The notes beneath the pieces are model-generated. The model did no database searches, was not told where the DNA came from, and saw only the letters and a program-made list of their open reading frames with translations. Source: Armatimonadota bacterium (GTDB taxonomy: Bacteria > Armatimonadota > Fimbriimonadia > Fimbriimonadales > Fimbriimonadaceae). Taken from it: 64,000 nucleotides of DNA. The position numbers and the translations under genes were made by a program. The stretch lies in contig DAIDHV010000005.1 of the NCBI GenBank assembly GCA_027451905.1, forward strand, positions 119,710 to 183,709, written 5' to 3'. Shown here in pieces: positions 1-64,000 of the stretch. Position 1 is the first letter of the stretch; each line of letters begins with the position of its first letter.

Positions 1-476
1 TTTTGGGCTAAGAAGGCGCTGACATACTGAACTTTCCCCGCCTCGCCTGATGCAATGCGGTCGTGAATATAGCGGAACTCAGCCTGAAAATGGCGCTGGT
101 AAGAAACAACACCAACCTTTTTTGCTTTGTCTCTTGCCGCGATAACCTTGAGAGCATCCGCAACCGTTGTGACCATTGGTTTTTCCGTGCAAACATGGCA
201 TCCGGCCTCAAAACCGGCTAGAATTTGATCAACATGCTGGGTATGAGGGGTTGCAATCATGATGGCATCGGGCTTCAGGTCATCAATCATTTTTTGATAG
301 TCTGCAAATTCGGGGACGTCCTTAAGATGGGGGTGAACTTCCTTTGTGGTCTTGATTTGATCCGAGGCAGGATCAGCAAGCCCTACCACTTCTGCTTCCT
401 TGACCTTTGCCAAATTACCGAGCCGATATCGAGTGAATCCGCCGCAGCCGACGATGCCTACACGCACTTTTTCCAT
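1..476 (-). CDS. Gfo/Idh/MocA family oxidoreductase, 3' end cut by window edge
   Basis: The open frame runs from an ATG at 476 off the left edge, giving about 158 N-terminal residues. It begins with a Rossmann nucleotide-binding loop (GIVGCGG, residues 7-13) and carries the family's Glu-Lys-Pro motif (TEKPM) near residue 97, placed as expected in a helix that closes the NAD(P) site. Members oxidise or reduce sugars and other polyols; the substrate cannot be read from this part. The start is supported by AGGAAAG a few bases upstream. It is divergent from the methyltransferase gene at 633, so the 156 bp between them should hold both promoters. A second, distinct member of the family lies at 53197-54273. 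Confidence 0.88.
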   Translation of the reverse strand, partial: MEKVRVGIVGCGGFTRYRLGNLAKVKEAEVVGLADPASDQIKTTKEVHPHLKDVPEFADYQKMIDDLKPDAIMIATPHTQHVDQILAGFEAGCHVCTEKPMVTTVADALKVIAARDKAKKVGVVSYQRHFQAEFRYIHDRIASGEAGKVQYVSAFLAQ

Positions 477-632
477 TTTCTTTCCTGTTGAGTAAGGCAA
501 TGTCCTTACCAATTCTAAAAGATTACGCGAGATTAAAAATCTTTGCAGGGTCGGGGCTCATAGCAAAGCACTAGGTCTGGCTGATCGGCAAAAACCGGCG
601 ATTGCCAATGGCCCAAACGGTAAACTACTGGC

Positions 633-2453
633 GTGACCCTCCAAGAGGCTTTGAAGGCAGGCGTCCTCATTGCTGATGGGGCAAATGGCACTTGCCTGAA
701 TCATCTAGGATTCAGCCACCACATCTACGATCTTGCCACCTTAGAAGCGCCGGAACTGGTTAGGAAAACTCATTTTCAGTACCTTCAAGCCGGCTCGCAA
801 CTTATCGAAACCAACACATTTCAATCCAACTTATTTCGAGTTGATTTCGAGAAAGACGAACTGACGAGGCTTAATGAAACCGCTGCAAAAATAGCAAAGG
901 AACAGGCGCTTTTGTTTGAAGGTCGCTTTGTTCTTGGAGCGATTGGTCCTTGTGGAAAGCCAGTGGAACCAATCGGCACTATCCCTTTGAGCTTGGTCAA
1001 AGAGAGCGTTCGCAGCCAAGCCCTGGCTTTAGAAAAGGGAGGGGTAGACGGTTTCATCTTAGAAACCTACATTGATCTTGATGAAATGGCTTATGCGGTG
1101 GCCGCGATTCAAGAGGTTTCTGACCTTCCGATTTTAGTTTGCAAGGCGTTTATTGAAGACGGTGAAGCGATTGCAGAGGGTCTGCCTTTCCGGGCCGCCA
1201 AAAGAATGGAGGCCATGGGAGCGGCTGCAATTGGAGCCAATTGCATCGTTGGCCCCCAAAGAATGTTGGATTTGATCAGGGCGATGGCAGAAGCCACTCA
1301 TTTGCCACTGATTGCAATGCCAACCCCAGGCATTCCTCAAAGGGTGAAAAATGAGGTGGTTTACAGCTCAGATCCCACTTACTTTGGGAGGGCTGCGGCT
1401 CGACTGCTAGAAGAAGGGGCTTCCATTGTTGGAGGGTGCTGCGGCACCATGCCAGCCCATATTCAAGAGTTGGCTAAAAGTGCAGGTAAGGTACAGAGAA
1501 AAAGCAAAAGTCAGGCCAAGGCTCAGGGCGCTGCGAGCACAAAAGAAGAGTTGCCGACGACCGATCCCACAGAGTTTCTAACCAAAATCAAGAATCACAA
1601 TTTTGTTGCGGCGGTGGAATTGGATGTGCCTCGCGGCCTTAAGATTGATAAGTTGTTGTCCGGCGCGAAAACCCTCAAGGAGTTTGGGGTCGATGTGGTG
1701 AATATCTCCGATGGGGCGAGGGCGCGGCTGAGGATGAGCCCGAGTGTTGTTGCCCATCTCATTCAGACCCAAGTCAACATGGAGGCAGTCATGCACTTTA
1801 GCTGCCGAGACAGGAACTTGCTAGCGATTCAAGCCGACTTGCTGGGCTGCCACGCCTTGGATGTTCGAAACGTGCTTGCCGTCACCGGAGATCCCACCCA
1901 GGTTGGAGATTATCCAAGCGCAACCAGTGTTTTCGACGTGGATTCCATCGGCCTTATCCGCATCCTTGATCGTTTTAACCAAGGGGTGGATTTGGCAGGA
2001 AACGGGATCGGCAGAAAGTGTGGTTTTACCAAAATTGTCGCTTACAATCCAGCCCCCATTGACCCTTGTGCGGAATTGGATCGACTCAAGAGAAAGCGAG
2101 ATGCGGGGGCCGACATCATCTACACTCAGCCGGTTTTTAGCTATCAAATGCTGGAACGGTGTGTGGAGGACGCCGCCAAAGTGAGTTTGCCGGTGCTGGT
2201 GGGGGTTCTTCCACTTAAAAGCCAGAGACACGCTGAATTCATGCACAACGAGGTTCCTGGTATCTCGATACCGGATGAACTTCGCACTAGCCTAGCCGCC
2301 GCAAAAAGTGACGACGATGCGCTTGCAATTGGAATTGATGAAGCTGTAAAAATGGCTAAATCCATCCATAGCAGTGCGCAAGGCATCTATCTTATGCCTC
2401 CATTTGGGAATGCAGCTATTGCAAAAAGCGTTCTCAATGGAATGAAATCATGA
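633..2453 (+). CDS. yitJ: Bifunctional homocysteine S-methyltransferase / methylenetetrahydrofolate reductase
   Basis: This 606-residue protein matches the YitJ architecture. An N-terminal homocysteine methyltransferase barrel (about 1-290) has the zinc-binding cysteines: one in GANCIVGP (about 203) and two in GGCCGT (about 267-272). A C-terminal FAD-dependent MTHFR barrel follows (about 315-606). A short Lys/Ser/Gln-rich linker near residues 285-310 joins them. The pairing would make methyl-THF and transfer a methyl group to homocysteine, giving methionine in the cytosol. The start is a GTG at 633. Its stop overlaps the next gene's ATG by four bases. I looked for an S-box SAM riboswitch in the 156-bp leader and did not recognise one. 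The transsulfuration enzyme at 9811 acts in the same sulfur-amino-acid network. Confidence 0.9.
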   Translation: MTLQEALKAGVLIADGANGTCLNHLGFSHHIYDLATLEAPELVRKTHFQYLQAGSQLIETNTFQSNLFRVDFEKDELTRLNETAAKIAKEQALLFEGRFVLGAIGPCGKPVEPIGTIPLSLVKESVRSQALALEKGGVDGFILETYIDLDEMAYAVAAIQEVSDLPILVCKAFIEDGEAIAEGLPFRAAKRMEAMGAAAIGANCIVGPQRMLDLIRAMAEATHLPLIAMPTPGIPQRVKNEVVYSSDPTYFGRAAARLLEEGASIVGGCCGTMPAHIQELAKSAGKVQRKSKSQAKAQGAASTKEELPTTDPTEFLTKIKNHNFVAAVELDVPRGLKIDKLLSGAKTLKEFGVDVVNISDGARARLRMSPSVVAHLIQTQVNMEAVMHFSCRDRNLLAIQADLLGCHALDVRNVLAVTGDPTQVGDYPSATSVFDVDSIGLIRILDRFNQGVDLAGNGIGRKCGFTKIVAYNPAPIDPCAELDRLKRKRDAGADIIYTQPVFSYQMLERCVEDAAKVSLPVLVGVLPLKSQRHAEFMHNEVPGISIPDELRTSLAAAKSDDDALAIGIDEAVKMAKSIHSSAQGIYLMPPFGNAAIAKSVLNGMKS

Positions 2454-3274
2454 GAACCCTGACTCGACGGAAGTTGTTAAAGGCGGCGGGAGCGGTCGGT
2501 GTTTTGGGCGCCTCCGGCATTGCCTATTCTCGGTGGGACACCGAGGATTTAGAACTTAGCCATCGCACTTTTCACTTGCCAGCGTGGCAGGGGAAATCAC
2601 TCAAGATTGGCTACATAAGCGATGCCCACTTGTATAGCGAGGATGCGGTGAAGCGGACTCAGCGCGCTTGCCGATTCCTTGTTGATGAAAACCCAGATGC
2701 GATTTTTTTTGGCGGAGACTTTGTGGAGGCAACCGTACCCAATTCAGTCAATAACATCGCCGATGCCTTCAAGGGATTGCGCCACTTTCATGGGCCCAAA
2801 TGTGCGGTTTTAGGAAACCACGATTACGCAATTCACAATTCTTTTCGAGTTTTTGAGGAAGCGTCCAGGGCTGGGTTTAGGGTCTTAAAGAACTCAGTTT
2901 TGGAGGTCAAAGGCGCCAACATAGTGGGGCTAGATTGCATGAGCTTTCACTTGGGTCGGCCAGAGATTGTTTCTGATTTTGCAAGGAATTCCAATGTGAT
3001 CTTGCTTGTTCATGAGCCAGACGCGGTCTTGCAAATAGATCCTGGCCTAGTTTCGCTGGCGGTTGCGGGCCATAGCCATGGTGGGCAGATTTGTCTGCCA
3101 GGTGGCATCGCCTTGCATACCCCTCCTTTGGCAAGAAAGTACGTGAGCGGTTATTATCCAAGGGCCAACGCGCCGTTGTATGTTTCGAGGGGGTTAGGGG
3201 TCACCGAACTGCCTTTTAGACTCTTTTGCAGGCCAGAGGCAACCATAATCACTTTAAGGGGTTTGGAAAACTGA
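2450..3274 (+). CDS. Tat-exported metallophosphoesterase (YkuE-like)
   Basis: The 274-residue protein opens with a twin-arginine type signal (TRRKLLKAAG, residues 5-14) and a hydrophobic segment, so a folded, metal-loaded enzyme is probably exported. The calcineurin-type metal ligands are all visible: DAH near 57, GGDF near 87, GNHD near 123, HEPD near 188 and GHSHGGQ near 207. The family contains YkuE-like phosphohydrolases acting at the membrane or cell surface; the substrate is unknown. The ATG overlaps the preceding TGA (ATGA), indicating translational coupling to the methyltransferase gene although no functional link is obvious. A paralogue follows directly. Confidence 0.85.
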   Translation: MRTLTRRKLLKAAGAVGVLGASGIAYSRWDTEDLELSHRTFHLPAWQGKSLKIGYISDAHLYSEDAVKRTQRACRFLVDENPDAIFFGGDFVEATVPNSVNNIADAFKGLRHFHGPKCAVLGNHDYAIHNSFRVFEEASRAGFRVLKNSVLEVKGANIVGLDCMSFHLGRPEIVSDFARNSNVILLVHEPDAVLQIDPGLVSLAVAGHSHGGQICLPGGIALHTPPLARKYVSGYYPRANAPLYVSRGLGVTELPFRLFCRPEATIITLRGLEN

Positions 3275-4086
3275 AAGCAAAAAGAGTCTTGACCGCGCTG
3301 GGGCTGATTGGCGCTGGCATGCTGATTTATGGATGTCTGGTTGAATCAAACAACTTGGTCACAGAGAGTTGTGATCTGCATTTGCCAACTTGGCCAGAAG
3401 ATTTGGATGGCTATAAGATTGCGGTCCTAGCCGATTTACACGTTCGTGATGAATGGAGTTATCGATTGGCGTGCCAGGCGATTGACTTAGCGATTGCCGC
3501 TAATCCGGATATGATTTTGCTTCCCGGTGATTTTCTGGTGAGTTCCTCTGAGTTTACGGTGACTCTCCTGGAATCGGCCCTTGCTCCCCTTTTGTTAATG
3601 AGGGGGAAGGTGATAGCCTCACTTGGAAACCACGATCTTAGGCCCGATGTTTTAAAGCCAGTGGCGGAGGTTTTGGACAACTGCGAGATTCGAACCCTAA
3701 GGAACCAGGTCCATAGACAGGCGGGAATCACGTGGGTTGGGATTGACTCTCAGAAGTACGGAACCGATAACGCGGCTATTGCGATGGATGAAGCGAAGGC
3801 GGCTGGAAACCCAATCGTGGTGATGTGGCACGAACCAGACATGGTTGACCAACTCCCTGAGGGTGCAAGTTTGATGATCTCTGGCCATTCTCACGGGGGC
3901 CAATTTACCTTCCCCGGCGGCTTTACTCCGATGCATACAAAGCATGGCAAAAAGTACGTACGCGGGTTTTATCCAGATGCGAAAACCCCGCTTTACGTAA
4001 GCCGTGGGATTGGTACAACCGGCCCTCCTAGCCGATTTTTATGCCCTCCGGAATTGTCTCTTCTTACGCTGAAAAGCAGTAAATGA
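3226..4086 (+). CDS. Second metallophosphoesterase, membrane-anchored
   Basis: A paralogue of the preceding gene with the same metal-binding set: DLHV near 70, PGDF near 100, GNHD near 134, HEPD near 202 and GHSHGGQ near 219. The N-terminus has a hydrophobic stretch ending in a Cys (LIYGC), so it is anchored as a signal anchor or possibly as a lipoprotein; the residue before Gly is atypical for a lipobox. There is no Tat motif, unlike its neighbour. The start is uncertain. TTG at 3226 overlaps the upstream gene by 49 bp; a CTG at 3271 or TTG at 3289 would remove most of that overlap and still keep the hydrophobic segment. The pair probably arose by tandem duplication. Confidence 0.82.
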   Translation: MQARGNHNHFKGFGKLKAKRVLTALGLIGAGMLIYGCLVESNNLVTESCDLHLPTWPEDLDGYKIAVLADLHVRDEWSYRLACQAIDLAIAANPDMILLPGDFLVSSSEFTVTLLESALAPLLLMRGKVIASLGNHDLRPDVLKPVAEVLDNCEIRTLRNQVHRQAGITWVGIDSQKYGTDNAAIAMDEAKAAGNPIVVMWHEPDMVDQLPEGASLMISGHSHGGQFTFPGGFTPMHTKHGKKYVRGFYPDAKTPLYVSRGIGTTGPPSRFLCPPELSLLTLKSSK

Positions 4087-4262
4087 AATCCTTATTTTAA
4101 CCTAAGAAAATACAAAGCGTGGGCCAATTGTACGTTTAATCTAATGTAGATTTATTACAGTTTCGCTATAGGGCAGAAAACAGTTTGCATCATGTCATAG
4201 ATGGTCTGCTTTGTGTTGTAGTATGAAGAATGCACTGCAATGGTTGCAGCGCATTTGTGATT

Positions 4263-5120
4263 ATGAAGAGAAATGCATTTACTTTAATCGAACTTCTCGT
4301 TGTTATCGCTATTATTGCTATCTTAGCAGCAATCCTTTTCCCAGTTTTTGCCCAGGCAAAAATGGCGGCAAAGGTGACCGTGCTTCTTTCTAACCAGAAA
4401 GAATTGGGTCTCGCCAGTTTAATGTACGCAACTGATAACGATGACTACCTCCCTCTCTGTACGGACGGCGATGATATTACAGGAACCGGTAACTGGACTT
4501 GGCAGTATCGAGAGCAGCCCTACATCAAGAACTGGGGCATTGTGGAAAGCGTGTTGTACCCGTACCCATCCGGGCCTCAGAACTACTGGCAGCAGCTGCT
4601 TTATGTTGGTTCTATGCCAAGAGCGGCTGGTGGCACAAATAGTTCAACCTTGGGCTATTATACGTTCACAAATCCTTTTAACAACAATACAGTAACTGAG
4701 TTTGATGGAATCATGGGTCAAGGCGCCCAAATGTACGGAAACGTGCCAGGCACGCCTTCCATTTCCACCACTTCTGCCGATCACCCTGCCGACACAGCTC
4801 TCGTCACCCCTTCGGGGCAATGGGATTATTGGGCAGGTGTCTACGGAAGCAGCCCTCTTGGATTCTGCGCCTCTTGGGGTACCGGCTGGAGCCCCTACGG
4901 AAACGATTGGGTCTACGCAGGTCCTATTGCCTCCAAGCCAAATCCGGACAATGCTTCAGGCATCAACGCTGGTTGCTACTACCCAGGCGGTCAAGTGCTT
5001 TACGTTGCTCTGGACGGCCATGCCAAATCTGAAGACTACTGGGGCGGTTTGTTCCACTCCACAACTCTTAGCAACGGTACCACCGTGTTTGATAAGTACT
5101 GGATGGGCGGCTTAAATTGA
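4263..5120 (+). CDS. Type IV pilin-like / pseudopilin protein with H-X9-DG-like C-terminus
   Basis: The protein starts with a prepilin leader and the canonical hydrophobic helix ([20 protein letters not shown]), in which Glu5 of the mature protein is present. The residue before the cleavage site is Ala (MKRNA|F) rather than Gly. The rest is a Gly/Tyr/Asn-rich globular domain with a C-terminal [13 protein letters not shown] segment, typical of secreted pseudopilin-like proteins that are abundant in Armatimonadota and Planctomycetota. I start it at the ATG at 4263, which gives a five-residue leader; an upstream ATG at 4230 would add eleven unlikely residues. It is coupled by TTGA overlap to the lipoprotein that follows. 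Function is unknown beyond likely surface or pilus assembly. Confidence 0.82.
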
Positions 5121-5323
5121 TCAAAGCCGTTGGACTTGTGGCGATTCTCGCCGTATGCTTTGCCATTGCTGGTTGTAGCGGTGGTTCTGACAGTAGCGCG
5201 AGCGGTTCTGGCCCGATCAAGGCTCCTACCGGAGTTAAAGCCCCAGGTGCCCCAACTGGCGGCCCGACCGGAGGTCCTTCTGGAGCACCTCCAACCGCAA
5301 TGCCTAAAGTTCCTGGTAAGTAA
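5117..5323 (+). CDS. Small Pro/Gly/Thr-rich lipoprotein
   Basis: A 68-residue protein with a signal peptide and a clear lipobox (AIAGC, Cys20), followed by a low-complexity tail rich in Ser, Gly, Pro, Thr and Ala with repeated PTGGP-like units. Its TTG start overlaps the TGA of the prepilin gene, so the two are translationally coupled and probably act together at the outer surface. No enzymatic domain is present. A strong terminator follows at 5354, closing the two-gene unit. The pairing of a pseudopilin gene with a tiny proline-rich lipoprotein is the only clue to function. Confidence 0.72.
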
Positions 5324-5353
5324 CTTATCAGGTTAGCACGAAGGCAAATCCTC

Positions 5354-5389
5354 AGTGGTGCGATCAAAAGATCGCACCACTAGCTTTTT
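5354..5389 (+). terminator. Rho-independent terminator after prepilin-lipoprotein pair
   Basis: A perfect 12-bp stem (AGTGGTGCGATC / GATCGCACCACT) with an AAAA loop is followed by a short T tract. It lies 31 bp after the lipoprotein stop. Confidence 0.85.
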
Positions 5390-5499
5390 GCCGCATCGCC
5401 TAGGCAGTTTTTGAAAAGAAGGTGCCGAAATTGGTTGCAATCTGAAACCGAAAAAGGTGATGGTGGAATCTGGCGGCGGGAGTCTGTCAAAATAAGAAT

Positions 5500-6243
5500 A
5501 TGGCAGGGCATTCAAAGTGGAAGAACATCCGCATCCGAAAAGGGAAGCAAGACGCTATTCGAGGCAAGCTTTTCACCAAGTTAAGCCGAGAAATCATCGT
5601 GGCGGCTAAAACGGGCGGGGGAGATCCCACTATGAACGCCAGACTGAGGGTTGCGGTTGAAAAAGCCAGAGAGGCGTCCGTTCCTGTAGACAACATCAAG
5701 CGCTCCATTGCAAGGGGAACTGGTGAAATTGAAGGCGCCGACTACGAAGAGATTGTGTATGAGGGGTACGGGCCGGGTGGCAGTGCCATCATTCTGGAAT
5801 GTTATTCCGAAAATCGAAATCGTACGGTCAGTGAAGTTCGTCACGCGTTTACCAAGCATGGCGGAAACCTTGCCGAGAACGGTTCGGTGAGCTGGCAATT
5901 CAAGCATGTGGGGCAAATTGTAGTTCCCAAAGGCAATTTAAATGAAGATGATTTTATGCTTTTGGCCTTGGATGCAGGGGCAGAAGATGTTGTGGTTGAT
6001 GAAGATTCTTTCATCGCAATCACGGCAATGGACGAGCTACACAAGGTCAACCAAGGATTAGAGGAAGCTGGGATAAAGGCAGAAGAGGTCAACCTCACCT
6101 ACCTGCCTTCAAACAAAACTGAGCTTTCCGACGCCGATGCGCTTAAGCTTCTTAAACTTTTGGACGCTCTAGAGGAACTTGAAGATGTGCAGGAAGCCTA
6201 CGTTAATGTAGACATTGCCGAAGAACTTCTTCAAGAGGCGTAA
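5500..6243 (+). CDS. yebC: YebC/PmpR family regulator (TACO1-like)
   Basis: At 247 residues this is the usual length for YebC, and the N-terminus AGHSKWKNIRIRKGKQD is diagnostic. Downstream blocks RGTGE and YEGYGPGG also match. Family members bind DNA as transcription regulators or, in the TACO1 branch, act on ribosomes to ease translation through difficult motifs such as polyproline; sequence reading alone does not decide which. Nine bases separate it from the rhomboid gene, so it probably heads a co-directional run through TatD. Confidence 0.95.
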   Translation: MAGHSKWKNIRIRKGKQDAIRGKLFTKLSREIIVAAKTGGGDPTMNARLRVAVEKAREASVPVDNIKRSIARGTGEIEGADYEEIVYEGYGPGGSAIILECYSENRNRTVSEVRHAFTKHGGNLAENGSVSWQFKHVGQIVVPKGNLNEDDFMLLALDAGAEDVVVDEDSFIAITAMDELHKVNQGLEEAGIKAEEVNLTYLPSNKTELSDADALKLLKLLDALEELEDVQEAYVNVDIAEELLQEA

Positions 6244-6252
6244 ACTCTGGCA

Positions 6253-7344
6253 GTGACGGCAAAATACCGCCTCCCAATTGTGACCCTACTTTTGGTGTCG
6301 GCAATACTTGTTGGTGCGGTTTTGCTGGTTATAGACCCCCAACTCATCCACAAAGATGGATTTTATGCTTCTCACCCAACCCTTTCTGGCGTGGTGGTGG
6401 GCCCATTCTTGCACGTTAACTTAATTCACTTGCTTGGAAATCTGATTTTTCTTGCCGCGGTTGGAGGCAGTTTAGAACTTGCTACCGGATCGTTAAGATT
6501 TGTGATTGTATACGGGCTCTCGGCTTTGGCTGGGGAGGGGGTCCACTGGATTGCCTTTCGTAACGATGCCAGTGCGCCCGCTTTGGTAGGGGCAAGCGCG
6601 GCCATTGCAGGATGCGCCAGTTACTATGCGATCCGTTATTACAATCTTAAAATTCCGGTGGCTCCCAAAATCAGCCTTTCTATTTTAAACGTAGTTGGGA
6701 TTTGGGCGGTTCTGCAAATCCTTGGGGCATTTGTTCACCTTGGAGATTCTCATACCCCTATTTCGTACTGGTCTCATGTCGGAGGGCTTGCCATGGGCGC
6801 GATCTTATGCCCCACGTTTAGGGCTCCAGACTTGGGCCAAGATAAGTTGGATGAAGCAGTTTTGGATGAAGCAAGAAAGCAAGGGCCCCAGGTGATGCTA
6901 GCGGCTGCAAAACTAATGCTAAAGAGCAAGCCAAATGATAGAACCGCCTTGCATCAAATGGCAGAAGCAGCATCCTTGACGGGGGCGACCGATGACGAGG
7001 CATCTGCCCTTCTCAAACTGATTGAACTCGAGAGCTTGCAAGATTCCGTCACCAGTTTGCAAAGGCTTCATCGGCTCAACCGTCTTGGGCAAATCGGGGC
7101 AAGCAAGCGGCTGGAAATGGGCAAGCAGCTTCGGGCAACCGAACCTGAGTTAGCAGATCAGCTTTTGGAGTCTTTAGGATCCGTAAAACAAGGGCCCTTG
7201 CAGCCCGAGGCTCTGTTTGAGATGGCCAACTGTTATTACAAAACAAATCCCGATAAAGCTCAACAAGCGATGGCGATCCTTCACCGAGATTGCCAAGATC
7301 ATCCGTTGCATACCCAAGCGCGGGCAAGGGGATGGATTTCGTGA
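6253..7344 (+). CDS. Rhomboid-family intramembrane protease with C-terminal helical extension
   Basis: The N-terminal half (about residues 1-195) has six hydrophobic segments and the rhomboid signature: HLLGN in the second helix, a serine in GASAAIAG (about Ser115) and a histidine in SHVGG (about His175). The usual GxSG block reads GASA here, but the Ser-His dyad is kept, so activity is plausible. The C-terminal half (about 200-363) is soluble, Leu/Ala-rich and looks like TPR-type helical repeats. Such proteins cleave membrane substrates within the bilayer; the substrate is unknown. The start is GTG at 6253. It overlaps the acyltransferase gene downstream by four bases if that gene starts at 7341. 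Confidence 0.82.
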   Translation: MTAKYRLPIVTLLLVSAILVGAVLLVIDPQLIHKDGFYASHPTLSGVVVGPFLHVNLIHLLGNLIFLAAVGGSLELATGSLRFVIVYGLSALAGEGVHWIAFRNDASAPALVGASAAIAGCASYYAIRYYNLKIPVAPKISLSILNVVGIWAVLQILGAFVHLGDSHTPISYWSHVGGLAMGAILCPTFRAPDLGQDKLDEAVLDEARKQGPQVMLAAAKLMLKSKPNDRTALHQMAEAASLTGATDDEASALLKLIELESLQDSVTSLQRLHRLNRLGQIGASKRLEMGKQLRATEPELADQLLESLGSVKQGPLQPEALFEMANCYYKTNPDKAQQAMAILHRDCQDHPLHTQARARGWIS

Positions 7345-8057
7345 AGGCGTGGTGGGTTGAACACCGTCCAGCAATCTTAGGCAAGATTGTGGCTCCGATT
7401 GCGGTTGCACTTGGCAGAAGCCTTCGCTTAAAAATCGAAGGAATTGAGGAAACTATGGCCATCCCCGGTGGAAAGATCTATCTACTTTGGCATGGCAGAA
7501 CTATTGTGCCCGGCTACACTTTTGGCAAAAAGCATTTGTGGGTCATGATCAGCCACTCGCAGGATGGGGAAATCCAGAACAAGGTCCTGAGTCGACTTGG
7601 GTACCAAGTGATCCGTGGCAGCACTGCCCGAGGCGGAGAAAGAGCCCTTATCGAGTCCATCCGCTGTTTGAAATCGGGGGGGGTGATGGCAATTACTCCT
7701 GATGGGCCAAGAGGTCCCAGTGGGATTGTTCAACATGGGGTTATGGTGATGGCAAGAAAGGCAAGAGTGCCTCTCATTCCGGTGGGAATCTCGGCTTCGC
7801 CACGAAAGTTGTTTCGGGCATGGGATCAGCACATGCTTCCGTATCCTTTTTCCAAGGCGTTGATTTTAGGAGGAAAGCCAATTTACATTCCACCAGAAGC
7901 CAATGAAGAAGAACTGGAATCAATCCGACTGCTGGTTCAGGCAGAGATGCACCGATTGCAAAACGAGGCGGAAAAGCGTTTGGGCTACACGGTCAGTCAA
8001 AGCGAAGCTGAGAAGGCCATTTGGCTTGCCAACAAAGAGGGACAATTAGGGCAATGA
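7341..8057 (+). CDS. DUF374 family lysophospholipid acyltransferase-like protein
   Basis: The sequence carries the DUF374 pattern: LLWHGR, SHSQDGE, RGSTARGGERAL and PDGPRGP, the last matching the phosphate-binding block of glycerol-3-phosphate/LPLAT acyltransferases. Families of this type acylate lipid A or glycerolipid precursors at the inner membrane; the exact substrate is open. I chose GTG at 7341 because it makes a GTGA overlap with the rhomboid stop and has AAGGGG nine bases upstream; an ATG at 7332 is an alternative but sits too close to that site. It may belong to the same envelope-lipid programme as the lpt genes at 31.9-35.4 kb. Confidence 0.82.
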   Translation: MKAWWVEHRPAILGKIVAPIAVALGRSLRLKIEGIEETMAIPGGKIYLLWHGRTIVPGYTFGKKHLWVMISHSQDGEIQNKVLSRLGYQVIRGSTARGGERALIESIRCLKSGGVMAITPDGPRGPSGIVQHGVMVMARKARVPLIPVGISASPRKLFRAWDQHMLPYPFSKALILGGKPIYIPPEANEEELESIRLLVQAEMHRLQNEAEKRLGYTVSQSEAEKAIWLANKEGQLGQ

Positions 8058-8509
8058 ACCATTTGGATAGAGAAGGCAAAATGAACATGGTGGACGTCTC
8101 CTCAAAAGAGAAAACGGTCCGAAAAGCAATAGCGTCTGCCCAACTGCTGTTAAAGGCTTGCCATTTGAGTGCCTTAGAATTGAACCCGAAAGGAGACGTG
8201 CTGGCTGCTTCTAGGCTTGCCGGAATCCAAGCGGCTAAAAAGTGTTGGGAGCTAATTCCGCTTTGCCATCAGGTGGCTCTTAAAAACGTATCCATTGAGT
8301 TCCAGTTGACTTCAAACTCAATTATCATAACTGCAGAAGCCGTTGCAGAGGATGTCACCGGAGTCGAGATGGAAGGTTACTGCGCAGTTGCGGTTGCCGG
8401 CCTCACCCTCATTGATATGCTCAAAGGAGTCGATCCTGACTTGATTTTAACCGAAATCAAACTCTTGAAGAAGTTGGGAGGCAAGACAGACTTTGACCGC
8501 ACGAAGTAG
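8054..8509 (+). CDS. moaC: Cyclic pyranopterin monophosphate synthase MoaC
   Basis: A 151-residue protein with MoaC motifs: GDVLAASRLAGI, the LCHQ block (usually LCHP), TGVEMEG and DMLKGVD, where the Asp and Lys correspond to active-site residues. MoaC converts the MoaA product into cyclic pyranopterin in molybdenum cofactor synthesis. The ATG overlaps the acyltransferase stop (ATGA). MogA/MoaB follows directly, but moaA, moaE and moaD are not in this window, so the pathway is split. Confidence 0.92.
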   Translation: MNHLDREGKMNMVDVSSKEKTVRKAIASAQLLLKACHLSALELNPKGDVLAASRLAGIQAAKKCWELIPLCHQVALKNVSIEFQLTSNSIIITAEAVAEDVTGVEMEGYCAVAVAGLTLIDMLKGVDPDLILTEIKLLKKLGGKTDFDRTK

Positions 8510-9011
8510 ACCCCTTAGCGGCGTGACCGCCACAATTATCACCGTCAGCGATACTCGGAATGTAGCCAACGATGAATCCGGCAAGGCAGTGGAAGCGATT
8601 CTGCTGGCCAACGGAGCCGATAAAATCTTTCGGCAAGTTGTGGTGGATGATCAGGCTCTGATTGAAGCGGCATTAAGAACCCATAGCCAAGACAATCGAC
8701 TCATTCTAACAACCGGAGGCACCGGTTTTGCTCCCCGAGACGTCACGCCAGAAGCAACCGCTGCCATTGTTGAGAAGAGGGCAGACGGCTTGTGCGAGCT
8801 GATGAGGTCGGCGCTAGCCGCCAAGACAATCGGGGTGTATCTCAGCCGCGCTATTGCTGGCATCAAGGGCAGTTGCCTCATCATCAACTTGCCGGGATCT
8901 CCTCAGGGTGCGGCAGAAAGCTTAGAAGCCATCATGCCCCTTTTGCCCTCTGCCATTGCGTTGGCGGCAGGTGATGGCTGTTCGATGGAGCGTCACACCT
9001 CCTCGTGCTGA
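8493..9011 (+). CDS. MogA/MoaB family molybdopterin adenylyltransferase
   Basis: The protein contains the molybdopterin-binding fold motifs TVSDTR, LTTGGTGFAPRD and NLPGSP. Family members adenylylate molybdopterin before metal insertion (MogA) or are MoaB paralogues. Start choice: TTG at 8493 overlaps moaC by 17 bp and has GGAGG upstream; GTG at 8523, right before ATIITVSD, would leave a 13-bp gap. The C-terminus overlaps the TatD start. Together with moaC it forms a molybdenum-cofactor pair inside a larger housekeeping run. Confidence 0.9.
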   Translation: MTARSRPLSGVTATIITVSDTRNVANDESGKAVEAILLANGADKIFRQVVVDDQALIEAALRTHSQDNRLILTTGGTGFAPRDVTPEATAAIVEKRADGLCELMRSALAAKTIGVYLSRAIAGIKGSCLIINLPGSPQGAAESLEAIMPLLPSAIALAAGDGCSMERHTSSC

Positions 9012-9781
9012 TTGATACTCATTGCCATTTCAATCTTAAGGAGTATTTTCCGGATTGGCAAAGTGAAGTTGATTTTGCCGTTCAAGCCGGTGTTGCTTCC
9101 ATGATCGTGGTTGGGATAGATGAAGAAACTTCGAGGACGGCAGTTGAGATGGCAAACCAGCGTCCCGAGATTTACGCGGTCATCGGCGTCCATCCCAATC
9201 AAAGCCACGGATGCAGGGCGTCTTCTTTTGATTGGATTGCGCCACTTGTCAAAAGCGAGCCCAAGGTGGTCGCGATCGGCGAAATCGGCCTAGACTTGCA
9301 TTGGGATGATGCCCCCTTAACCGATCAGCTGTTGTCTTTTGAGGTTCAGTTGGAAATTGCCAAGAATCTCCAGAAGCCGGTTGTGCTCCACGTGCGGGAT
9401 GCCTATCCGGAAGCGGTTCAGTTTCTGAGGCCCAAACATGAGGGGGTCTTGTTAGATTTTCATTGCTTTGCTGGTTCGAAAGAGGTTGCCCACGAGGTTC
9501 AGGAGTGGGGCAGCTGCTTTGGATTTGATGGCCCTGTGACCTATAAGAAAGCAGAAGAAACAAGGGCGATCTTGGCAAGCCTCAAACAAGACCGGATACT
9601 CATCGAAACCGACAGTCCATTTTTGGCGCCGGTGCCTTTCCGAGGAAAACTCAATCGTCCTCAATACCTGCCCTACGTCAACCAAGGGGTTGCCTCCGCA
9701 ATGGGAGTTTCGGCGGAAGTCTGCTCCAAAATCACCACCGACAATGCCATTCGTTTTTTTGGTGTGCAGGTGACATCATAG
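9005..9781 (+). CDS. tatD: TatD family metal-dependent deoxyribonuclease
   Basis: A 258-residue TIM-barrel hydrolase with the TatD motifs: DTHCHF near the N-terminus, GEIGLDLHW, HVRDAY, DFHCFAG and ETDSPFLAP. These provide the two-metal site of TatD nucleases, which act in 3'-5' exonucleolytic trimming and DNA quality control. The GTG start overlaps the preceding TGA by seven bases. It is the last tightly linked gene of the run that begins at yebC. Confidence 0.92.
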   Translation: MLIDTHCHFNLKEYFPDWQSEVDFAVQAGVASMIVVGIDEETSRTAVEMANQRPEIYAVIGVHPNQSHGCRASSFDWIAPLVKSEPKVVAIGEIGLDLHWDDAPLTDQLLSFEVQLEIAKNLQKPVVLHVRDAYPEAVQFLRPKHEGVLLDFHCFAGSKEVAHEVQEWGSCFGFDGPVTYKKAEETRAILASLKQDRILIETDSPFLAPVPFRGKLNRPQYLPYVNQGVASAMGVSAEVCSKITTDNAIRFFGVQVTS

Positions 9782-9810
9782 GAAAATGGAGCAAGCGGGA
9801 TAATAATAAG

Positions 9811-10941
9811 ATGAGATTTGCAACCCAAGCAATTCACGTTGGGCAACAGCCAGATTCTGAATATGGGTCGGTCGCGATGCCAATTTTCCAAACTTCAACT
9901 TATGTTTGGAAAGGTTTGGAGGCAAATCCTGAGTATCAGTATGCGCGGAGCGGGCATCCCAACTCCACCGCCCTTGCCTCTGCCATTGCCAGCCTTGAAC
10001 ATGCCAAGTTCGGCATCGTTTGCGCCAGCGGAATGGCTGCCATTGCCGGGGCTTTATCAACCCTCCAATCGGGAGATCACTTGCTTGTGGCAGAAGATAT
10101 CTATGGAGGCACATTTTCTTACGCCTATAGAGAACTGACAAGGCAAGGTATCGGAGTTAGTAACTTCGATAGTCGCAACCTGCAAAACCTGAATCCTCCT
10201 TCAAACTGTAAGATGACGATTTTTGAATCTCCCAGCAATCCAACGTTGAAAGTCTGCGATATTGCCAAAGTGGCAGAGGAATTCAAAAAGCGGAATATTA
10301 TAACCGTCTTTGATAACACTTTTGCGTCACCTATGCTTCAAAACCCCCTGGATTTGGGAGTAGATTGCGTAGTTCATAGCTCAACAAAGTACATTGGTGG
10401 ACATTCTGACCTTTTAGGAGGAGCCATTCTTACCAATCATTCCTCCTTATCAGAAAGAGCACATCAGTTTATTAGTAGTGTTGGCGCCCAAGCTCCTCCG
10501 TTTGAAAGTTGGCTTGCTCTGAGGGGCCTTAAGACTCTTGCTTTGCGCATGTCTCAGCATTGTGCAAACGCTATAACCATTGCCCAGTATTTGCATCAGC
10601 ACCCCAAAGTAGAGCTCGTGAACTATCCGGGCTTGCCAAGCCATCCTGACCATGAACTTGCAAAGAGTCAGATGAAATGGTTTGGAGGCATGCTGAGCTT
10701 TGCAGTCAAGGGCACCGCCGAAGAGGCTTTAAATGTTGCAAACAGGCTTAGGGTTTTTACCCTTGCTCCTTCTTTGGGCGGCGTTGAATCTCTGGTTGGC
10801 TATCCAACCCAGATGTCCCATAAATTAATGAGCCAAGAAGAACGGTTAAAGAAAGGAGTGACCGACAATTTACTGCGAATGAGCGTAGGAATCGAAGATA
10901 TTGAGGATTTATTGGAGGACCTTGATCAGGCGCTTAGCTAA
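9811..10941 (+). CDS. Cystathionine gamma-synthase/lyase family PLP enzyme
   Basis: At 376 residues this is a standard transsulfuration enzyme. The PLP lysine lies in SSTKYIGGHSD, and YARSGHPNS, SGMAAI and ESPSNPTL are family blocks; GGVESL near the C-terminus is also conserved. Members make or split cystathionine or make homocysteine from acylated homoserine, and the residues I can see do not separate these. It would feed or drain the homocysteine used by the methyltransferase at 633. The start is the ATG at 9811, preceded by an A/T-rich stretch. Confidence 0.9.
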   Translation: MRFATQAIHVGQQPDSEYGSVAMPIFQTSTYVWKGLEANPEYQYARSGHPNSTALASAIASLEHAKFGIVCASGMAAIAGALSTLQSGDHLLVAEDIYGGTFSYAYRELTRQGIGVSNFDSRNLQNLNPPSNCKMTIFESPSNPTLKVCDIAKVAEEFKKRNIITVFDNTFASPMLQNPLDLGVDCVVHSSTKYIGGHSDLLGGAILTNHSSLSERAHQFISSVGAQAPPFESWLALRGLKTLALRMSQHCANAITIAQYLHQHPKVELVNYPGLPSHPDHELAKSQMKWFGGMLSFAVKGTAEEALNVANRLRVFTLAPSLGGVESLVGYPTQMSHKLMSQEERLKKGVTDNLLRMSVGIEDIEDLLEDLDQALS

Positions 10942-11024
10942 GGTGAGATCAATTTGGCTTAGAATTGAGTCAGTTTTTGCAAGTTTGGAGCGCGAGCGGT
11001 CATTTTGATCGTTTAATCTAGTTG

Positions 11025-12350
11025 ATGATTGGAGCATTGCTATTTACGGTGGCCAGCTTGCAGGTCAAGAACACATCTGGCCCTGTGTCCCAATCTCAGG
11101 CTCCAATCGCGGGATCTGCTCAAACCACCGGTCTAACTCCAGACAAAGCGGCCGCATTAGAAGCTGCCATTGAGTTGCCAAGTGATGGCTTGACTCCAGC
11201 CGAAATGAAAGAAGAGCACTGGAGCGATTCAGTTTCAAACCGAGATCCCAACAGTCCCTTGTACATTACCCCTGCCCATTGGAAGGAAATCTTGTCGGAC
11301 ATCAAACTTGGCGATGAATATGCCAAGGAAGTCATGAAAGAGTACAAGCCAAGCACCAACAAGGCGGATCAAGAAAAGGTGCAGAAAATGGGAATGTATT
11401 TAGCCGGAATTGCCAATACCACCCATAGGATTGCCCTTTGGGGAGACAAAAGATTCAGTAAATTCCCCTATACCTTTACAGTGCTGAAGGGATCGGACGT
11501 GAATGCCTTCTCTATTTTTGGGGGCCATGTTTACGTTTTTGAAGGACTTTTGAAATACGCCGAGACCAACGATGAAATTGCAGGCACGCTGGCTCATGAA
11601 ATCAGCCATATTGCGTTTAGGCACCTTGCAACCTTGGACCAAGAGCAAAATCGGCTGAATGTCTTAACCCTCCCCCTTATCCTCATCGGTATTTTAACCG
11701 GAGCCGGTGGTGGCGGAGCCTTTATGACCGGTAGCCTTCTTAACCAAGCCTTTGGCAGCGGTTGGAGCCAAAAAGCGGAAACTGCTGCTGATTTTGGTGG
11801 ACTTCAAATTCTGGAGCACAGCAAATATCCACCGGACGGAATCCTGACCCTCATGGAGCATCTGGGACGTGACGAGCGACTGGGGCCGACCCTGAAGCTG
11901 GGCATTTTCCGAACCCACCCACCCAGCCCTCAACGAGCGCAGGCCCTCATCAGTGAAATGAAGGCGGCCGGAATACCCGTGCGGCGTAGCATCTCGTCAA
12001 CAACGTTTCGGACGGTTGTCAAGCCAGGGGAAACAAGTTCCGTGGATGTTAGCTTCCAAGGCAACGTTCTGTTTGAGTTTCGGGGAGACAACGCCGTCAA
12101 TAGGGCAGAAACAGCGAGTAAATTCATTGATGACTTTTTAGATACGATGCCGGACCTAACCGCGGTGACCGCAGGATCCGATCACATCATTGACGGAGCC
12201 GGTCAACCCCTGTTCCAAGTAACCCAAGCCGATCTGCAGTCTGGTCAAACTCTGGATTCAGCCTCTCAGTTGGCAATAAAAGCTCTTCAGAACGCCATAT
12301 ATCGTTATCGGTACCTTGTGTACTTAAGCGATGGGCCAGGGCCTAACTAG
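11025..12350 (+). CDS. Exported M48 family zinc metalloprotease (BepA/LoiP-like)
   Basis: After an N-terminal signal-like hydrophobic segment (MIGALLFTVASLQV), the M48 catalytic core appears: HVYVFEGLL, then AHEISHIAF (HExxH near residue 190) and the third ligand in AETAADFGGLQIL. Such enzymes degrade or refold damaged outer-membrane proteins. The C-terminal third has no recognised domain. The ATG at 11025 is preferred to the TTG one codon upstream. The stop codon TAG is contributed by the CTAG end of the 169-bp repeat that begins at 12347, so the true ancestral C-terminus may have been longer or different. Confidence 0.88.
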   Translation: MIGALLFTVASLQVKNTSGPVSQSQAPIAGSAQTTGLTPDKAAALEAAIELPSDGLTPAEMKEEHWSDSVSNRDPNSPLYITPAHWKEILSDIKLGDEYAKEVMKEYKPSTNKADQEKVQKMGMYLAGIANTTHRIALWGDKRFSKFPYTFTVLKGSDVNAFSIFGGHVYVFEGLLKYAETNDEIAGTLAHEISHIAFRHLATLDQEQNRLNVLTLPLILIGILTGAGGGGAFMTGSLLNQAFGSGWSQKAETAADFGGLQILEHSKYPPDGILTLMEHLGRDERLGPTLKLGIFRTHPPSPQRAQALISEMKAAGIPVRRSISSTTFRTVVKPGETSSVDVSFQGNVLFEFRGDNAVNRAETASKFIDDFLDTMPDLTAVTAGSDHIIDGAGQPLFQVTQADLQSGQTLDSASQLAIKALQNAIYRYRYLVYLSDGPGPN

Positions 12351-12515
12351 GTGGGTGTTGAGGAACTCAAAACCCACCTAGCCCGGCAGGAGCCGGGGCG
12401 CGATGTGCAGGTGCTTTGAACCTGGTCATCGTCGGTAACCGTCTGATTTCCGCGCAAATCAGACGGTTACCTTGAAGAATTGCTATGGATTGGCCATGGT
12501 CCAACACCCTCCTAG
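12347..12515 (+). repeat. 169-bp CTAG-bounded hairpin repeat, copy A
   Basis: The element begins CTAGGTGGGTGTTG and ends CAACACCCTCCTAG, which are inverted copies of each other at 13 of 14 positions. It contains an imperfect hairpin at its left end and a strong internal hairpin (GTAACCGTCTGATTT / AAATCAGACGGTTAC). An inverted second copy of exactly the same length is at 61312-61480; a hand alignment shows 25 mismatches and no gaps. It has no coding capacity. It lies between two convergent genes and its first bases form the stop codon of the M48 protease gene. It resembles a miniature inverted-repeat element or a REP-type palindromic unit. Confidence 0.85.
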
Positions 12516-12528
12516 GTTTATTTGGTAG

Positions 12529-15500
12529 CTAAATTAGGCTGGAAAGTGCCTGTACGGCAGATTCTTTAGCAGCTGCCTCCAACTTCCTTAGGTCTTCACC
12601 ATTGACAACCTTAACGTATGGGATTTCTTCACTAGAGGCGCCTGCCATCACAAAAATAAACTGAACCGATTCGACTTTTTTGCCAGACTCCGCAAGCATG
12701 GCTGCGTAAGCACCGGCTTGCAAGCGGTAATGCTGAAACCTTGTCTCGATGTCTTCTGCAGATTGAACCTTGTCGGTTTTGTAGTCCACGACCGTGCAGC
12801 CGTCGGGACCTTCAATAAGGAGGTCAATGTATCCTTCTAGCAGGCCTTCTCCAAATTTTGCAGAAAGGAATGTTTCTCGGATAACCCGTCCTTTGCTGCA
12901 AAGGGGCTTAATAATTCTCAATGCGGCGGCTTCGGCTTGCCTTAAATCCGCCAGTCGGTGGTCTAGGCCCTCCTTGGCAAGCCTTGAGCTGAGTTCGTGA
13001 TCGGTTGCAGGGGTTAGTAAAGAGTGGGTTTGCATCAGGCTATGAAAGGCTCTGCCAAAGCGGATCCCTTCGTCTCCAGAGGGTCTCAGATCAAACGGGG
13101 TACTTGCGCTTTCGTCTTTCCAATCTTCACTCAAGGCCTCTAGTTCGGCAGATAGGGCAACCAATTTGGATGGAGAAATGGTGCAAATTCCTTTGGTCTT
13201 TGCCAATTTCTGCCAGTCCACTTCCCAACTTAGAGGATCGGCGGTAATCAAACTTGTCTCGCCTTGATAGCCAAAAGGCGGGGTATAGCACTGAAACTCT
13301 TTGTGGTCTTCTTGCAGTTGCCCCGCGACAGATCCTTTGGCCCTCGAATTGGCATTAAGGCTGATGATTAACACCTCTTTTGCCCTTGTCGCGGCTACGT
13401 ATCCAAGCCGCCAGCGTTCTTTTGATTCTTTCAGCTCGGCATTTTCCTGTGCCTCAGCGGACGAAGCAGAGTGGAGATTCTTATTGAGGCTCCAGGCAAG
13501 TTGATTCCTGGGTGTTGTGTGCAGCTTGGGGTAATCCTTGTTGGAGTGGAGATGGCTTAGGCAGCTGCAAATAACAATTGGAAACTCAAGCCCTTTTGCG
13601 GCTTGTACCGTGTAAATGGAGACCGCGTCATTGTCTTGCTCCAAGGTTGTGGTGATTTTATGCATTGCATTTGCTTCGGCTAAGTTTTCAAGATATGTGG
13701 CAAAATCGGCAACAGAGCCTCCTAGCGAATCATCAAACTCGGCTGCCAGCAGTTTGAACCGCTTCCAACGGCTGACTTTGTCTCGGTACTCCGGCAATTG
13801 GATGCCGCTACTGTAGATTTCAAATTGCTCAATAATTTCCTCAACGATTTCGGTCATAGATCGGCCATGGCACCGCTCAGCAAATCGGCTGAGTATTTTG
13901 AGGAAGTCAAGGTCCTCCAAATCATCGCCTGCATCCGAGATTTGCAAATCTTTGAGCCTGCCACCAAGAAGCGGGGAAAGAATGGAACCGACAAAGGCAG
14001 GTGAATCCAAGGGGTTAGCAAGATAACGGATCAGCGAGCGCAGCGACGCAGCGTCTTCGGTTTCTAGGATTTCCGAATCGACCATTAAGCGGATAGGAAT
14101 TTCATGGCGGCTCAGCTTATCCAAGAGGGAGGGCAGGACCGATCGAGAAGAAATGAGAATGGCAGCATCTTGAAACTGAAACTGCTTTTCCGACCCACAA
14201 AGGTCCAAGATGGAATTGGCAATATCGTTAAATTCTTCCTCTCGGATTTGACTTGCCGAACCTTCTTTGCGGATCGGCAGGATTCTCACGGTGGGTGACG
14301 CTTCTTTGCCAGAATCTAGCGCACACGGCTGAAGAGAAGTGTAGCCTTCAATTCTGGACTGAAATGAGAAGTTAACCCATTCCAAAACCGCGGCCCGAGA
14401 CCGAAAATTGGAGTTTAGCTCTAAAACTTGGTACTTCTTGCTCAGAGAATTTAATGAGGAATGCTGGAAGAGACTCTTCATTTCTAGGTAAGAATCAATG
14501 TCTGCCCCTCGAAACCCATAGATCGATTGCTTAGGGTCGCCAACAAAAAAGCTCACCATGCTGGGATTGCTCTCCATCAGATTTTGAAAAATCTGGGCCT
14601 GGTGAGGATCGGTATCTTGAAATTCGTCCACAAACAAGGCATGGATGTCTTGGCTCATTTCTTTGGCGGTAACTACATCAGAGGCTAGTTTCTTGACGCA
14701 TAAGATTTGGGAGTCAAAAGGAAGCTGACCGTTCAAGACCATGGTTTGGGCCGACAATTTTGCGGCGTCTACAAACTCTTGCAGCAACGGTTCTAGATTA
14801 GCCCGCAAGAAGCTGTTGGCTGCTTCAGAAAATTCAACATACAGTTGAAAGGCGGCTTGGTACGATTCTAACTTGGCGCCGGTAGCATTCCCTGGTTTGT
14901 TGGGGATGTCTTCTTGAATCCGAATCGCCTCAACAATTTGGGTTTCAATGTCTTTGGACCTTAAGGCTTGTAACTTCTGAACAAATTTTCGCAATTTGCT
15001 CCTAGGATCCAATCGTTGCTCATCAAAATCTTGAATCGCATTTAAGGCGGCGATCAGATTCCTTTTGGCTTGTTGAGGGTCTTCGTGGCTAGATTCCAAG
15101 GTTAGGCCATCATATAAGAAGAAAAAGGAAAGATTAAAGATGGCTTTGGCAAAGTTAATTGCGTCCTTTTCGTCTTGCTCCAATTCAAAATAGGTTTGCC
15201 AGCGAGCTTTTGAGGTTTCGGTGGGGTTTTTACGCAACTGGACGATAAACTTTTGCTGCTCAACTTCAAACCCCAGTGCGTCAAGTGGTTGAACAGAGTA
15301 GGCAGGAAGGTTTAGCTTCCACCCATAGTTTCGAAGCAGATCAAGGCAAAACGAGTGAATGGTCCCGATTCGGGCTTGGTCTAAATTGGCTAATGCCCAT
15401 TTTGCTGCCTCTTGCCTTGAAGGATGGGCGTCATTAATAATTTCATTCAGCTTGTCCCTTAGTCTTGATCGAAGTTCCCCAGCCGCTTTTTCTGTAAAGG

Positions 15501-18500
15501 TGATCGCGACCAAGTTTTGGGGATGAACCGAGTTCTCTGGGTTTAATAACGCTTCGCAAATTCGGTCCACCAAGAGAGTGGTTTTGCCACTTCCAGCCCC
15601 CGCCTCGATAAAGGTGTGATGGTCTGTGTTATTAACCGCAGATTCTCGGGCTTCGGAATCTAGCATAGCGGTTGACTGAACGGCAGATTCCCACGGATTT
15701 CGACTCAATGAAGGTTGCCAGTTCGAAGCCTCACCCGCGTCTTGTTTCCTTGGCTCAGCTTCCGTATCTTGATCAAAACCTTCGTCTGAAGGGCTTGGCT
15801 CAACTTCTGGCCGAATTTGTAACTGAAACAGAGGGGCAAGCCGAATCCATCTTGGATCGGCTTGAACAGACTCCCAGATTTCGTGCCGAGACTCAGGGCA
15901 AGCAATGCGGAAAGCACAGTAGCTGCAGTAGCCTCGATCCTCACTGGGACGAGGCACTGCCATTCCCGATTCTATGGTCTCAACAACTAGCCGAAGCCTT
16001 AACTGGAGTTGCTCAAAAGACAAGGTTTCCTCGGGAGCAACTGCTGCCTCGCCTCTTAATGGCTGGACGTAACTGGCATCGATGCTTGCCGATTCCCAAC
16101 GCGGATCCAGTTGGCGAGCAGCCTGCGAGTAGATGGGAAGCTGAAAATCGGGTTCCTTTTCGGGCTTGGGCAGCTTCCCAGTTTTGTAATCCTTAATGGC
16201 AAGACTGCCATCTTGCCGCAAATCCAATCGATCTAGCCTGCCCTTGAGGCCAATGGACTTTTCTTGGACTAATAGTGGCATCTGAAAGGGTTCTTCTAGC
16301 AGGATTGGTAGGGCTCCTGCCTCACAAAGTAGGGCAGTTTCGGATTGAATATATTGCCATAACTGGCGCCGTAGAATACGCTTTTGACCTTCCCAAGAGG
16401 GCCCCTTGACCACCCAGTGGTTCTCTTCTACTTTTAAGAACTCGAAATTTATGATGGAATCAAAAGCATCATCCAAGGATTCTGCATTCTGAAGTTCTGG
16501 TGGCATGGCACTTAGCCATTTGTCTATTCTTGCCGACCAAGCGGGACTGATTTTCGCAAAGCCTGCTAGATCGCCTAAGCCCGTCCATCGGTTCAGATTG
16601 TTACCCAAGGCTTGTTTGGTAAACAAAATGGCCCAGTTCCGCAAGACTTCATGCACTAAGTTTCCTTTTTCTAACGGGCTTAATGACCATTGGGGGGATT
16701 TGGGCGCCAAGTAGGAGTGCTTGAGGGTGACTGCAAAAAAGAACCTAAGTGGGCACTCCAATATGGCCTTTAGGTCAGTAGGGCCAAAGACTTGGTTCTC
16801 ATGGACTTGGACGGGAGCCTGTCCTAGCCGTTCATCAAAACCAATGCCAATATAGGGGTCTTGGTACACATCAATCCATCTGCTCATCTTGTCCCTAGCA
16901 AGCGCAGCCGATTTGCTAAACGGGGTAAGGGTTTGGATTGCATGAACGCTAGAGTTGATTTGGAGGCAATCTTGAAAACCGAGGAGGGCGTTTCTTGTTT
17001 TAAGATGAGAAGCCGCCACTAACTTTGTATTCGCCGGCCTTCTTGTGTTTAATTGTTCTAAAAAGTACCGACTTGGAAAGGCTTCTCGGCTTCCATCGGG
17101 CTCCGACAGGGCAAAAAAGAGGTGGGAATTTTGAGCAGAATCAATGGTTGATGCCAGTTGCCCCTCATCAATTTTGGTTCCATTGGCCAGAGTTGGCAAT
17201 CCTAATTGTTCTCGCATCGGCTGGGTAAGAAAAGGATTTTCCAGCCGCTTTCCGGGGATAAATTGCTCTTGCCAGCCGAGGCCAAAGAGCTCCTCGAACT
17301 GGATGCCGACTGCGCTTTCGTAAGTGCCATAAAAAATGCCCTGCTGCAGCTTTTGCACCGGCCGTAACTTATTGGATCCAATCAATTTAAGGGCAAAAAG
17401 CAGGTCTTGCGAAGTCGGTGCCAGAATTGTGGATTCAAGGGAAGTCAAGAGTAGGAAGACCAAAGAAAGACCTTCATTCTTGCCAGCAAAGAACGCCGCC
17501 GCTTCATCGAGGCAGGCTCCAAACGACTTCCAACTCTTTGCCTTGGCTAGGTTTTCTGCAAGATGCTGCACCTCGTTGAGCCAGTTGCGAAGCGGGGTGT
17601 TGCTTTGATAGAGGTCAACTTGGAGAGATTCTCGAATTTGCTGCACAGAGCCGGTCAACCTAGATTTGCGGAATTGACCAAGGAGCTCGGGTCTGCATTG
17701 GGCGGAAGAAACGGCAAGAGATAACAGCTTATCAATCGTGTCATCGGCGGCGTGGTCAGAAGCTAGTCCGATCAAGTCTTGGCAAGCAAGATATCCTGGC
17801 AGGGTTGAAGCTCGGAACAGGGACTCGCCGTAATAGGGCAAGCCCGATGCCTCCAATGAACTTTTAACCAAGTTTGCGTAGGGATAGGACACAGGATAAA
17901 GCAGGGCAATTTGATTAGGAGCCACACCCAAGTTCAGGCAATCAATGGCCTTGGAAATGGCGCACTGTACCTCGGTTATGGAATCGGGAGTGATGGTAAG
18001 GCTGCTGCCTTTTAAGGCAGAACTTAAGGAAGGAGCATCTAAGGATAGATCAACTTGAGGCAGTTTGTGTTGAGACTTAATGAATGCGAGGATGTTGGTT
18101 TGGCAGCGGTTGAGAGATCGAGGAGGAACGAGGCAAAAGACCAGATCAAATTCATCCAACACAGATTTGAGTTCCGATGTGATCTCATAAGGATTGTCTT
18201 TCATGGGAAAGTCAAAGCTTTCTTCAATAAAGTGAAGAACTTCGGCAAGGACCGGCTGCTCAAGACGACGGATGTTTTCTTGGGGTGTGCGAGCTAGCAT
18301 CAACTCGGAGACGGCAAAGGATAAAAGCTCAATCGTATCGGCTTGATCCTTCAGGATGGAAAGATCAGGATTGTTGCTTTGGGCAAGAAAGCTTCTTGTT
18401 GCCATTGCGGTTTGCAGCGAGTTTGGTAAGGCGCTGGAACTGGAATCGGCAAGGTTAATCAGCCACTCAAAGGATTCGATTCTTGCGTTGGAGATTCCGC

Positions 18501-18615
18501 CTAGCCTCATTCCAACATCACGTCTTGCGGCAAGGGCAGAAAGACGGGTGGGCAACAAAAACAAAAGGCGGCGGCTTGAATTGTTAAGAATCGCTGTCTC
18601 GATGGCATCAATCAT
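12529..18615 (-). CDS. addAB: AddB-AddA fusion: single-chain helicase/double-nuclease for DNA break repair
   Basis: One uninterrupted 2028-residue frame joins two proteins that are normally separate. Residues about 1-910 are AddB-like: a degenerate helicase part, a Cys in ECPLRFF (about 619), a PD-(D/E)XK nuclease (GRLDRLDL then KDYKTGK, about 808) and CSYCAFRIAC (about 895), which with the first Cys fits the AddB 4Fe-4S site. After an acidic linker (about 920-980) comes AddA: Walker A GAGSGKTT (about 1003), VDEFQDTD (about 1328), GDPKQSIYGFRGAD, SNFRSR, QAAKGLEFP, VAATRAKE and a C-terminal nuclease (GYIDLLI then VDYKTDK, about 1941). The complex resects double-strand breaks for recombination. 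The AddB half lacks a Walker A motif at its N-terminus. Confidence 0.9.
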   Translation of the reverse strand: MIDAIETAILNNSSRRLLFLLPTRLSALAARRDVGMRLGGISNARIESFEWLINLADSSSSALPNSLQTAMATRSFLAQSNNPDLSILKDQADTIELLSFAVSELMLARTPQENIRRLEQPVLAEVLHFIEESFDFPMKDNPYEITSELKSVLDEFDLVFCLVPPRSLNRCQTNILAFIKSQHKLPQVDLSLDAPSLSSALKGSSLTITPDSITEVQCAISKAIDCLNLGVAPNQIALLYPVSYPYANLVKSSLEASGLPYYGESLFRASTLPGYLACQDLIGLASDHAADDTIDKLLSLAVSSAQCRPELLGQFRKSRLTGSVQQIRESLQVDLYQSNTPLRNWLNEVQHLAENLAKAKSWKSFGACLDEAAAFFAGKNEGLSLVFLLLTSLESTILAPTSQDLLFALKLIGSNKLRPVQKLQQGIFYGTYESAVGIQFEELFGLGWQEQFIPGKRLENPFLTQPMREQLGLPTLANGTKIDEGQLASTIDSAQNSHLFFALSEPDGSREAFPSRYFLEQLNTRRPANTKLVAASHLKTRNALLGFQDCLQINSSVHAIQTLTPFSKSAALARDKMSRWIDVYQDPYIGIGFDERLGQAPVQVHENQVFGPTDLKAILECPLRFFFAVTLKHSYLAPKSPQWSLSPLEKGNLVHEVLRNWAILFTKQALGNNLNRWTGLGDLAGFAKISPAWSARIDKWLSAMPPELQNAESLDDAFDSIINFEFLKVEENHWVVKGPSWEGQKRILRRQLWQYIQSETALLCEAGALPILLEEPFQMPLLVQEKSIGLKGRLDRLDLRQDGSLAIKDYKTGKLPKPEKEPDFQLPIYSQAARQLDPRWESASIDASYVQPLRGEAAVAPEETLSFEQLQLRLRLVVETIESGMAVPRPSEDRGYCSYCAFRIACPESRHEIWESVQADPRWIRLAPLFQLQIRPEVEPSPSDEGFDQDTEAEPRKQDAGEASNWQPSLSRNPWESAVQSTAMLDSEARESAVNNTDHHTFIEAGAGSGKTTLLVDRICEALLNPENSVHPQNLVAITFTEKAAGELRSRLRDKLNEIINDAHPSRQEAAKWALANLDQARIGTIHSFCLDLLRNYGWKLNLPAYSVQPLDALGFEVEQQKFIVQLRKNPTETSKARWQTYFELEQDEKDAINFAKAIFNLSFFFLYDGLTLESSHEDPQQAKRNLIAALNAIQDFDEQRLDPRSKLRKFVQKLQALRSKDIETQIVEAIRIQEDIPNKPGNATGAKLESYQAAFQLYVEFSEAANSFLRANLEPLLQEFVDAAKLSAQTMVLNGQLPFDSQILCVKKLASDVVTAKEMSQDIHALFVDEFQDTDPHQAQIFQNLMESNPSMVSFFVGDPKQSIYGFRGADIDSYLEMKSLFQHSSLNSLSKKYQVLELNSNFRSRAAVLEWVNFSFQSRIEGYTSLQPCALDSGKEASPTVRILPIRKEGSASQIREEEFNDIANSILDLCGSEKQFQFQDAAILISSRSVLPSLLDKLSRHEIPIRLMVDSEILETEDAASLRSLIRYLANPLDSPAFVGSILSPLLGGRLKDLQISDAGDDLEDLDFLKILSRFAERCHGRSMTEIVEEIIEQFEIYSSGIQLPEYRDKVSRWKRFKLLAAEFDDSLGGSVADFATYLENLAEANAMHKITTTLEQDNDAVSIYTVQAAKGLEFPIVICSCLSHLHSNKDYPKLHTTPRNQLAWSLNKNLHSASSAEAQENAELKESKERWRLGYVAATRAKEVLIISLNANSRAKGSVAGQLQEDHKEFQCYTPPFGYQGETSLITADPLSWEVDWQKLAKTKGICTISPSKLVALSAELEALSEDWKDESASTPFDLRPSGDEGIRFGRAFHSLMQTHSLLTPATDHELSSRLAKEGLDHRLADLRQAEAAALRIIKPLCSKGRVIRETFLSAKFGEGLLEGYIDLLIEGPDGCTVVDYKTDKVQSAEDIETRFQHYRLQAGAYAAMLAESGKKVESVQFIFVMAGASSEEIPYVKVVNGEDLRKLEAAAKESAVQALSSLI

Positions 18616-18618
18616 GGG

Positions 18619-18744
18619 TTAGTCATCCTCATTGGCGGGCCGCAATCGATAAGCCAGGAAGGGAAAGCAAATCGCTCTCGGCGGGTGGAGCACAAACAGT
18701 GGCAGTTCTTTCAGGACATCCTCATTACTTAGAGAGGGCTTCAT
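18619..18744 (-). other. Possible 41-codon ORF just upstream of the AddB-AddA gene
   Basis: An ATG at 18744 opens 41 codons that end in TAA two codons before, and in the same frame as, the AddB-AddA ATG. The peptide (starting MKPSLSNEDV, ending RPANEDD) has no motif I know and does not supply the missing Walker A. It could be a small coupled gene, a leader or chance. It overlaps the end of the upstream gene by 20 bp. Confidence 0.25.
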
Positions 18745-20152
18745 GAATATCCAACCGAACTGCAAGGCGCAGGTCTCTTTGGGCATTGATACCCAGAAAG
18801 TCGGGGCAGTCTCCATAAACCCTTACCGAGCGACTGGTGGTGCGAATGAGGAATTTTTCCCCTGAAAAGGGGTCAATGTCGCTGCCATCAATCTGCACGG
18901 CAAGCATCCAATCGGTGCCATCGACTAGGGCGGCAGCCACGCGGTAGGCAACAATATTCATCCTCCGCATGGCTTCGAATTGCAGGTAGGATTGCATGAG
19001 TACGACGGGATTCACCGCCTCGATTTCTGTAAAAATCTTTGCCTTTTCACCGTAGCGGATATTGAGGTTTTCGGCTTGGGTGCACGCAAAAAGCAATTCA
19101 GAACCCATCTTGTCTTCGGTTCCGCTCGCTTTGATAATGTGGTGGTACTCACGCAAGATCCCTCTAAGGGCCAGCACTTTAGAATAGTCTGGCTTTTTGA
19201 CGTGAGAGGCCTGCCACAGAGGCCCCGGTTCTGGAATGATGAGCCTCAAAATCGGGAAAACCCTTGGCATATTCCGCACCACATCAAGTTGGTGGGTGTA
19301 AAGCACAGGAAAGATTTTAAACGGAGAGTGAAGCGGTGCGATGGACTCGCAGGCAGTTAGCCCAGCCTGAACGGAAATCACCCCCTCTGAAGCCATTTTG
19401 TTGATAGCCTTGATTTGGGAAATTAGCGCGCGCGAGTACCCAAGGCTAAATCCATAGGTGCCATAAAGCGGCATTTGGCTAAGATGGCTAATGATCGTTG
19501 AAAACAGCCCAATTTGTTTGATGCACTGTTCTGCATCGCGGACCTTTAAGCTGTAGGTACAGTGCAACTGAGCAATTTCGCACAGGGCTTTCATTTGACC
19601 ACGATATTTTGGCGGCTTGACGTAGGTTCCAAGGTCTCCAAACCCAGGCGCTGGCAGATGGACCAGAGGTTGAAGGCTTTTTAGGGATTCTCCTACAGCA
19701 ATGGCGGTCTTTTTATCGGAGTAGCTTAGCTTTTGGGTTGCGGTGCACAGTTGGAGCAAAGCATCTTTAGCGTCTTCACTAAAGTTGGGATCGGTAAATG
19801 CGGAGCGATAAATGGCGGAAGACTGAGCGGAATACTCATCTTCTACAAAATTTGGGCTGATCTCTTCAAAGGCAAGGGGATAACCAAGCTTCTTAATTTG
19901 CTTGGTAAGTTTGCGAATGGAAAGGTGGGGCAAGAATGTGATGAAAACAAAAAAGCCCAGAAGTAATCCAATCGGTATTAGAAAGATTAGCAGGAGTAAC
20001 AAAACAGGATGCGCCTTGACAGCTAGAAACGTCTGGGCACTTGATAAGTTTATCCGCAAAACTCGGTTAATTAACCCAGAATCTATTGACAATCGAATGC
20101 TTAGGCAAGATAAATTGGGTGATCTCGCAGCCAACTGTGGCCAAAATGACAA
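18725..20152 (-). CDS. Uncharacterised membrane-anchored protein
   Basis: I do not recognise a family. The frame encodes up to 475 residues: a hydrophobic segment near residues 47-72 (PVLLLLLIFLIPIGLLLGFF) and then a roughly 400-residue, mostly helical soluble domain with a few Cys and no enzyme motif. The start is uncertain, because the first 40 residues look poorly conserved and an internal TTG just ahead of the hydrophobic segment is possible. It sits 109 bp upstream of the AddB-AddA gene and on the same strand. Proteins with one N-terminal anchor and a large unknown helical domain are common in this phylum. Confidence 0.7.
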   Translation of the reverse strand: MSFWPQLAARSPNLSCLSIRLSIDSGLINRVLRINLSSAQTFLAVKAHPVLLLLLIFLIPIGLLLGFFVFITFLPHLSIRKLTKQIKKLGYPLAFEEISPNFVEDEYSAQSSAIYRSAFTDPNFSEDAKDALLQLCTATQKLSYSDKKTAIAVGESLKSLQPLVHLPAPGFGDLGTYVKPPKYRGQMKALCEIAQLHCTYSLKVRDAEQCIKQIGLFSTIISHLSQMPLYGTYGFSLGYSRALISQIKAINKMASEGVISVQAGLTACESIAPLHSPFKIFPVLYTHQLDVVRNMPRVFPILRLIIPEPGPLWQASHVKKPDYSKVLALRGILREYHHIIKASGTEDKMGSELLFACTQAENLNIRYGEKAKIFTEIEAVNPVVLMQSYLQFEAMRRMNIVAYRVAAALVDGTDWMLAVQIDGSDIDPFSGEKFLIRTTSRSVRVYGDCPDFLGINAQRDLRLAVRLDIHEALSK

Positions 20153-20362
20153 GAAGTTTGGCCATCCTAGCCTTAGCCGCCCTCCGATAGCTTGGCATTA
20201 CGGACGGATATGTTAAGGGATTCGATTCATCAATCCTTAACATATAGGCAGCAGATTGACCAAGAAAACCTTTACGGGTCGGATCAACAAAGAAAAAACG
20301 CACCTTTCCGGCTAATAAGAATGCCCTTTTGTCAAGACCTTTCCGCTTACAAAGAAGGCCTT

Positions 20363-21220
20363 TTATAAGGACTGAGAAAGGTTGGAAGCAGAGTATGGAC
20401 TTTGTGCGTTGCAATCGCAGTGAAAAAGCAGTCCATCATAGCTGGGCTCAATTCGATGAGGGGCAAGGGCGGCCACTAGCTCGTTATGGGTCGCGTTGCC
20501 ATTATGAGAATGATGAGTCGTAACAACCGATGCACCCCGTTTAAGGATATTCCGCTTTCTTAACTCCTCCACCGTCCAAACGCAAGATTCAACCGAAAGA
20601 TGCCCAGAGTATCCCGATGGATTCAGCCCATCGGTGCATTCAATAACCAAGCCATCTAGCTGCACCGTGGTTAGGAACTCCCAAGTGCGGTCTTTCCAAA
20701 GCCCCGTATCGGTTGCATAAAGGATTTTAGTGCCTTGATTGGCAAAAAGAAAGTTCTGACAGTCCTCATCATCGTCGTGATTTGCGGCAACCGGTGTGAT
20801 GTGATAGGCTCCAATCTCAAAAGAGACAAAGCTTTGAGTTAGATGAAGTTCTAGGGGCCATTCTGGATACCGATTTTTGATCTGATCGAGCACTTTTTGG
20901 TTGCCGTAAATGGCAAAGGGCGCTTCTTGGGTTTCCACAAATGGATAGAGCGCATACTGGATTTCAGCGACACAAATGTGGTCCTCATGGCTGTGAGTGA
21001 AAAGAATCGCAAGCCATTTGGAAGGATCCAAACGGTTTGCGATCACTTGATGGTATGTATCAGGACCAAAATCAATTTTAAGAATTCCATCCAGCAATGC
21101 GCTGCATCTTGTGCGGACATCCTTACCTCCTGCAAGCCGAGCATAGGAGCTCACGCGGTCATTTGAAAACAGACCGGGAATCCCGTCGGCAGCGCCACTC
21201 CCAAGGATTTGCAGTTCCAT
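20363..21220 (-). CDS. Metallo-beta-lactamase-fold hydrolase (PhnP-like)
   Basis: The protein starts MELQILGSGAADG and carries the MBL metal motif THSHEDH (about residue 72), later ANHDDDED, ATDTGLW and TTHHSHN, which supply the remaining ligands. Close relatives are PhnP-type phosphodiesterases and other small-molecule or nucleotide phosphodiesterases; no specific substrate can be assigned. I start at the internal ATG at 21220 because GSGAADG is the usual N-terminus; an upstream ATG at 21256 would add 12 residues. The 210 bp downstream to 20153 hold no supported gene. Confidence 0.83.
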   Translation of the reverse strand: MELQILGSGAADGIPGLFSNDRVSSYARLAGGKDVRTRCSALLDGILKIDFGPDTYHQVIANRLDPSKWLAILFTHSHEDHICVAEIQYALYPFVETQEAPFAIYGNQKVLDQIKNRYPEWPLELHLTQSFVSFEIGAYHITPVAANHDDDEDCQNFLFANQGTKILYATDTGLWKDRTWEFLTTVQLDGLVIECTDGLNPSGYSGHLSVESCVWTVEELRKRNILKRGASVVTTHHSHNGNATHNELVAALAPHRIEPSYDGLLFHCDCNAQSPYSASNLSQSL

Positions 21221-21274
21221 AGTTTGCTTCGTTTTGTGCTGGATCGGTCCAGCCACTTCTCTTAATTGAGAACC

Positions 21275-22561
21275 CTATTTGAGTCCGTCAGAAAGAGACC
21301 AAGCCGTCAACCCACTCAGTATCTTTGGATAATAGTATGTGCTTTTTTGAGGCATTTTCTCGCCTTGTAGGGCTAAAGTCCTCATGTCATCCACAGTTGG
21401 AGGCTGCATCAAAAATGAAGCGCTCATGGAACCCGACTTTGCAAGGTTTATGGCTTCTTCTTCAGATCGGGTGTATTGCACTTGGTCTGGGCTTGGCAAG
21501 TCCAGCAGACTACCAAGTACCACGCGGTGCAGCAAGCTCACGTCAAGGCCTCGCAGTTCCTTGCTTCCCTCGTCACCCATGAGGGAAAGGGCAAGCGAGT
21601 GGTTTTTGATCTTCAACAGATAGGACTCTCCTCCCGAAAAAACAACCGCTAAGGTTGGGTTTCCTGCCGCTTTTTCTTGCTCCATGAGTGCCATCGCCAT
21701 TTCCGGATCAATAGAATCCAAGGTAAAGACAGTCTCCAACTTAGCCTTGGCCTCTGCCTGGGTCATTGGCAGTTTAGGAGCCATCCGGTGGGTGGGAAGC
21801 AGGACTAGTCCGGGATCTTCAATAGAAGTGAGGGCAATAACCAAAAAGTCTTCTGGGATCAAGTCGGCATGCTCACCAAGGCTTTGTCGAAATCCAAGTG
21901 CGGTTTCATACCGATGGTGACCGTCGGCAATCCAAACTTTCTGGGGCAAAAATGCAGACTCAATCGCCTGCACCGCTTCGGGTTCCACAATGGGTTCAAG
22001 GCGGTTATGAACGCCGTCGTCGCCCAAAACCTCCACTCCTGCGCCAGCCGTGGATTGGCTAACCAGGTTATGAATTTTGTGGCCGGGATCTTCATAAAGG
22101 CCAAAAATAGATTCTAAGTGGGTGCGGGTTGCTTCTAAAAGATGCAGGCGGTCGGCTTTGTGCTTAGGGAACGTACGCTCATGAGGGAGCACAATGCCTT
22201 TTTCGTAAGGCTCAACCTTCAAAAGGGTCAGCAAAGCGGTGCGGACAAAAGGTGTTGCAATCCCTGGCAATGGAAAGGTTTGAACGTACTTGTAAAAAGC
22301 GGGTTGACCTTCTGGAACAAGAATGTGGCTACGCCTCCATTCGGCAAGTAAAGCCGCACTTCTTGTGTACTTCACAAATTGGCTTCGATCGTCTGGCTGC
22401 CCTTCAGGGAGTGTCAAATGAACGTAATTGTAAGGACTTCTGCTGGCAAGGTCTTCTCGGTATTGAGGGCTAATGACATCGTAAGGAGGGGCTACCAGAT
22501 TTTTGAGGTTCCCTGCTTCCGGAGTGTAACGAAGGCCCCGAAACGGGCGAAGTGTTGCCAT
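21275..22561 (-). CDS. DUF1015 family protein
   Basis: The 428-residue sequence has the DUF1015 landmarks: RPFRGLRY at the N-terminus, APPYDVIS, SPYNYVHL, ADGHHRYETAL and LLHRVVLG. The biochemical role of the family is not established; it is widespread in bacteria and archaea and has been suggested to be kinase-like or linked to sugar/amino acid metabolism. The frame is complete and of normal length. It lies 19 bp upstream of the MBL-fold gene and follows fabH on the same strand with a 73-bp gap. Confidence 0.88.
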   Translation of the reverse strand: MATLRPFRGLRYTPEAGNLKNLVAPPYDVISPQYREDLASRSPYNYVHLTLPEGQPDDRSQFVKYTRSAALLAEWRRSHILVPEGQPAFYKYVQTFPLPGIATPFVRTALLTLLKVEPYEKGIVLPHERTFPKHKADRLHLLEATRTHLESIFGLYEDPGHKIHNLVSQSTAGAGVEVLGDDGVHNRLEPIVEPEAVQAIESAFLPQKVWIADGHHRYETALGFRQSLGEHADLIPEDFLVIALTSIEDPGLVLLPTHRMAPKLPMTQAEAKAKLETVFTLDSIDPEMAMALMEQEKAAGNPTLAVVFSGGESYLLKIKNHSLALSLMGDEGSKELRGLDVSLLHRVVLGSLLDLPSPDQVQYTRSEEEAINLAKSGSMSASFLMQPPTVDDMRTLALQGEKMPQKSTYYYPKILSGLTAWSLSDGLK

Positions 22562-22634
22562 GCAAGAAGTTTACCGACGCCTTGAGGGGTCTAGCGAAAC
22601 CTCGATGGATTCAATCCCAACCAGCGGTGACTCA

Positions 22635-23618
22635 TTACCAGCGGATCAAATTAGCGCCCCACACCAGACCAGCTCCAAATCCCACAGTCAGGACCGTCAT
22701 TCCCTTGGTTAGCTTTCCCGTCGATTCTGCATCGCTGAGGGCAATCGGGATGGAAGCCGCGCTTGTGTTGCCAAATTTTTCGACGTTGACAAAAACTTTT
22801 TCTGACGGCAAATGTAATCTCTCGGCGGCGGATTCGATAATCCGCAAATTGGCTTGATGAGGAACAAAGAGATCAACATCATCGCTAGAAATCCCTGCTA
22901 AGTCCAAGACTCGGCAGCAGGCGTCTCCGATGGATTTGACCGCGAACCGATAAACTTCGCTTCCCGCCATAAAAATCTTGGTGCGTCTTCCTTCCGCTTG
23001 AGGGCTGCCTACTGGGTACCGGTTTCCACCCACTTCGACATCAATCAGGGGGGCGCCGGCTCCATCGGCAAGCATTACGGTTTTGATGACCCCATGATCT
23101 GATCCGGGGGCGGCTTCTAGCAGCATAGCCCCTGCGCCATCACCAAATAAAATGCAGGTAGATCGATCTGTCCAGTCCACATATTTGGTAAGGGCGTCGG
23201 CACCAATCACAAGAACTTTTTTTAAGCTGCCCGATTCAATAAAGGCGGCGGCTGTAGCCACCGAATAAATAAATCCTGCGCAGGCTGCGCCAACGTCCAT
23301 CGCTCCCGCCTTTTTGGCTCCAATTGCATTTTGGACAATGCAGCTAACGCTGGGGAACATGTAGTCTCCGGTGACAGAGCCAACAACGATCAAATCAATC
23401 TCGGTAGGACTCGTTTCCGTTTTGGCGAGAACTTTCTTGGCAGCTTCGGTTGCCAAGGTTGCCGTGGTTTCATGAGGTTCGCAAATCCTGCGCTCCCTCA
23501 TTCCCGTTCGCTGCATGATCCACTCGTCCGACGTGTCTACAAGTTTTTCAAGGTCAGCGTTTGTTAGGATTTTGTTAGGAACTGCATGAGCAACTCCCTT
23601 CACCACAGCTTTGATCAT
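22635..23618 (-). CDS. fabH: 3-oxoacyl-ACP synthase III (FabH)
   Basis: FabH condenses acetyl-CoA with malonyl-ACP to start fatty acid synthesis. The Cys-His-Asn triad is visible in ACAGF (Cys about 113), PHQANLR (His about 252) and NTSAAS (Asn about 281), with a typical DEWIMQRTGMRER block near residue 35. I prefer the ATG at 23618 to one three codons upstream. It follows plsX, giving a yceD-plsX-fabH order seen in many bacteria. Confidence 0.95.
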   Translation of the reverse strand: MIKAVVKGVAHAVPNKILTNADLEKLVDTSDEWIMQRTGMRERRICEPHETTATLATEAAKKVLAKTETSPTEIDLIVVGSVTGDYMFPSVSCIVQNAIGAKKAGAMDVGAACAGFIYSVATAAAFIESGSLKKVLVIGADALTKYVDWTDRSTCILFGDGAGAMLLEAAPGSDHGVIKTVMLADGAGAPLIDVEVGGNRYPVGSPQAEGRRTKIFMAGSEVYRFAVKSIGDACCRVLDLAGISSDDVDLFVPHQANLRIIESAAERLHLPSEKVFVNVEKFGNTSAASIPIALSDAESTGKLTKGMTVLTVGFGAGLVWGANLIRW

Positions 23619-23693
23619 TGGCACCAAGCCCTTCTGATCCTACATTTCAACATATGCTTTTATTATTTAACACGGATTCCGCTGCCCGCAAAG

Positions 23694-24680
23694 TCAGTGT
23701 GGCCAAGCCTCGATTTCAGTTTTAATCACTTCAATGAGGTTGCCTTCCGCAATTCTTTTTGCCTGAAGCAGCGCATTTTTGATGGCTTTGGCGTTGCTTC
23801 TTCCATGGCAAATGATGCAAATTCCATTGAGGCCCAAGAGGGGGGATCCCCCATACGAGGCGTAGTCCAGTTTTTCTCTTAGTGGCTGCATGATCTTGCG
23901 CAACGGCATATAAAGCACTTGCTCCACCGGATTTTTGGGGATGGCATCTCGAATAAGTTTCACGATGAGTTCAGCTACTCCTTCGCTGGTTTTGAGGAAC
24001 ACATTGCCAACAAATGCATCGCAAACCACAACATCGCACTCGCCTTGAAAAACGGCTTTTCCCTCGATATTTCCCTTGAACCAAGGAAACGGTTTCAGCC
24101 GATCATAGGCGTCTTTTGCAAACGCGTTTCCTTTGCCCTCTTCTTCGCCTATGTTCAACAAGTGGACGCAGGGATTCTTTCTGCCAAGGGCAGTCTCGGC
24201 ATAGGCTCGGCCCATAATTGCAAATTCAACAAGATGGACCGGATCAACGTCGGGGCTTGCCCCTGCATCCAGCAGTACGAAATCACCGGTGACTGATGGA
24301 ATTTGGCTGGCAATTGCGGGGCGATGGATGCCGTTCATTTGTCGCCATGTCATCAAAGAAAAGGTGGAAGCGGCTCCTGTATTTCCTGCCGAAATGAACG
24401 CATCGGCCCTGCCTTCTTGAACCATTTTCGCACAGACCATCATGGAAGAGTCTTTTTTCTTTCTGTAAGCATCGGTTGGTTTTTCATCCATGTCCACGAC
24501 ATCACTAGCGGCGATGATCTCGATGTTGCGGGGAGTTGGAGAGGGCAGAAATTTGCCAATGGCTTCTGGCTGGCCAACCAGCAAGATGGTGTCTGATATT
24601 TGTGAAGAGGCTTCGATCGCGCCAAGAACAATTTGTTCGGGGGCATGATCACCTCCCATGGCGTCTAGGGCAAATCTCAT
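23694..24680 (-). CDS. plsX: Phosphate acyltransferase PlsX
   Basis: PlsX makes acyl-phosphate from acyl-ACP, the first step of phosphatidic acid synthesis by the PlsX-PlsY route. The N-terminus has the signature DAMGGDHAP (residues 6-14); ISAGNTGA and DAGASPDVDP are also conserved, and the 328-residue length is normal. The ATG overlaps the yceD stop (ATGA), so the two are translationally coupled. The ribosomal protein gene rpmF that usually sits between yceD and plsX is not there. Confidence 0.95.
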   Translation of the reverse strand: MRFALDAMGGDHAPEQIVLGAIEASSQISDTILLVGQPEAIGKFLPSPTPRNIEIIAASDVVDMDEKPTDAYRKKKDSSMMVCAKMVQEGRADAFISAGNTGAASTFSLMTWRQMNGIHRPAIASQIPSVTGDFVLLDAGASPDVDPVHLVEFAIMGRAYAETALGRKNPCVHLLNIGEEEGKGNAFAKDAYDRLKPFPWFKGNIEGKAVFQGECDVVVCDAFVGNVFLKTSEGVAELIVKLIRDAIPKNPVEQVLYMPLRKIMQPLREKLDYASYGGSPLLGLNGICIICHGRSNAKAIKNALLQAKRIAEGNLIEVIKTEIEAWPH

Positions 24681-25231
24681 TTTTTGGAGGGTTTTCCTTT
24701 GTTAGACTGGCGAAGGTGGACGATGGCACCAAGCTGTCCGAGTGGCTTTTCATCACCCGCTTGTTGAAGATTGACTCCAAGCTTGGTTGCCACTGGGCAA
24801 GGCTGGTCCCACCCAAATTGGCACAGAGGCTGCATGGGAAGCGCCAGCAAAATGGATTGCCTTAGTAAATCGTCAACCATCAAAGAATTTCCTTCAAACA
24901 AGGGGTAATCCTCTTCCTCTGCCACCTTTGCCGATTCGGTGGGGCTGTAGGCGCTTGGAATCCCTACGACCGGAAACTGCTCTTCTATCACAACTTTAAC
25001 GTCAATTTTGAGGGGGCCAGAGCATCGCGCGCACTCTACAAGGGCTTTTGTTTGAAACTCTCCGGTAACAAACAAGAGATTTCCGGTACTGACTGCTTCC
25101 AGAAAACCTTCCACCGATTCGCTTAAATCAAGCTCGCCATCTCGGGGGATATCGGTGCTGATATCGAAGCTGACGGTGACCCCGGGATGCTGAACAGCCT
25201 CGTTAAGGTCAAGGAGGTCCTCCCGCTTCAT
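24677..25231 (-). CDS. yceD: YceD/DUF177 family protein
   Basis: The 184-residue protein has the DUF177 core: TGEFQTKALVECARCSGPL with its CxxC, an EEQFPV strand and a NSLMVDDLLRQSILLALPM helix. The usual C-terminal cysteine cluster after PLC is reduced here to PLCQFGWDQPC. YceD proteins are linked to ribosome and 23S rRNA metabolism and normally precede rpmF; here the next gene is plsX, overlapping by four bases. The start is the ATG at 25231. Confidence 0.8.
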   Translation of the reverse strand: MKREDLLDLNEAVQHPGVTVSFDISTDIPRDGELDLSESVEGFLEAVSTGNLLFVTGEFQTKALVECARCSGPLKIDVKVVIEEQFPVVGIPSAYSPTESAKVAEEEDYPLFEGNSLMVDDLLRQSILLALPMQPLCQFGWDQPCPVATKLGVNLQQAGDEKPLGQLGAIVHLRQSNKGKPSKK

Positions 25232-25483
25232 GTTGGAAGAGATTACCAGCCGAGGCCAATTTCTTCAGAAGAAGATTTAATCTATACTTGTTAAGCCGAA
25301 CCTTGTAGCAACTTTTTGCGTCACAATGGTTGATTGATCCCGGTATAAATGAAAGGGTCATTAGTGTGAGATGAACCGCTACTGGAGTCTGCATGACGAA
25401 AGTTACGGCAAGTTGCTATACTAGGCGAGTACGAAAGGCAAAAACTTACTTCAGCATTGGGCGGTAAGAGCCGTGGGTGGAAA

Positions 25484-26839
25484 GTGAACGTTAGAAAACA
25501 TTTGAGCAAAGGTTTGTGGGCAGCGGCAGGAGTCACTGTCTTTTTCATCATTGGCTGCGGAGGCAGCGGCAGTACTGTGACTACGACTGGGGGGTCGAGT
25601 GCAGGATCAGGTGCAGGAGGGTCTGCGCTTTCAACTGCAACCGTCAGTTTGCCAACTTCATCCGCGAGCATGGTCGTTGAGTTCCTCACGGGACAAGGAC
25701 GCGCTGCAGGGGATACGAGGGCAGATATCAATCGAATCAATTTTGTAGATTCCAGCGGGGTCAGCTACCCTTCAAGTTTGGCTGACAACGTTTATGTGGG
25801 TCTGAATCAGTATTCGGTTAACGACATCAGTTTGCCGCTGACTCTGTCTGCTGGTCAACCCAGCCAAGAGTTTGCCCAGTTTGAACTCACGGTTAACTCG
25901 TGGGATACCCAATCTGGGGGAGGAACATGGAGCGCGGTCGGGGGCCAAAACGGAAATTTTGCGGTAGATCAGATGTATCCTGTTCAGGCAGGCGCGTTCC
26001 CGGGCCGCTTTGAAAAGCTTCCCGTGTTCCTTGATGACTCCATGTTCACCGAAGGATTCGATGCAAATTCCAATCCTTATACAATTTTTGACGCCAACGG
26101 AGCTTTTGAATCTTCAAATATGCCGAACCCGGGTCAAACTTCCTTGATGGCAGTTTTCTCGGACTTTGTTCACTTTAACATCTCTGCAGTAACAACTCCG
26201 CCAATCTTCAATGCGGCAAGCTCATACGCAGGTGCAAAGGTGACCGATGTCTACTTCAGTGGTGACCAAATTGCGCTGAGCAATGGGACAACTCAGGGTT
26301 CTGATTTTCAGATTCTAGAGCCCAACTCAGGATACGCCGATGGAATCGTAGGTTCTGTTAATGCTAGTACAGGAAGCCAGCCACCAATCAATGTGACAAC
26401 CTATAACCTGACGGTGCCAGACCCAAGAGACTTCACCGGTATTGCCCGTATTCCCGCCGGAACCGGACTTTTGCGCGACATCAGCTCTGTCACCAGTAGC
26501 TTGGGGACCTTTGAAGTTATGCTCATGCCGCAAAGCACAGATGGCAACGTTCAGACCGCAGTTGCTTTTGTCAAACCCGCAGGGCAAACATCCAACGTCA
26601 CAAATCTGTACTACGGCTCGGCTGATTTGAATGCAAAGACAATCACTTTGTATCCCATCGCAGATCTTACCAACGGAACCACCAACGGACAAATCAACGG
26701 AACCCTTTCTGGTTTGCTCAATAATGCCGGTTCGACAACTTCAACCCCTTCGCAAACCTACTTTGGTACCTACACCTTCACCGGCAGTTTGCCGACCGGG
26801 TTTACTGCCACCGGACGGTTCTTTGATTTCCGCGAATAG
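25484..26839 (+). CDS. Secreted lipoprotein of unknown function
   Basis: The protein begins with a basic n-region, a hydrophobic core and a lipobox-like FFIIGC, followed by a Gly/Ser/Thr-rich spacer (GGSSAGSGAGGS). The remaining 380 residues are beta-rich, with no motif I know; the composition resembles other large surface lipoproteins of this phylum. I chose GTG at 25484 because it gives a tight signal peptide and follows a GGTGG site; an upstream start at 25457 would add nine residues. It is divergent from yceD and ends before a terminator. Confidence 0.7.
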   Translation: MNVRKHLSKGLWAAAGVTVFFIIGCGGSGSTVTTTGGSSAGSGAGGSALSTATVSLPTSSASMVVEFLTGQGRAAGDTRADINRINFVDSSGVSYPSSLADNVYVGLNQYSVNDISLPLTLSAGQPSQEFAQFELTVNSWDTQSGGGTWSAVGGQNGNFAVDQMYPVQAGAFPGRFEKLPVFLDDSMFTEGFDANSNPYTIFDANGAFESSNMPNPGQTSLMAVFSDFVHFNISAVTTPPIFNAASSYAGAKVTDVYFSGDQIALSNGTTQGSDFQILEPNSGYADGIVGSVNASTGSQPPINVTTYNLTVPDPRDFTGIARIPAGTGLLRDISSVTSSLGTFEVMLMPQSTDGNVQTAVAFVKPAGQTSNVTNLYYGSADLNAKTITLYPIADLTNGTTNGQINGTLSGLLNNAGSTTSTPSQTYFGTYTFTGSLPTGFTATGRFFDFRE

Positions 26840-26866
26840 TTAAGGCTAACTTACTGTCAAATCAAC

Positions 26867-26907
26867 AATGTCCCGCTCGGATGCAACCTAAGCGGGACAT
26901 TTTTATT
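26867..26907 (+). terminator. Rho-independent terminator before the dop operon
   Basis: An inverted repeat (AATGTCCCGCT / AGCGGGACATT) with a 13-base loop is followed by TTTTATT. It separates the lipoprotein gene from dop. Confidence 0.82.
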
Positions 26908-26949
26908 GTCATAACCATTCTCAGTGTCAAAATTGGGTAGCTTCAAAGA

Positions 26950-28476
26950 GTGAGTTCCCTCCGTTCAGTTCGCCAAGCCATTCTGTGCGGAACCGAAACG
27001 GAATATGGGTTTACGGTGGAAGGTAGCGGGCCGGAAGATTTGGTAGACCTTGCTACCCAGTTTGTCAAGCAAATCAAAGAAGATTGCTATATCGGGTGGG
27101 ATTACCGCCATGAACACCCTCGCAGCGATTTGAGGGGATTTTCTGTCAAGCAACTTGCCTTTGATCCCACCGATGCTCAATTTGACAGAGGCAGAAGCCA
27201 TGGAAATTCTGAAGACATTCGAGCCGATCGAGTTTTGCTGAATGGGGCGCGTTTTTATAATGACCACGGCCACCCCGAATTTGCAACTCCCGAGTGTTTT
27301 CACGCCACCAATCTCATGCTGCAAGATAAGGCGGGCGAGATTGTTCTGCTGAACGCAGCAAACTCCCTTGCCGCCGAACTTGGCAAAGAAGTCCGAGTCT
27401 ATAAGAATAATACAGACTTCCATGGAGCAAGTTACGGCAGCCATGAAAGCTATCTGGTGCCAAGAGAGATTTCTTTCGAAGACCTTTACAAAGCGGTTGT
27501 GCCGATACTAGTAGCGCGGATTGTGTTATGCGGTGCCGGCAAAGCGGGCAGCGAATCGGGCTCTAAGTGCCCCTATCAAATCTCTAGCCGCGCTGATTTC
27601 TTTATGGAATCCGCGAATGTCGAAACCCTTTTCCGGCGCCCGGTTTTTAACACCAGAGATGAGCCTCATGCCGATCCGTCTCAGTGGCAAAGGCTGCATG
27701 TGATTGCTGGCGATGCCAATATGATTCCAAGCGCGGTCACCAGAAAAATTGGATTAGTTCAGCTTGCGGTGACCCTTGCCAAGGCGGGGTTCGCTCCTCA
27801 GTGGACAATCGAAGATCCGGTGGCAGCGATCAAGCAACTGTCCAGAACCATCAACCCACCCTTTGTGATTTCTCTGTCTCGAAAAAATTGGACCACTGCC
27901 ACCGAGATTTTAGAATCGTACTTTGCTGCCTTCGAGCAGCTCGATTTGGATACCGGTGATGGGTTAGAAGAGAGCAAACCACGGGCTGACTACTCAGTAT
28001 TGATCCAAGAATGCAGGACTTTGCTTCAGCAGATAGAATCTAATGACGCCGAGGCTGCCCATCACATTGACTGGCTTTGCAAAAGGAAATTGCTTGAAAT
28101 AGCCCAGGCAGAAAACAACTGGGATTGGGGCCACCATGGTCTTCAATCCTATGATCTTGAGTACCACAACATTGACCCATCGGAGGGACTCTACTTTGCC
28201 CTTGCCGATATGGGCGAGGCGGAGGCCTATCCAAAGCTAGAAGAGAGATTAGATGCTCTTGCAAACATCCAAGTCGGCACCCGAGGGTGGGTCCGCGGCC
28301 TAGCAGTTCAGAAGTTTAGAGACGAACTGGCAGGGGCGTCATGGGGTCATTTAACTTTTAAGGGCCAAGGTCAACAAAAAATAGAAGTTCCGTTAGAGCC
28401 TGACCGGATTTATGAGCCGCAACTTGCGTTAATATCAAACGTAGGAAACTTTATCTCATGTTTAACCTCAACTTAG
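26950..28476 (+). CDS. dop: Dop-like depupylase/deamidase for a ubiquitin-like modifier
   Basis: The 508-residue protein belongs to the carboxylate-amine-ligase-like Dop/PafA family. GTETEYG (residues 14-20) holds the catalytic/metal acids; other blocks are WDYRHEHPRSDLRGF, NGARFYNDHGHPEF (about 98-111), VYKNNTDFHGASYGSHE, NTRDEPHAD (about 233) and HVIAGDAN (about 250). The long segment between GTETEYG and NGAR, including DLRGF, fits Dop rather than the ligase PafA. Dop deamidates the C-terminal Gln of Pup-type modifiers and removes them from targets. The GTG start lies 42 bp after a terminator, so this is the first gene of a three-gene operon with the modifier and the proteasome subunit. Confidence 0.88.
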   Translation: MSSLRSVRQAILCGTETEYGFTVEGSGPEDLVDLATQFVKQIKEDCYIGWDYRHEHPRSDLRGFSVKQLAFDPTDAQFDRGRSHGNSEDIRADRVLLNGARFYNDHGHPEFATPECFHATNLMLQDKAGEIVLLNAANSLAAELGKEVRVYKNNTDFHGASYGSHESYLVPREISFEDLYKAVVPILVARIVLCGAGKAGSESGSKCPYQISSRADFFMESANVETLFRRPVFNTRDEPHADPSQWQRLHVIAGDANMIPSAVTRKIGLVQLAVTLAKAGFAPQWTIEDPVAAIKQLSRTINPPFVISLSRKNWTTATEILESYFAAFEQLDLDTGDGLEESKPRADYSVLIQECRTLLQQIESNDAEAAHHIDWLCKRKLLEIAQAENNWDWGHHGLQSYDLEYHNIDPSEGLYFALADMGEAEAYPKLEERLDALANIQVGTRGWVRGLAVQKFRDELAGASWGHLTFKGQGQQKIEVPLEPDRIYEPQLALISNVGNFISCLTST

Positions 28477-28655
28477 AACCGGAAGGCGATCGACTGACTC
28501 GGCCGCTGGAACCAGAGCCAGGGCGAAAGTCAGAAGATGCGGGCCCAACCCGCCCTCATATCAATCGTCCGGATTCAGGAAATGAGCTTTTCAAGCGCAT
28601 GAAAAAAATTGATCCTGACCAGGCCAAGAAGTACCGGCAGAGATCGGGTCAGTAA
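28458..28655 (+). CDS. ubact: UBact/Pup-type ubiquitin-like modifier
   Basis: A 65-residue charged, probably disordered protein that ends DPDQAKKYRQRSGQ. That tail matches UBact, the Pup-like modifier described in Nitrospirae, Armatimonadetes and other Gram-negative phyla, whose end is usually KYRQRTG(E/Q); Pup itself ends GGQ or GGE. The terminal Gln implies that deamidation by Dop is needed before ligation. The ATG overlaps the end of dop by 19 bp and its stop overlaps the beta-subunit ATG (TAATG), so all three are coupled. Attachment would mark proteins for the 20S proteasome in the cytosol. Confidence 0.88.
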   Translation: MFNLNLEPEGDRLTRPLEPEPGRKSEDAGPTRPHINRPDSGNELFKRMKKIDPDQAKKYRQRSGQ

Positions 28656-29428
28656 TGGCATCAACCACATTTAATACAACTCCAACCGATTTTCAGAAGT
28701 TGGTGGGGTATGGTCAGGCTGAATCCAGTTCTAGCATCCAGGGAGCTCTTTCATCTGATTTTGAGGTCCATGGCACCACTGTGTTGATGCTCCGCTTTAA
28801 AGAAGGAGTCATTGCCTTGAGCGACCGCAGGGCGACAGCTGGCAATTTGATCATGTACGATCATGCAGAAAAGGTCCTTGCCCTCGATGACCAGGTGCTC
28901 ATTGCAATTAGCGGTGCCTTTGCCAGAAGCATTGAGGTCTGCAGGATGCTCAAGCACTCGTTTAAGTTTTATCGCAGGGTTACATTGCAGCCTCTTTCCT
29001 TGGAAGGCAAGCTGATGGAAATTTCACGGGCATTGGCCGGAAACGCTCCTATGGCGATGAATGGCATCGGCGTTTTTTTGCCGATAGTGGCTGCCTATAA
29101 TGCAGAAAGTGAAACCTTTGAAACTTACTTCTTTGATGGGGCAGGTGCAAGATTTCAGAATGGAAGCTATGCGTGTGCGGGCTCCGGGTCAGAAAGAATT
29201 CGGGGTGTGTTTGAGTATCTGACGAGAACTCAGGGGCCCTTTGAATCGAGGAGTTTTGAGTCGGTGCTTCAAAACGGTCTAGAAATGCTTGATATCGCGG
29301 CTGAACTCGATAGTGCAACTGGAGGGTTTGATAAAACCCCGCCGGTGGTTAAAGTCCTCAAAAAAGACGGTGTTTCTTCGGTTGAAGGAAAGACCTTGCA
29401 AGACCTCATCAAGCAAGTTTTGGCTTAG
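28655..29428 (+). CDS. prcB: 20S proteasome beta subunit
   Basis: The protein carries a 40-residue propeptide and then the Ntn-hydrolase core starting G40|TTVLML. The catalytic triad positions fit exactly: Thr41 (mature Thr1), Asp57 (Asp17, in LSDRR) and Lys73 (Lys33, in HAEKVLAL). GSGSERIRGVF and DSATGG are further family blocks. It forms the proteolytic rings that degrade UBact-tagged proteins. No alpha subunit follows; a terminator closes the operon at 29456 and the next gene is convergent. Confidence 0.93.
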   Translation: MASTTFNTTPTDFQKLVGYGQAESSSSIQGALSSDFEVHGTTVLMLRFKEGVIALSDRRATAGNLIMYDHAEKVLALDDQVLIAISGAFARSIEVCRMLKHSFKFYRRVTLQPLSLEGKLMEISRALAGNAPMAMNGIGVFLPIVAAYNAESETFETYFFDGAGARFQNGSYACAGSGSERIRGVFEYLTRTQGPFESRSFESVLQNGLEMLDIAAELDSATGGFDKTPPVVKVLKKDGVSSVEGKTLQDLIKQVLA

Positions 29429-29455
29429 GCTCAAATTCAGAGCGCGCAAACTGAG

Positions 29456-29507
29456 AAGGCTCAAACCGGTTTCCTGACAGGAAGCGGTTTGAGCCTTGCC
29501 TTTTTTT
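29456..29507 (+). terminator. Strong terminator after the proteasome operon
   Basis: A 13-bp perfect outer stem (AAGGCTCAAACCG / CGGTTTGAGCCTT) continues into an inner arm (TTCCTG / CAGGAA) and is followed by a run of seven T. It marks the end of the dop-UBact-prcB operon. Confidence 0.9.
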
Positions 29508-29575
29508 AAGATCAAACTCAAAGTGCTGAAGATTTATCTTGGGAGGGGGTGGCCAGCACACTTTTGGAAATGCCT

Positions 29576-30745
29576 TTACGTCCCTTGCGGCTCTTGAGCC
29601 AATCTGACTTTGATGGTTTTGGTCTCACCCTTGGTCCAGTACCGGATGGAAACGATGTCACCGGCTCTTTTGTCGGCAAGGGCAGCTAGCAGGGCATAGT
29701 GATCGGTCATTGGCTTTCCGTCAATGTCCAAAATAATGTCAAGTGGTTGAAGGCCTGCAGTTGCGGCTGGCAATCCTGCAATCAGGCCTGTGCCCGCGTT
29801 GGGGTCTGGATAGGGGATGACAATTCCGTGGTCGGGAACATTGTTGGCACCGGTGACCTGGGCAAGCTCACTTCGGGCTTGAGGATCACTGAGGAGTCCG
29901 TCCCATCTTGGCTTTGGCTCAAGGCCTAACACGCCTTGCATCGAGTGGCCATATTTGATGATGTCGTGAACAACTTGGCGAACTCGGTTGGCGGGAATTG
30001 CAAACCCAATCCCAATTGAAGATCCAGTTGGGCTAATGATTGCCGAGTTGATCCCAACCAAATTGCCATATTCATCAGTTAAGGCACCACCAGAGTTGCC
30101 CGGATTGATAGCCGCATCGGTTTGGATGGCGTGAACGAGGACGCCGCCATTTTCGGTCGGCAAGGTTCTTCCTAGATTGCTAACCACACCAACGCTGACG
30201 GTGGCATTAAAATCTAAAGGATTTCCGACTGCCATCACCCATTGGCCCACTTTTAAACGGTCACTGTTGCCAATAGAGATTGGCCGAAGGTGGTTGGCAT
30301 CAATTTTCAGGACGGCGAGATCGGCTTGGGTATCTACCCCCAGCACTTTTGCTACATAAACATGTTTGTTTTGTAGTCGAACTCGAACCTGGTCGGCTCC
30401 TGCCACAACATGGTTGTTGGTGACAATGATTCCATTTGAAGTGAGGATGACTCCGCTTCCGGTATCTGCCCTCTGGATAGAAGTTTGATCACTCCAAAAG
30501 TTGGTCTCTGCCCGAAAATTGTCAACACTCACAACGGACGGCAAAACCTTTGCCGCTGCCTGAGTGAAGTCCCTTGGTCCGGACTGGATTGGGTCAGAAG
30601 CAAACTGAGCCTCGGGAAGCCTAGAAAAGTCATTGGCAAGTTGATTCCGATTTTCATAGTGGCTAAATATTTTCGATGCGATTTGAGCACCAAAGACTCC
30701 TGCAAAAACGGCGACCGCGATCCAAACATAGGCTGACTTTTTCAT
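29576..30745 (-). CDS. htrA: HtrA/DegP-like periplasmic serine protease with one PDZ domain
   Basis: An N-terminal membrane anchor (VWIAVAVFAGVFGAQIA) is followed by a trypsin-like domain with His in TNNHVVAG (about 112), Asp in QADLAVLK (about 140) and Ser in GNSGGAL (about 218). A single PDZ domain occupies about residues 265-385. The protein would act in the periplasm as a quality-control protease or chaperone. It is convergent with the proteasome operon and divergent from rlmN, with 92 bp of shared upstream DNA. Confidence 0.92.
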   Translation of the reverse strand: MKKSAYVWIAVAVFAGVFGAQIASKIFSHYENRNQLANDFSRLPEAQFASDPIQSGPRDFTQAAAKVLPSVVSVDNFRAETNFWSDQTSIQRADTGSGVILTSNGIIVTNNHVVAGADQVRVRLQNKHVYVAKVLGVDTQADLAVLKIDANHLRPISIGNSDRLKVGQWVMAVGNPLDFNATVSVGVVSNLGRTLPTENGGVLVHAIQTDAAINPGNSGGALTDEYGNLVGINSAIISPTGSSIGIGFAIPANRVRQVVHDIIKYGHSMQGVLGLEPKPRWDGLLSDPQARSELAQVTGANNVPDHGIVIPYPDPNAGTGLIAGLPAATAGLQPLDIILDIDGKPMTDHYALLAALADKRAGDIVSIRYWTKGETKTIKVRLAQEPQGT

Positions 30746-30837
30746 GGGACCTGGTTCCCTTAACGCTTTTATGCATGTTCAAGTTTCGAATCTAAGGCAG
30801 GTTCCTCGGTAAACTCCCAAGTAGGCAGATCGGCTTT

Positions 30838-31896
30838 ATGAAAAACCAGAGCCTTGTCGGCTGTACAAAAAAAGAAATCGAGGCTCTTTTGGATTGGAGA
30901 GACGATGCCAGTTTGCGATCCAAGCAAATGGCCTCTCAAATCTATAAAAGGGCCCAATCCGAATTCAGTCAGATGGCAGATTTGCCGGCTCAGCTTCGGC
31001 AAGAGTTGGAGCAAAGGTTTCTGGTTTCACCCCTCGAAGTCAGCCGCCACGTGAGAAGCTCGGATTCGGTCCAAAAGCTGCTGGTTCACAACGGAGACGG
31101 CAATGCCTACGAGTGCGTGCTGATCCCCTATCCAGATCGAGTGAGCTGCTGCATTAGCAGCCAAGTTGGCTGCCCGATGGGCTGCCGATTTTGCGCTACG
31201 GGGCTAGGAGGCTTCGACCGCAACCTCGAAGTCAGTGAAATTGTTGGCCAGTATCTTAAATTGCAGTCTCTAACTCCTCGTCGGATCAGCCATGTTGTTT
31301 TTATGGGTATGGGTGAGCCGCTGCTAAACGTTAAAAGTGTTGTGGCTAGCCTCAAGATTCTTCATGATGAAGTTGGGCTCAGTTATCGGCATCTTACGGT
31401 AAGTACGGTAGGGATCGTGCCCGCAATCTACCAACTAGCGGACTTGAAATTGCCGATTCATCTTGCCTTAAGCCTCCATAGCCCCTATGATGACGTAAGG
31501 CAAAGGCTGATGCCAGTCAATGCAAAATGGAATGTTGCGGAAACGGTGGGTGCAATGAAGGATTACAGCAAAGCTACCGGAAGAAAAGTGACGTTTGAGT
31601 ATCTGCTTATTAAGGGTGTGACCGACACTTTGGATCAGGCGGAGCGCATTGCCACTTTAACCAGAGGCTTCCCTTGCTTTGTGAACTTAATTCCCTTTAA
31701 CTGGGTAGATACAGAGCAGGGCTTTGCAAGGCCAGATCGAAAGTCGGTGAACCAATTTAGGGCCAAGCTAGAGCAGGCAGGGGTCAACGTCACGGAACGG
31801 ATGGAGCGAGGTCATGATATTGCCGCCGCCTGCGGCCAACTGGCAGGACAATTTAAGCAGACCTCAAGGCAGAAAACTCTGCCTCAACTGGCATGA
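30838..31896 (+). CDS. rlmN: Dual-specificity 23S rRNA/tRNA adenine-C2 methyltransferase RlmN
   Basis: This radical SAM enzyme has the CxxxCxxC cluster motif CPMGCRFC (Cys112, 116, 119), the MGMGEPLLN block and ERMERGHDIAAACGQL near the C-terminus, which includes the methyl-accepting cysteine. RlmN methylates A2503 of 23S rRNA and A37 of certain tRNAs. The 352-residue length is normal. Its TGA overlaps the ATG of the lptC-like gene, so it leads the downstream envelope operon. Confidence 0.95.
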   Translation: MKNQSLVGCTKKEIEALLDWRDDASLRSKQMASQIYKRAQSEFSQMADLPAQLRQELEQRFLVSPLEVSRHVRSSDSVQKLLVHNGDGNAYECVLIPYPDRVSCCISSQVGCPMGCRFCATGLGGFDRNLEVSEIVGQYLKLQSLTPRRISHVVFMGMGEPLLNVKSVVASLKILHDEVGLSYRHLTVSTVGIVPAIYQLADLKLPIHLALSLHSPYDDVRQRLMPVNAKWNVAETVGAMKDYSKATGRKVTFEYLLIKGVTDTLDQAERIATLTRGFPCFVNLIPFNWVDTEQGFARPDRKSVNQFRAKLEQAGVNVTERMERGHDIAAACGQLAGQFKQTSRQKTLPQLA

Positions 31897-32471
31897 ACCT
31901 TCCTCTGCGTTGGGCTTTGTTCGTGATAGTCGGCAGCCTGTTCTTTTTTGGCAGTGGGTGCATGAAGTCGAGCCCCAAAAGGACAGTTAGCCCTCGGGGC
32001 GATCAATCTGAAGTCATTCCCCAGGGTGTGGGCACCAAACAAGGCAGCGTGACTGCTTATAGTAAGGGCACCCACCGCCAGCCCCTTTACAAGGTCAATT
32101 GGCAGTCGGCAAATATAGTTGCAAAAAGCCCTGGTTCTTTTTTTGCAACTGCAAACGTTGTTTCTGGCCTCATTATGAAGGCGGGCGTGCCGGTAAGCCG
32201 TTTTATTGCCGACAAAGCAACCGTAGATCGAAAGAATGGCGTCTTAAAACTGCTGGGAAAGATTAAAATTTCTCAGATAACGTATAGCAACCATGGAGGG
32301 GCGGTGCTCACATGCGAAAAGGTAACTTACTCCGATTCTGACCAGATTATCAAAGCGATTGGCAACGTTGTATTGCAATCCCCCACTATGCAGTTAACCG
32401 GCTTACCATCACTTTATGCGCTTCCAGACTTCTCCGAGATAGGGAGCCCGCAAATGGTGGCAAGACATTGA
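31893..32471 (+). CDS. LptC-like lipoprotein/anchored protein of the LPS export operon
   Basis: A 192-residue protein with a signal peptide ending in a lipobox-like GSGC, then a beta-rich domain resembling LptC/OstA proteins (repeated short strands such as ADKATVDRKNGVLKLLGKI and AIGNVVLQSP). LptC connects the inner-membrane LptBFG complex to LptA. Similarity by eye is moderate; position next to lptA-, lptB- and lptF-like genes is the stronger argument. Start and stop overlap both neighbours by four bases. Confidence 0.6.
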   Translation: MNLPLRWALFVIVGSLFFFGSGCMKSSPKRTVSPRGDQSEVIPQGVGTKQGSVTAYSKGTHRQPLYKVNWQSANIVAKSPGSFFATANVVSGLIMKAGVPVSRFIADKATVDRKNGVLKLLGKIKISQITYSNHGGAVLTCEKVTYSDSDQIIKAIGNVVLQSPTMQLTGLPSLYALPDFSEIGSPQMVARH

Positions 32472-33520
32472 ATCATAATCTTATTCAGACTTCAAAAATG
32501 AATCCTGCAGGGCGCAAACCGCATCACAGCCGCCCGTTACCAAAACGGCATCAAAGATTAAGCATGAATCGCTGGCTGATTGCCGTGGGATTCTCCATGA
32601 TTGCAACGGGGCTGGTTGCTAATCAGATCACATCATCTGCGACATTCCGGACGAAAGACCTTGTGGTGACGGGGATCTCGCCTAGCGGATTTATCTATTC
32701 TCCAGGCAAACCCGATGCCAACGGATTGGCTCCTTTTCAGGTTGTTGGTGACCCCATGCTTACCGCAACATTGAGCCGCGAGCACTTGACGGTTACCGGT
32801 GGAAAACTGGAAGGCAAGGTTGTGCCTGGCTCGGGGCGCTTGGCAAGCGCGGTTCTATCCGGAAACATTCAGGTTGTCTCAGTTATATCACCCAAAGGTC
32901 ATCATGGGGCTGAGGCTCAGCGGATTGAGTTGGAGTCTTCTACCGCGCACTATAAAAACCTGAACTGGTCAAAAGGGTCCAGTTCGCCTCAATCAACTCA
33001 GTTGAGCTTTCCCAATCCACTTTTGGTCAAAGGCAGTTCTCAAACCAAGCTAACATCTTATCAGATGCACGCCAAAACGGGAACTGTTTATCTGAAGGAA
33101 GAGGCGGCTGGCCAAAGCCAGTCTTTGGATTCGGCTCGGTTTGTCGGAGCTGTGACCATGAGCTTTAACAGCCAAGTCACCGGTGTGAAAATTCAGGGTG
33201 ATCTTCGGCATTTAACCGCATCCTCAGATCGGGCAACCATTGATCGAGTGGTTGATCCTAAAACTCAGGCAATTACCTACGTGGTCAAGCTTCTTGGCCA
33301 TGTCAACTTGAAGTCTGAAGAGCCAAGCGGCACAACAACACTATCTGATCTTTCTGGCCTTGCCGTCACTTTAAATCCTCAGTTTGAGGTACTTGGCTAC
33401 GAAGGGTTAGACGATCAAGCATCGGGATTTTTTGTGCCCCAATCTCTGAGTGGCTCAAATTCTAGGCTGGCTGTCCTTGTCGAAAACTATGGCAGGGCTG
33501 GTCAAGAAGGCTCCCCATGA
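32468..33520 (+). CDS. LptA/OstA-like periplasmic bridge protein
   Basis: The 350-residue frame has a basic N-terminus, a hydrophobic segment (RWLIAVGFSMIATGLVA) and then repeated beta-strand units with alternating AxLSGNIQVVS and ARFVGAVTMSF-type blocks, which fit an OstA/LptA beta-jellyroll. In Gram-negative bacteria LptA carries LPS across the periplasm. The start is uncertain: TTG at 32468 overlaps the previous stop, whereas ATG at 32564 begins directly before the hydrophobic segment. It overlaps lptB by four bases. Confidence 0.55.
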   Translation: MNHNLIQTSKMNPAGRKPHHSRPLPKRHQRLSMNRWLIAVGFSMIATGLVANQITSSATFRTKDLVVTGISPSGFIYSPGKPDANGLAPFQVVGDPMLTATLSREHLTVTGGKLEGKVVPGSGRLASAVLSGNIQVVSVISPKGHHGAEAQRIELESSTAHYKNLNWSKGSSSPQSTQLSFPNPLLVKGSSQTKLTSYQMHAKTGTVYLKEEAAGQSQSLDSARFVGAVTMSFNSQVTGVKIQGDLRHLTASSDRATIDRVVDPKTQAITYVVKLLGHVNLKSEEPSGTTTLSDLSGLAVTLNPQFEVLGYEGLDDQASGFFVPQSLSGSNSRLAVLVENYGRAGQEGSP

Positions 33521-34248
33521 AAATTCGCTGCGAGGAGTTGGTCAAGATTTATCGGGGCAAGAAAGTTGTCAACGGGGTGAGCTTTCAAATGGATCAGGGT
33601 GAAGTTGTTGGGCTCCTTGGCCCCAATGGAGCCGGGAAAACAACTACGTTTTACATGGCAACGGGGTTGGTTAAGCCAAATGGAGGCAAAGTTTTTCTTG
33701 ATGATGAGGATGTCACCCGCTGGCCAATGTTTAAGCGAGCTTTAGCCGGGATCGGCTACTTGCCACAAGAACCGAGCATCTTTAGAAAACTAACCGTCGA
33801 AGATAACTTGCGCCTGGTGATGGAGCTGCGAGGCATCGGCAAGGCAGAACAAGCCAAGAGAATTGAATCTTTGGCTGCTGATCTCCATATCTCCAAACTT
33901 CTTGGATCGCTGGGCCTGAGGTTGAGCGGTGGTGAAAGGAGACGGGTCGAGATTGCAAGGGCGTTGGCCACCGAGCCCAAATTTATCTTGCTGGATGAGC
34001 CATTTACGGGCATTGATCCGGTAACCATCGAAGAAATTCAGGGCATCATCAAGAAACTTCGGGATCAAGGCATCGGCATTCTTATTACTGACCATAACAT
34101 TGTTGCGACCTTACGCATTACCGATCGGAACTACATCTTGATAGATGGTCATATTGAAGTAGAGGGCAATGCAGCCCAAATTGCAGCTCATGAAGGAGTC
34201 AAAAAGCGCTATTTAGGTCAGACCTTAGACCAGTCGGCGCTTGATTGA
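33517..34248 (+). CDS. lptB: LptB, ATPase of the LPS transporter
   Basis: All ABC ATPase motifs are intact: Walker A GPNGAGKTT (about 36), YLPQEPSIFRKLTVEDN around the Q-loop, signature LSGGERRR (about 136), Walker B FILLDEPF and the H-loop in ITDHN. The Q-loop stretch and the RKLTVEDNL block are typical of LptB. It would power extraction of LPS or a related glycolipid from the inner membrane with the permease encoded next. Confidence 0.93.
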   Translation: MKIRCEELVKIYRGKKVVNGVSFQMDQGEVVGLLGPNGAGKTTTFYMATGLVKPNGGKVFLDDEDVTRWPMFKRALAGIGYLPQEPSIFRKLTVEDNLRLVMELRGIGKAEQAKRIESLAADLHISKLLGSLGLRLSGGERRRVEIARALATEPKFILLDEPFTGIDPVTIEEIQGIIKKLRDQGIGILITDHNIVATLRITDRNYILIDGHIEVEGNAAQIAAHEGVKKRYLGQTLDQSALD

Positions 34249-34253
34249 ACTGA

Positions 34254-35381
34254 GTGAATCGGCTATTTCGGGTTGTCTTAAAAGAAATCACGGGCCCCTA
34301 TGCTTTTGGGGTCTGCCTCTTCACGGTTCTGATTGTTGCCACAACCTATTTGGGAAGGTTGATAGGGTTCTTAGTCCACGGGGTTTCCCCGCTTCTTGTC
34401 TTGAGGCTTGCCTTGCTGTTCACCCCTGCCATTTTAGTAAAAACCTTTGCCATGGCAACCTTGTTGGCGGGTTTGCTTGGGTTCGGACGTCTTAGCAACG
34501 ATTCTGAAATCACGGCAATGAAGGCAGCCGGTGCCTCTTTGCAAAGGATCATTCTTCCCGTTTTCGTTTTTTCGATTGCGGTAGCTGCCATTGCCTTTGT
34601 CACCGATGAAACTATTGTTCCTTGGGCTGCCAAAACAAGTTCATCTCTGAATACTCAGTTGATGCACAACCTCGATAAGAGCAGCCTTCAGTCTGCTGCT
34701 CAGCCGATCATTGAAAACGGAAAAGCGATTGGAGTCGTCAGTGCCAGATACTTTGATGCTCAGCAAGGAGTGTTAAGGGACGCGGTGGTTGTTGTTTACG
34801 GCTCCTCCCAATCTCAAGAGTGGATCCTCGCGGCAAAGCAACTGACTTTTGATCCGGTGAAGTTTGCAGCCGGGCAAGGAGGTTGGGCTATTGATGGAAA
34901 AGCGAGTTTGCTTTCTGTAGATGGATCGGTCTGCTTAACGATTGACAATGGAGCATGGCCCAACCAAATTCCCAAGCTCTCGGTGACTCCTCAAGACATT
35001 CTTGCAAGCCAAATGACAGATCTTGATCTTTTAAGCATGAAGCAAATTCGAGCTGAGATCGTCAAATTGAAGAGTCAGCCCAACAGCGATCCCGCCAAGA
35101 TTGCCAATTTGGAGTTTGGTTATTGGAATAAAATCGCTTTGCCGTTAGCGGCTGTGATCTATGGCTTGTTGGGGGCATCCTTGGGAGTCCGTAACTCTCG
35201 GCAGTCCACCGCAGCTGGCTTTACAGTTGCGATCTTTATTATTTTTGGATATGTCTTTCTTGCCAACTGGTTAAGCGTCTATGCTCAGGGAGGCGTGCTT
35301 CCAGCTTGGATTGCCAGTTTGTTGCCTCCTGCAATTGGATTGGTGGCCGCGGTTGTTATTATAGTGAGAAGGAATCGTTAG
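34254..35381 (+). CDS. LptF/LptG family permease (YjgP/YjgQ)
   Basis: The 375-residue protein has six hydrophobic segments, three at each end, around a central periplasmic beta-domain, which is the LptF/G topology. Family hallmarks are the N-terminal KEITGPYAFGV, SDSEITAMKAAG-like block (NDSEITAMKAAGAS) and a C-terminal triple helix. Only one permease is present here, whereas E. coli uses an LptF-LptG heterodimer; a homodimer or a second gene elsewhere is possible. GTG start at 34254, five bases after lptB. Confidence 0.88.
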   Translation: MNRLFRVVLKEITGPYAFGVCLFTVLIVATTYLGRLIGFLVHGVSPLLVLRLALLFTPAILVKTFAMATLLAGLLGFGRLSNDSEITAMKAAGASLQRIILPVFVFSIAVAAIAFVTDETIVPWAAKTSSSLNTQLMHNLDKSSLQSAAQPIIENGKAIGVVSARYFDAQQGVLRDAVVVVYGSSQSQEWILAAKQLTFDPVKFAAGQGGWAIDGKASLLSVDGSVCLTIDNGAWPNQIPKLSVTPQDILASQMTDLDLLSMKQIRAEIVKLKSQPNSDPAKIANLEFGYWNKIALPLAAVIYGLLGASLGVRNSRQSTAAGFTVAIFIIFGYVFLANWLSVYAQGGVLPAWIASLLPPAIGLVAAVVIIVRRNR

Positions 35382-35384
35382 ACG

Positions 35385-36893
35385 ATGGACCCCCAGGTTC
35401 TGTTTTTTTTAATTGTCATTGTTCTGGCCAGCGGCGGGATCGGCGTCCTTGCCGACAACCTTGGTCGGAAAATGGGAAAAAGAAGGATCGCAATCGGCAG
35501 GTTGCGGCCCAAGCACACAGCCAGACTGGGCACTTTTCTGGCGGGGATTTTTACGTCAACCCTCACGATCATCGTCGTCTTTTTGGTTAGCGCGCCGGTC
35601 AGAAAATGGATCGTACAGGGCACTCAAATTGTTAACCGGTATGAGCGGTTGCAAAGCTTGAACGAGCAACTGCAAAAGTCGGTTTCGGCCCGTAAAACTG
35701 AGGTCGCCCAGCTTGATTCCAAGCTTGCTACCTCTCTTGCTAATTTAAAGAAAGTGAGAGTCCAATATGAGGCGGCAAAAGTCGAGGCGGCAAAGGCGAA
35801 TACCTTGCTAGCGGCTGCCCTCAAGCGAAAGGCGATCGCGGAGGCCCGGTATCGGTTAGCCAGCGAAAAGGTTATTGTCTCCGAAGCGAGGCTCGCGAAG
35901 ATGCAGGGTCAGCTTCGCTCTGCCAATGCAAAGCTAAAAAGGATCAACTACAACATTGCTTTGATAAGTTCTCAGAGCAACGATGTGAGCACCAAGAACC
36001 TGCAACTCCTTCATCAGAATGACCGTTTGACTTCGGAGGCCAAGACCTTAGGCAAAGAAAAAGACAAATTGAAAGGGGATGTTGATTCGCTTCAAACCCA
36101 AATCTTGAATACAGACACAAGGCTAACCTCGGAGCAGAACAAACTTGCAATCACTCAGCAGAATCTGGATGCGGCCAATGCCCAGGCCGCCAAACTCTCG
36201 GAAACGATTGCCAGTTTAAAGCAGCTTGAAGTGAAATATGCGGCGGTGACCAATCTGACTCTGGTGAATCCAATTATTTATGGAGTCAATACCGAAGTGG
36301 CTCGCCTTGAGGTGCCTGCTCACCTCACAAGAAGCGAAGCGATTGGAGAGGTTGATAATTTGATCAGCAGCGCCAGTGCAGAAGCCTTGGCAAGAGGCGC
36401 GGCTCGATTCAAAGACAGTGTGTTCACTGCCGACCTCGCCGCACCTAGCGGGGGAAGCAGTACCGAACAACGGGCATTGCTTGTTGCCGAAATCACGGGG
36501 AATCGCGAGCCTATGGCAATCATTGCGTTAAGCGCAGTAAATGCGGTGGAGGGAACTCCTGTTGCCCTCATTGCCAAGGTGAAAAAAGATCCTCTGATCT
36601 ACCGAAAAGGGAAGGTCATAGCCAACACAAACTTTGATCCGGGGCTGCCCATTGATGCGATTTTTGATCAGCTACAAACCTTCATCCAGAAGGACGTTTA
36701 CCGAAGGGCAATTGCCAATGGCATGATCCCGGTTGCGGGAAGGCAAGACAGCCTGCTTAACATAGGTCCTGCCGATCTCTTCCCCGTAATTGATGAGATT
36801 TCAAAAATGCAGTTGCGTTCAAACCTAAGAGTCATAGTGGTCGAGGACACGAGGGCGGCGGATCGGCTGAAAGTGCGGTTTGAGCTAAGATAA
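35385..36893 (+). CDS. DUF3084 domain protein with long coiled coil
   Basis: Two N-terminal membrane helices flank a basic loop (GRKMGKRRIAIGRLRPKHTA) that closely fits DUF3084, a family best known from cyanobacteria. A coiled coil of roughly 170 residues (about 85-285) and a C-terminal globular domain follow. The function of DUF3084 is not established. It follows the lptF-like gene by four bases and precedes the YqgF-like nuclease, an arrangement I recall from cyanobacterial genomes, so a role in the envelope or in anchoring DNA is possible but unproven. Confidence 0.82.
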   Translation: MDPQVLFFLIVIVLASGGIGVLADNLGRKMGKRRIAIGRLRPKHTARLGTFLAGIFTSTLTIIVVFLVSAPVRKWIVQGTQIVNRYERLQSLNEQLQKSVSARKTEVAQLDSKLATSLANLKKVRVQYEAAKVEAAKANTLLAAALKRKAIAEARYRLASEKVIVSEARLAKMQGQLRSANAKLKRINYNIALISSQSNDVSTKNLQLLHQNDRLTSEAKTLGKEKDKLKGDVDSLQTQILNTDTRLTSEQNKLAITQQNLDAANAQAAKLSETIASLKQLEVKYAAVTNLTLVNPIIYGVNTEVARLEVPAHLTRSEAIGEVDNLISSASAEALARGAARFKDSVFTADLAAPSGGSSTEQRALLVAEITGNREPMAIIALSAVNAVEGTPVALIAKVKKDPLIYRKGKVIANTNFDPGLPIDAIFDQLQTFIQKDVYRRAIANGMIPVAGRQDSLLNIGPADLFPVIDEISKMQLRSNLRVIVVEDTRAADRLKVRFELR

Positions 36894-36979
36894 GGAAATC
36901 GCTTTAACATGTATTAAAATTGTCATTAAACTTGTAACCTTTTAAGGAAGTCGCTGCGTAATAAAACTTTGGTGTTGGT

Positions 36980-37393
36980 TTGGAGAAAACCGTTTTATCT
37001 ATTGATCCCGGAACTTCGAAATGTGGTGTTGCATTAGTCCACAGGAAAGAAGATGGCAGCTTGTCTTTAATTTTTCATACCGTGATTGCTCCCGGCTCGC
37101 TTTGCCAGGCCATCAAGGACGCGCTTACGAAGTCGCCATTTTCTTTGGTGGTAGTTGGCAGCGGAACAGGATCACGGCCTATTGTTCATAGCATAAGAGA
37201 GGCTTATCCTAGCCTAGGGGTGCTTCTTGTTGATGAGAAGGATACAACGATGCAGGCCAGGGAAAGGTATTGGGAGCACAATCCAAGACGAGGTTGGCGC
37301 CGCTTCTTGCCCTCGAGCCTCCAAGTGCCGCCGGTGGAATACGATGATTTTGCCGCCTATGTTTTGGCAGAGCGGGTCCTTCATCAGGCTTAA
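36980..37393 (+). CDS. YqgF/RuvC-fold nuclease-like protein
   Basis: A 137-residue RNase H-like protein: LSIDPGTSKCGVAL at the N-terminus gives the first catalytic Asp, LLVDEKDTTMQARERYWE the central Glu region, and EYDDFAAYVLAERV the C-terminal Asp. This is the YqgF/RuvX family of pre-16S rRNA nucleases and resolvases; the long Arg/Trp-rich insertion (NPRRGWRRFLP) is a feature of the DUF3084-linked branch. It starts at TTG 36980, 86 bp after the DUF3084 gene. Confidence 0.8.
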   Translation: MEKTVLSIDPGTSKCGVALVHRKEDGSLSLIFHTVIAPGSLCQAIKDALTKSPFSLVVVGSGTGSRPIVHSIREAYPSLGVLLVDEKDTTMQARERYWEHNPRRGWRRFLPSSLQVPPVEYDDFAAYVLAERVLHQA

Positions 37394-37537
37394 TCGCCAG
37401 CCCTTTGCATCGGTTTGTATCTAATCAGTGGATTTGGTGCGACTTTAGTTAACAACAAATCTGGGCACGATATGATAGCGGGTAAGGGCTAAGTGCAAAT
37501 AATGGCAAAAGCTGTGGTTTCTAAACCGCCAAATGCT

Positions 37538-37583
37538 AAATAGAATCCAAGCCTCCAAATTTTTGGAGGCTTGGATTCTATTT
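37538..37583. terminator. Palindromic bidirectional terminator between convergent genes
   Basis: A long perfect inverted repeat (AAATAGAATCCAAGCC... / ...GGCTTGGATTCTATTT) with a short T/A loop lies between convergent genes. The U-run after the stem is short in both directions, so termination may be partial. The rest of the 212-bp gap holds no gene I can support. Confidence 0.6.
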
Positions 37584-37605
37584 GCCCGAAGTTAAGGCAA
37601 AGCCG

Positions 37606-38718
37606 CTAACGGCAAATCAATGTCTTGATCTGTCGCTTTCTTAGTAGCAAGGGCAACGCGGTTGAAATGCCAAGCAGTCCGGAGGGGCTGGGAACCGATT
37701 GCGGCGTCCACATAACCGCCTGAGTTTGATTTGTTTGGCTATTAAAGGCCAGTCCAACAATGTCTCCCGATGTTGGGTCAACCCCAAACGCCATGGATGT
37801 TGTATAGATGCTCGGCAAGTAATTTTGTAAATCTATAGCACTAGCTGCGTTTTGTCCTGTCCACAAATAAGCGTGCATGTCGGTTGCGTTTGCACTGTTC
37901 CAAGCCCACCCGACCGTGTCATTGCTTGATGTCATCCACGCCTGACTGAAGGAGAAACCGCTTGGCTGAAGATCAACAACCGATCCAGCCGATCCATGCC
38001 AAAGCAGGGCATGATTCTTGAAACCGGTCAGGGACCCGTATCCAGTGCCGACTTCGGTGTTGCCGAAAACGCTTGCCCCATAAGATGCGGTGAGTCCCGT
38101 CGAATTGAGGTCAACGGCCCCAGCCGCAGTCCCGCTCCAATAGAGGGCATGATCTTGGCCCGCGTTATTGGTTCCATATCCAACTTGGTTGGCCCCATCT
38201 GTAGAGAACACGGCACTGGAGCGGAATCCAGTTGGGTTCAAATCTTTTGCGGAAGCGGCGGTTCCTGTCCAAAGCAGGGCATGAGTCTGGCCGTTGCTAG
38301 AGGTGCCGTATCCAGCTTGGTTGGTTCCAGAAATGGACTGCCCGACGCTGCTAGAAAACCCGGCCGGGTTGAGGTCGAGAGCCGAATTTGCAGTGCCTTT
38401 CCACAGAGTGGCGTGATCAGCACCGCCCTTTTGCCCATATCCAATCTGGAACTGACCAAAAATGGCATTGATTTCGCTTGACGTGTCCCCGGTTGGGTTT
38501 ACGTCCGTGTACGATCCGGCGGTGCCAGACCAGATCAGCGCATGATCTTGCCCGCTGGACCCAATTCCCCAGCCAACTTGGTTAGGTCCGTAAACACTAT
38601 GGGCTTCGCTTTCGGTGTATCCGGTTGGGTTTAGCAATATGAAGTTGTATCCGGCATGGGCTGCCAGCGGCAAGGCGGGAAGCGCAAGTATGAGAATTGG
38701 CTTAAAAATGTGTTTCAT
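37606..38718 (-). CDS. HAF-repeat secreted protein with PEP-CTERM-like tail
   Basis: A signal peptide (FKPILILALPALPLAAHAG) precedes six or seven tandem repeats of about 45 residues whose core is DHALLWTGTAASAKDLNPTG. This is the HAF-repeat pattern of extracellular proteins. The C-terminus reads VPSPSGLLGISTALPLLLRKRQ: a short P-S-P motif, a hydrophobic helix and a basic end, as in PEP-CTERM sorting signals. It is probably exported and anchored or processed by an exosortase-type system, though no exosortase gene is in the window. It is divergent from the PadR gene. Confidence 0.75.
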   Translation of the reverse strand: MKHIFKPILILALPALPLAAHAGYNFILLNPTGYTESEAHSVYGPNQVGWGIGSSGQDHALIWSGTAGSYTDVNPTGDTSSEINAIFGQFQIGYGQKGGADHATLWKGTANSALDLNPAGFSSSVGQSISGTNQAGYGTSSNGQTHALLWTGTAASAKDLNPTGFRSSAVFSTDGANQVGYGTNNAGQDHALYWSGTAAGAVDLNSTGLTASYGASVFGNTEVGTGYGSLTGFKNHALLWHGSAGSVVDLQPSGFSFSQAWMTSSNDTVGWAWNSANATDMHAYLWTGQNAASAIDLQNYLPSIYTTSMAFGVDPTSGDIVGLAFNSQTNQTQAVMWTPQSVPSPSGLLGISTALPLLLRKRQIKTLICR

Positions 38719-38754
38719 GGTTTGAAGTCGCTCGCTCCAGTACCGAGCTCAATT

Positions 38755-38779
38755 GCATTATACTACGAAACGTAATAAT
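38755..38779. promoter_or_regulatory. Imperfect palindrome in the HAF/PadR divergent promoter
   Basis: CATTATACTACGAAACGTAATAATATG contains inverted arms ATTAT(AC)TACG / CGTAATAAT around AAA. It lies between two divergent starts, where a PadR repressor would bind. PadR operators are usually ATGT/ACAT-type, so this is only a candidate. Confidence 0.35.
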
Positions 38780-38846
38780 ATGAAACGAAATAAAAGAAAA
38801 TCTAGCAACTTTGCTGGATTTGAATAAAATATGAGGGGAAGCAGAC

Positions 38847-39404
38847 TTGAGAAAACTATCAACGATCGAACGTACTGTGCTGGGAATTGTTTGGAAGCGG
38901 GGCCCTTGCACCATCTACGCGGTTACTAAAGAGCTATCCGATTCCACTTCCGCCTTTTACAAAGAGCGAGCGAGTACGGTTTATCCAGTCGCGGATCGGC
39001 TGCTTAGTCAGGGTCTCATTGAACATCGGTCTGCAGCCGGAACTCGGCAAGAACGGTCGGTTGCTATTACAGAATCTGGAATTGAGGCAGTAGAACAGTG
39101 GCTACTACAACCGATCAAGATTCAGGATTCATCTCACACGGTCGATCTGATTCGTCTCCGGGTTTTTTACCTTGGCACTTTATCACCTGATGATCGCAAA
39201 CAGTTCCTTGAGACGGCACTAGAGTCCCTTCATGAGCATTTAGAAAACTGTAAGAAGATGATTGAGAACTATCAATCCCTGGGCGACACATTTAGTGTTC
39301 TTGCAACCCAAGGGGTAGTTTACGAAACGCTGGCCCGCATTCAGTGGCTTGACGCTATTTCCGAGGAGCTGCTGAATGCGTCAAAAGGGCGTCCAAACAA
39401 ATAA
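38847..39404 (+). CDS. PadR family transcriptional regulator
   Basis: The 185-residue protein has the PadR winged helix (ERTVLGIVWKRGPCTIYAVTKEL, then STVYPVADRLLSQGLIEHR) and a helical C-terminal dimerisation domain with an LGTLSPDDRKQFLE block. PadR proteins are repressors that sense small molecules or stress. The start is TTG at 38847 with GAGGGG upstream; an out-of-frame ATG overlaps that site. It may control the divergent HAF-repeat gene or itself. Confidence 0.85.
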   Translation: MRKLSTIERTVLGIVWKRGPCTIYAVTKELSDSTSAFYKERASTVYPVADRLLSQGLIEHRSAAGTRQERSVAITESGIEAVEQWLLQPIKIQDSSHTVDLIRLRVFYLGTLSPDDRKQFLETALESLHEHLENCKKMIENYQSLGDTFSVLATQGVVYETLARIQWLDAISEELLNASKGRPNK

Positions 39405-39429
39405 AAGTTAACCAAATAGTTAAATACCA

Positions 39430-39459
39430 TTGACAAAGCCAAAAGGCTTTTGCTATAGT
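39430..39459 (+). promoter_or_regulatory. Sigma70-type promoter for the ArsR operon
   Basis: TTGACA at 39430-39435 and TATAGT at 39454-39459 are spaced by 18 bp, close to consensus. The transcript start would fall around the ATG at 39467, so the message may be nearly leaderless. Confidence 0.65.
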
Positions 39460-39474
39460 TAACCGTATGGTTAA
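39459..39474. promoter_or_regulatory. Candidate ArsR operator overlapping the start codon
   Basis: A perfect inverted repeat TTAACC-GTAT-GGTTAA spans the -10 end and the ATG. A related half-site pair (GTTAACC at 39407 and AGTTAAAT at 39418) lies upstream of the -35 box. The placement suits autorepression. Confidence 0.55.
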
Positions 39475-39796
39475 TTTAAGTCAAAACCGGCTTGATTCCA
39501 TTTTTGGAGCGTTGTCTGATTCCACGCGGAGGGCTATTTTGGCCCGTCTCAGCCAAAGTCCGGCAACTGTGTCAGAACTGGCCAAGCCCTTTTCAAGCTC
39601 ATTACCAGCCATCACCAAGCATCTCAACGTGCTTGAAAGTTCTGGCCTCATCACTCGCAAGGCTCAAGGAAGGCAGCGGGTATGTGAGGTGAACACAGAA
39701 ACTTTGAGCGCGGCGGCAGCCTGGATTGATCGGTACAGCAAGTTCTGGACCGAGCGTCTTGATGCCCTTGAGCAGCTAATCAATTCGGAACAATAA
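39467..39796 (+). CDS. ArsR-family winged-helix regulator
   Basis: A 109-residue ArsR/SmtB-type protein: FGALSDSTRRAILARL, then the recognition helix in SLPAITKHLNVLESSGLI and a wing TRKAQGRQRVCEV. It lacks the cysteine/histidine metal-binding pattern of SmtB, and belongs to the subgroup that accompanies AHSA1/SRPBCC genes. Two bases separate it from the AHSA1 gene, so the three genes to 40757 form one operon. The palindrome over its own start suggests autoregulation. Confidence 0.9.
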   Translation: MVNLSQNRLDSIFGALSDSTRRAILARLSQSPATVSELAKPFSSSLPAITKHLNVLESSGLITRKAQGRQRVCEVNTETLSAAAAWIDRYSKFWTERLDALEQLINSEQ

Positions 39797-39798
39797 CA

Positions 39799-40278
39799 AT
39801 GAAACAAGAAGAACTTTGCAACGAAAGTACCCTCGTCTTTAAGCGCACTTACAACACAACTCCCCAGCGGTTGTTTAAGGTGTGGACTGATGCCTCGCTA
39901 ATGTCCCAGTGGTTTCGACCCAACGAGCGTTGGCTCAAGGTGGAAGTAGAATCGGATCCAGTACCCGGCGGTCAGCAGTTGATCGTGATGACACATCAAG
40001 ATGGAGACGTCTACCGCACCAGAGGCCGCTATCTGGAGGTTAGTGAGCCGGAAAAAGTGGTGTTTACATGGATTTGGGAAGAAAGTCCAGATGGTCCCGA
40101 AGAGTCAAAAATCACCGTGACTTTCTTGCCGGTTTCGGGAGGAACTCAGATGACTTTGGTCCACGAGAATCTAACCAGTGAGCAGGCTAAGCAAGGTACG
40201 GAAGCCGGCTGGACTGGCTGTTTAGAAAGCCTTGATAAGTTCTTGGAAAAGTCAGAATTGCAAGGAGGCGTCATATGA
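39799..40278 (+). CDS. AHSA1/SRPBCC domain protein
   Basis: The 159-residue sequence shows the SRPBCC hallmark blocks: FKRTYNTTPQRLFKVWTD at the start, MSQWFRP, then VVFTWIWEE and the C-terminal EAGWTGCLESLDKFLE. The fold binds hydrophobic ligands in a deep cavity; in this ArsR-linked subgroup the ligand and role are unknown. It overlaps the DinB gene by four bases. Confidence 0.9.
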   Translation: MKQEELCNESTLVFKRTYNTTPQRLFKVWTDASLMSQWFRPNERWLKVEVESDPVPGGQQLIVMTHQDGDVYRTRGRYLEVSEPEKVVFTWIWEESPDGPEESKITVTFLPVSGGTQMTLVHENLTSEQAKQGTEAGWTGCLESLDKFLEKSELQGGVI

Positions 40279-40757
40279 GTTCTGTTGCCGACCAAATGAA
40301 AACCGAGTATCAGGCTGCGATGGCAAGATTGCTAAAATCTTATCATTCCACGCCGATAGAAAAGAGAGATTACTCACCATCTCCATCGGCTCGGTCCCCT
40401 CGAGAGATCGTTTTGCATTGCGCATTAACGGTTGAGGCTTTTACGGGCCTTCTTAAGGGGCAGCCCCTGCCATTTACCGATTATAAGCAGGTCGAACCGG
40501 CGGTCCGAGCCCAAGAAAAAGAGGTGGGTGCAGCAGAGGATGCCGAGAAATGGCTTAACGAGAGGTCAGAGACCTACTTTGCTTGGCTAGATCAGACGAA
40601 AGAGTCTGATTTCCAGGCTTTAGTCAAGCTGTTGGGGATGGACATGCCGGCTAGGGTGATCTGCGAGATTTTGTCTGAACATATGGTGTGCCACGGCGCC
40701 CAGATTGACTATATCCAAACGATCTATGGAGATCGAGCCTGGCACCAGTTTGAATAA
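40275..40757 (+). CDS. DinB-family protein
   Basis: A 160-residue four-helix protein with DinB-like metal-site histidines: His in IVLHCALTVEAF near residue 55 and two in EHMVCHGAQIDYI near the C-terminus. DinB family proteins include bacillithiol- and mycothiol-dependent S-transferases and stress proteins. The ArsR-AHSA1-DinB order suggests a small detoxification or stress unit. The ATG overlaps the AHSA1 stop. Confidence 0.8.
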   Translation: MSSVADQMKTEYQAAMARLLKSYHSTPIEKRDYSPSPSARSPREIVLHCALTVEAFTGLLKGQPLPFTDYKQVEPAVRAQEKEVGAAEDAEKWLNERSETYFAWLDQTKESDFQALVKLLGMDMPARVICEILSEHMVCHGAQIDYIQTIYGDRAWHQFE

Positions 40758-41434
40758 ATCTCAACAAAGGAATTCGGCTTGAATCAATTGCCTCTGGGCG
40801 GCAGTTGTAGGGTTGGTTTCCTGTTACCCGTCCTTCCCCATCGCCGATGGGGAAGGTGGTCTCGTTTTAACGGAGCTGGAAGAGGAAGACCTTCTGCTCG
40901 GTCGGACCGCTTTCTACTCGAATAGCAATTGACCTCCCTTCCTTTCATCGCGTAGCGTTGAGAGGAAGGGTCGGGGATGGAGAGCCTGAACTGCGGCGAA
41001 TTCAGTACACACCTATTCTCCAACAAGGTGGAAAGGAGGGGGATCAATTTACAACATTTGTGCCTATCCTGCCCCATCTCCGATGGGGAAGGTGGTCTCG
41101 TTTTAACGGGACCGGAAGGGGAAAGACTTTCTGCCCTGACCCATTCCATTCCTAGCGAGATAAAGCGACTATCAGATTTTCCCCACCCCTTTTCCCGCTG
41201 TTTAGACCAGATAGATGGTGAACAGGTGTTGGGAGACATGGTGAACACATTTGATGCCTAATGTGAATTGTAGCGCAGGTTTACCTGCGCTACAATTCGG
41301 CGAAAGAACCAGACCCCGAAACTACTGACCCAGGTAGCCCAATGTCCCAGGCTTCACTAAGATTCAGCCAAATGAATGATGACAAGGTGGCTGTATAGAC
41401 TGGATTCCTAGACTTCGCTCGGTAAACTCACGAA
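40758..41434. repeat. Gene-free 677-bp stretch with hairpins and an internal direct repeat
   Basis: No convincing coding frame is present. Two copies of a unit of about 64 bp lie in direct orientation at 40836-40899 and 41072-41135, both containing GATGGGGAAGGTGGTCTCG and TTTTAACGG. The first copy starts with a hairpin (CCTTCCCCA / TGGGGAAGG). Between them is another hairpin built on CCCTTCCT / AGGAAGGG (40936-40973). Such hairpin-rich units look like intergenic palindromic elements. Confidence 0.6.
41265..41298. repeat. Perfect 34-nt palindrome
   Basis: GAATTGTAGCGCAGGT and its exact inverse ACCTGCGCTACAATTC are separated by TT. No T tract follows, so it is not a standard terminator for either strand. 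It lies upstream of asnS. Confidence 0.75.
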
Positions 41435-42859
41435 GTGGATTACCGTCGCCAATACATTCGCGATTTGTTTGCTTCTAAGGCCGGCACCCAGGCCAGTGCG
41501 TACGGATGGGTCAAAACAAGAAGAGACAGTAAGGGAGTTTCCTTTGTCCAACTGAGTGATGGCTCTTGTTTCCAAGATTTGCAGGTTGTCATCGAAGCCA
41601 ATGTCGTGCCCGAAGAGCTGCTTAAAAAGGCTACAACCGGGGCCTGTGTTTGCTTCGAGGGTGAAATTGTAGAGTCACCGGCGGCTGGGCAAGCGGTGGA
41701 ACTCAAGGCAAAGGCTCTAACCGTTTTTGGAGAAGCCGATCCCAATCAATATCCTTTGCAAAAGAAAGGGGCGTCTTTTGAATTTCTTAGAGAAATTGCC
41801 CACTTGCGGGCCCGCGGCAACACGTTTGGAGCCGTCATGCGCATCCGCAGCCTTGCCGCCCATGCGGTTCATACCTTTTTTCAATCGCGAGGTTTCCACT
41901 ATATACAAACTCCTATCATCACTGCCAGCGACTGTGAAGGAGCCGGAGAAATGTTCAGCGTCACCACAAACCTAGAGGTGAATGAACCTTTAGAAGGAGA
42001 GCATCAAGGGACCCGGATGCAGGCCTATCGGCTAAAGTCGGTGAGCCCAAAAGAGGATTTCTTTGGCAAACCCGCCTACTTAACCGTTTCCGGCCAGTTG
42101 GAAGCCGAAACCTTTGCTTTGGGCCTTACCAACGTTTACACTTTTGGTCCCACTTTTCGAGCAGAGAACTCTAGCACCAGTCGGCATCTTGCTGAGTTTT
42201 GGATGATCGAGCCGGAAATGGCGTTTTGTGATCTAGAAGGCGACATGAACCTAGCCGAAGAGTTCCTCAAGGCGGTTATTGGCGATATCCTCGAGTTTGG
42301 AGCTGCTGATCTTGGATTCTTCAACCAAAGAATCGAGCCAGAACTTTTAAAAACATTAGAGCACGTTGTTGAGAGTCCGTTTGAAAGGCTGACCTACACA
42401 GAAGCCATCAAACTTCTTGAATCAAGCCAAGTGAGCTTTGAGTATCCCGTGTCTTGGGGGGTTGATCTTCAAAGCGAGCACGAACGGTGGTTGACCGAAG
42501 TCAAGATTGGCAGGCCGGTCATCTTAACCGACTACCCAGCCGAAATCAAGGCGTTCTATATGAGGATGAATCAGGACGGCAAGACGGTAAGAGCCATGGA
42601 CGTGTTGGCGCCTCGAATTGGAGAGATCATCGGTGGCTCTCAGCGAGAGGAACGGCTTGAAGTTTTAGAGGAAAGAATCAAGTCAGCGGGGCTTTCTTTA
42701 GATCCATACTGGTGGTACTTAGATTTAAGAAGGTTTGGCAGTGCGCCTCACAGTGGGTTTGGTCTGGGGTTTGAAAGGCTTCTGATGTACGTAACAGGAA
42801 TGAAAAACATTAGAGATGTTATTCCTTATTTCCGAGTCCCAGGGAGCGCCGATTTTTGA
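41435..42859 (+). CDS. asnS: Asparaginyl-tRNA synthetase
   Basis: A class II synthetase of 474 residues: an N-terminal OB-fold anticodon-binding domain (about 1-110) and the catalytic domain with motif 2 ([21 protein letters not shown] region, near 245) and motif 3 ([10 protein letters not shown], near 450). The pairing of [14 protein letters not shown] with [14 protein letters not shown] points to AsnRS rather than AspRS. The start is GTG at 41435. Its TGA overlaps the TTG of the ABC exporter gene. Confidence 0.95.
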
Positions 42860-44661
42860 ACCTTAAAAAGCTGATTCCTCAGATTGATCCTCGCATTGCC
42901 GCTGACTTGAAAACTCAGCAAAAGCCGATAAGCATCGGCCTCACCTGCGCCATTATTGCCTCTATTTTGTATTCATCCACCATTGGGTTGACAAAGGATG
43001 CGACCGACGCAGTCAAGATGATCGTGAATGCGGTTTCGCCTCAAACAAAGTCGGCGGTTGAACTTCATGCGGGAATGCTTTTGTTGACAAAGGCTTGCGG
43101 AGCGGTTGTTATCATTTTCTTGATCCGATACTTTCTGACCCGGATTCAGATGATCAATTTAGCAAGAGCTTCTAATCAGCTAGCCGCAGAGCTGCGGCAA
43201 AAGCTCTTTCAAAAGCTGCTGCGTCTGCCAATTGGCTATTTCAATGAAGCTCGAATGGGTGCGATTCAAAGCTCGCTGACCAATGACGTCAACGTTTACC
43301 AATTTGCGATCAATATCATCCAAGATTCCATCAACGGCCCGATCCGAGCCGTGTCTGCTTTTGCAATGATCTTGTATGTTCAGCCTTATTTAATGCCGTT
43401 TGCCATTGTGTTGGTTGGCATTATGGTGGCTTACATCCAGCACAACGCCAAGAAGATGAAGATTGCCCAGGCTAAGGTCCAGGCGTCCTTGGCAGATCTC
43501 AACGCAGAAACCGATGAGCGGCTGCAAGGAATCAGGATCATCCGTGCTTTTGGGGCGGAAGACATGGTTATGGATGGTTATCGGTCTTTGATCGACCAAA
43601 CTTTGGGCCATCAAATGACGGCTGCACGGGTATTGGCTAACCTGAAGCCCTTGGTTGACTTAATAGGGGCGGCTGGTCTTGCCGCGGTGCTGTTTATAGC
43701 TGGCAAAGTTGCCGCCGAGGGCCATTTGGGAGTTGGAGATATCGCGGCAATGGCCCTGGCCATGGATATGATCAACCAAGGCTTTAAAAGCGTTGCCAGC
43801 CTCAGCAGCACGCTTGCCCAGGTTACGGCTGCATCAGATCGGATCTATTCTCAAATCCTCGAAGTTCCCGAGGAATCCAACGTCCACCAAGGGACTTTGC
43901 AACCTGCTCACTTTGAAGGAAAAATCGAGTTTGAAAACGTTAGCTTTTCCTATCCAGATGGAACGGAAGCTCTTCATGGCGTCTCTTTTTCTATAGAAGC
44001 TGGGCAATCTCTGGCTTTGGTGGGGCCCAGCGGAGCAGGAAAATCCACGATTGCAGACCTCATGCTGAGGTTTTATGAGCCAACTGCAGGGAGGATTTTG
44101 CTTGATGGCATTGATATTGCAAAGCTGGACGCCAAGTGGCTCCGATCCCAAATTGGGGTCGTGCCCCAGCACACGTTCTTGTTTGCCGGTTCTATTGAAT
44201 CCAACGTGCGGTTAGCTAAGCCAGACGCAACAGCGGCAGAAGTGAGGTCGGCACTAGAATCAGCCCATGCTGACATCTTTTCCCAAGAGCTAAATGAAAG
44301 AAAAAGTTCAGAACTTGGTGAGCGAGGTGTCAAGTTGAGTGGTGGACAGATGCAGCGGGTTGCAATAGCGCGGGCGCTGGTAAGAAAGCCAACCGTGCTG
44401 TTACTTGATGAAGCCACCTCTGCCCTTGATGCCAAGAGTGAATCGGTGGTCACGGAAGCTTTAGAGGAGGTGATGAGGCAGCGCACAACCCTCCTCATTG
44501 CTCACCGATTGACCACGGCGGCAAGAGCCGACCGAATTTTGTATCTAAAAGGTGGAAGGGTCATTGAAATCGGGACTCATGCAAGCTTGATCAAGGCCAA
44601 TGGCGATTACGCTGCGTTATTTAGACTTTTCAGCGGCGGAGTCATCGATGCCCCAACCTAA
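42856..44661 (+). CDS. MsbA-like ABC exporter (fused permease-ATPase)
   Basis: The first 320 residues form six membrane helices with the coupling-helix blocks typical of MsbA-type exporters ([22 protein letters not shown]); the ATPase half has Walker [10 protein letters not shown] (about 392), signature LSGGQMQR (about 495), Walker [12 protein letters not shown] and the H-loop in IAHRLTT. These half-transporters act as dimers and export lipids or drugs. It starts at TTG 42856, coupled to asnS, and is followed by another ABC ATPase. Confidence 0.92.
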
Positions 44662-45430
44662 TGAAGAACCGATCCTCAAAGCGACCAGCCTGAGCTGCGG
44701 CTACCATGGTCACGCCGTTCTTGCCGGGATTGACCTTTGCCTTCATCGAGGGGAAACCATTCTTTTATTGGGCCCCAACGGAGTTGGCAAATCAACCCTC
44801 ATGAAGACCCTTATCGGCGCCCTTTCTGCCCTTTCTGGTTCGGTGAGTTTAGAAGGTACTGGAATTGAAAAGTGGGAACCTCAACAGTTGGCTCGGACTA
44901 TTGCCTACGTGCCTCAGCAAGAGCCGGCCTATTATCCTTTTACGGTTCAGGAGTTTGTTTTGATGGGAAGGTTGCCTTATGCAAAGGGGATGTTTGAATC
45001 TGATGCTGATTTTATGGCTGCTGAAAAGGCTATGGAACTTTCGGAATGCCAAGCCCTTGCTGACCGGCCAGTCACCGAACTGAGTGGAGGAGAGCAGCAA
45101 AGGGTTCTTTTGGCAAGGGCGCTGGCTCAAGAACCCAAAGTGCTTGCCTTGGATGAGCCTTCAAGCCACTTGGATATTGCCCACTCCTATGGACTTTTAG
45201 AAACACTAGAAAAACTTGCCGATCTTGGTACTGCGATTATTGCCGCAGTTCACGATCTGAATTGGGCAGCAAGAATCAGAAGTCGGTGCTATTTGCTAGG
45301 CGAGGCGGGAATCATGGCGTCAGGAGAGACGAGGCAAATCCTAAAATCGCCTCAGATTTCCCGATGCTACGGAAGGGAAATCGAGGCGATTGAGGTTTTG
45401 AACGGCACCCTTGTCTTAGTCCCTAAGTAA
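44648..45430 (+). CDS. ABC transporter ATPase of the iron-siderophore/B12 import type
   Basis: Walker A GPNGVGKST, VPQQEP at the Q-loop, a VQEFVLMGRLPY block, LSGGEQQR, Walker B LALDEPSSHLD and H-loop in AVHDLN are all intact. The FVLMGRLPY block is typical of FecE/BtuD/HmuV ATPases. No permease or binding protein accompanies it, so it must work with components encoded elsewhere. The ATG at 44648 overlaps the exporter gene by 14 bp; a longer frame from 44600 is less likely. Confidence 0.88.
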   Translation: MPQPNEEPILKATSLSCGYHGHAVLAGIDLCLHRGETILLLGPNGVGKSTLMKTLIGALSALSGSVSLEGTGIEKWEPQQLARTIAYVPQQEPAYYPFTVQEFVLMGRLPYAKGMFESDADFMAAEKAMELSECQALADRPVTELSGGEQQRVLLARALAQEPKVLALDEPSSHLDIAHSYGLLETLEKLADLGTAIIAAVHDLNWAARIRSRCYLLGEAGIMASGETRQILKSPQISRCYGREIEAIEVLNGTLVLVPK

Positions 45431-45453
45431 TCACAGGGCAAAGCCGGCGTGAG

Positions 45454-45849
45454 TTACTTCTTGGCGGGTGGCTTTTGGGCTGCTTTTTTGTAGTTTTGAA
45501 GGGCGTTGGGTGAGTACCAATTTGACTGGGTCATATTGTCGGAAGGGAGCGGCCGGTATGCTGACATTGGGTTCACTGGTTCAACGAGTCCTGTGTTCTC
45601 AAGGGTCACATTCCCCTTGCCACCAATCCTAGCGATTGTAGGTTTGCCTGCTGCCGTCATTGTTGCTTTCAAAGCTCCTGCAATCTGATTTTTGGAATCT
45701 GGGCTTCGGGCCTGGTTGCCTTGGTCTTCTTTAGCCTGCTTCATTAGCTCTTGAGGGGTTTCGTGGCTGCGGTAGTTGAAGTAAAGAACAACTCCCGCAA
45801 AAATGACCAGCGCGGTGACGGGAAAGATAGGGAATTTCGATTTGACCAT
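45454..45849 (-). CDS. Uncharacterised single-pass membrane protein
   Basis: A 131-residue protein with an N-terminal membrane segment (VTALVIFAGVVLYFNY) and a periplasmic or exported tail rich in Asn, Ala and Lys, ending KPPAKK. No family is recognised. It is convergent with the ABC ATPase gene (23-bp gap) and divergent from the glycosyltransferase. Confidence 0.65.
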   Translation of the reverse strand: MVKSKFPIFPVTALVIFAGVVLYFNYRSHETPQELMKQAKEDQGNQARSPDSKNQIAGALKATMTAAGKPTIARIGGKGNVTLENTGLVEPVNPMSAYRPLPSDNMTQSNWYSPNALQNYKKAAQKPPAKK

Positions 45850-45918
45850 AATGAATTACCTTAGAGATCAGAACCACATTGACATGTTCTATGTGACTCA
45901 ACTCGCCTTATTTGAATT

Positions 45919-47025
45919 ATGACAGCACAAAACGGGCCAAAACCTTCTTCACCAAACTGGGTAGCCGCTATTGATGCCCGCCTCGTTTCGGGGAACTATG
46001 GCGGAGATAGCACCTATTGGACGGCACTTATTTATGGTTTTAAGGAAGTAGCAAATGATTTGCCGCTGCTGTTTGTGAGTAACGCTTCTCGTCCCAAAAA
46101 CATTCCATGGTCTAATTCTTGGCGTTGGGAAGTGGTTCAGGCAAGTTCAAACCGTATATGGAGTTGGTTCTCTTTTCCAAGAATCGCAAAGCGGCTCGGG
46201 GCAAGGGCCATTCATACCCAGTACAATTTAAGCCCCCTTGCGGGAAGGATTGGCATCACCACCATCCATGATGTTTCCTTTTTTATTGGTCCTGAATGGT
46301 TCAGCAAAAAAGATCGGTTTCTTCTGAGCAGATTTGTACCTGCTTCCGCAAAAAGGAGCGCGAAGGTCATCACGGTTTCTCAAACGAGTCGAAGTGAAAT
46401 TGAGCAATATATCCCCCAGGCTGTCGGCAAAATTGAGGTGACCATGCTTGCCGCACCGCCCTGGATTCAACCAGTGGAACGGGAGGAAGCTCGGGACTTT
46501 ACTCGGAAAAAGTGGGGACTCTCCAAGCCCTTTCTCTTGACGGTCGGAAACCAATGGTCCCGCAAAAATCAAATTCTTGCCGTCCAAGCCGCCGACCTGT
46601 TGCCAGAATCGGTGCCTCACCAGCTGGCTCTTGCTGGCAAGCCTGGAGATCTGCCGATATCAAAGCGGGTGAATCAGCTAGGCTTTGTTCAAGGTGACGA
46701 GTTGGCGTACCTCTACGGGGCAGCGGATCTGATGATTTTTCCTAGTCTTCATGAAGGATTTGGGCTACCTGTTTTAGAGGCATTTCGATGCCAGTGCCCT
46801 GTCATTTGTGGCGGAAATGGCGCTCTTCCCGAGGTGGCAGGGGTAGCTGCCTGCATTCCAAAGAGCTATGAACCGCAGGATTGGAGCAGCCAAATCCGGT
46901 CTCTGCTAGAATCATCCGGTAACCTAAACGAGATGCGTGCAATGGGAAGGGCAAGAGCCGACGAGTTTTCGTGGGCTCAAACCGCAAAGCAAACGTTAAG
47001 CGTCTATCAGGAGGTGGGGAATTGA
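45919..47025 (+). CDS. GT4-type glycosyltransferase
   Basis: A GT-B fold enzyme of 368 residues. The N-terminal domain contains TTIHDVSFF and KVITVSQTSR; the C-terminal domain has VGNQWSRKNQ, LGFVQGDELAYLY and the nucleotide-sugar block FPSLHEGFGLPVLEAF with its conserved Glu. Such enzymes transfer sugars to lipid or polysaccharide precursors, probably at the cytoplasmic face. Its stop overlaps the TTG of the Trm112-like gene. Confidence 0.9.
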   Translation: MTAQNGPKPSSPNWVAAIDARLVSGNYGGDSTYWTALIYGFKEVANDLPLLFVSNASRPKNIPWSNSWRWEVVQASSNRIWSWFSFPRIAKRLGARAIHTQYNLSPLAGRIGITTIHDVSFFIGPEWFSKKDRFLLSRFVPASAKRSAKVITVSQTSRSEIEQYIPQAVGKIEVTMLAAPPWIQPVEREEARDFTRKKWGLSKPFLLTVGNQWSRKNQILAVQAADLLPESVPHQLALAGKPGDLPISKRVNQLGFVQGDELAYLYGAADLMIFPSLHEGFGLPVLEAFRCQCPVICGGNGALPEVAGVAACIPKSYEPQDWSSQIRSLLESSGNLNEMRAMGRARADEFSWAQTAKQTLSVYQEVGN

Positions 47026-47216
47026 TCAAAGAAGAGCTTTTGCAAATTCTCGGGTGCCCGCTAGAAGAGGATCGCCCCCCGTTATTGCAGCAAGATGGCT
47101 GGCTGGTGTGCACAAGTTGCGGAGCTAAGTTTCCGATTGTGGATGGAGTTCCAAACTTACTGCCAGAATCCGCCGTGAAATCTGAACAAAAGGGGGCAAG
47201 CAATGGCGGAAACTAG
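47022..47216 (+). CDS. Trm112-like zinc-ribbon small protein (UPF0434)
   Basis: The 64-residue protein reads LLQILGCPLEE, then LVCTSCGAKFPIVDGVPNLL, matching the Trm112/YcaR family zinc ribbon, with CxxC in the second half and a single Cys in the first. Homologues activate methyltransferases or act near lipid A genes; here it sits between a glycosyltransferase and aroQ. I use the TTG at 47022, which overlaps the glycosyltransferase stop; a longer frame from 46971 lies inside that gene. Confidence 0.82.
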   Translation: MIKEELLQILGCPLEEDRPPLLQQDGWLVCTSCGAKFPIVDGVPNLLPESAVKSEQKGASNGGN

Positions 47217-47658
47217 TTATAAAGTCTTGGTATTGCATGGGCCCAACTTAAACTTGGTTGGATTTCGAGAACCTGAGTTTTATGGTCGTAAGCTGCTAGA
47301 AAATATTGATGAAGAGATCAAAGAAGAAGCGAAGCGGCTTAATTTAGAAGTGCGCATTCTTCAATCCAATAGCGAAGGAATCTTGATTGACGCAATTCAT
47401 GAGCATAGAAGATGGGCGGAGGCAATTATTGTCAATCCAGGGGGGCTGACTCACTACTCCATTGCCCTTCGAGATGCCTTGACTGCGGTAAGACTGCCGG
47501 TGATTGAAGTTCACCTTTCTAATGTTCACGCTCGCGAGGAGTTTAGACGCCATTCTGTGATTGCCCCAATTACTTTGGGTCAAATTGTTGGGCTGGGCAG
47601 CCATGGATACACCTTGGCGCTTCAGGCCTTGAAAAAGCTGCAAGAGGAGGTTGTCTGA
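47203..47658 (+). CDS. aroQ: Type II 3-dehydroquinate dehydratase
   Basis: A 151-residue shikimate-pathway enzyme. LHGPNLNLVGFREPEFYG holds the catalytic Tyr region; SNSEG, NPGGLTHYS and EVHLSNVHAREEFRRHS are the other active-site loops. It converts 3-dehydroquinate to 3-dehydroshikimate as a dodecamer in the cytosol. It overlaps the Trm112-like gene by 14 bp and the peptidase ATG by one base. Confidence 0.95.
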   Translation: MAETSYKVLVLHGPNLNLVGFREPEFYGRKLLENIDEEIKEEAKRLNLEVRILQSNSEGILIDAIHEHRRWAEAIIVNPGGLTHYSIALRDALTAVRLPVIEVHLSNVHAREEFRRHSVIAPITLGQIVGLGSHGYTLALQALKKLQEEVV

Positions 47659-48722
47659 TGGACAAATTGAAACAACTGAGAAGTGTAATAAAAGAAAAAG
47701 GGCTTGAAGCGCTCCTTCTTTCCGACATCCAAGATGTCAACTGGTTAACTGGATTTTCCGGTAGTTTTGGAGCCGTTCTTGTCACCGAAAGCCAGGGGCT
47801 CTTTATTTCCGATAGTCGGTATACGGTGCAAGCCGCTGAAGAGGTCAAAACGATGCCTACTAAAACCTTTGCCAGCCCCCAAAACTTTTACGATTTTCTG
47901 GCGGCCCAGGTTCAGGAACTTGGCATAAAATTACTAGGATTTGATTCTAATGAAACCTCGGTGGCAAAGCTCAAGCGGATGGAAACTAGCCTCGCGAATG
48001 TCCAGCTCGTTCCGGCGGAAAGCCTCACCCAAAAAATGAGGATGGTGAAGTCGCCAGACGAGATTGAGCGGGCAAAGCGCGCTTGCGCGCTCGCCGATGC
48101 CTGCTTTGACCATGTTCGAAGGCTGATTCAGCCGGGCAGCATCGAATACGATTTGGGCCTGGAAATCGAGTTCTTTTTTAGAAGGCAAGGTGCGGAACTT
48201 GCATTTGCGCCGATTGTGGTCAGCGGGTTACGAAGTGCACGGCCCCACGGTCACCCAAGCGAAAATCGCCTTCAAGAGGGGGATTTTGTGACGATGGATT
48301 TTGGTGCCAAAGTGGAAGGATTCTGCAGCGACATTACCCGCACGATTGTAGTGAGCCATGCTTCCGAGCGTCATATTGAGGTTTATAACCGAGTGCTGAA
48401 AGCTCAGATTGCGGCGATCAAGGCGATTAAGCCGGGAGCCCTTGCAAAGGATGTGGATTCTCTTGCCAGAGAAGAACTTGGAGACCTTGCCCAGTACTTT
48501 GGCCATGGGCTTGGCCATGGATTAGGTGGAGTGGTTCATGATCTTGGAAGGATGGCCCAATCAAGCCAAGATATTTTTGAGCCAGGGCAAATCTGGACGG
48601 TAGAACCCGGAGTCTACATCGAAGGTTTTGGTGGAGTTCGGATTGAAGATGATGTGCTTGTCACAGAATCCGGGGTGGAAGTTTTAACCCATTCTCCCAA
48701 AGAACTGTTGGTCTTGCCGTAA
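47658..48722 (+). CDS. pepP: M24B family Xaa-Pro peptidase
   Basis: The C-terminal pita-bread domain has the five metal ligands in the usual order: Asp in TMDFGAKVEG, Asp in CSDITRT, His in GHGLGHGLGG, Glu in VEPGVYIEG and Glu in VRIEDDV. An N-terminal creatinase-like domain precedes it. It cleaves Xaa-Pro dipeptides or N-terminal Xaa-Pro bonds. The aroQ-pepQ order is common in bacteria. Confidence 0.92.
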   Translation: MDKLKQLRSVIKEKGLEALLLSDIQDVNWLTGFSGSFGAVLVTESQGLFISDSRYTVQAAEEVKTMPTKTFASPQNFYDFLAAQVQELGIKLLGFDSNETSVAKLKRMETSLANVQLVPAESLTQKMRMVKSPDEIERAKRACALADACFDHVRRLIQPGSIEYDLGLEIEFFFRRQGAELAFAPIVVSGLRSARPHGHPSENRLQEGDFVTMDFGAKVEGFCSDITRTIVVSHASERHIEVYNRVLKAQIAAIKAIKPGALAKDVDSLAREELGDLAQYFGHGLGHGLGGVVHDLGRMAQSSQDIFEPGQIWTVEPGVYIEGFGGVRIEDDVLVTESGVEVLTHSPKELLVLP

Positions 48723-48726
48723 ACCT

Positions 48727-49629
48727 ATGGAGGCAACCGCAATTGCCAAATTACAGCTTAAACATGTGTCTTCGTTTCCAGTGGAGTGCCCCATCTTTAC
48801 CGGTGGGCTTACCGCAATTGTCGGAAGAAACGGCTCTTCGGGTTTAGCCACACTTCTTGCATTGGCATCCAAAAAGCCGCCTGCCATCGTAGGCCGATCG
48901 GTGAGGACGGAACTTGTTGGGCAAAATGGAGTCGGTTCGAAAAGGGCAACCATTCAAAACCTGGTCTCCAATCAAATAAAGTCCCAACCCCTTATTTCTG
49001 GAGAAGCGATCACCGAGGTTCTGGTTGCCCTTGGATTGTGGGACGTTAGAAAATCCCCATTGCACTCGATATCGGCTAGTTTTGAACCGGAGCTGACAAT
49101 CTTAAGGGCCCTCTTTTCTAAAGCCGATGTGGTTTTGTATCAATATGAGTTTGATCGCATTGATCCCTACACCCTCCGCCAGCTCTTCGAGGTTTTTCAT
49201 GCCTATCAGTGCTGGGGTAAAGCGCTAGTTGCCCTCACTCATTCGGCAGAAGTTGCTTCCAAAGCCAATTTGATTATCGGATTTGCAGGGACCAATTGTA
49301 CGTTCCTTGGCAGCCCCCAAGACCTTATTACTCAAAGCAAGGGAGATGAATTTGAGGTGGAAAGTACCAATTGGCCGGCAGTATTAGAAATGGTGAAGCG
49401 ATTTGAAATCGAAGTCGATTCAGTTGGTGACCATCTCCTTCGATTTCGCGCGAAGCCGGGCCAAGAGTTGACGGCAAAGCTGTTGGCTGAGGGTTACGGG
49501 GATATTCGATTTTTGACGAAACGCCGCCCCACCTTTGAAGAAGCCCTGACAAACCTGCTTTCGAGGCGCCCGATTGGCAAGGTTAACGCAAATGATGGTT
49601 TGAATCCGGAAACTGAATCTGAACCGTGA
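48727..49629 (+). CDS. Degenerate ABC-2 type ATPase (probably non-catalytic)
   Basis: The fold is that of an ABC-2 transporter ATPase including its C-terminal DUF4162-like tail (about 220-300), but the catalytic motifs are broken. Walker A reads GRNGSSGLAT (residues 33-42), with Gly where Lys should be; the signature region is SISASFEPE instead of LSGGQ; Walker B reads VVLYQYEFDRIDP (about 135-147), without the Asp-Glu pair. The H-loop (ALTHSAEV) persists. No partner permease is adjacent. It follows the peptidase gene by four bases and the frame is intact, which argues against simple decay. Confidence 0.65.
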   Translation: MEATAIAKLQLKHVSSFPVECPIFTGGLTAIVGRNGSSGLATLLALASKKPPAIVGRSVRTELVGQNGVGSKRATIQNLVSNQIKSQPLISGEAITEVLVALGLWDVRKSPLHSISASFEPELTILRALFSKADVVLYQYEFDRIDPYTLRQLFEVFHAYQCWGKALVALTHSAEVASKANLIIGFAGTNCTFLGSPQDLITQSKGDEFEVESTNWPAVLEMVKRFEIEVDSVGDHLLRFRAKPGQELTAKLLAEGYGDIRFLTKRRPTFEEALTNLLSRRPIGKVNANDGLNPETESEP

Positions 49630-49662
49630 GACGGCTCAGATTTTTCTAGCATAGCTTTTGGC

Positions 49663-51312
49663 TCAATCTTGGCTTGTAGGCCGTGAGGAATAACGCCTTG
49701 AACCACCCGAATTGCCTCCGCTCCTGCCTCGATTTCCGCCAGGCCCTCGAGAAGAGAACCGAGAAGAACTTCCACCGGGGCGGAATGGGCGATCGGAACC
49801 TCGATCTCCCGAGCCACCATAAGGCCTAGAACTTGCCCGTCCGCCGCTTCGATCGCTACCAAATCGGCTCGGTCGGCCCGATGAACTGCCTTCAGAGGAT
49901 CTATATCCGCCGGATCCTGGTCTGTCGGTGCGTGGTCGGCTGGACTGCCCTCGATTGTCATCGGTTCCGCCGGTTCTAGGAGAATGGTCTCGTGACGGAT
50001 ATGGAGGGCGGCTACCGCCTTCGCGGTTAAACGGCTTCCGGTCGCCAAAACTGCCTCGGTCACGATCATACGGCCTTCGATCCCCGCCTTCGCGATTAAA
50101 CGGTCTGCGGTCGCCAAAACTGCCTCGGTCTCGATTGAAAGGTCTGCGATCTCCGCCTTCACGGTTGAATGGCTTGCGGTCGCCAAAGTTGCCACCCTCT
50201 CGATTAAATGGCTTGCGGTCGCCGCCTTCGCGGTTGAATGGTTTGCGTTCACCAAAACTGCTTCCCCGGTCGCGATTAAACGGCTTTCGATCCCCACCTT
50301 CACGGTTGAATGGTTTGCGGTCACCAAAACTGCTTCCCCGGTCGCGATTAAACGGCTTTCGATCCCCGCCTTCGCGGTTGAACGGTTTGCGTTCGCCAAA
50401 ACTGCTGCGATCGCGGTCATAGGGCTTGCGGTCTCCACCATCACGATTGAAAGGCTTGCGGTCCCTTGATGGGCCGGAGTCGGATCGGTATGGCCGATCT
50501 TCTCGGCGAACAAATGGGCCTCTTTCTGTATCTCTTGGTTGACTAAAATCAGGACGCGCACCCCTGTCACCCGCCTCACGTGAGCGATAAGGGCTGCCTT
50601 CGCGGTTGCCTCCACCAAAGCGAGAGCGATTGGGACGATCCCCGAAGCCTCGGCTTGAAGAGCCGGACCGAAACGGCGGCCGATCACCACTTCTGGGGGG
50701 CCTTGAATCCGAATTTTCACCACGGTTGCTTGGTTGGCTTCTTTCTGAGAACGAACTTCCTTCTGAGCCTGTTCTTCGCGGTGAATATCCTTCTCGACCG
50801 CCAGGCTGCGAGCCGCCGTCGCGGCTTCCAAATCTTCCGGATCCGCCGCGTGAGTCATAACTCCTCGGAGCTCGGTCAGAATACGGCCTCGCGCCATAAC
50901 TTCTGCCAAATCCACTTCTGCCTGATTCCCGCTGAGACCGATTGCCTTCGTGCCGTTTCGCTCGCTCTTCTTTGCCTTCCTCTTCTTGGGAAGTATCAAA
51001 GATGGCAGAGTAGATGGCGTCACTGTAAGTGCGGTTCAGGTGATTGACTTCTCGAAAAGTGCGCCTTGAGACGTAACCCTCGCTTTCGGCTACGGCACGC
51101 TCTTTCCAAGCTTCGGCTTGGCTGCTGGTAAATAAAAACTTATCACTTTGGATGAGTTCTTTCTGCTCAATACCAAGGGCGGCAATGGCAGTAATGGCCT
51201 GGGCTGGAACTTGAAGAACATCGCCTAAATCTTCTGCGATGGCAGGTTTGCCGCTTTCAATGAGGGCAACTTTAATTCGATCGAGCAGGGCTCGTTGCTT
51301 GGTTGTGAGCAT
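49663..51312 (-). CDS. Arg/Gly-rich low-complexity repeat protein with N-terminal folded domain
   Basis: Residues 1-115 look folded and winged-helix-like (LLDRIKVALIESGKPAIAEDLG, then EREVNHLNR-type helices). The remaining 430 residues are disordered, rich in Arg, Gly, Ser, Phe and Asp, with more than ten tandem copies of a unit around GDRKPFNREGG and RDRGSSFGERKPFN. Such composition is typical of RNA-binding, condensate-forming proteins. I prefer this frame over a 509-residue frame on the same strand, because it has the folded N-terminus and a start directly behind the asparaginase gene. The repeat DNA spans roughly 49990-50480. Confidence 0.75.
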   Translation of the reverse strand: MLTTKQRALLDRIKVALIESGKPAIAEDLGDVLQVPAQAITAIAALGIEQKELIQSDKFLFTSSQAEAWKERAVAESEGYVSRRTFREVNHLNRTYSDAIYSAIFDTSQEEEGKEERAKRHEGNRSQRESGRSGFGRSYGARPYSDRAPRSYDSRGGSGRFGSRDGGSQPGGREGYSPRRTGSEGSSFSERSQPSNRGENSDSRPPRSGDRPPFRSGSSSRGFGDRPNRSRFGGGNREGSPYRSREAGDRGARPDFSQPRDTERGPFVRREDRPYRSDSGPSRDRKPFNRDGGDRKPYDRDRSSFGERKPFNREGGDRKPFNRDRGSSFGDRKPFNREGGDRKPFNRDRGSSFGERKPFNREGGDRKPFNREGGNFGDRKPFNREGGDRRPFNRDRGSFGDRRPFNREGGDRRPYDRDRGSFGDRKPFNREGGSRPPYPSRDHSPRTGGTDDNRGQSSRPRTDRPGSGGYRSSEGSSSGRPSRFGSDRSGGRASSRPYGGSGDRGSDRPFRPGGSSSRFSSRGPGGNRGRSGGNSGGSRRYSSRPTSQD

Positions 51313-51315
51313 GGG

Positions 51316-52248
51316 TCATTCCTTAAGGCCCACAAAATCAATCGACCTTACCGATCCGTTCTGACAAACCCAAAGAGTAAATATACCCGAATTTGTGGCA
51401 GCACCGAAATTACCTCTAAGATCAAGGGCTAAAACTACACATTGCATCGTGCTAGACAGCGGTTGCCTGCGGTGAATTTGTTTGATGACCGCCTCACAAG
51501 CTTCTTGAGGAGAAAGGCCCTGACGCATAAACTCTACTGCCCGAAAAGAAGCCATTCCTTTCCATAACTCTTCGCCGTATCCGGTTGCCCCTGCACAGCC
51601 CACTTCATCATCGGCGTAGATTCCGGCTCCGATTATGGGGCTGTCTCCAACTCTGCCTGGCAATTTCCAGGCGAGGCCGCTGGTGGAACTGGCGGCTGCC
51701 ACGTGGCTCTCATCTTCTAGACCGAGCATGGTGACCGTATCCCCGATGTGCTGGTTTCCAATTTCTGAGTCTGAACTAAGCTCTTTAGCGGCATGGACGT
51801 AGTCAGATTTGCTAAATTGATGTTTTTCCTGTTTCCACTCTTCGTACTTTTTCATTGCGAGCTCGCCTCGCAAGTCCCGAGGCTGAAATCCGTGCTCGAT
51901 TCCAAACCGCCTCGCCTGAGAACCAGCCAGCATGACATGGTGGGTTTTAGTTCGCACGAGGTCTGCAATTTGAATGACAGGGCAAAGGTCTTGAACCGCG
52001 CAAACGGCTCCCGCCGATAGGTCGGCACCATCCATAATCGAAGCATCAAGCTCAACAACACCATCCGCGTTGGGCAGGGAACCTAATCCAATCGCGACCA
52101 AAGATGGATCAAGTTCTGCGGCGGAAAGCCCGGCAACCAGGTTTTGAGTCAGGGAAGCGTTTTCAGACGCCGACTTCATGGCCGCTTCAATTGCTACTTT
52201 GCCTGGCTCTTTCCAAGTGGCGAGGATGGTTTTTTCTGCTAAAGACAC
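51316..52248 (-). CDS. Isoaspartyl peptidase/L-asparaginase family Ntn hydrolase
   Basis: The 310-residue protein has the autoprocessing site HIGDTVTMLG, where Thr171 would become the N-terminal nucleophile, and the substrate blocks PGRVGDSPIIGAGIYAD and GATGYGEEL typical of glycosylasparaginase-type enzymes. Members hydrolyse asparagine, isoaspartyl peptides or GlcNAc-Asn. The start is GTG at 52248. The next gene downstream starts three bases after its stop, so the pair is probably co-transcribed. Confidence 0.9.
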   Translation of the reverse strand: MSLAEKTILATWKEPGKVAIEAAMKSASENASLTQNLVAGLSAAELDPSLVAIGLGSLPNADGVVELDASIMDGADLSAGAVCAVQDLCPVIQIADLVRTKTHHVMLAGSQARRFGIEHGFQPRDLRGELAMKKYEEWKQEKHQFSKSDYVHAAKELSSDSEIGNQHIGDTVTMLGLEDESHVAAASSTSGLAWKLPGRVGDSPIIGAGIYADDEVGCAGATGYGEELWKGMASFRAVEFMRQGLSPQEACEAVIKQIHRRQPLSSTMQCVVLALDLRGNFGAATNSGIFTLWVCQNGSVRSIDFVGLKE

Positions 52249-52326
52249 AAAATTGGAGCGTACCTAATGGAATCGGCGGCAGCCTAAAGACAAGCCATGG
52301 GCCAATTAAGCTATGATCATAGGAGA

Positions 52327-52746
52327 ATGAGACTGGTTTGGTTAGTTCCTTGCATTGCAGCAGGCGCCCTTTTTTGTGGCTGCCAAGTGAATCCTGCTGA
52401 CCAAGTGTTGGGAGATTGGAAGCTGGACGCGTCTCAATTTAAGACAGCTAACCTCGGAAACAAATTGGGCAGCATCATTAAAAGTGGCAATCTCCATTTC
52501 AGTAAAGATAAAACCTTTACTTTAAACTTTCAGGAGATAGCAAAGGGGACCTATACTGTCAATGATCGCACCGTGACTCTTACCACCCAAACCATTGATG
52601 GACAGCCGGTTGCCAAACTCGAAGCTATTTCACCGGTTGTTTCAAAGCTGGTGACGATCCAAGGCACCTTAGGACCAAATGGTCAATCTTTAACGATAAG
52701 TGCCAACGGAAAACCTACCAAGTTCCTTAAAGTTCATGTAAAGTAA
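52327..52746 (+). CDS. Small lipoprotein, copy 1 of a tandem pair
   Basis: A 139-residue protein with a signal peptide and a Cys-Gly-Cys lipobox region (ALFCGC), then VLGDWKLDASQFKT, FSKDKTFTLNF and a GTYTVNDRTVTL block. The pattern resembles a small lipocalin-like or DUF4488-type beta domain. The next gene encodes a related protein, so the two are tandem duplicates. I use the ATG at 52327 because a start ten codons earlier would put a charged stretch before the signal peptide. Confidence 0.7.
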   Translation: MRLVWLVPCIAAGALFCGCQVNPADQVLGDWKLDASQFKTANLGNKLGSIIKSGNLHFSKDKTFTLNFQEIAKGTYTVNDRTVTLTTQTIDGQPVAKLEAISPVVSKLVTIQGTLGPNGQSLTISANGKPTKFLKVHVK

Positions 52747-52751
52747 AGGAA

Positions 52752-53189
52752 ATGGTGCAGAAGGTTATCAATATCCAGTCTAGCCTAGGCGCAATAGTCC
52801 TTTTTGGTGTATCTGGAATCCTATGTGGCTGCAGCAATCCCTCTCAGGAGATCATTGGACACTGGGCAGTCGACACGTCTCAGCCAAAGATGGCTCAAAT
52901 CAAGAAAGCGGGGGTTTTTGGAGCAATGGCCCTAAACAACGTCAATGTGGACTTTAGGAAAGACAAAACCTTTACCCTCACCATCTTTTTACCGATAACG
53001 GGGACGTACACCGTAAACGGTCATGAAGTGACGCTGCACCCCACTCGGCTCTTGGGAATCGTTCCGACATCCACTGATCAAAATCAAAAGCCCCATGACA
53101 TCGTCGGCACCCTGTCATCGGACGGCAAGCGGCTTGTGCTTGATCCCAACGGAAAGTCTCCAGGTTACTTTGTCAAGCAAAACTCGTAG
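52752..53189 (+). CDS. Small lipoprotein, copy 2 of a tandem pair
   Basis: Paralogous to the preceding gene: a signal peptide and lipobox-like ILCGCS, then IIGHWAVDTSQPK, FRKDKTFTLTIF and GTYTVNGHEVTL. Five bases separate the two genes, so they are one unit. Function is unknown. It is convergent with the oxidoreductase gene, with a seven-base gap and no terminator hairpin visible. Confidence 0.7.
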   Translation: MVQKVINIQSSLGAIVLFGVSGILCGCSNPSQEIIGHWAVDTSQPKMAQIKKAGVFGAMALNNVNVDFRKDKTFTLTIFLPITGTYTVNGHEVTLHPTRLLGIVPTSTDQNQKPHDIVGTLSSDGKRLVLDPNGKSPGYFVKQNS

Positions 53190-53196
53190 CGGGGTT

Positions 53197-54273
53197 TTAC
53201 AAGGGCGCCGAACGCTCGACCGTCGTTGTAAATTCCACGGTTTCACCAGATTGCGATGCTTTCTCCGGTGCAAGCATCGCCTCGAGCACATGGAGGGCAA
53301 GAGCCCCCGATGCCCGATGCGGTCTCCCCGATTGGATGGCATCAACCATGTCAATGAGCCCGACTCCTCGAGAATTTTCACTGTAGGGTCGGTTCACCTC
53401 TAGCATTTCCCAGTCTTGGCTGCCTCTTTTTCTAAACGTTGGCTCTCCACCAAAATTGTTGGGGTCCGAAACTTGCAAGGTCCCTTCAGATCCAAAAATC
53501 AGAATGTGGGGCAAAAAGTGGACGGGAACATCAAAAGACATCGTAACTTGGGCAATAGGTCCCGAGGCAAACTCATAGGATCCTGCAATGTGAGTTGGAG
53601 TTTCCACATGGATGACATGACCCTTGAACGGCTCGCTGGTGACGGTTCGTGTTGGATTTGTGATGCGGGTGAACCCGGTTGCCCTTTTGATAGGGCCAAG
53701 AAGCTGGACAAGCGCCGTCATGTAGTAAGGTCCCATATCTAGCATGGGTCCGCCTCCTGGCTTGTAAAAGAACTCGGGGTTTGGATGCCAGTGCTCGTGA
53801 CCGCCTCCCATCATAAATGCCATAGCGCCGGCAATGACGCCAAGGTTGCCCTTGTCAATAAATTCTCTGCAGGTTTGATGAGCAGCCCCAAAAAAGGTAT
53901 CCGGTGCACAGCCAACGCGGAGGTTCTTGGAGTTGGCGGTCTCTAACAAAAGTTTGGCTTCTGGCAGGGATACCGAGAGCGGCTTTTCGTTGTAAACGTG
54001 CTTGCCAGAATCCAAGGCGGCTTTAGCAATCGCATAATGGGCATTGGGCACGGTGAGGTTGAGGACAACATCAACATCAGAGGATGCAAACAGGGCCTCT
54101 GGCAAGCCAGAATTGGGAACTGAGTGCTTGTCGGCAACCGCTTTTGCCCGATCAGCGTCCAGATCAGCACAATAAGTGACTTTGCACAAATCCGATTTCT
54201 GGATATTTTCTAGATAGATTCCACTAATGTTGCCAACTCCAACAATGCCAACGCCAACCTTCGATTGAGTCAT
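53197..54273 (-). CDS. Gfo/Idh/MocA family oxidoreductase
   Basis: Complete member of the family: Rossmann loop GIVGVGNISGIY near residues 7-18, the Glu-Lys-Pro motif in NEKPLSVS (about 95) and a C-terminal alpha/beta domain with HEHWHPNPEFF, GGPMLDMGPY and a Tyr-rich segment. The GGPxLDxGxY block is typical of sugar-related dehydrogenases. The substrate is unknown. I use the ATG at 54273, which places the Rossmann loop at the N-terminus; the longer frame from 54333 adds a basic, unlikely extension. Confidence 0.9.
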   Translation of the reverse strand: MTQSKVGVGIVGVGNISGIYLENIQKSDLCKVTYCADLDADRAKAVADKHSVPNSGLPEALFASSDVDVVLNLTVPNAHYAIAKAALDSGKHVYNEKPLSVSLPEAKLLLETANSKNLRVGCAPDTFFGAAHQTCREFIDKGNLGVIAGAMAFMMGGGHEHWHPNPEFFYKPGGGPMLDMGPYYMTALVQLLGPIKRATGFTRITNPTRTVTSEPFKGHVIHVETPTHIAGSYEFASGPIAQVTMSFDVPVHFLPHILIFGSEGTLQVSDPNNFGGEPTFRKRGSQDWEMLEVNRPYSENSRGVGLIDMVDAIQSGRPHRASGALALHVLEAMLAPEKASQSGETVEFTTTVERSAPL

Positions 54274-54373
54274 GTCTGTAAGTCTATTCTGAAGGAGGTT
54301 GGTTTTGCGGCTGGAACCCGGATTTCGGCTCAAGGTAGTCTGTAGGAACGGATCTTACAGGTCATCAACGCGG

Positions 54374-55066
54374 ATGTACGTTCCTAATTACGTTCCTTCA
54401 ATAATCGAAATCCCAGGAAGCGTGGCCGAAAAATCTTGGCGCGATAAGCTGGCTTTTTTAAGGCTCGCTACAATGTGGTTTTTGATACTAGCAGCCCTGG
54501 TTGCGCTTTGCGCTCTGGCGGTTCCTTACGATCAGAACTTGTTCCCCAACACGGTTGTGCTTGCAGCGGGAGGATGCCTTTTCCTAAATTTGGTAAGGAC
54601 ATTTGCAAGGGACAGCCAATGGGAGCGAGGCCCCTCATTAGTGCTGACGCCTTTTGTGATTTTGGCACTAGGGCTGACCCTTGGAGGGCTTGGCAGAATG
54701 GGCTTTCCGATATGGGCACTGGCTTCATCTTGCTTGTTTTTTGGCCTTTACACTTATCTCTGTGGTAGAGACTTTAGCTTTATCGGGCAGTTTGTGCTGG
54801 CAACTGGGGCGACGATCTTTTTTAACTCTTTGATTGTTGTGTTTTTTAAATTGGGTTCTAAAATTGGCATCGAAGCGCTTTTTGTGGCCATTTTTGCCAA
54901 TCTTTATTTTTCATATGATCTTGCCTCAATCATGAGCCGCCGCCGTCGGGGTGAAGAGCTGCATGCGGGCATTGATTTTCTGCGAGACATGTTTAATTTT
55001 GTTGGGTTTTCAATCCGGTGCCGACGGCATTGGAAACGCCACAATATCTTTGTCCTTCCCAAATAA
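54374..55066 (+). CDS. Uncharacterised multi-pass membrane protein
   Basis: The 230-residue protein has about six hydrophobic segments between residues 30 and 190, a basic cytoplasmic loop (SRRRRGEEL) and a C-terminal RCRRHWKRHNIF tail. No family motif is visible; it is not a clear match to Bax inhibitor-1 or any transporter I know. The ATG at 54374 is preferred to an earlier start at 54299 that overlaps the divergent oxidoreductase. Three bases separate it from the PII gene, so the two are likely co-transcribed. Confidence 0.65.
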   Translation: MYVPNYVPSIIEIPGSVAEKSWRDKLAFLRLATMWFLILAALVALCALAVPYDQNLFPNTVVLAAGGCLFLNLVRTFARDSQWERGPSLVLTPFVILALGLTLGGLGRMGFPIWALASSCLFFGLYTYLCGRDFSFIGQFVLATGATIFFNSLIVVFFKLGSKIGIEALFVAIFANLYFSYDLASIMSRRRRGEELHAGIDFLRDMFNFVGFSIRCRRHWKRHNIFVLPK

Positions 55067-55068
55067 CC

Positions 55069-55407
55069 ATGGTATCGGTCGTCGCTTTTATACGTCCTCA
55101 TCGGCTAGAAGCCGTTCGGTCTGCTTTGACATCTTTGGGTGCCAGCGGCATGTCGGTTTCTGATTCTCGGGGCAGAGGCAACGCCAGTGAAGCTCCCCGC
55201 TGGTCTGCTTCTGGCGCGCAGATCTCCTCGTTTCCAGTAAGAACAAGAATTGAAGTTGTTGTTGAAGATGAAATGAAGGAGACGGTCATTGAATCCATTT
55301 GCGAGCACGCGGCGACTGGAGAACCCGGCGATGGAAAGATTTTTGTCACCCGAGTTTTAGAAGCAAGGCGAATCCGCACCGGGGAATCTGGTGAGGCGGC
55401 TTTATAG
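55069..55407 (+). CDS. Divergent PII signalling protein
   Basis: A 112-residue PII-like protein. The core and the ATP site are kept: VVAFIRPHRLEAVRSAL, ATGEPGDGKIFV (with the GDGK loop) and RRIRTGESGEAAL. The T-loop is altered: against E. coli GlnB, Gln39 is Ala, Tyr46 is Ser, Tyr51 (the uridylylation site) is Gln, Lys58 is Arg and Lys85 is Glu. It is not next to amtB or glnA. It probably binds ATP but not 2-oxoglutarate in the classical way, and may regulate the membrane protein encoded directly upstream. Confidence 0.8.
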   Translation: MVSVVAFIRPHRLEAVRSALTSLGASGMSVSDSRGRGNASEAPRWSASGAQISSFPVRTRIEVVVEDEMKETVIESICEHAATGEPGDGKIFVTRVLEARRIRTGESGEAAL

Positions 55408-55621
55408 ACTTGATTCCTCGTCTGGTTAGAGTTGGTTCTCAGTGGAAAGGTCAGCGTTGACAGGCTATACTTTTCCGCAGCTTGATCAAAATTTTAGGGT
55501 TATGACTTGATTTCCGTCAAAAAATTAGCTGAAAAGTACGGAATCAGATAAGGATGCGAACGAAAAGATAAAATAGTTCAGTCTCCTTATCCGTCATACT
55601 TGGGATATTGGAATAAGAAAG

Positions 55622-57328
55622 ATGATCGCACCCATCGTGTTAATAACCCTAGGGCTCAACCCAGCCCTGCCGTCGCTTGGCAGCCTAAAGCAAATCAACT
55701 TTGCTAATTCGTCTGCACCTTCTCACGCAAATACCTACATTACGGTTAATGTTAAAAGTGGCGACACAGTCAGCGGCATTGTAAAGTTCAGAGTCATCGT
55801 TCACACCGAAGACATCATCACAAAAGTAGAGTATTACCAGGATGGAAATCTGGTTTCTTATCAAACCAGCACCCCATACAAGTTTTCTTTAGATACCACC
55901 TTGCTCAAAGACGGTCCTTACAAAGTTGAGTTTATTGCCTACACCGATTCAGGTAGCCACGTCAAAAAGAACCTCACCCTCAACATCAACAACGGGTTGA
56001 GTGCCACCCCCGCATCTCATGTTGCCAAGGGAAAGACTCTTCTGAGCCAAGGCAACGTCAAAGGAGCCATTGAAGAGGCAAGAGTTGCCCTGCGCATAGA
56101 CGACCACAATGTGGGGGCAAGATTGCTTTTGGCCCAGTGCTATTACAACTTAAAGCAGTATGATCAGGCCCAAAATTACTGTGATGAGATTTTAGGAGAC
56201 GCTCCTACTAATTTGCCAGCCCTTGATCTTGCATCCGCGATCGGCGTTCGAGAGGCGTTTGGGGTTATTGCCCAATCAGGGCAAAGTGACCAAGGTTTGC
56301 AACTGATTAAGCAAGCGTTGGACTATGCCATTGATAACCGAAACAAGTACCTGAAAGCTCAACTCAATGCGGCAAATGAATCCACGATTGGTCCATGGGC
56401 CTATGCAGACCTTGCCAATAAGGCTCATCAATACAGCATTGCCATCCAAACCATCAATCCTATTTTCCAGAAAAATGAGGGGGATACCAAGGCCGCCAAC
56501 TACCTAGCCTATAGCCAATTTTTGGAAGGACGGTTTGCAGACGCCTTGACCACTTTAGATTTGTTGAGAAAAGCCGGCGGACACAATTTTGATGCCTATA
56601 CAAAAGCCCTCCAAGCCCTTTTGGCGGCTCATCTCAATGAGAATTCAACCGCGGACAAGGTATTGAGCGATGCGATTTTGGATGACATGACGAACCTTGG
56701 TGTTCAAACTGCCCAGGCTTCGATTGCCCTTGAGGAAAAGAACACGAGCGCCCTCTCAAACCTGCTCCAGTCTCTGAGCGCAGATTCGGGCCAATTGCCA
56801 GAGGTGAATTATCTGGTGAGCGCGGTTGCCAACCAGCTTGGAAACTTTAGCCTTGCCCGCAAAGAGCTAGAGCAAGGATTGCTGGCCGATGCCTCGTGGG
56901 ATACCTTGTATGTAGAGGCAGGCAATCAAATTCTTTCTCAGGCTCTGAATACAAAGGAGTCGGATAAGATTTCCAAAATGGAATACAAGACTGCGCTGAT
57001 GTATTTTGGAGAGGCGTTAAGAGCCAAGGGTGACAGCTTCCAGGCCCTAACCGGCCTATCCATTGCTAGCGCCTTAGACAAAAAGTATGGGGACGCGCTT
57101 CAGTACGCTCAAGATGCAGTGAAGGCTCAGCCAGACTATGCCGCCGGTCAGTATGCGCTGGCAATGGCTCTGAGCCTCAATAGCCACAATAACGAAGCGG
57201 AAACCGCTTTGGCGCAAGCCGCAAAATTAGATACTTCTCGGCTTCAGGGCATGGAAATCCCGAATCCGGTGGAAGCATGGAGCTACTTTTCATCAGGGGG
57301 AAGGACCTTGGTGATATCGGCCCCCTAA
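55622..57328 (+). CDS. Exported TPR protein with N-terminal Ig-like domain
   Basis: A signal peptide (VLITLGLNPALPSLG) precedes an Ig-like or bacterial big domain (about 40-115; SGDTVSGIVKFRV, KVEYYQDGNLV, FIAYTDSGSHV). Residues about 125-560 are tetratricopeptide repeats, for example GKTLLSQGNVKGAIEEARVAL and LLAQCYYNLKQYDQAQNYCDE. Such proteins are scaffolds for envelope complexes. The start at 55622 is an ATG with AAGAAAG upstream. Confidence 0.8.
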   Translation: MIAPIVLITLGLNPALPSLGSLKQINFANSSAPSHANTYITVNVKSGDTVSGIVKFRVIVHTEDIITKVEYYQDGNLVSYQTSTPYKFSLDTTLLKDGPYKVEFIAYTDSGSHVKKNLTLNINNGLSATPASHVAKGKTLLSQGNVKGAIEEARVALRIDDHNVGARLLLAQCYYNLKQYDQAQNYCDEILGDAPTNLPALDLASAIGVREAFGVIAQSGQSDQGLQLIKQALDYAIDNRNKYLKAQLNAANESTIGPWAYADLANKAHQYSIAIQTINPIFQKNEGDTKAANYLAYSQFLEGRFADALTTLDLLRKAGGHNFDAYTKALQALLAAHLNENSTADKVLSDAILDDMTNLGVQTAQASIALEEKNTSALSNLLQSLSADSGQLPEVNYLVSAVANQLGNFSLARKELEQGLLADASWDTLYVEAGNQILSQALNTKESDKISKMEYKTALMYFGEALRAKGDSFQALTGLSIASALDKKYGDALQYAQDAVKAQPDYAAGQYALAMALSLNSHNNEAETALAQAAKLDTSRLQGMEIPNPVEAWSYFSSGGRTLVISAP

Positions 57329-57343
57329 TTAAGGCTATCAAGC

Positions 57344-57383
57344 AAAAAGAGGTCGACCCTTCCCGGTGTTGGCCTCTTTTTTT
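57344..57383 (+). terminator. Rho-independent terminator after the TPR gene
   Basis: AAAAAGAGGTCGAC pairs with GTTGGCCTCTTTTT (two wobble pairs) and is followed by more T residues; the loop is CCTTCCCG-like. The remaining 280 bp up to 57660 contain no gene that I can support, only short hairpins such as GCAGACTTGTCTGC. Confidence 0.78.
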
Positions 57384-57660
57384 ATTGAAACGTTTTTGTT
57401 AGCTTGCACACCTGCAGCCCCGAAACTTTTGCTTTTTTGGAAGCGGCAGTGCCAAACAGTGGGACTGTAGAGGGGATAACAGAACACAGAGATCAGCACA
57501 TTGTTTGCGAGGCGCCTTGGTTTTGCCAGCTGTAGCAAGGTTTTGCCTTCGGGGCAGACTTGTCTGCTTGAGAGTGCATGTGTTTCTAATTGGACATTTC
57601 AAGTAAAACTTTCATATCCATCGAAGCGCATCTCGCGGTCCGATGATTTTCCAATGACCC

Positions 57661-60057
57661 ATGGTTCCTAGCCGACTCGAAACGTATAAAACCCTTCGCG
57701 TCAGTCTGCTAGACGTTGCCTTTTCCACAGCATTCGGCACGCTGTTTGGGGGGGCGTTTCTTGTTGGGTTTGTTCGGGCATGCAACGGGGGCGATGTCTG
57801 GCTAGGATTTCTTTCTGCCATCGGCAGCCTATTTGGCATCCTCCAGATCCCAGGGGCAATTTGGGGAAGAGGATTCTCTAGCTACAAGAGGTTTGTATGG
57901 CCGGGTGGCTTGGCTTGGAGACTGCTTTACATTCCCATTGCAGTGTTACCGATCCTTGCCATTCAGGGTAATGCCAAGCTCCTGATCGCTGCCACTCTCA
58001 TTATCATTGGCGCGGCATCGGTTCAATTGGTCAACCCTATATACACCGATTGGCTAGCAGAAATCGTGCCTGCCAATTCCCGAGGGGCTTACTTTACAAA
58101 AAGAAATGCGATTGCCACCGGAGTTGGCAGTGGAATTGCCATCGTGGGCGGTGCCATCATCGATACCTTCCGGCACCGGCACAACCTTCAGTTGGGTTTA
58201 GCCCTCATCTTTGGGTTGGGTGTGTCGTGCGGAATGATCAGTTTTTACTACTTTTGGCAAATGGCGGATCAACCACGAGAGCGGCCGATCCGCGAGCCGG
58301 TATGGCAAGGAGTCAAAGCGATTGCCACCCCGTTTAAAAATAAGCGGTACCGACCGGTTCTCGTCTACCTAGCAATTGGTGTCTTTAGCCGGACTTTTCC
58401 TCAGCCGTTTTTTGCTGCGTACGCTCTCGAAACCTTAAAGCTGCCCTTCTTGGTCATCACAATTTGCGGGGCAATGCAGTCACTTTCTATCATTTTGTTT
58501 TCGCCACTGGTTGGGTTTTTTACCGATAAATTTGGCAACAAGCCAATTCTGGTGATTGGTGGCCTTTCGGTGGCGATCAACCCGGTTTTGTGGATGCTTG
58601 CCAAAGATGGTCAGCTGTTTTATGACACGGTTTATTTGCTGATTTGCCATCTGTTTTTTGGCATCGCATGGGCAATTATCGGTCCTGGGCAAGGGAATCT
58701 GATGCTCAACACAGCCCCAAATGAGGATCGTGCTAACTATTTAGGGGCTGGCAATGCGGTGATTTCGATTGTTGCCGGCGTTTCACCGTTGGTGGGATCG
58801 TTTCTTATGGTTGCATTGCGTCACACCATGACGGCAGGCTCTGCGTACCGCATGATGTTTGCCCTTTCTGGGCTGATGCGGCTTGTGACTTTGCTGTTTT
58901 TGATTCCAGTTAGAGAAAAAGGTGCGGTTGGCTTTAAAGAAGCAATGTCTCAGATCACAAGCTCGTCTCCTCGCAGCATGCGGGCTGCAAGAAAGCTATC
59001 GGACCCTTTAACTCCGGACCAGCGCGAAGCAACCTTAGCGAGGCTAACAAAACAGCCAAGCGACATGGCCGCCGTTGGCCTTGTGAGGGCTCTTGCCGAT
59101 CCTTTGCCCAGAGTGAGAAGGCAGGCAGCAAGGGCGATATCCAAATTGGCGTCGCCTTTGGCCCAAAGCGAGGCAGCTCATGCCATTATTCTTCTCATCC
59201 AGCAGCACCCTGACATGGTGGAAGAGGAAACCTTGGAAGCCCTGACCAGCCTTGACGAGCTCGGCAGCATCCCAGGGGCTGTCCAATGCCTAACCGAACT
59301 TCTTAGCTCTCCAAGGGGGCCGATTAAACGGGCGGCGGCTCAGGCAATGGGCCGAGTGGGAGGGACCGAGGCAGTTGGGCCTCTGACCCAAACCGTGCAA
59401 TCGGGTGATCCAGACTTGCGCAGAGCCGCACTGCAGGCTCTTCGGATTTTGGGTGACAACCGGGCGGCTCCGACCATCATTGCCGCTCTCCATGATGATC
59501 GGGCCAGTGTTGCAACAGCGGCCGCGGAAGCCATTAGCGAACTTAAGCTGAAAAGCGCAGCTCCTGAGATACGGCGAATCCTCTCAACCGCCCACGATGA
59601 TCCAACTAGAAAAGAAACCTGGCCGCTTCCATCCCTAACCTATTCGTTGGGCATGGTTGGTGACCAATCCGATATAGATTTGGTGCTGAGGACCACCGCA
59701 CTTGCCAAGACAACTCATGGCAGAAGAATGGGCCTGCTAGGATCCGCCCACTTGTTAGGGGTCGAGCCAGAAAGTTACCGACTGATGCTGGCTACTGGCT
59801 TGGAGCGCGATTCTGCCCTTCTTGAAGCTGTGCGTCCGATAGAAAGGCGGTTCAAGGGGGCGGAATCGGTTTTGATGGGATATTCTTCTGCCTCTGCGCT
59901 GCTACATCGCACAGGCGGCGAGGCAGATCGGCTTGCTAATGCGCAGTTCATTACCGGCTTAAAACTCCCCGTTCTTAGCTCCTTTGGACTCTACAGCATT
60001 GATGAATCGTTTTTGGTGGTGGTTGCCTATGCCAATCGAATTTGCACCCAGCCTTAA
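57661..60057 (+). CDS. MFS transporter fused to C-terminal HEAT repeats
   Basis: The first 440 residues are a major facilitator domain with about 12 membrane helices and conserved loops (SRGAYFTKRNA, GFFTDKFGNKP between helices). From about residue 470 to 720 the sequence changes to soluble HEAT/armadillo-type helical repeats (AALVRALADPLPRVRRQAARAI, then RRAALQALRILGD and SVATAAAEAISELK). The fusion suggests that an arm of the transporter engages another protein. The start is the ATG at 57661. Substrate unknown. Confidence 0.82.
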   Translation: MVPSRLETYKTLRVSLLDVAFSTAFGTLFGGAFLVGFVRACNGGDVWLGFLSAIGSLFGILQIPGAIWGRGFSSYKRFVWPGGLAWRLLYIPIAVLPILAIQGNAKLLIAATLIIIGAASVQLVNPIYTDWLAEIVPANSRGAYFTKRNAIATGVGSGIAIVGGAIIDTFRHRHNLQLGLALIFGLGVSCGMISFYYFWQMADQPRERPIREPVWQGVKAIATPFKNKRYRPVLVYLAIGVFSRTFPQPFFAAYALETLKLPFLVITICGAMQSLSIILFSPLVGFFTDKFGNKPILVIGGLSVAINPVLWMLAKDGQLFYDTVYLLICHLFFGIAWAIIGPGQGNLMLNTAPNEDRANYLGAGNAVISIVAGVSPLVGSFLMVALRHTMTAGSAYRMMFALSGLMRLVTLLFLIPVREKGAVGFKEAMSQITSSSPRSMRAARKLSDPLTPDQREATLARLTKQPSDMAAVGLVRALADPLPRVRRQAARAISKLASPLAQSEAAHAIILLIQQHPDMVEEETLEALTSLDELGSIPGAVQCLTELLSSPRGPIKRAAAQAMGRVGGTEAVGPLTQTVQSGDPDLRRAALQALRILGDNRAAPTIIAALHDDRASVATAAAEAISELKLKSAAPEIRRILSTAHDDPTRKETWPLPSLTYSLGMVGDQSDIDLVLRTTALAKTTHGRRMGLLGSAHLLGVEPESYRLMLATGLERDSALLEAVRPIERRFKGAESVLMGYSSASALLHRTGGEADRLANAQFITGLKLPVLSSFGLYSIDESFLVVVAYANRICTQP

Positions 60058-60151
60058 CAATGCCTCTTAGCTTTTGCCTCCAGTCACCCACTTGAACTAG
60101 CCGACCTGCCGATTGGTAGGCAAGTCTGGGCGATCAAAGTTATACTACAGC

Positions 60152-61315
60152 ATGGTCTTGCAATTAGCCCTTTTGGTCGCAATCCGGGGGCGGTCAAGGG
60201 TTCTCAACTTCAAATCGAATGCCTCTTATCGCCGCGAATACCCGCTGCCCGCTGGGAATATCATTGGCGAAGGCTTAGGCTGCAATATTCACTTTACAAA
60301 CCCAGCTCCGGAGGAGATAAGAAGAATCCATGAAGCGGGGATGAGTTGGGTCCGCATGGATTTCTTTTGGCCCTCAATCGAGAAGAAAAAGGGTGACTAC
60401 AATTTCTCGGCCTATGATGGGCTGATGGCTCATCTTGATAAGTATAAAATCCGACCCATTTTCATTTTAGATTACGGGAATGACTTGTATCAGCATGGAG
60501 CACCCACAACTCCCGAGGCAAGGGCCGCCTTTTGTCGTTTCGTCAAAATATCGGTGCTGCATTTTAAGGGAAGGGGCATTGTTTGGGAAATGTGGAACGA
60601 ACCCAATATCGGTTTTTGGCAGCCAACCCCCAATGTTCAGCAATACATCAAGTTAGCATTGCAAGTGGGGCAAACTATCCGAAAAATCGCCTCTAAGGAG
60701 TGGTTTGTTGGCCCCGGATGCTCTACTTTTGACTTCCCGTTTTTGGAGAGTTGCTTTAAGGCGGGCTTGTTAAAAGAGTTCGATGCAATTAGCGTGCATC
60801 CGTATCGGGGTGATCCGCCAGAAACTGTTGTGAACGACTGGATGAAACTGCACAGCCTTATCAAAAAGTATGAGCCGGCTGGCAAACACGTCCCCATGGT
60901 TTCCAGTGAGTGGGGTTACTCTACGTTCACCCACGGGATTTCTGAACAGGCTCAAGCTGCCTTTTTGGAAAGGATGATGCTGACCAATGAAGGGATGTCG
61001 GAGCACAAGCAATGGAGAATCCCGATCAGCATTTGGTATGACTGGAAAAACGATGGTCCCGACGCCAACAACGCCGAACATCGCTTTGGTATGGTCCATC
61101 AAAACTTAGACCCAAAACCTGCTTATACGGCCATCACTGTTTTTATCAAAAAGTACAGGGGGTGGAAAGTGACATCCTTTATGATTTCTGGGACCGGCAG
61201 AGACTCGACCGCGAGCGTCCGACTGGTGGATCCAACCGGCAAAAAATGCCGCAATTATCTTTGGAGAGTCAACTCCTTTGATTTTCCCAAAGATGTTGGT
61301 GATGCTTGGAACTAG
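60152..61315 (+). CDS. Secreted glycoside hydrolase (clan A, GH39/GH5-like)
   Basis: A retaining clan-A glycosidase: the acid/base Glu lies in WEMWNEPNIGFW (about residue 149) and the nucleophile Glu in SSEWGY (about 252), with a typical N-terminal block WVRMDFFWPSIE. It follows a signal peptide (VLQLALLVAIRG). I use the ATG at 60152, which gives that signal peptide; a TTG at 60113 is possible. Its stop TAG is supplied by the first bases of the 169-bp repeat copy B. Confidence 0.82.
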   Translation: MVLQLALLVAIRGRSRVLNFKSNASYRREYPLPAGNIIGEGLGCNIHFTNPAPEEIRRIHEAGMSWVRMDFFWPSIEKKKGDYNFSAYDGLMAHLDKYKIRPIFILDYGNDLYQHGAPTTPEARAAFCRFVKISVLHFKGRGIVWEMWNEPNIGFWQPTPNVQQYIKLALQVGQTIRKIASKEWFVGPGCSTFDFPFLESCFKAGLLKEFDAISVHPYRGDPPETVVNDWMKLHSLIKKYEPAGKHVPMVSSEWGYSTFTHGISEQAQAAFLERMMLTNEGMSEHKQWRIPISIWYDWKNDGPDANNAEHRFGMVHQNLDPKPAYTAITVFIKKYRGWKVTSFMISGTGRDSTASVRLVDPTGKKCRNYLWRVNSFDFPKDVGDAWN

Positions 61316-61480
61316 GAGGGAGTTGAACAATTGCCGATCCATGGCAACGGTTCAAGGTAGCCGTCTGATTTGGGCTGAAATCAGACGGCTACCGGCGATG
61401 TTCAGGTTCAAAGCACCTTCACATTGCGTCCTGGCTCCTGCCGAGCTAGGTGGGTGTTGAGGAACTCAACACCCACCTAG
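61312..61480 (-). repeat. 169-bp CTAG-bounded hairpin repeat, copy B (inverted)
   Basis: The inverse orientation of copy A at 12347-12515, with the same length and matching ends. Its right end carries a 16-bp perfect hairpin (CTAGGTGGGTGTTGAG / CTCAACACCCACCTAG). The internal hairpin reads GTAGCCGTCTGATTT / AAATCAGACGGCTAC, so the A-T pair of copy A is a G-C pair here. Its first bases complete the TAG stop of the glycosidase. The following 120 bp up to 61604 hold no gene I recognise. Confidence 0.85.
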
Positions 61481-61604
61481 CTAAGCCGATTGAGGAAGAG
61501 CGCCGGTAAGCCCATGATCCTTGGTCTCAAGTTGCTGGCATAATAAAATCGGTTTTGAAATTGAAGTTTGACCAATCCTTCTTATTGCAGGTCTGGGCTT
61601 AAGG

Positions 61605-62621
61605 ATGTCCTATGCTGCTACCTTGGGGCTCGAAGAGGAGTTTTTTGCCTTAGAAGCGGGGCGAAATTGCCCAACGCTGCAATCGATGGACTATTTAAGG
61701 CGGTTTGTTTGGTCTAACGTGAAAGCCAATCTTCCTCATTCTGCTAGCAATTTTGCAAAAGCCGACGATCGCAAAGAGTGCTTTATGGGAAGCATCGAGC
61801 TATCCACCGGCAAACATGAAGAGCCAGATGACTTGGTGAAAGACCTCATTTGGCGGCGAACATGCTTTGCAAAAAGTGCCGTCCATTGCCTGATAGTGCC
61901 AACAGGGGCTCTGTTTCATCTTAGCAGTCCTACAAATACAGCTTGCAGCCACATCCATGTAGGAGTTCGTGCCGAGCATCGAGAGCGGGTGTACCGCAAC
62001 CTTTGCTATTTTGCACCCTTGCTTGCGGTTTATGCGGCGAACAGCCCCTTTGCGGGCGGAAAACCGTTTGGGCTTAGTTATCGGATGGCACAAGAGGGGC
62101 TTTTGGGAAGTCTAAACCAAGATCCTCAGTACCGTTTTCAGGATGTGATCATCAGCAAACGGTTGGGCACAATTGAGATGCGGATTTTTGATCCAATCCC
62201 AGAAGTAGAGCGATTGTTGGTCATTTTATCGTCCGTGAAAAAAATTGCCGAGTGGGAGGGCGAATCCGGCTTAGACATCGAAGTCTACAATGCAAGCCGA
62301 AAGAAGTGGGTTTTCGGAGAATATGATGAGTGGTTTCAACAGATGCAGGAAGCGGCAAAACAGTTAGACCTCAATCCGGCTTTGTTTGGGGGGCAGCCGC
62401 TTTCCGATCAATTATCAATGATGGCAACCCAAAGTGGGATTGATGCCGCTTACTCTTTTTTGGATGAATTGTGGCGCAAGCCAACCGGGATCGTTGCCGA
62501 GCCCAAACCTTATTCTTCGTTCAAAATGGCAGCAGGTTTGGCTGGCTATTATGTTCCCCGGCTTCCCTTGATTGCCTACAAGGGGTATATGGAATGGTAT
62601 GGCAAAAATGGATTCAAATGA
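61605..62621 (+). CDS. GCS2-type carboxylate-amine ligase (YbdK-like)
   Basis: The 338-residue protein has the glutamate-cysteine ligase 2 pattern: GLEEEFFAL near the N-terminus, HIHVGVRAEHRERVYRNL, SPFAGGKPFGLSYR and TIEMRIFDP. YbdK-type enzymes make gamma-glutamyl amides, but in vivo substrates are often unknown. It shares an evolutionary fold with the Dop/PafA family at 26950. The ATG at 61605 is used. Its TGA overlaps the ATG of a 19-codon ORF. Confidence 0.88.
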   Translation: MSYAATLGLEEEFFALEAGRNCPTLQSMDYLRRFVWSNVKANLPHSASNFAKADDRKECFMGSIELSTGKHEEPDDLVKDLIWRRTCFAKSAVHCLIVPTGALFHLSSPTNTACSHIHVGVRAEHRERVYRNLCYFAPLLAVYAANSPFAGGKPFGLSYRMAQEGLLGSLNQDPQYRFQDVIISKRLGTIEMRIFDPIPEVERLLVILSSVKKIAEWEGESGLDIEVYNASRKKWVFGEYDEWFQQMQEAAKQLDLNPALFGGQPLSDQLSMMATQSGIDAAYSFLDELWRKPTGIVAEPKPYSSFKMAAGLAGYYVPRLPLIAYKGYMEWYGKNGFK

Positions 62622-62677
62622 CAACAAAGAAAAACCCTTTTAATCAACTTCAGGCAGTTTTGGGGCCCAATTCATGA
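62618..62677 (+). CDS. 19-codon micro-ORF coupled to both neighbours
   Basis: ATG ACA ACA ... TCA TGA encodes MTTKKNPFNQLQAVLGPNS. The ATG overlaps the TGA of the ligase gene (ATGA) and its own TGA overlaps the ATG of the decarboxylase gene (ATGA). It is too short for any family assignment; it may be a real micro-protein, or only a coupling device that brings ribosomes to the decarboxylase. Confidence 0.45.
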   Translation: MTTKKNPFNQLQAVLGPNS

Positions 62678-63387
62678 TCTTGTGGCTAGGGATTATTGCT
62701 CTTGCCCTAGCGGCGGGAGCCCTTTATGTTTGGTATACGCGCAAGGTTTGGTTTTTTAGAGACCCCGATCATGGGCAAATTAGCCAAGACGACACCTTGT
62801 TGCTGAGCCCCGTTTATGGCATTGTGGCTTATGTCAAAAAAATTGAGGGCGGCAAAGTTGCGTCGGAAAAGCTGGGAGAGGAGATCCTGATTAAAGAAAT
62901 CACAAAAACCGATTGGCCCTCCGATGAGCCTTCTGGAAACGGCTGGCTGATCGGCATTGCGATGACCGCTCTTGACGTTCATTATCAGTACAGCCCGTTC
63001 CCCGGCAAGCTCAACTCCATATTTCATTACCAAACTGGCAAGAATCTGCCCATGTTTGACCTGTGGGAGTACATCCAAATTACCTGGCTGCGCAGATTTG
63101 TTCAGTTGTGGTGCAAAACGTATGTTTTGGAAAATGAGAGGCAAACCTTCTGGATTCAGGGCAGTCGCGCAAAGATCGCCCTGATCTTAATTGCCGATAA
63201 ATTTGTGGATAAAATCACAACCTACGTGGCTGCTCAAGACAATGTTTTGGCAGGGACTAAGCTCAGTTTTATCGCCCGAGGAAGCCAGGTAGACATTTTG
63301 ATTTGCGATCAGCCAGGTCTAGAAGTTTTGGTGAAAGAAGGTCAGCCGGTCAAAGGTCCGTTAACCCCGGTTGCCAAATTGAAATAG
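62674..63387 (+). CDS. psd: Phosphatidylserine decarboxylase-like protein
   Basis: A membrane-tethered protein (MILWLGIIALALAAGALYVW) with the PSD blocks WFFRDPDH, LLSPVYGIVAYV, ALDVHYQYSPFPGKL and the C-terminal ARGSQVDILI. Cleavage between Gly and Ser of GSQ (about 203-204) would form the pyruvoyl group. Usual PSD ends in LGST or FGSR, so this is a divergent member, closer to archaeal-type PSD-related proteins. It would convert phosphatidylserine to phosphatidylethanolamine at the inner membrane. Confidence 0.8.
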   Translation: MILWLGIIALALAAGALYVWYTRKVWFFRDPDHGQISQDDTLLLSPVYGIVAYVKKIEGGKVASEKLGEEILIKEITKTDWPSDEPSGNGWLIGIAMTALDVHYQYSPFPGKLNSIFHYQTGKNLPMFDLWEYIQITWLRRFVQLWCKTYVLENERQTFWIQGSRAKIALILIADKFVDKITTYVAAQDNVLAGTKLSFIARGSQVDILICDQPGLEVLVKEGQPVKGPLTPVAKLK

Positions 63388-63444
63388 TTTTGCAGCCGGA
63401 TTAACTTTGGCTGAATGGAAAAAAGCGGTCACACAAGGGCGCTG

Positions 63445-64000
63445 TTAGCCCATGATGTTTTTAACGTAAATGGATAAAGCATAGAGCAACACACCAATTA
63501 TGATCGAGGCAATTCCTAAGGAAATGCCGGTTCGTCCGGATTTTGGCTCAAGTTTGTTGGCTAAAATTCCAAACGTGATCGAAACAATTCCTGCTATAAA
63601 ACCGATCTCAAAGAGGCAAATGGTGAGGGTAAAAACAATGGCCACAATTCCGCAAACTTGGCTCGGCCTTGCCCATGGGTTTGGGGAACGATAGGAAGAT
63701 GCGTAGGGAGACCTTGGGTACTGCACATACCCTTGTTGGCTTGCCGACAGGGCCTGGGTCACCGTCATTTGCTGTTTGGTTGCTGCATCCGACACAAGCC
63801 AGTTGGGCAGGACTCTTCCTTGCTGTAGCCAAACATACAGGTCTGCCGCCGAGATTGGCCCGTACAATTTGCCATTGGGATGGATCACCATAAACTGCTG
63901 GCTGACGTTAGGCTGGGCACTGTTTGGGTAGGCACCTCCTTGCCAGGAAGGGGCTTGTCCGCCCGCTGAAATGTTGGTTGTCTGTCCAACCCCTTGCCCG
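63445..64000 (-). CDS. GYF-domain membrane protein, 5' end cut by window edge
   Basis: The frame stays open to the right edge, so the start is outside the window. The visible part has a Gly/Gln/Pro/Ser-rich stretch, then a GYF_2-type domain (FMVIHPNGKLYGPISAADL, LQQGRVLPNWLVSD), a Tyr/Pro/Ser-rich linker and two C-terminal membrane segments (VCGIVAIVFTLTICLFEIGFI and GISLGIASIIIGVLL). The shape, GYF_2 followed by a short helical membrane domain, is common in planctomycete- and Armatimonadota-type uncharacterised proteins. Confidence 0.75.
   Translation of the reverse strand, partial: GQGVGQTTNISAGGQAPSWQGGAYPNSAQPNVSQQFMVIHPNGKLYGPISAADLYVWLQQGRVLPNWLVSDAATKQQMTVTQALSASQQGYVQYPRSPYASSYRSPNPWARPSQVCGIVAIVFTLTICLFEIGFIAGIVSITFGILANKLEPKSGRTGISLGIASIIIGVLLYALSIYVKNIMG

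Follow-up and report, generated by a model that had tools for sequence, protein, structure and literature searches.

The window analysed here, a 64,000-nt stretch of an Armatimonadota genome, carries a tightly packed set of genes for a Dop homologue, a 65-residue modifier and a proteasome beta subunit. This arrangement raises the question of which protein-tagging system the locus serves, and whether that system is complete. One candidate is the UBact system, whose modifier is thought to tag proteins for destruction by the bacterial proteasome. A sequence-only reading of this DNA had described the three genes as joined by a 19-bp overlap and a TAATG overlap, and its coordinates proved correct to the base (Table 1). 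The two strong terminators that it placed on either side of the unit were recovered by RNA folding (z of about -4.7 and -6.4), whereas a simple pattern scan gave neither.

Table 1. Features of the dop-ubact-beta unit in the window, and further components of the system on other contigs. G000 is the genome of the window; C1, C2 and C3 are its contigs other than the window's.
Feature	Position	Strand	Evidence
Intrinsic terminator of the upstream gene	26867-26901	+	RNA fold -19.3 kcal/mol, z -4.72; T run after stem
Possible sigma-70-type promoter, weak	26906-26933	+	TTGTCA-16-CAAAAT; TG before second hexamer; 9/12 consensus matches
dop, predicted UBact deamidase/deconjugase	26950-28476	+	PF03136; TIGR03688 above TIGR03686; PDB 4B0R; catalytic residues conserved
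ubact, 65-residue ubiquitin-like modifier, end RQRSGQ	28458-28655	+	NF033388; PF20513; invariant columns
Proteasome beta, 40-residue propeptide, catalytic T41 (T1)	28655-29428	+	PF00227; TIGR03690; PDB 2H6J
Intrinsic terminator, 3' end of dop-ubact-beta unit	29456-29497	+	RNA fold -28.8 kcal/mol, z -6.35; then T run
PafA	G000:C3:198021-199394		Second PF03136 protein; best match PafA model
Alpha	G000:C1:419180-419773		PF00227; PDB match
ARC/Mpa ATPase	G000:C2:366609-368288		Both OB domains and AAA domain

The dop reading frame opens with GTG and encodes 508 residues. Its end runs 19 bp into the modifier gene, whose ATG is the sole start codon 5' of the conserved core and is preceded by AGGA 11 nt upstream. 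The modifier ends in KYRQRSGQ, and its stop codon has one base in common with the start of the 257-residue beta subunit. Such overlaps are not an unusual device, given that a 4-bp overlap is found at one or both junctions in most relatives of the family. Junction overlaps at the UBact loci of relatives are mostly 4 bp, and the 19-bp and 1-bp overlaps of the window are local variants. The upstream terminator insulates the unit from the preceding gene, and we infer that dop, ubact and beta share a single transcript. Promoter-like pairs of the kind listed in Table 1 occur across the region in about the number expected by chance in a consensus scan. Just 5' of the upstream terminator lies a gene for a 460-residue protein with a lipoprotein-like start (25457-26839), for which neither Pfam nor NCBIfam gives a match at E up to 0.001.

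By profile comparison, the modifier is UBact. It scores 76.1 bits with the NCBIfam model NF033388 (curated cut-off 35) and 74.1 bits with the Pfam model PF20513 (curated cut-off 27.8), and 15 columns are invariant in the UBact alignment A1. No Pup model of either collection matches it at E up to 1. The view that the modifier fits UBact and not Pup, taken earlier from its tail, is thus borne out by two UBact models and no Pup model. The E-values for the unit, which range from 1.8e-21 for UBact to 2.9e-124 for Dop against Pfam, exclude chance as the source of these identities.

The same comparison indicates that Dop is a genuine member of its family. It scores 416 bits with PF03136, and 342 bits with the Dop model TIGR03688 versus 266 bits with the PafA model TIGR03686. 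Although TIGR03688 is its best model, the score falls below the equivalog cut-off of 492 bits. The solved Dop structure 4B0R aligns over nearly the whole length (E 3.7e-80), with its Dop-loop region at about residues 49-92. In this alignment E16, Y103, D105, E110 and R214 of the window's protein correspond to E8, Y92, D94, E99 and R205. Furthermore, comparison with 138 Dops and 25 PafAs from relatives shows no variation at Y103, D105, H108, E110, H165 or R214; at position 236 the window's protein and 138/138 Dops have Arg, and 25/25 PafAs have Lys. The earlier assignment as a Dop homologue accordingly stands, with the catalytic residues E16, Y103, D105, E110, H165 and R214 conserved and solved Dop structures as the closest matches.

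The beta subunit scores 68.6 bits with PF00227 and 116.8 bits with TIGR03690, and its closest matches are actinobacterial beta subunits (PDB 2H6J, E 3.9e-25). Cleavage within HG|TT at residues 40/41, a site present in 106 of 114 relatives, would make T41, D57 and K73 residues 1, 17 and 33 of the mature protein. These three residues had been proposed as the catalytic triad, and they equal T1, D17 and K33.

The remaining components are encoded on three other contigs, which makes the UBact system of this genome complete but dispersed. The genome encodes two PF03136 proteins, Dop and a putative PafA. The latter favours the PafA model over the Dop model by a narrow lead (290 versus 284 bits), is without the Dop-loop and carries the PafA-type Lys at position 236. 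Loss of the alpha subunit had been suspected from its absence in the cluster and was ruled out by the gene on another contig, whose match is weak (29.9 bits with PF00227; PDB E 7.5e-10). None of Dop, PafA, beta, alpha and ARC reaches its NCBIfam equivalog cut-off, a shortfall that probably reflects the actinobacterial proteins from which these models were made.

The dispersed genes are tied into one system by their arrangement in outgroups. Thirteen of the 80 named loci, all from other Armatimonadota, carry ARC-Dop-UBact-beta-alpha-PafA in one direction, and the other named loci mostly hold parts of this series. The block Dop-UBact-beta occurs in 55 of the 80. In f2 and f3, two families of the window's order, it continues into alpha, with PafA adjoining in several cases, and in the window's family it stands without alpha or PafA. 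Because the full cluster is the more widely spread, we infer that the compact unit is a remnant from which PafA, alpha and ARC have departed. In family f5, locus L041 has no beta gene near UBact; loss of the proteasome was ruled out there, as the genome encodes both beta and alpha at other sites.

The closest named UBact loci belong to Fimbriimonadaceae, Fimbriimonas and other Armatimonadota records. Among 41 relatives, UBact was found in 39, Dop/PafA and ARC in 40 each, and alpha in 38, so that the complete gene set recurs in nearly all of them. UBact is present in 167 of 291 Armatimonadota genomes. Our survey therefore describes a UBact system that is near-universal in one order and common in the phylum, in contrast to an account in which Dop/PafA homologues were termed very sporadic in Armatimonadota (PMC7947786). 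These counts also dispose of the novelty that had been claimed for the locus: an arrangement seen at 55 of 80 loci is typical, and carriers in this phylum are widespread.

Several genomes depart from this pattern. Two 1.5-Mb genomes of the window's family (G147 and G148, 97% complete) have no UBact, and the whole system appears to have been lost. The same is apparent for G027 of the same order, in which UBact, Dop/PafA, ARC and alpha are missing and a single PF00227 match remains, perhaps HslV. Five genomes (G063, G042, G048, G049 and G078) give two or three UBact matches each, possibly from duplicated modifiers or mixed bins. At L234 a UBact match lies in a 5.8-kb piece in which neither Dop nor beta was found alongside.

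The modifier tail RSGQ is likewise no peculiarity of this genome. UBact ends in RQRSGQ or RQRSGE at 54 of 54 loci in one set and at 79 of 80 named loci in another (the two sets may have organisms in common), which makes RQRSG[QE] a family signature. The sole exception among the 80 ends in RQRTGQ. Locus L235, in a record labelled Bacteroidetes, has an ARC-Dop-UBact-beta-alpha run with the modifier end RQRTGQ and the ARC end AII.

When mapped on a tree built from 78 beta subunits, the last UBact residue requires at least 17 changes between Gln and Glu, and 11 of these are forced by well-supported branches. The frequency of such changes across the tree shows that Gln or Glu is no fixed lineage trait, and this switching is now testable. 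The C-terminal Gln of PupQ is deamidated (PMC7947786), and by analogy a Gln-ended UBact would need a deamidase if PafA acts as it does with Pup. Loci with a Glu-ended UBact keep Dop too, which would fit a second role of Dop in modifier removal.

The ARC tail suggests that the last step may differ from that of mycobacterial Mpa, whose C-terminal GQYL, with tyrosine as the penultimate residue, mediates docking on the 20S core (PMC8755798; PMC8223512). ARC of the window genome ends in RKNII and has no GQYL or HbYX docking motif. A penultimate Tyr is absent from all 47 distinct Armatimonadota ARCs whose end is complete; each has V, I or M at this position, and 44 have I or V as the last residue. 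The conserved end is R-x-x-[VI]-[IV], as seen at L006:1450-3132 (on C2 of the window genome) and at L236-L265. The last two positions have entropies of 1.05 and 1.09 bits, and the fifth from the end, which is mostly Arg, has 1.26 bits; the values rise to about 2.9 to 3.6 bits over positions 6-14 counted from the end. In addition, the alpha-pocket lysine (K48 in this genome, aligned by means of the YDR motif that directly follows it) is present in 79 of 79 alphas. Conserved terminal positions and an invariant pocket lysine together make tail docking with other side-chain chemistry plausible, and this is the simplest reading of the ARC ends. More specifically, ARCs of UBact systems may dock on the 20S core by R-x-x-[VI]-[IV]-COOH in place of GQYL or HbYX, a tentative proposal to which we give a little less than even weight. 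Whether a tail without the usual docking motif serves in this way is now testable.

Taken together, the unit very probably supplies Dop, UBact and beta to a complete UBact-proteasome system in an Armatimonadota bacterium of Fimbriimonadaceae type. If the observed genes, families, catalytic residues and gene set work by analogy with pupylation, Dop would deamidate the Gln at the UBact C-terminus, yielding Glu, and PafA would phosphorylate this Glu and join UBact to a target lysine. The N-terminal region of ARC would then capture tagged proteins, and ARC would unfold them and feed them into a 20S core formed by the beta subunit of the window and the alpha subunit encoded elsewhere. Dop could also remove UBact for reuse.

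Two other accounts of the unit concern its identity, and we regard both as extremely improbable. The modifier might be a true Pup, and the system ordinary actinobacterial pupylation gained laterally, as the homology of the enzymes to Dop and PafA and the identical logic of a terminal Gln or Glu would allow. The profile scores rule out Pup, however: only UBact models match the modifier, the UBact profile retrieves none of the Pup chains in the PDB at E up to 10, and the tail is RQRSG[QE] and not GGQ or GGE. A decayed or repurposed Dop paralogue could account for two features of the window's protein, namely the replacement by Ser of Q213, which is present in 136 of 138 Dops, and a Dop-PafA identity that is lower in the window's family (27-32%) than in outgroups (34-40%). 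Such decay is difficult to reconcile with a frame that is open through 508 codons and with the integrity of every catalytic position checked.

A third account accepts the modifier and its enzymes and separates them from the proteasome. Some actinobacteria have Pup and no proteasome, and conjugation here might similarly serve mainly for signalling or storage. The ARC ends without the canonical docking motif point in this direction, as does the loss of linkage of ligase and ATPase to the modifier in the window's family. Against this stand the direct coupling of beta to UBact and Dop at 55 of 80 loci, the joint retention of beta, alpha, ARC and UBact in nearly all relatives, and the genome G027, where UBact is missing together with Dop, PafA, ARC and alpha. 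We consider this account unlikely, if less so than the two above, and favour a UBact system coupled to the proteasome.

The UBact conjugation-proteasome system was described by Lehmann, Udasin, Livneh and Ciechanover (2017, BBRC 483:946), as cited in PMC12751074. The system itself is thus already known, as the sequence-only reading had said of the UBact family, and the window's unit is ordinary for its family. In the literature searched we found no experimental study of any UBact system; these systems are known from sequence. The present system has in common with the described one a UBact-family modifier ending in RSG[QE], Dop and PafA homologues, 20S alpha and beta subunits and ARC. It differs in that only Dop, UBact and beta lie together, with PafA, alpha and ARC outside the cluster. 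Compared with the actinobacterial Pup-proteasome systems of Mycobacterium, Acidothermus and Rhodococcus, the modifier here is UBact with an RSGQ end and no detectable similarity to Pup, and ARC ends in [VI][IV] and not in GQYL. Nevertheless, the two systems have in common homologous Dop, PafA, ARC/Mpa, alpha and beta proteins, as well as a modifier that ends in Gln and presumably requires deamidation.
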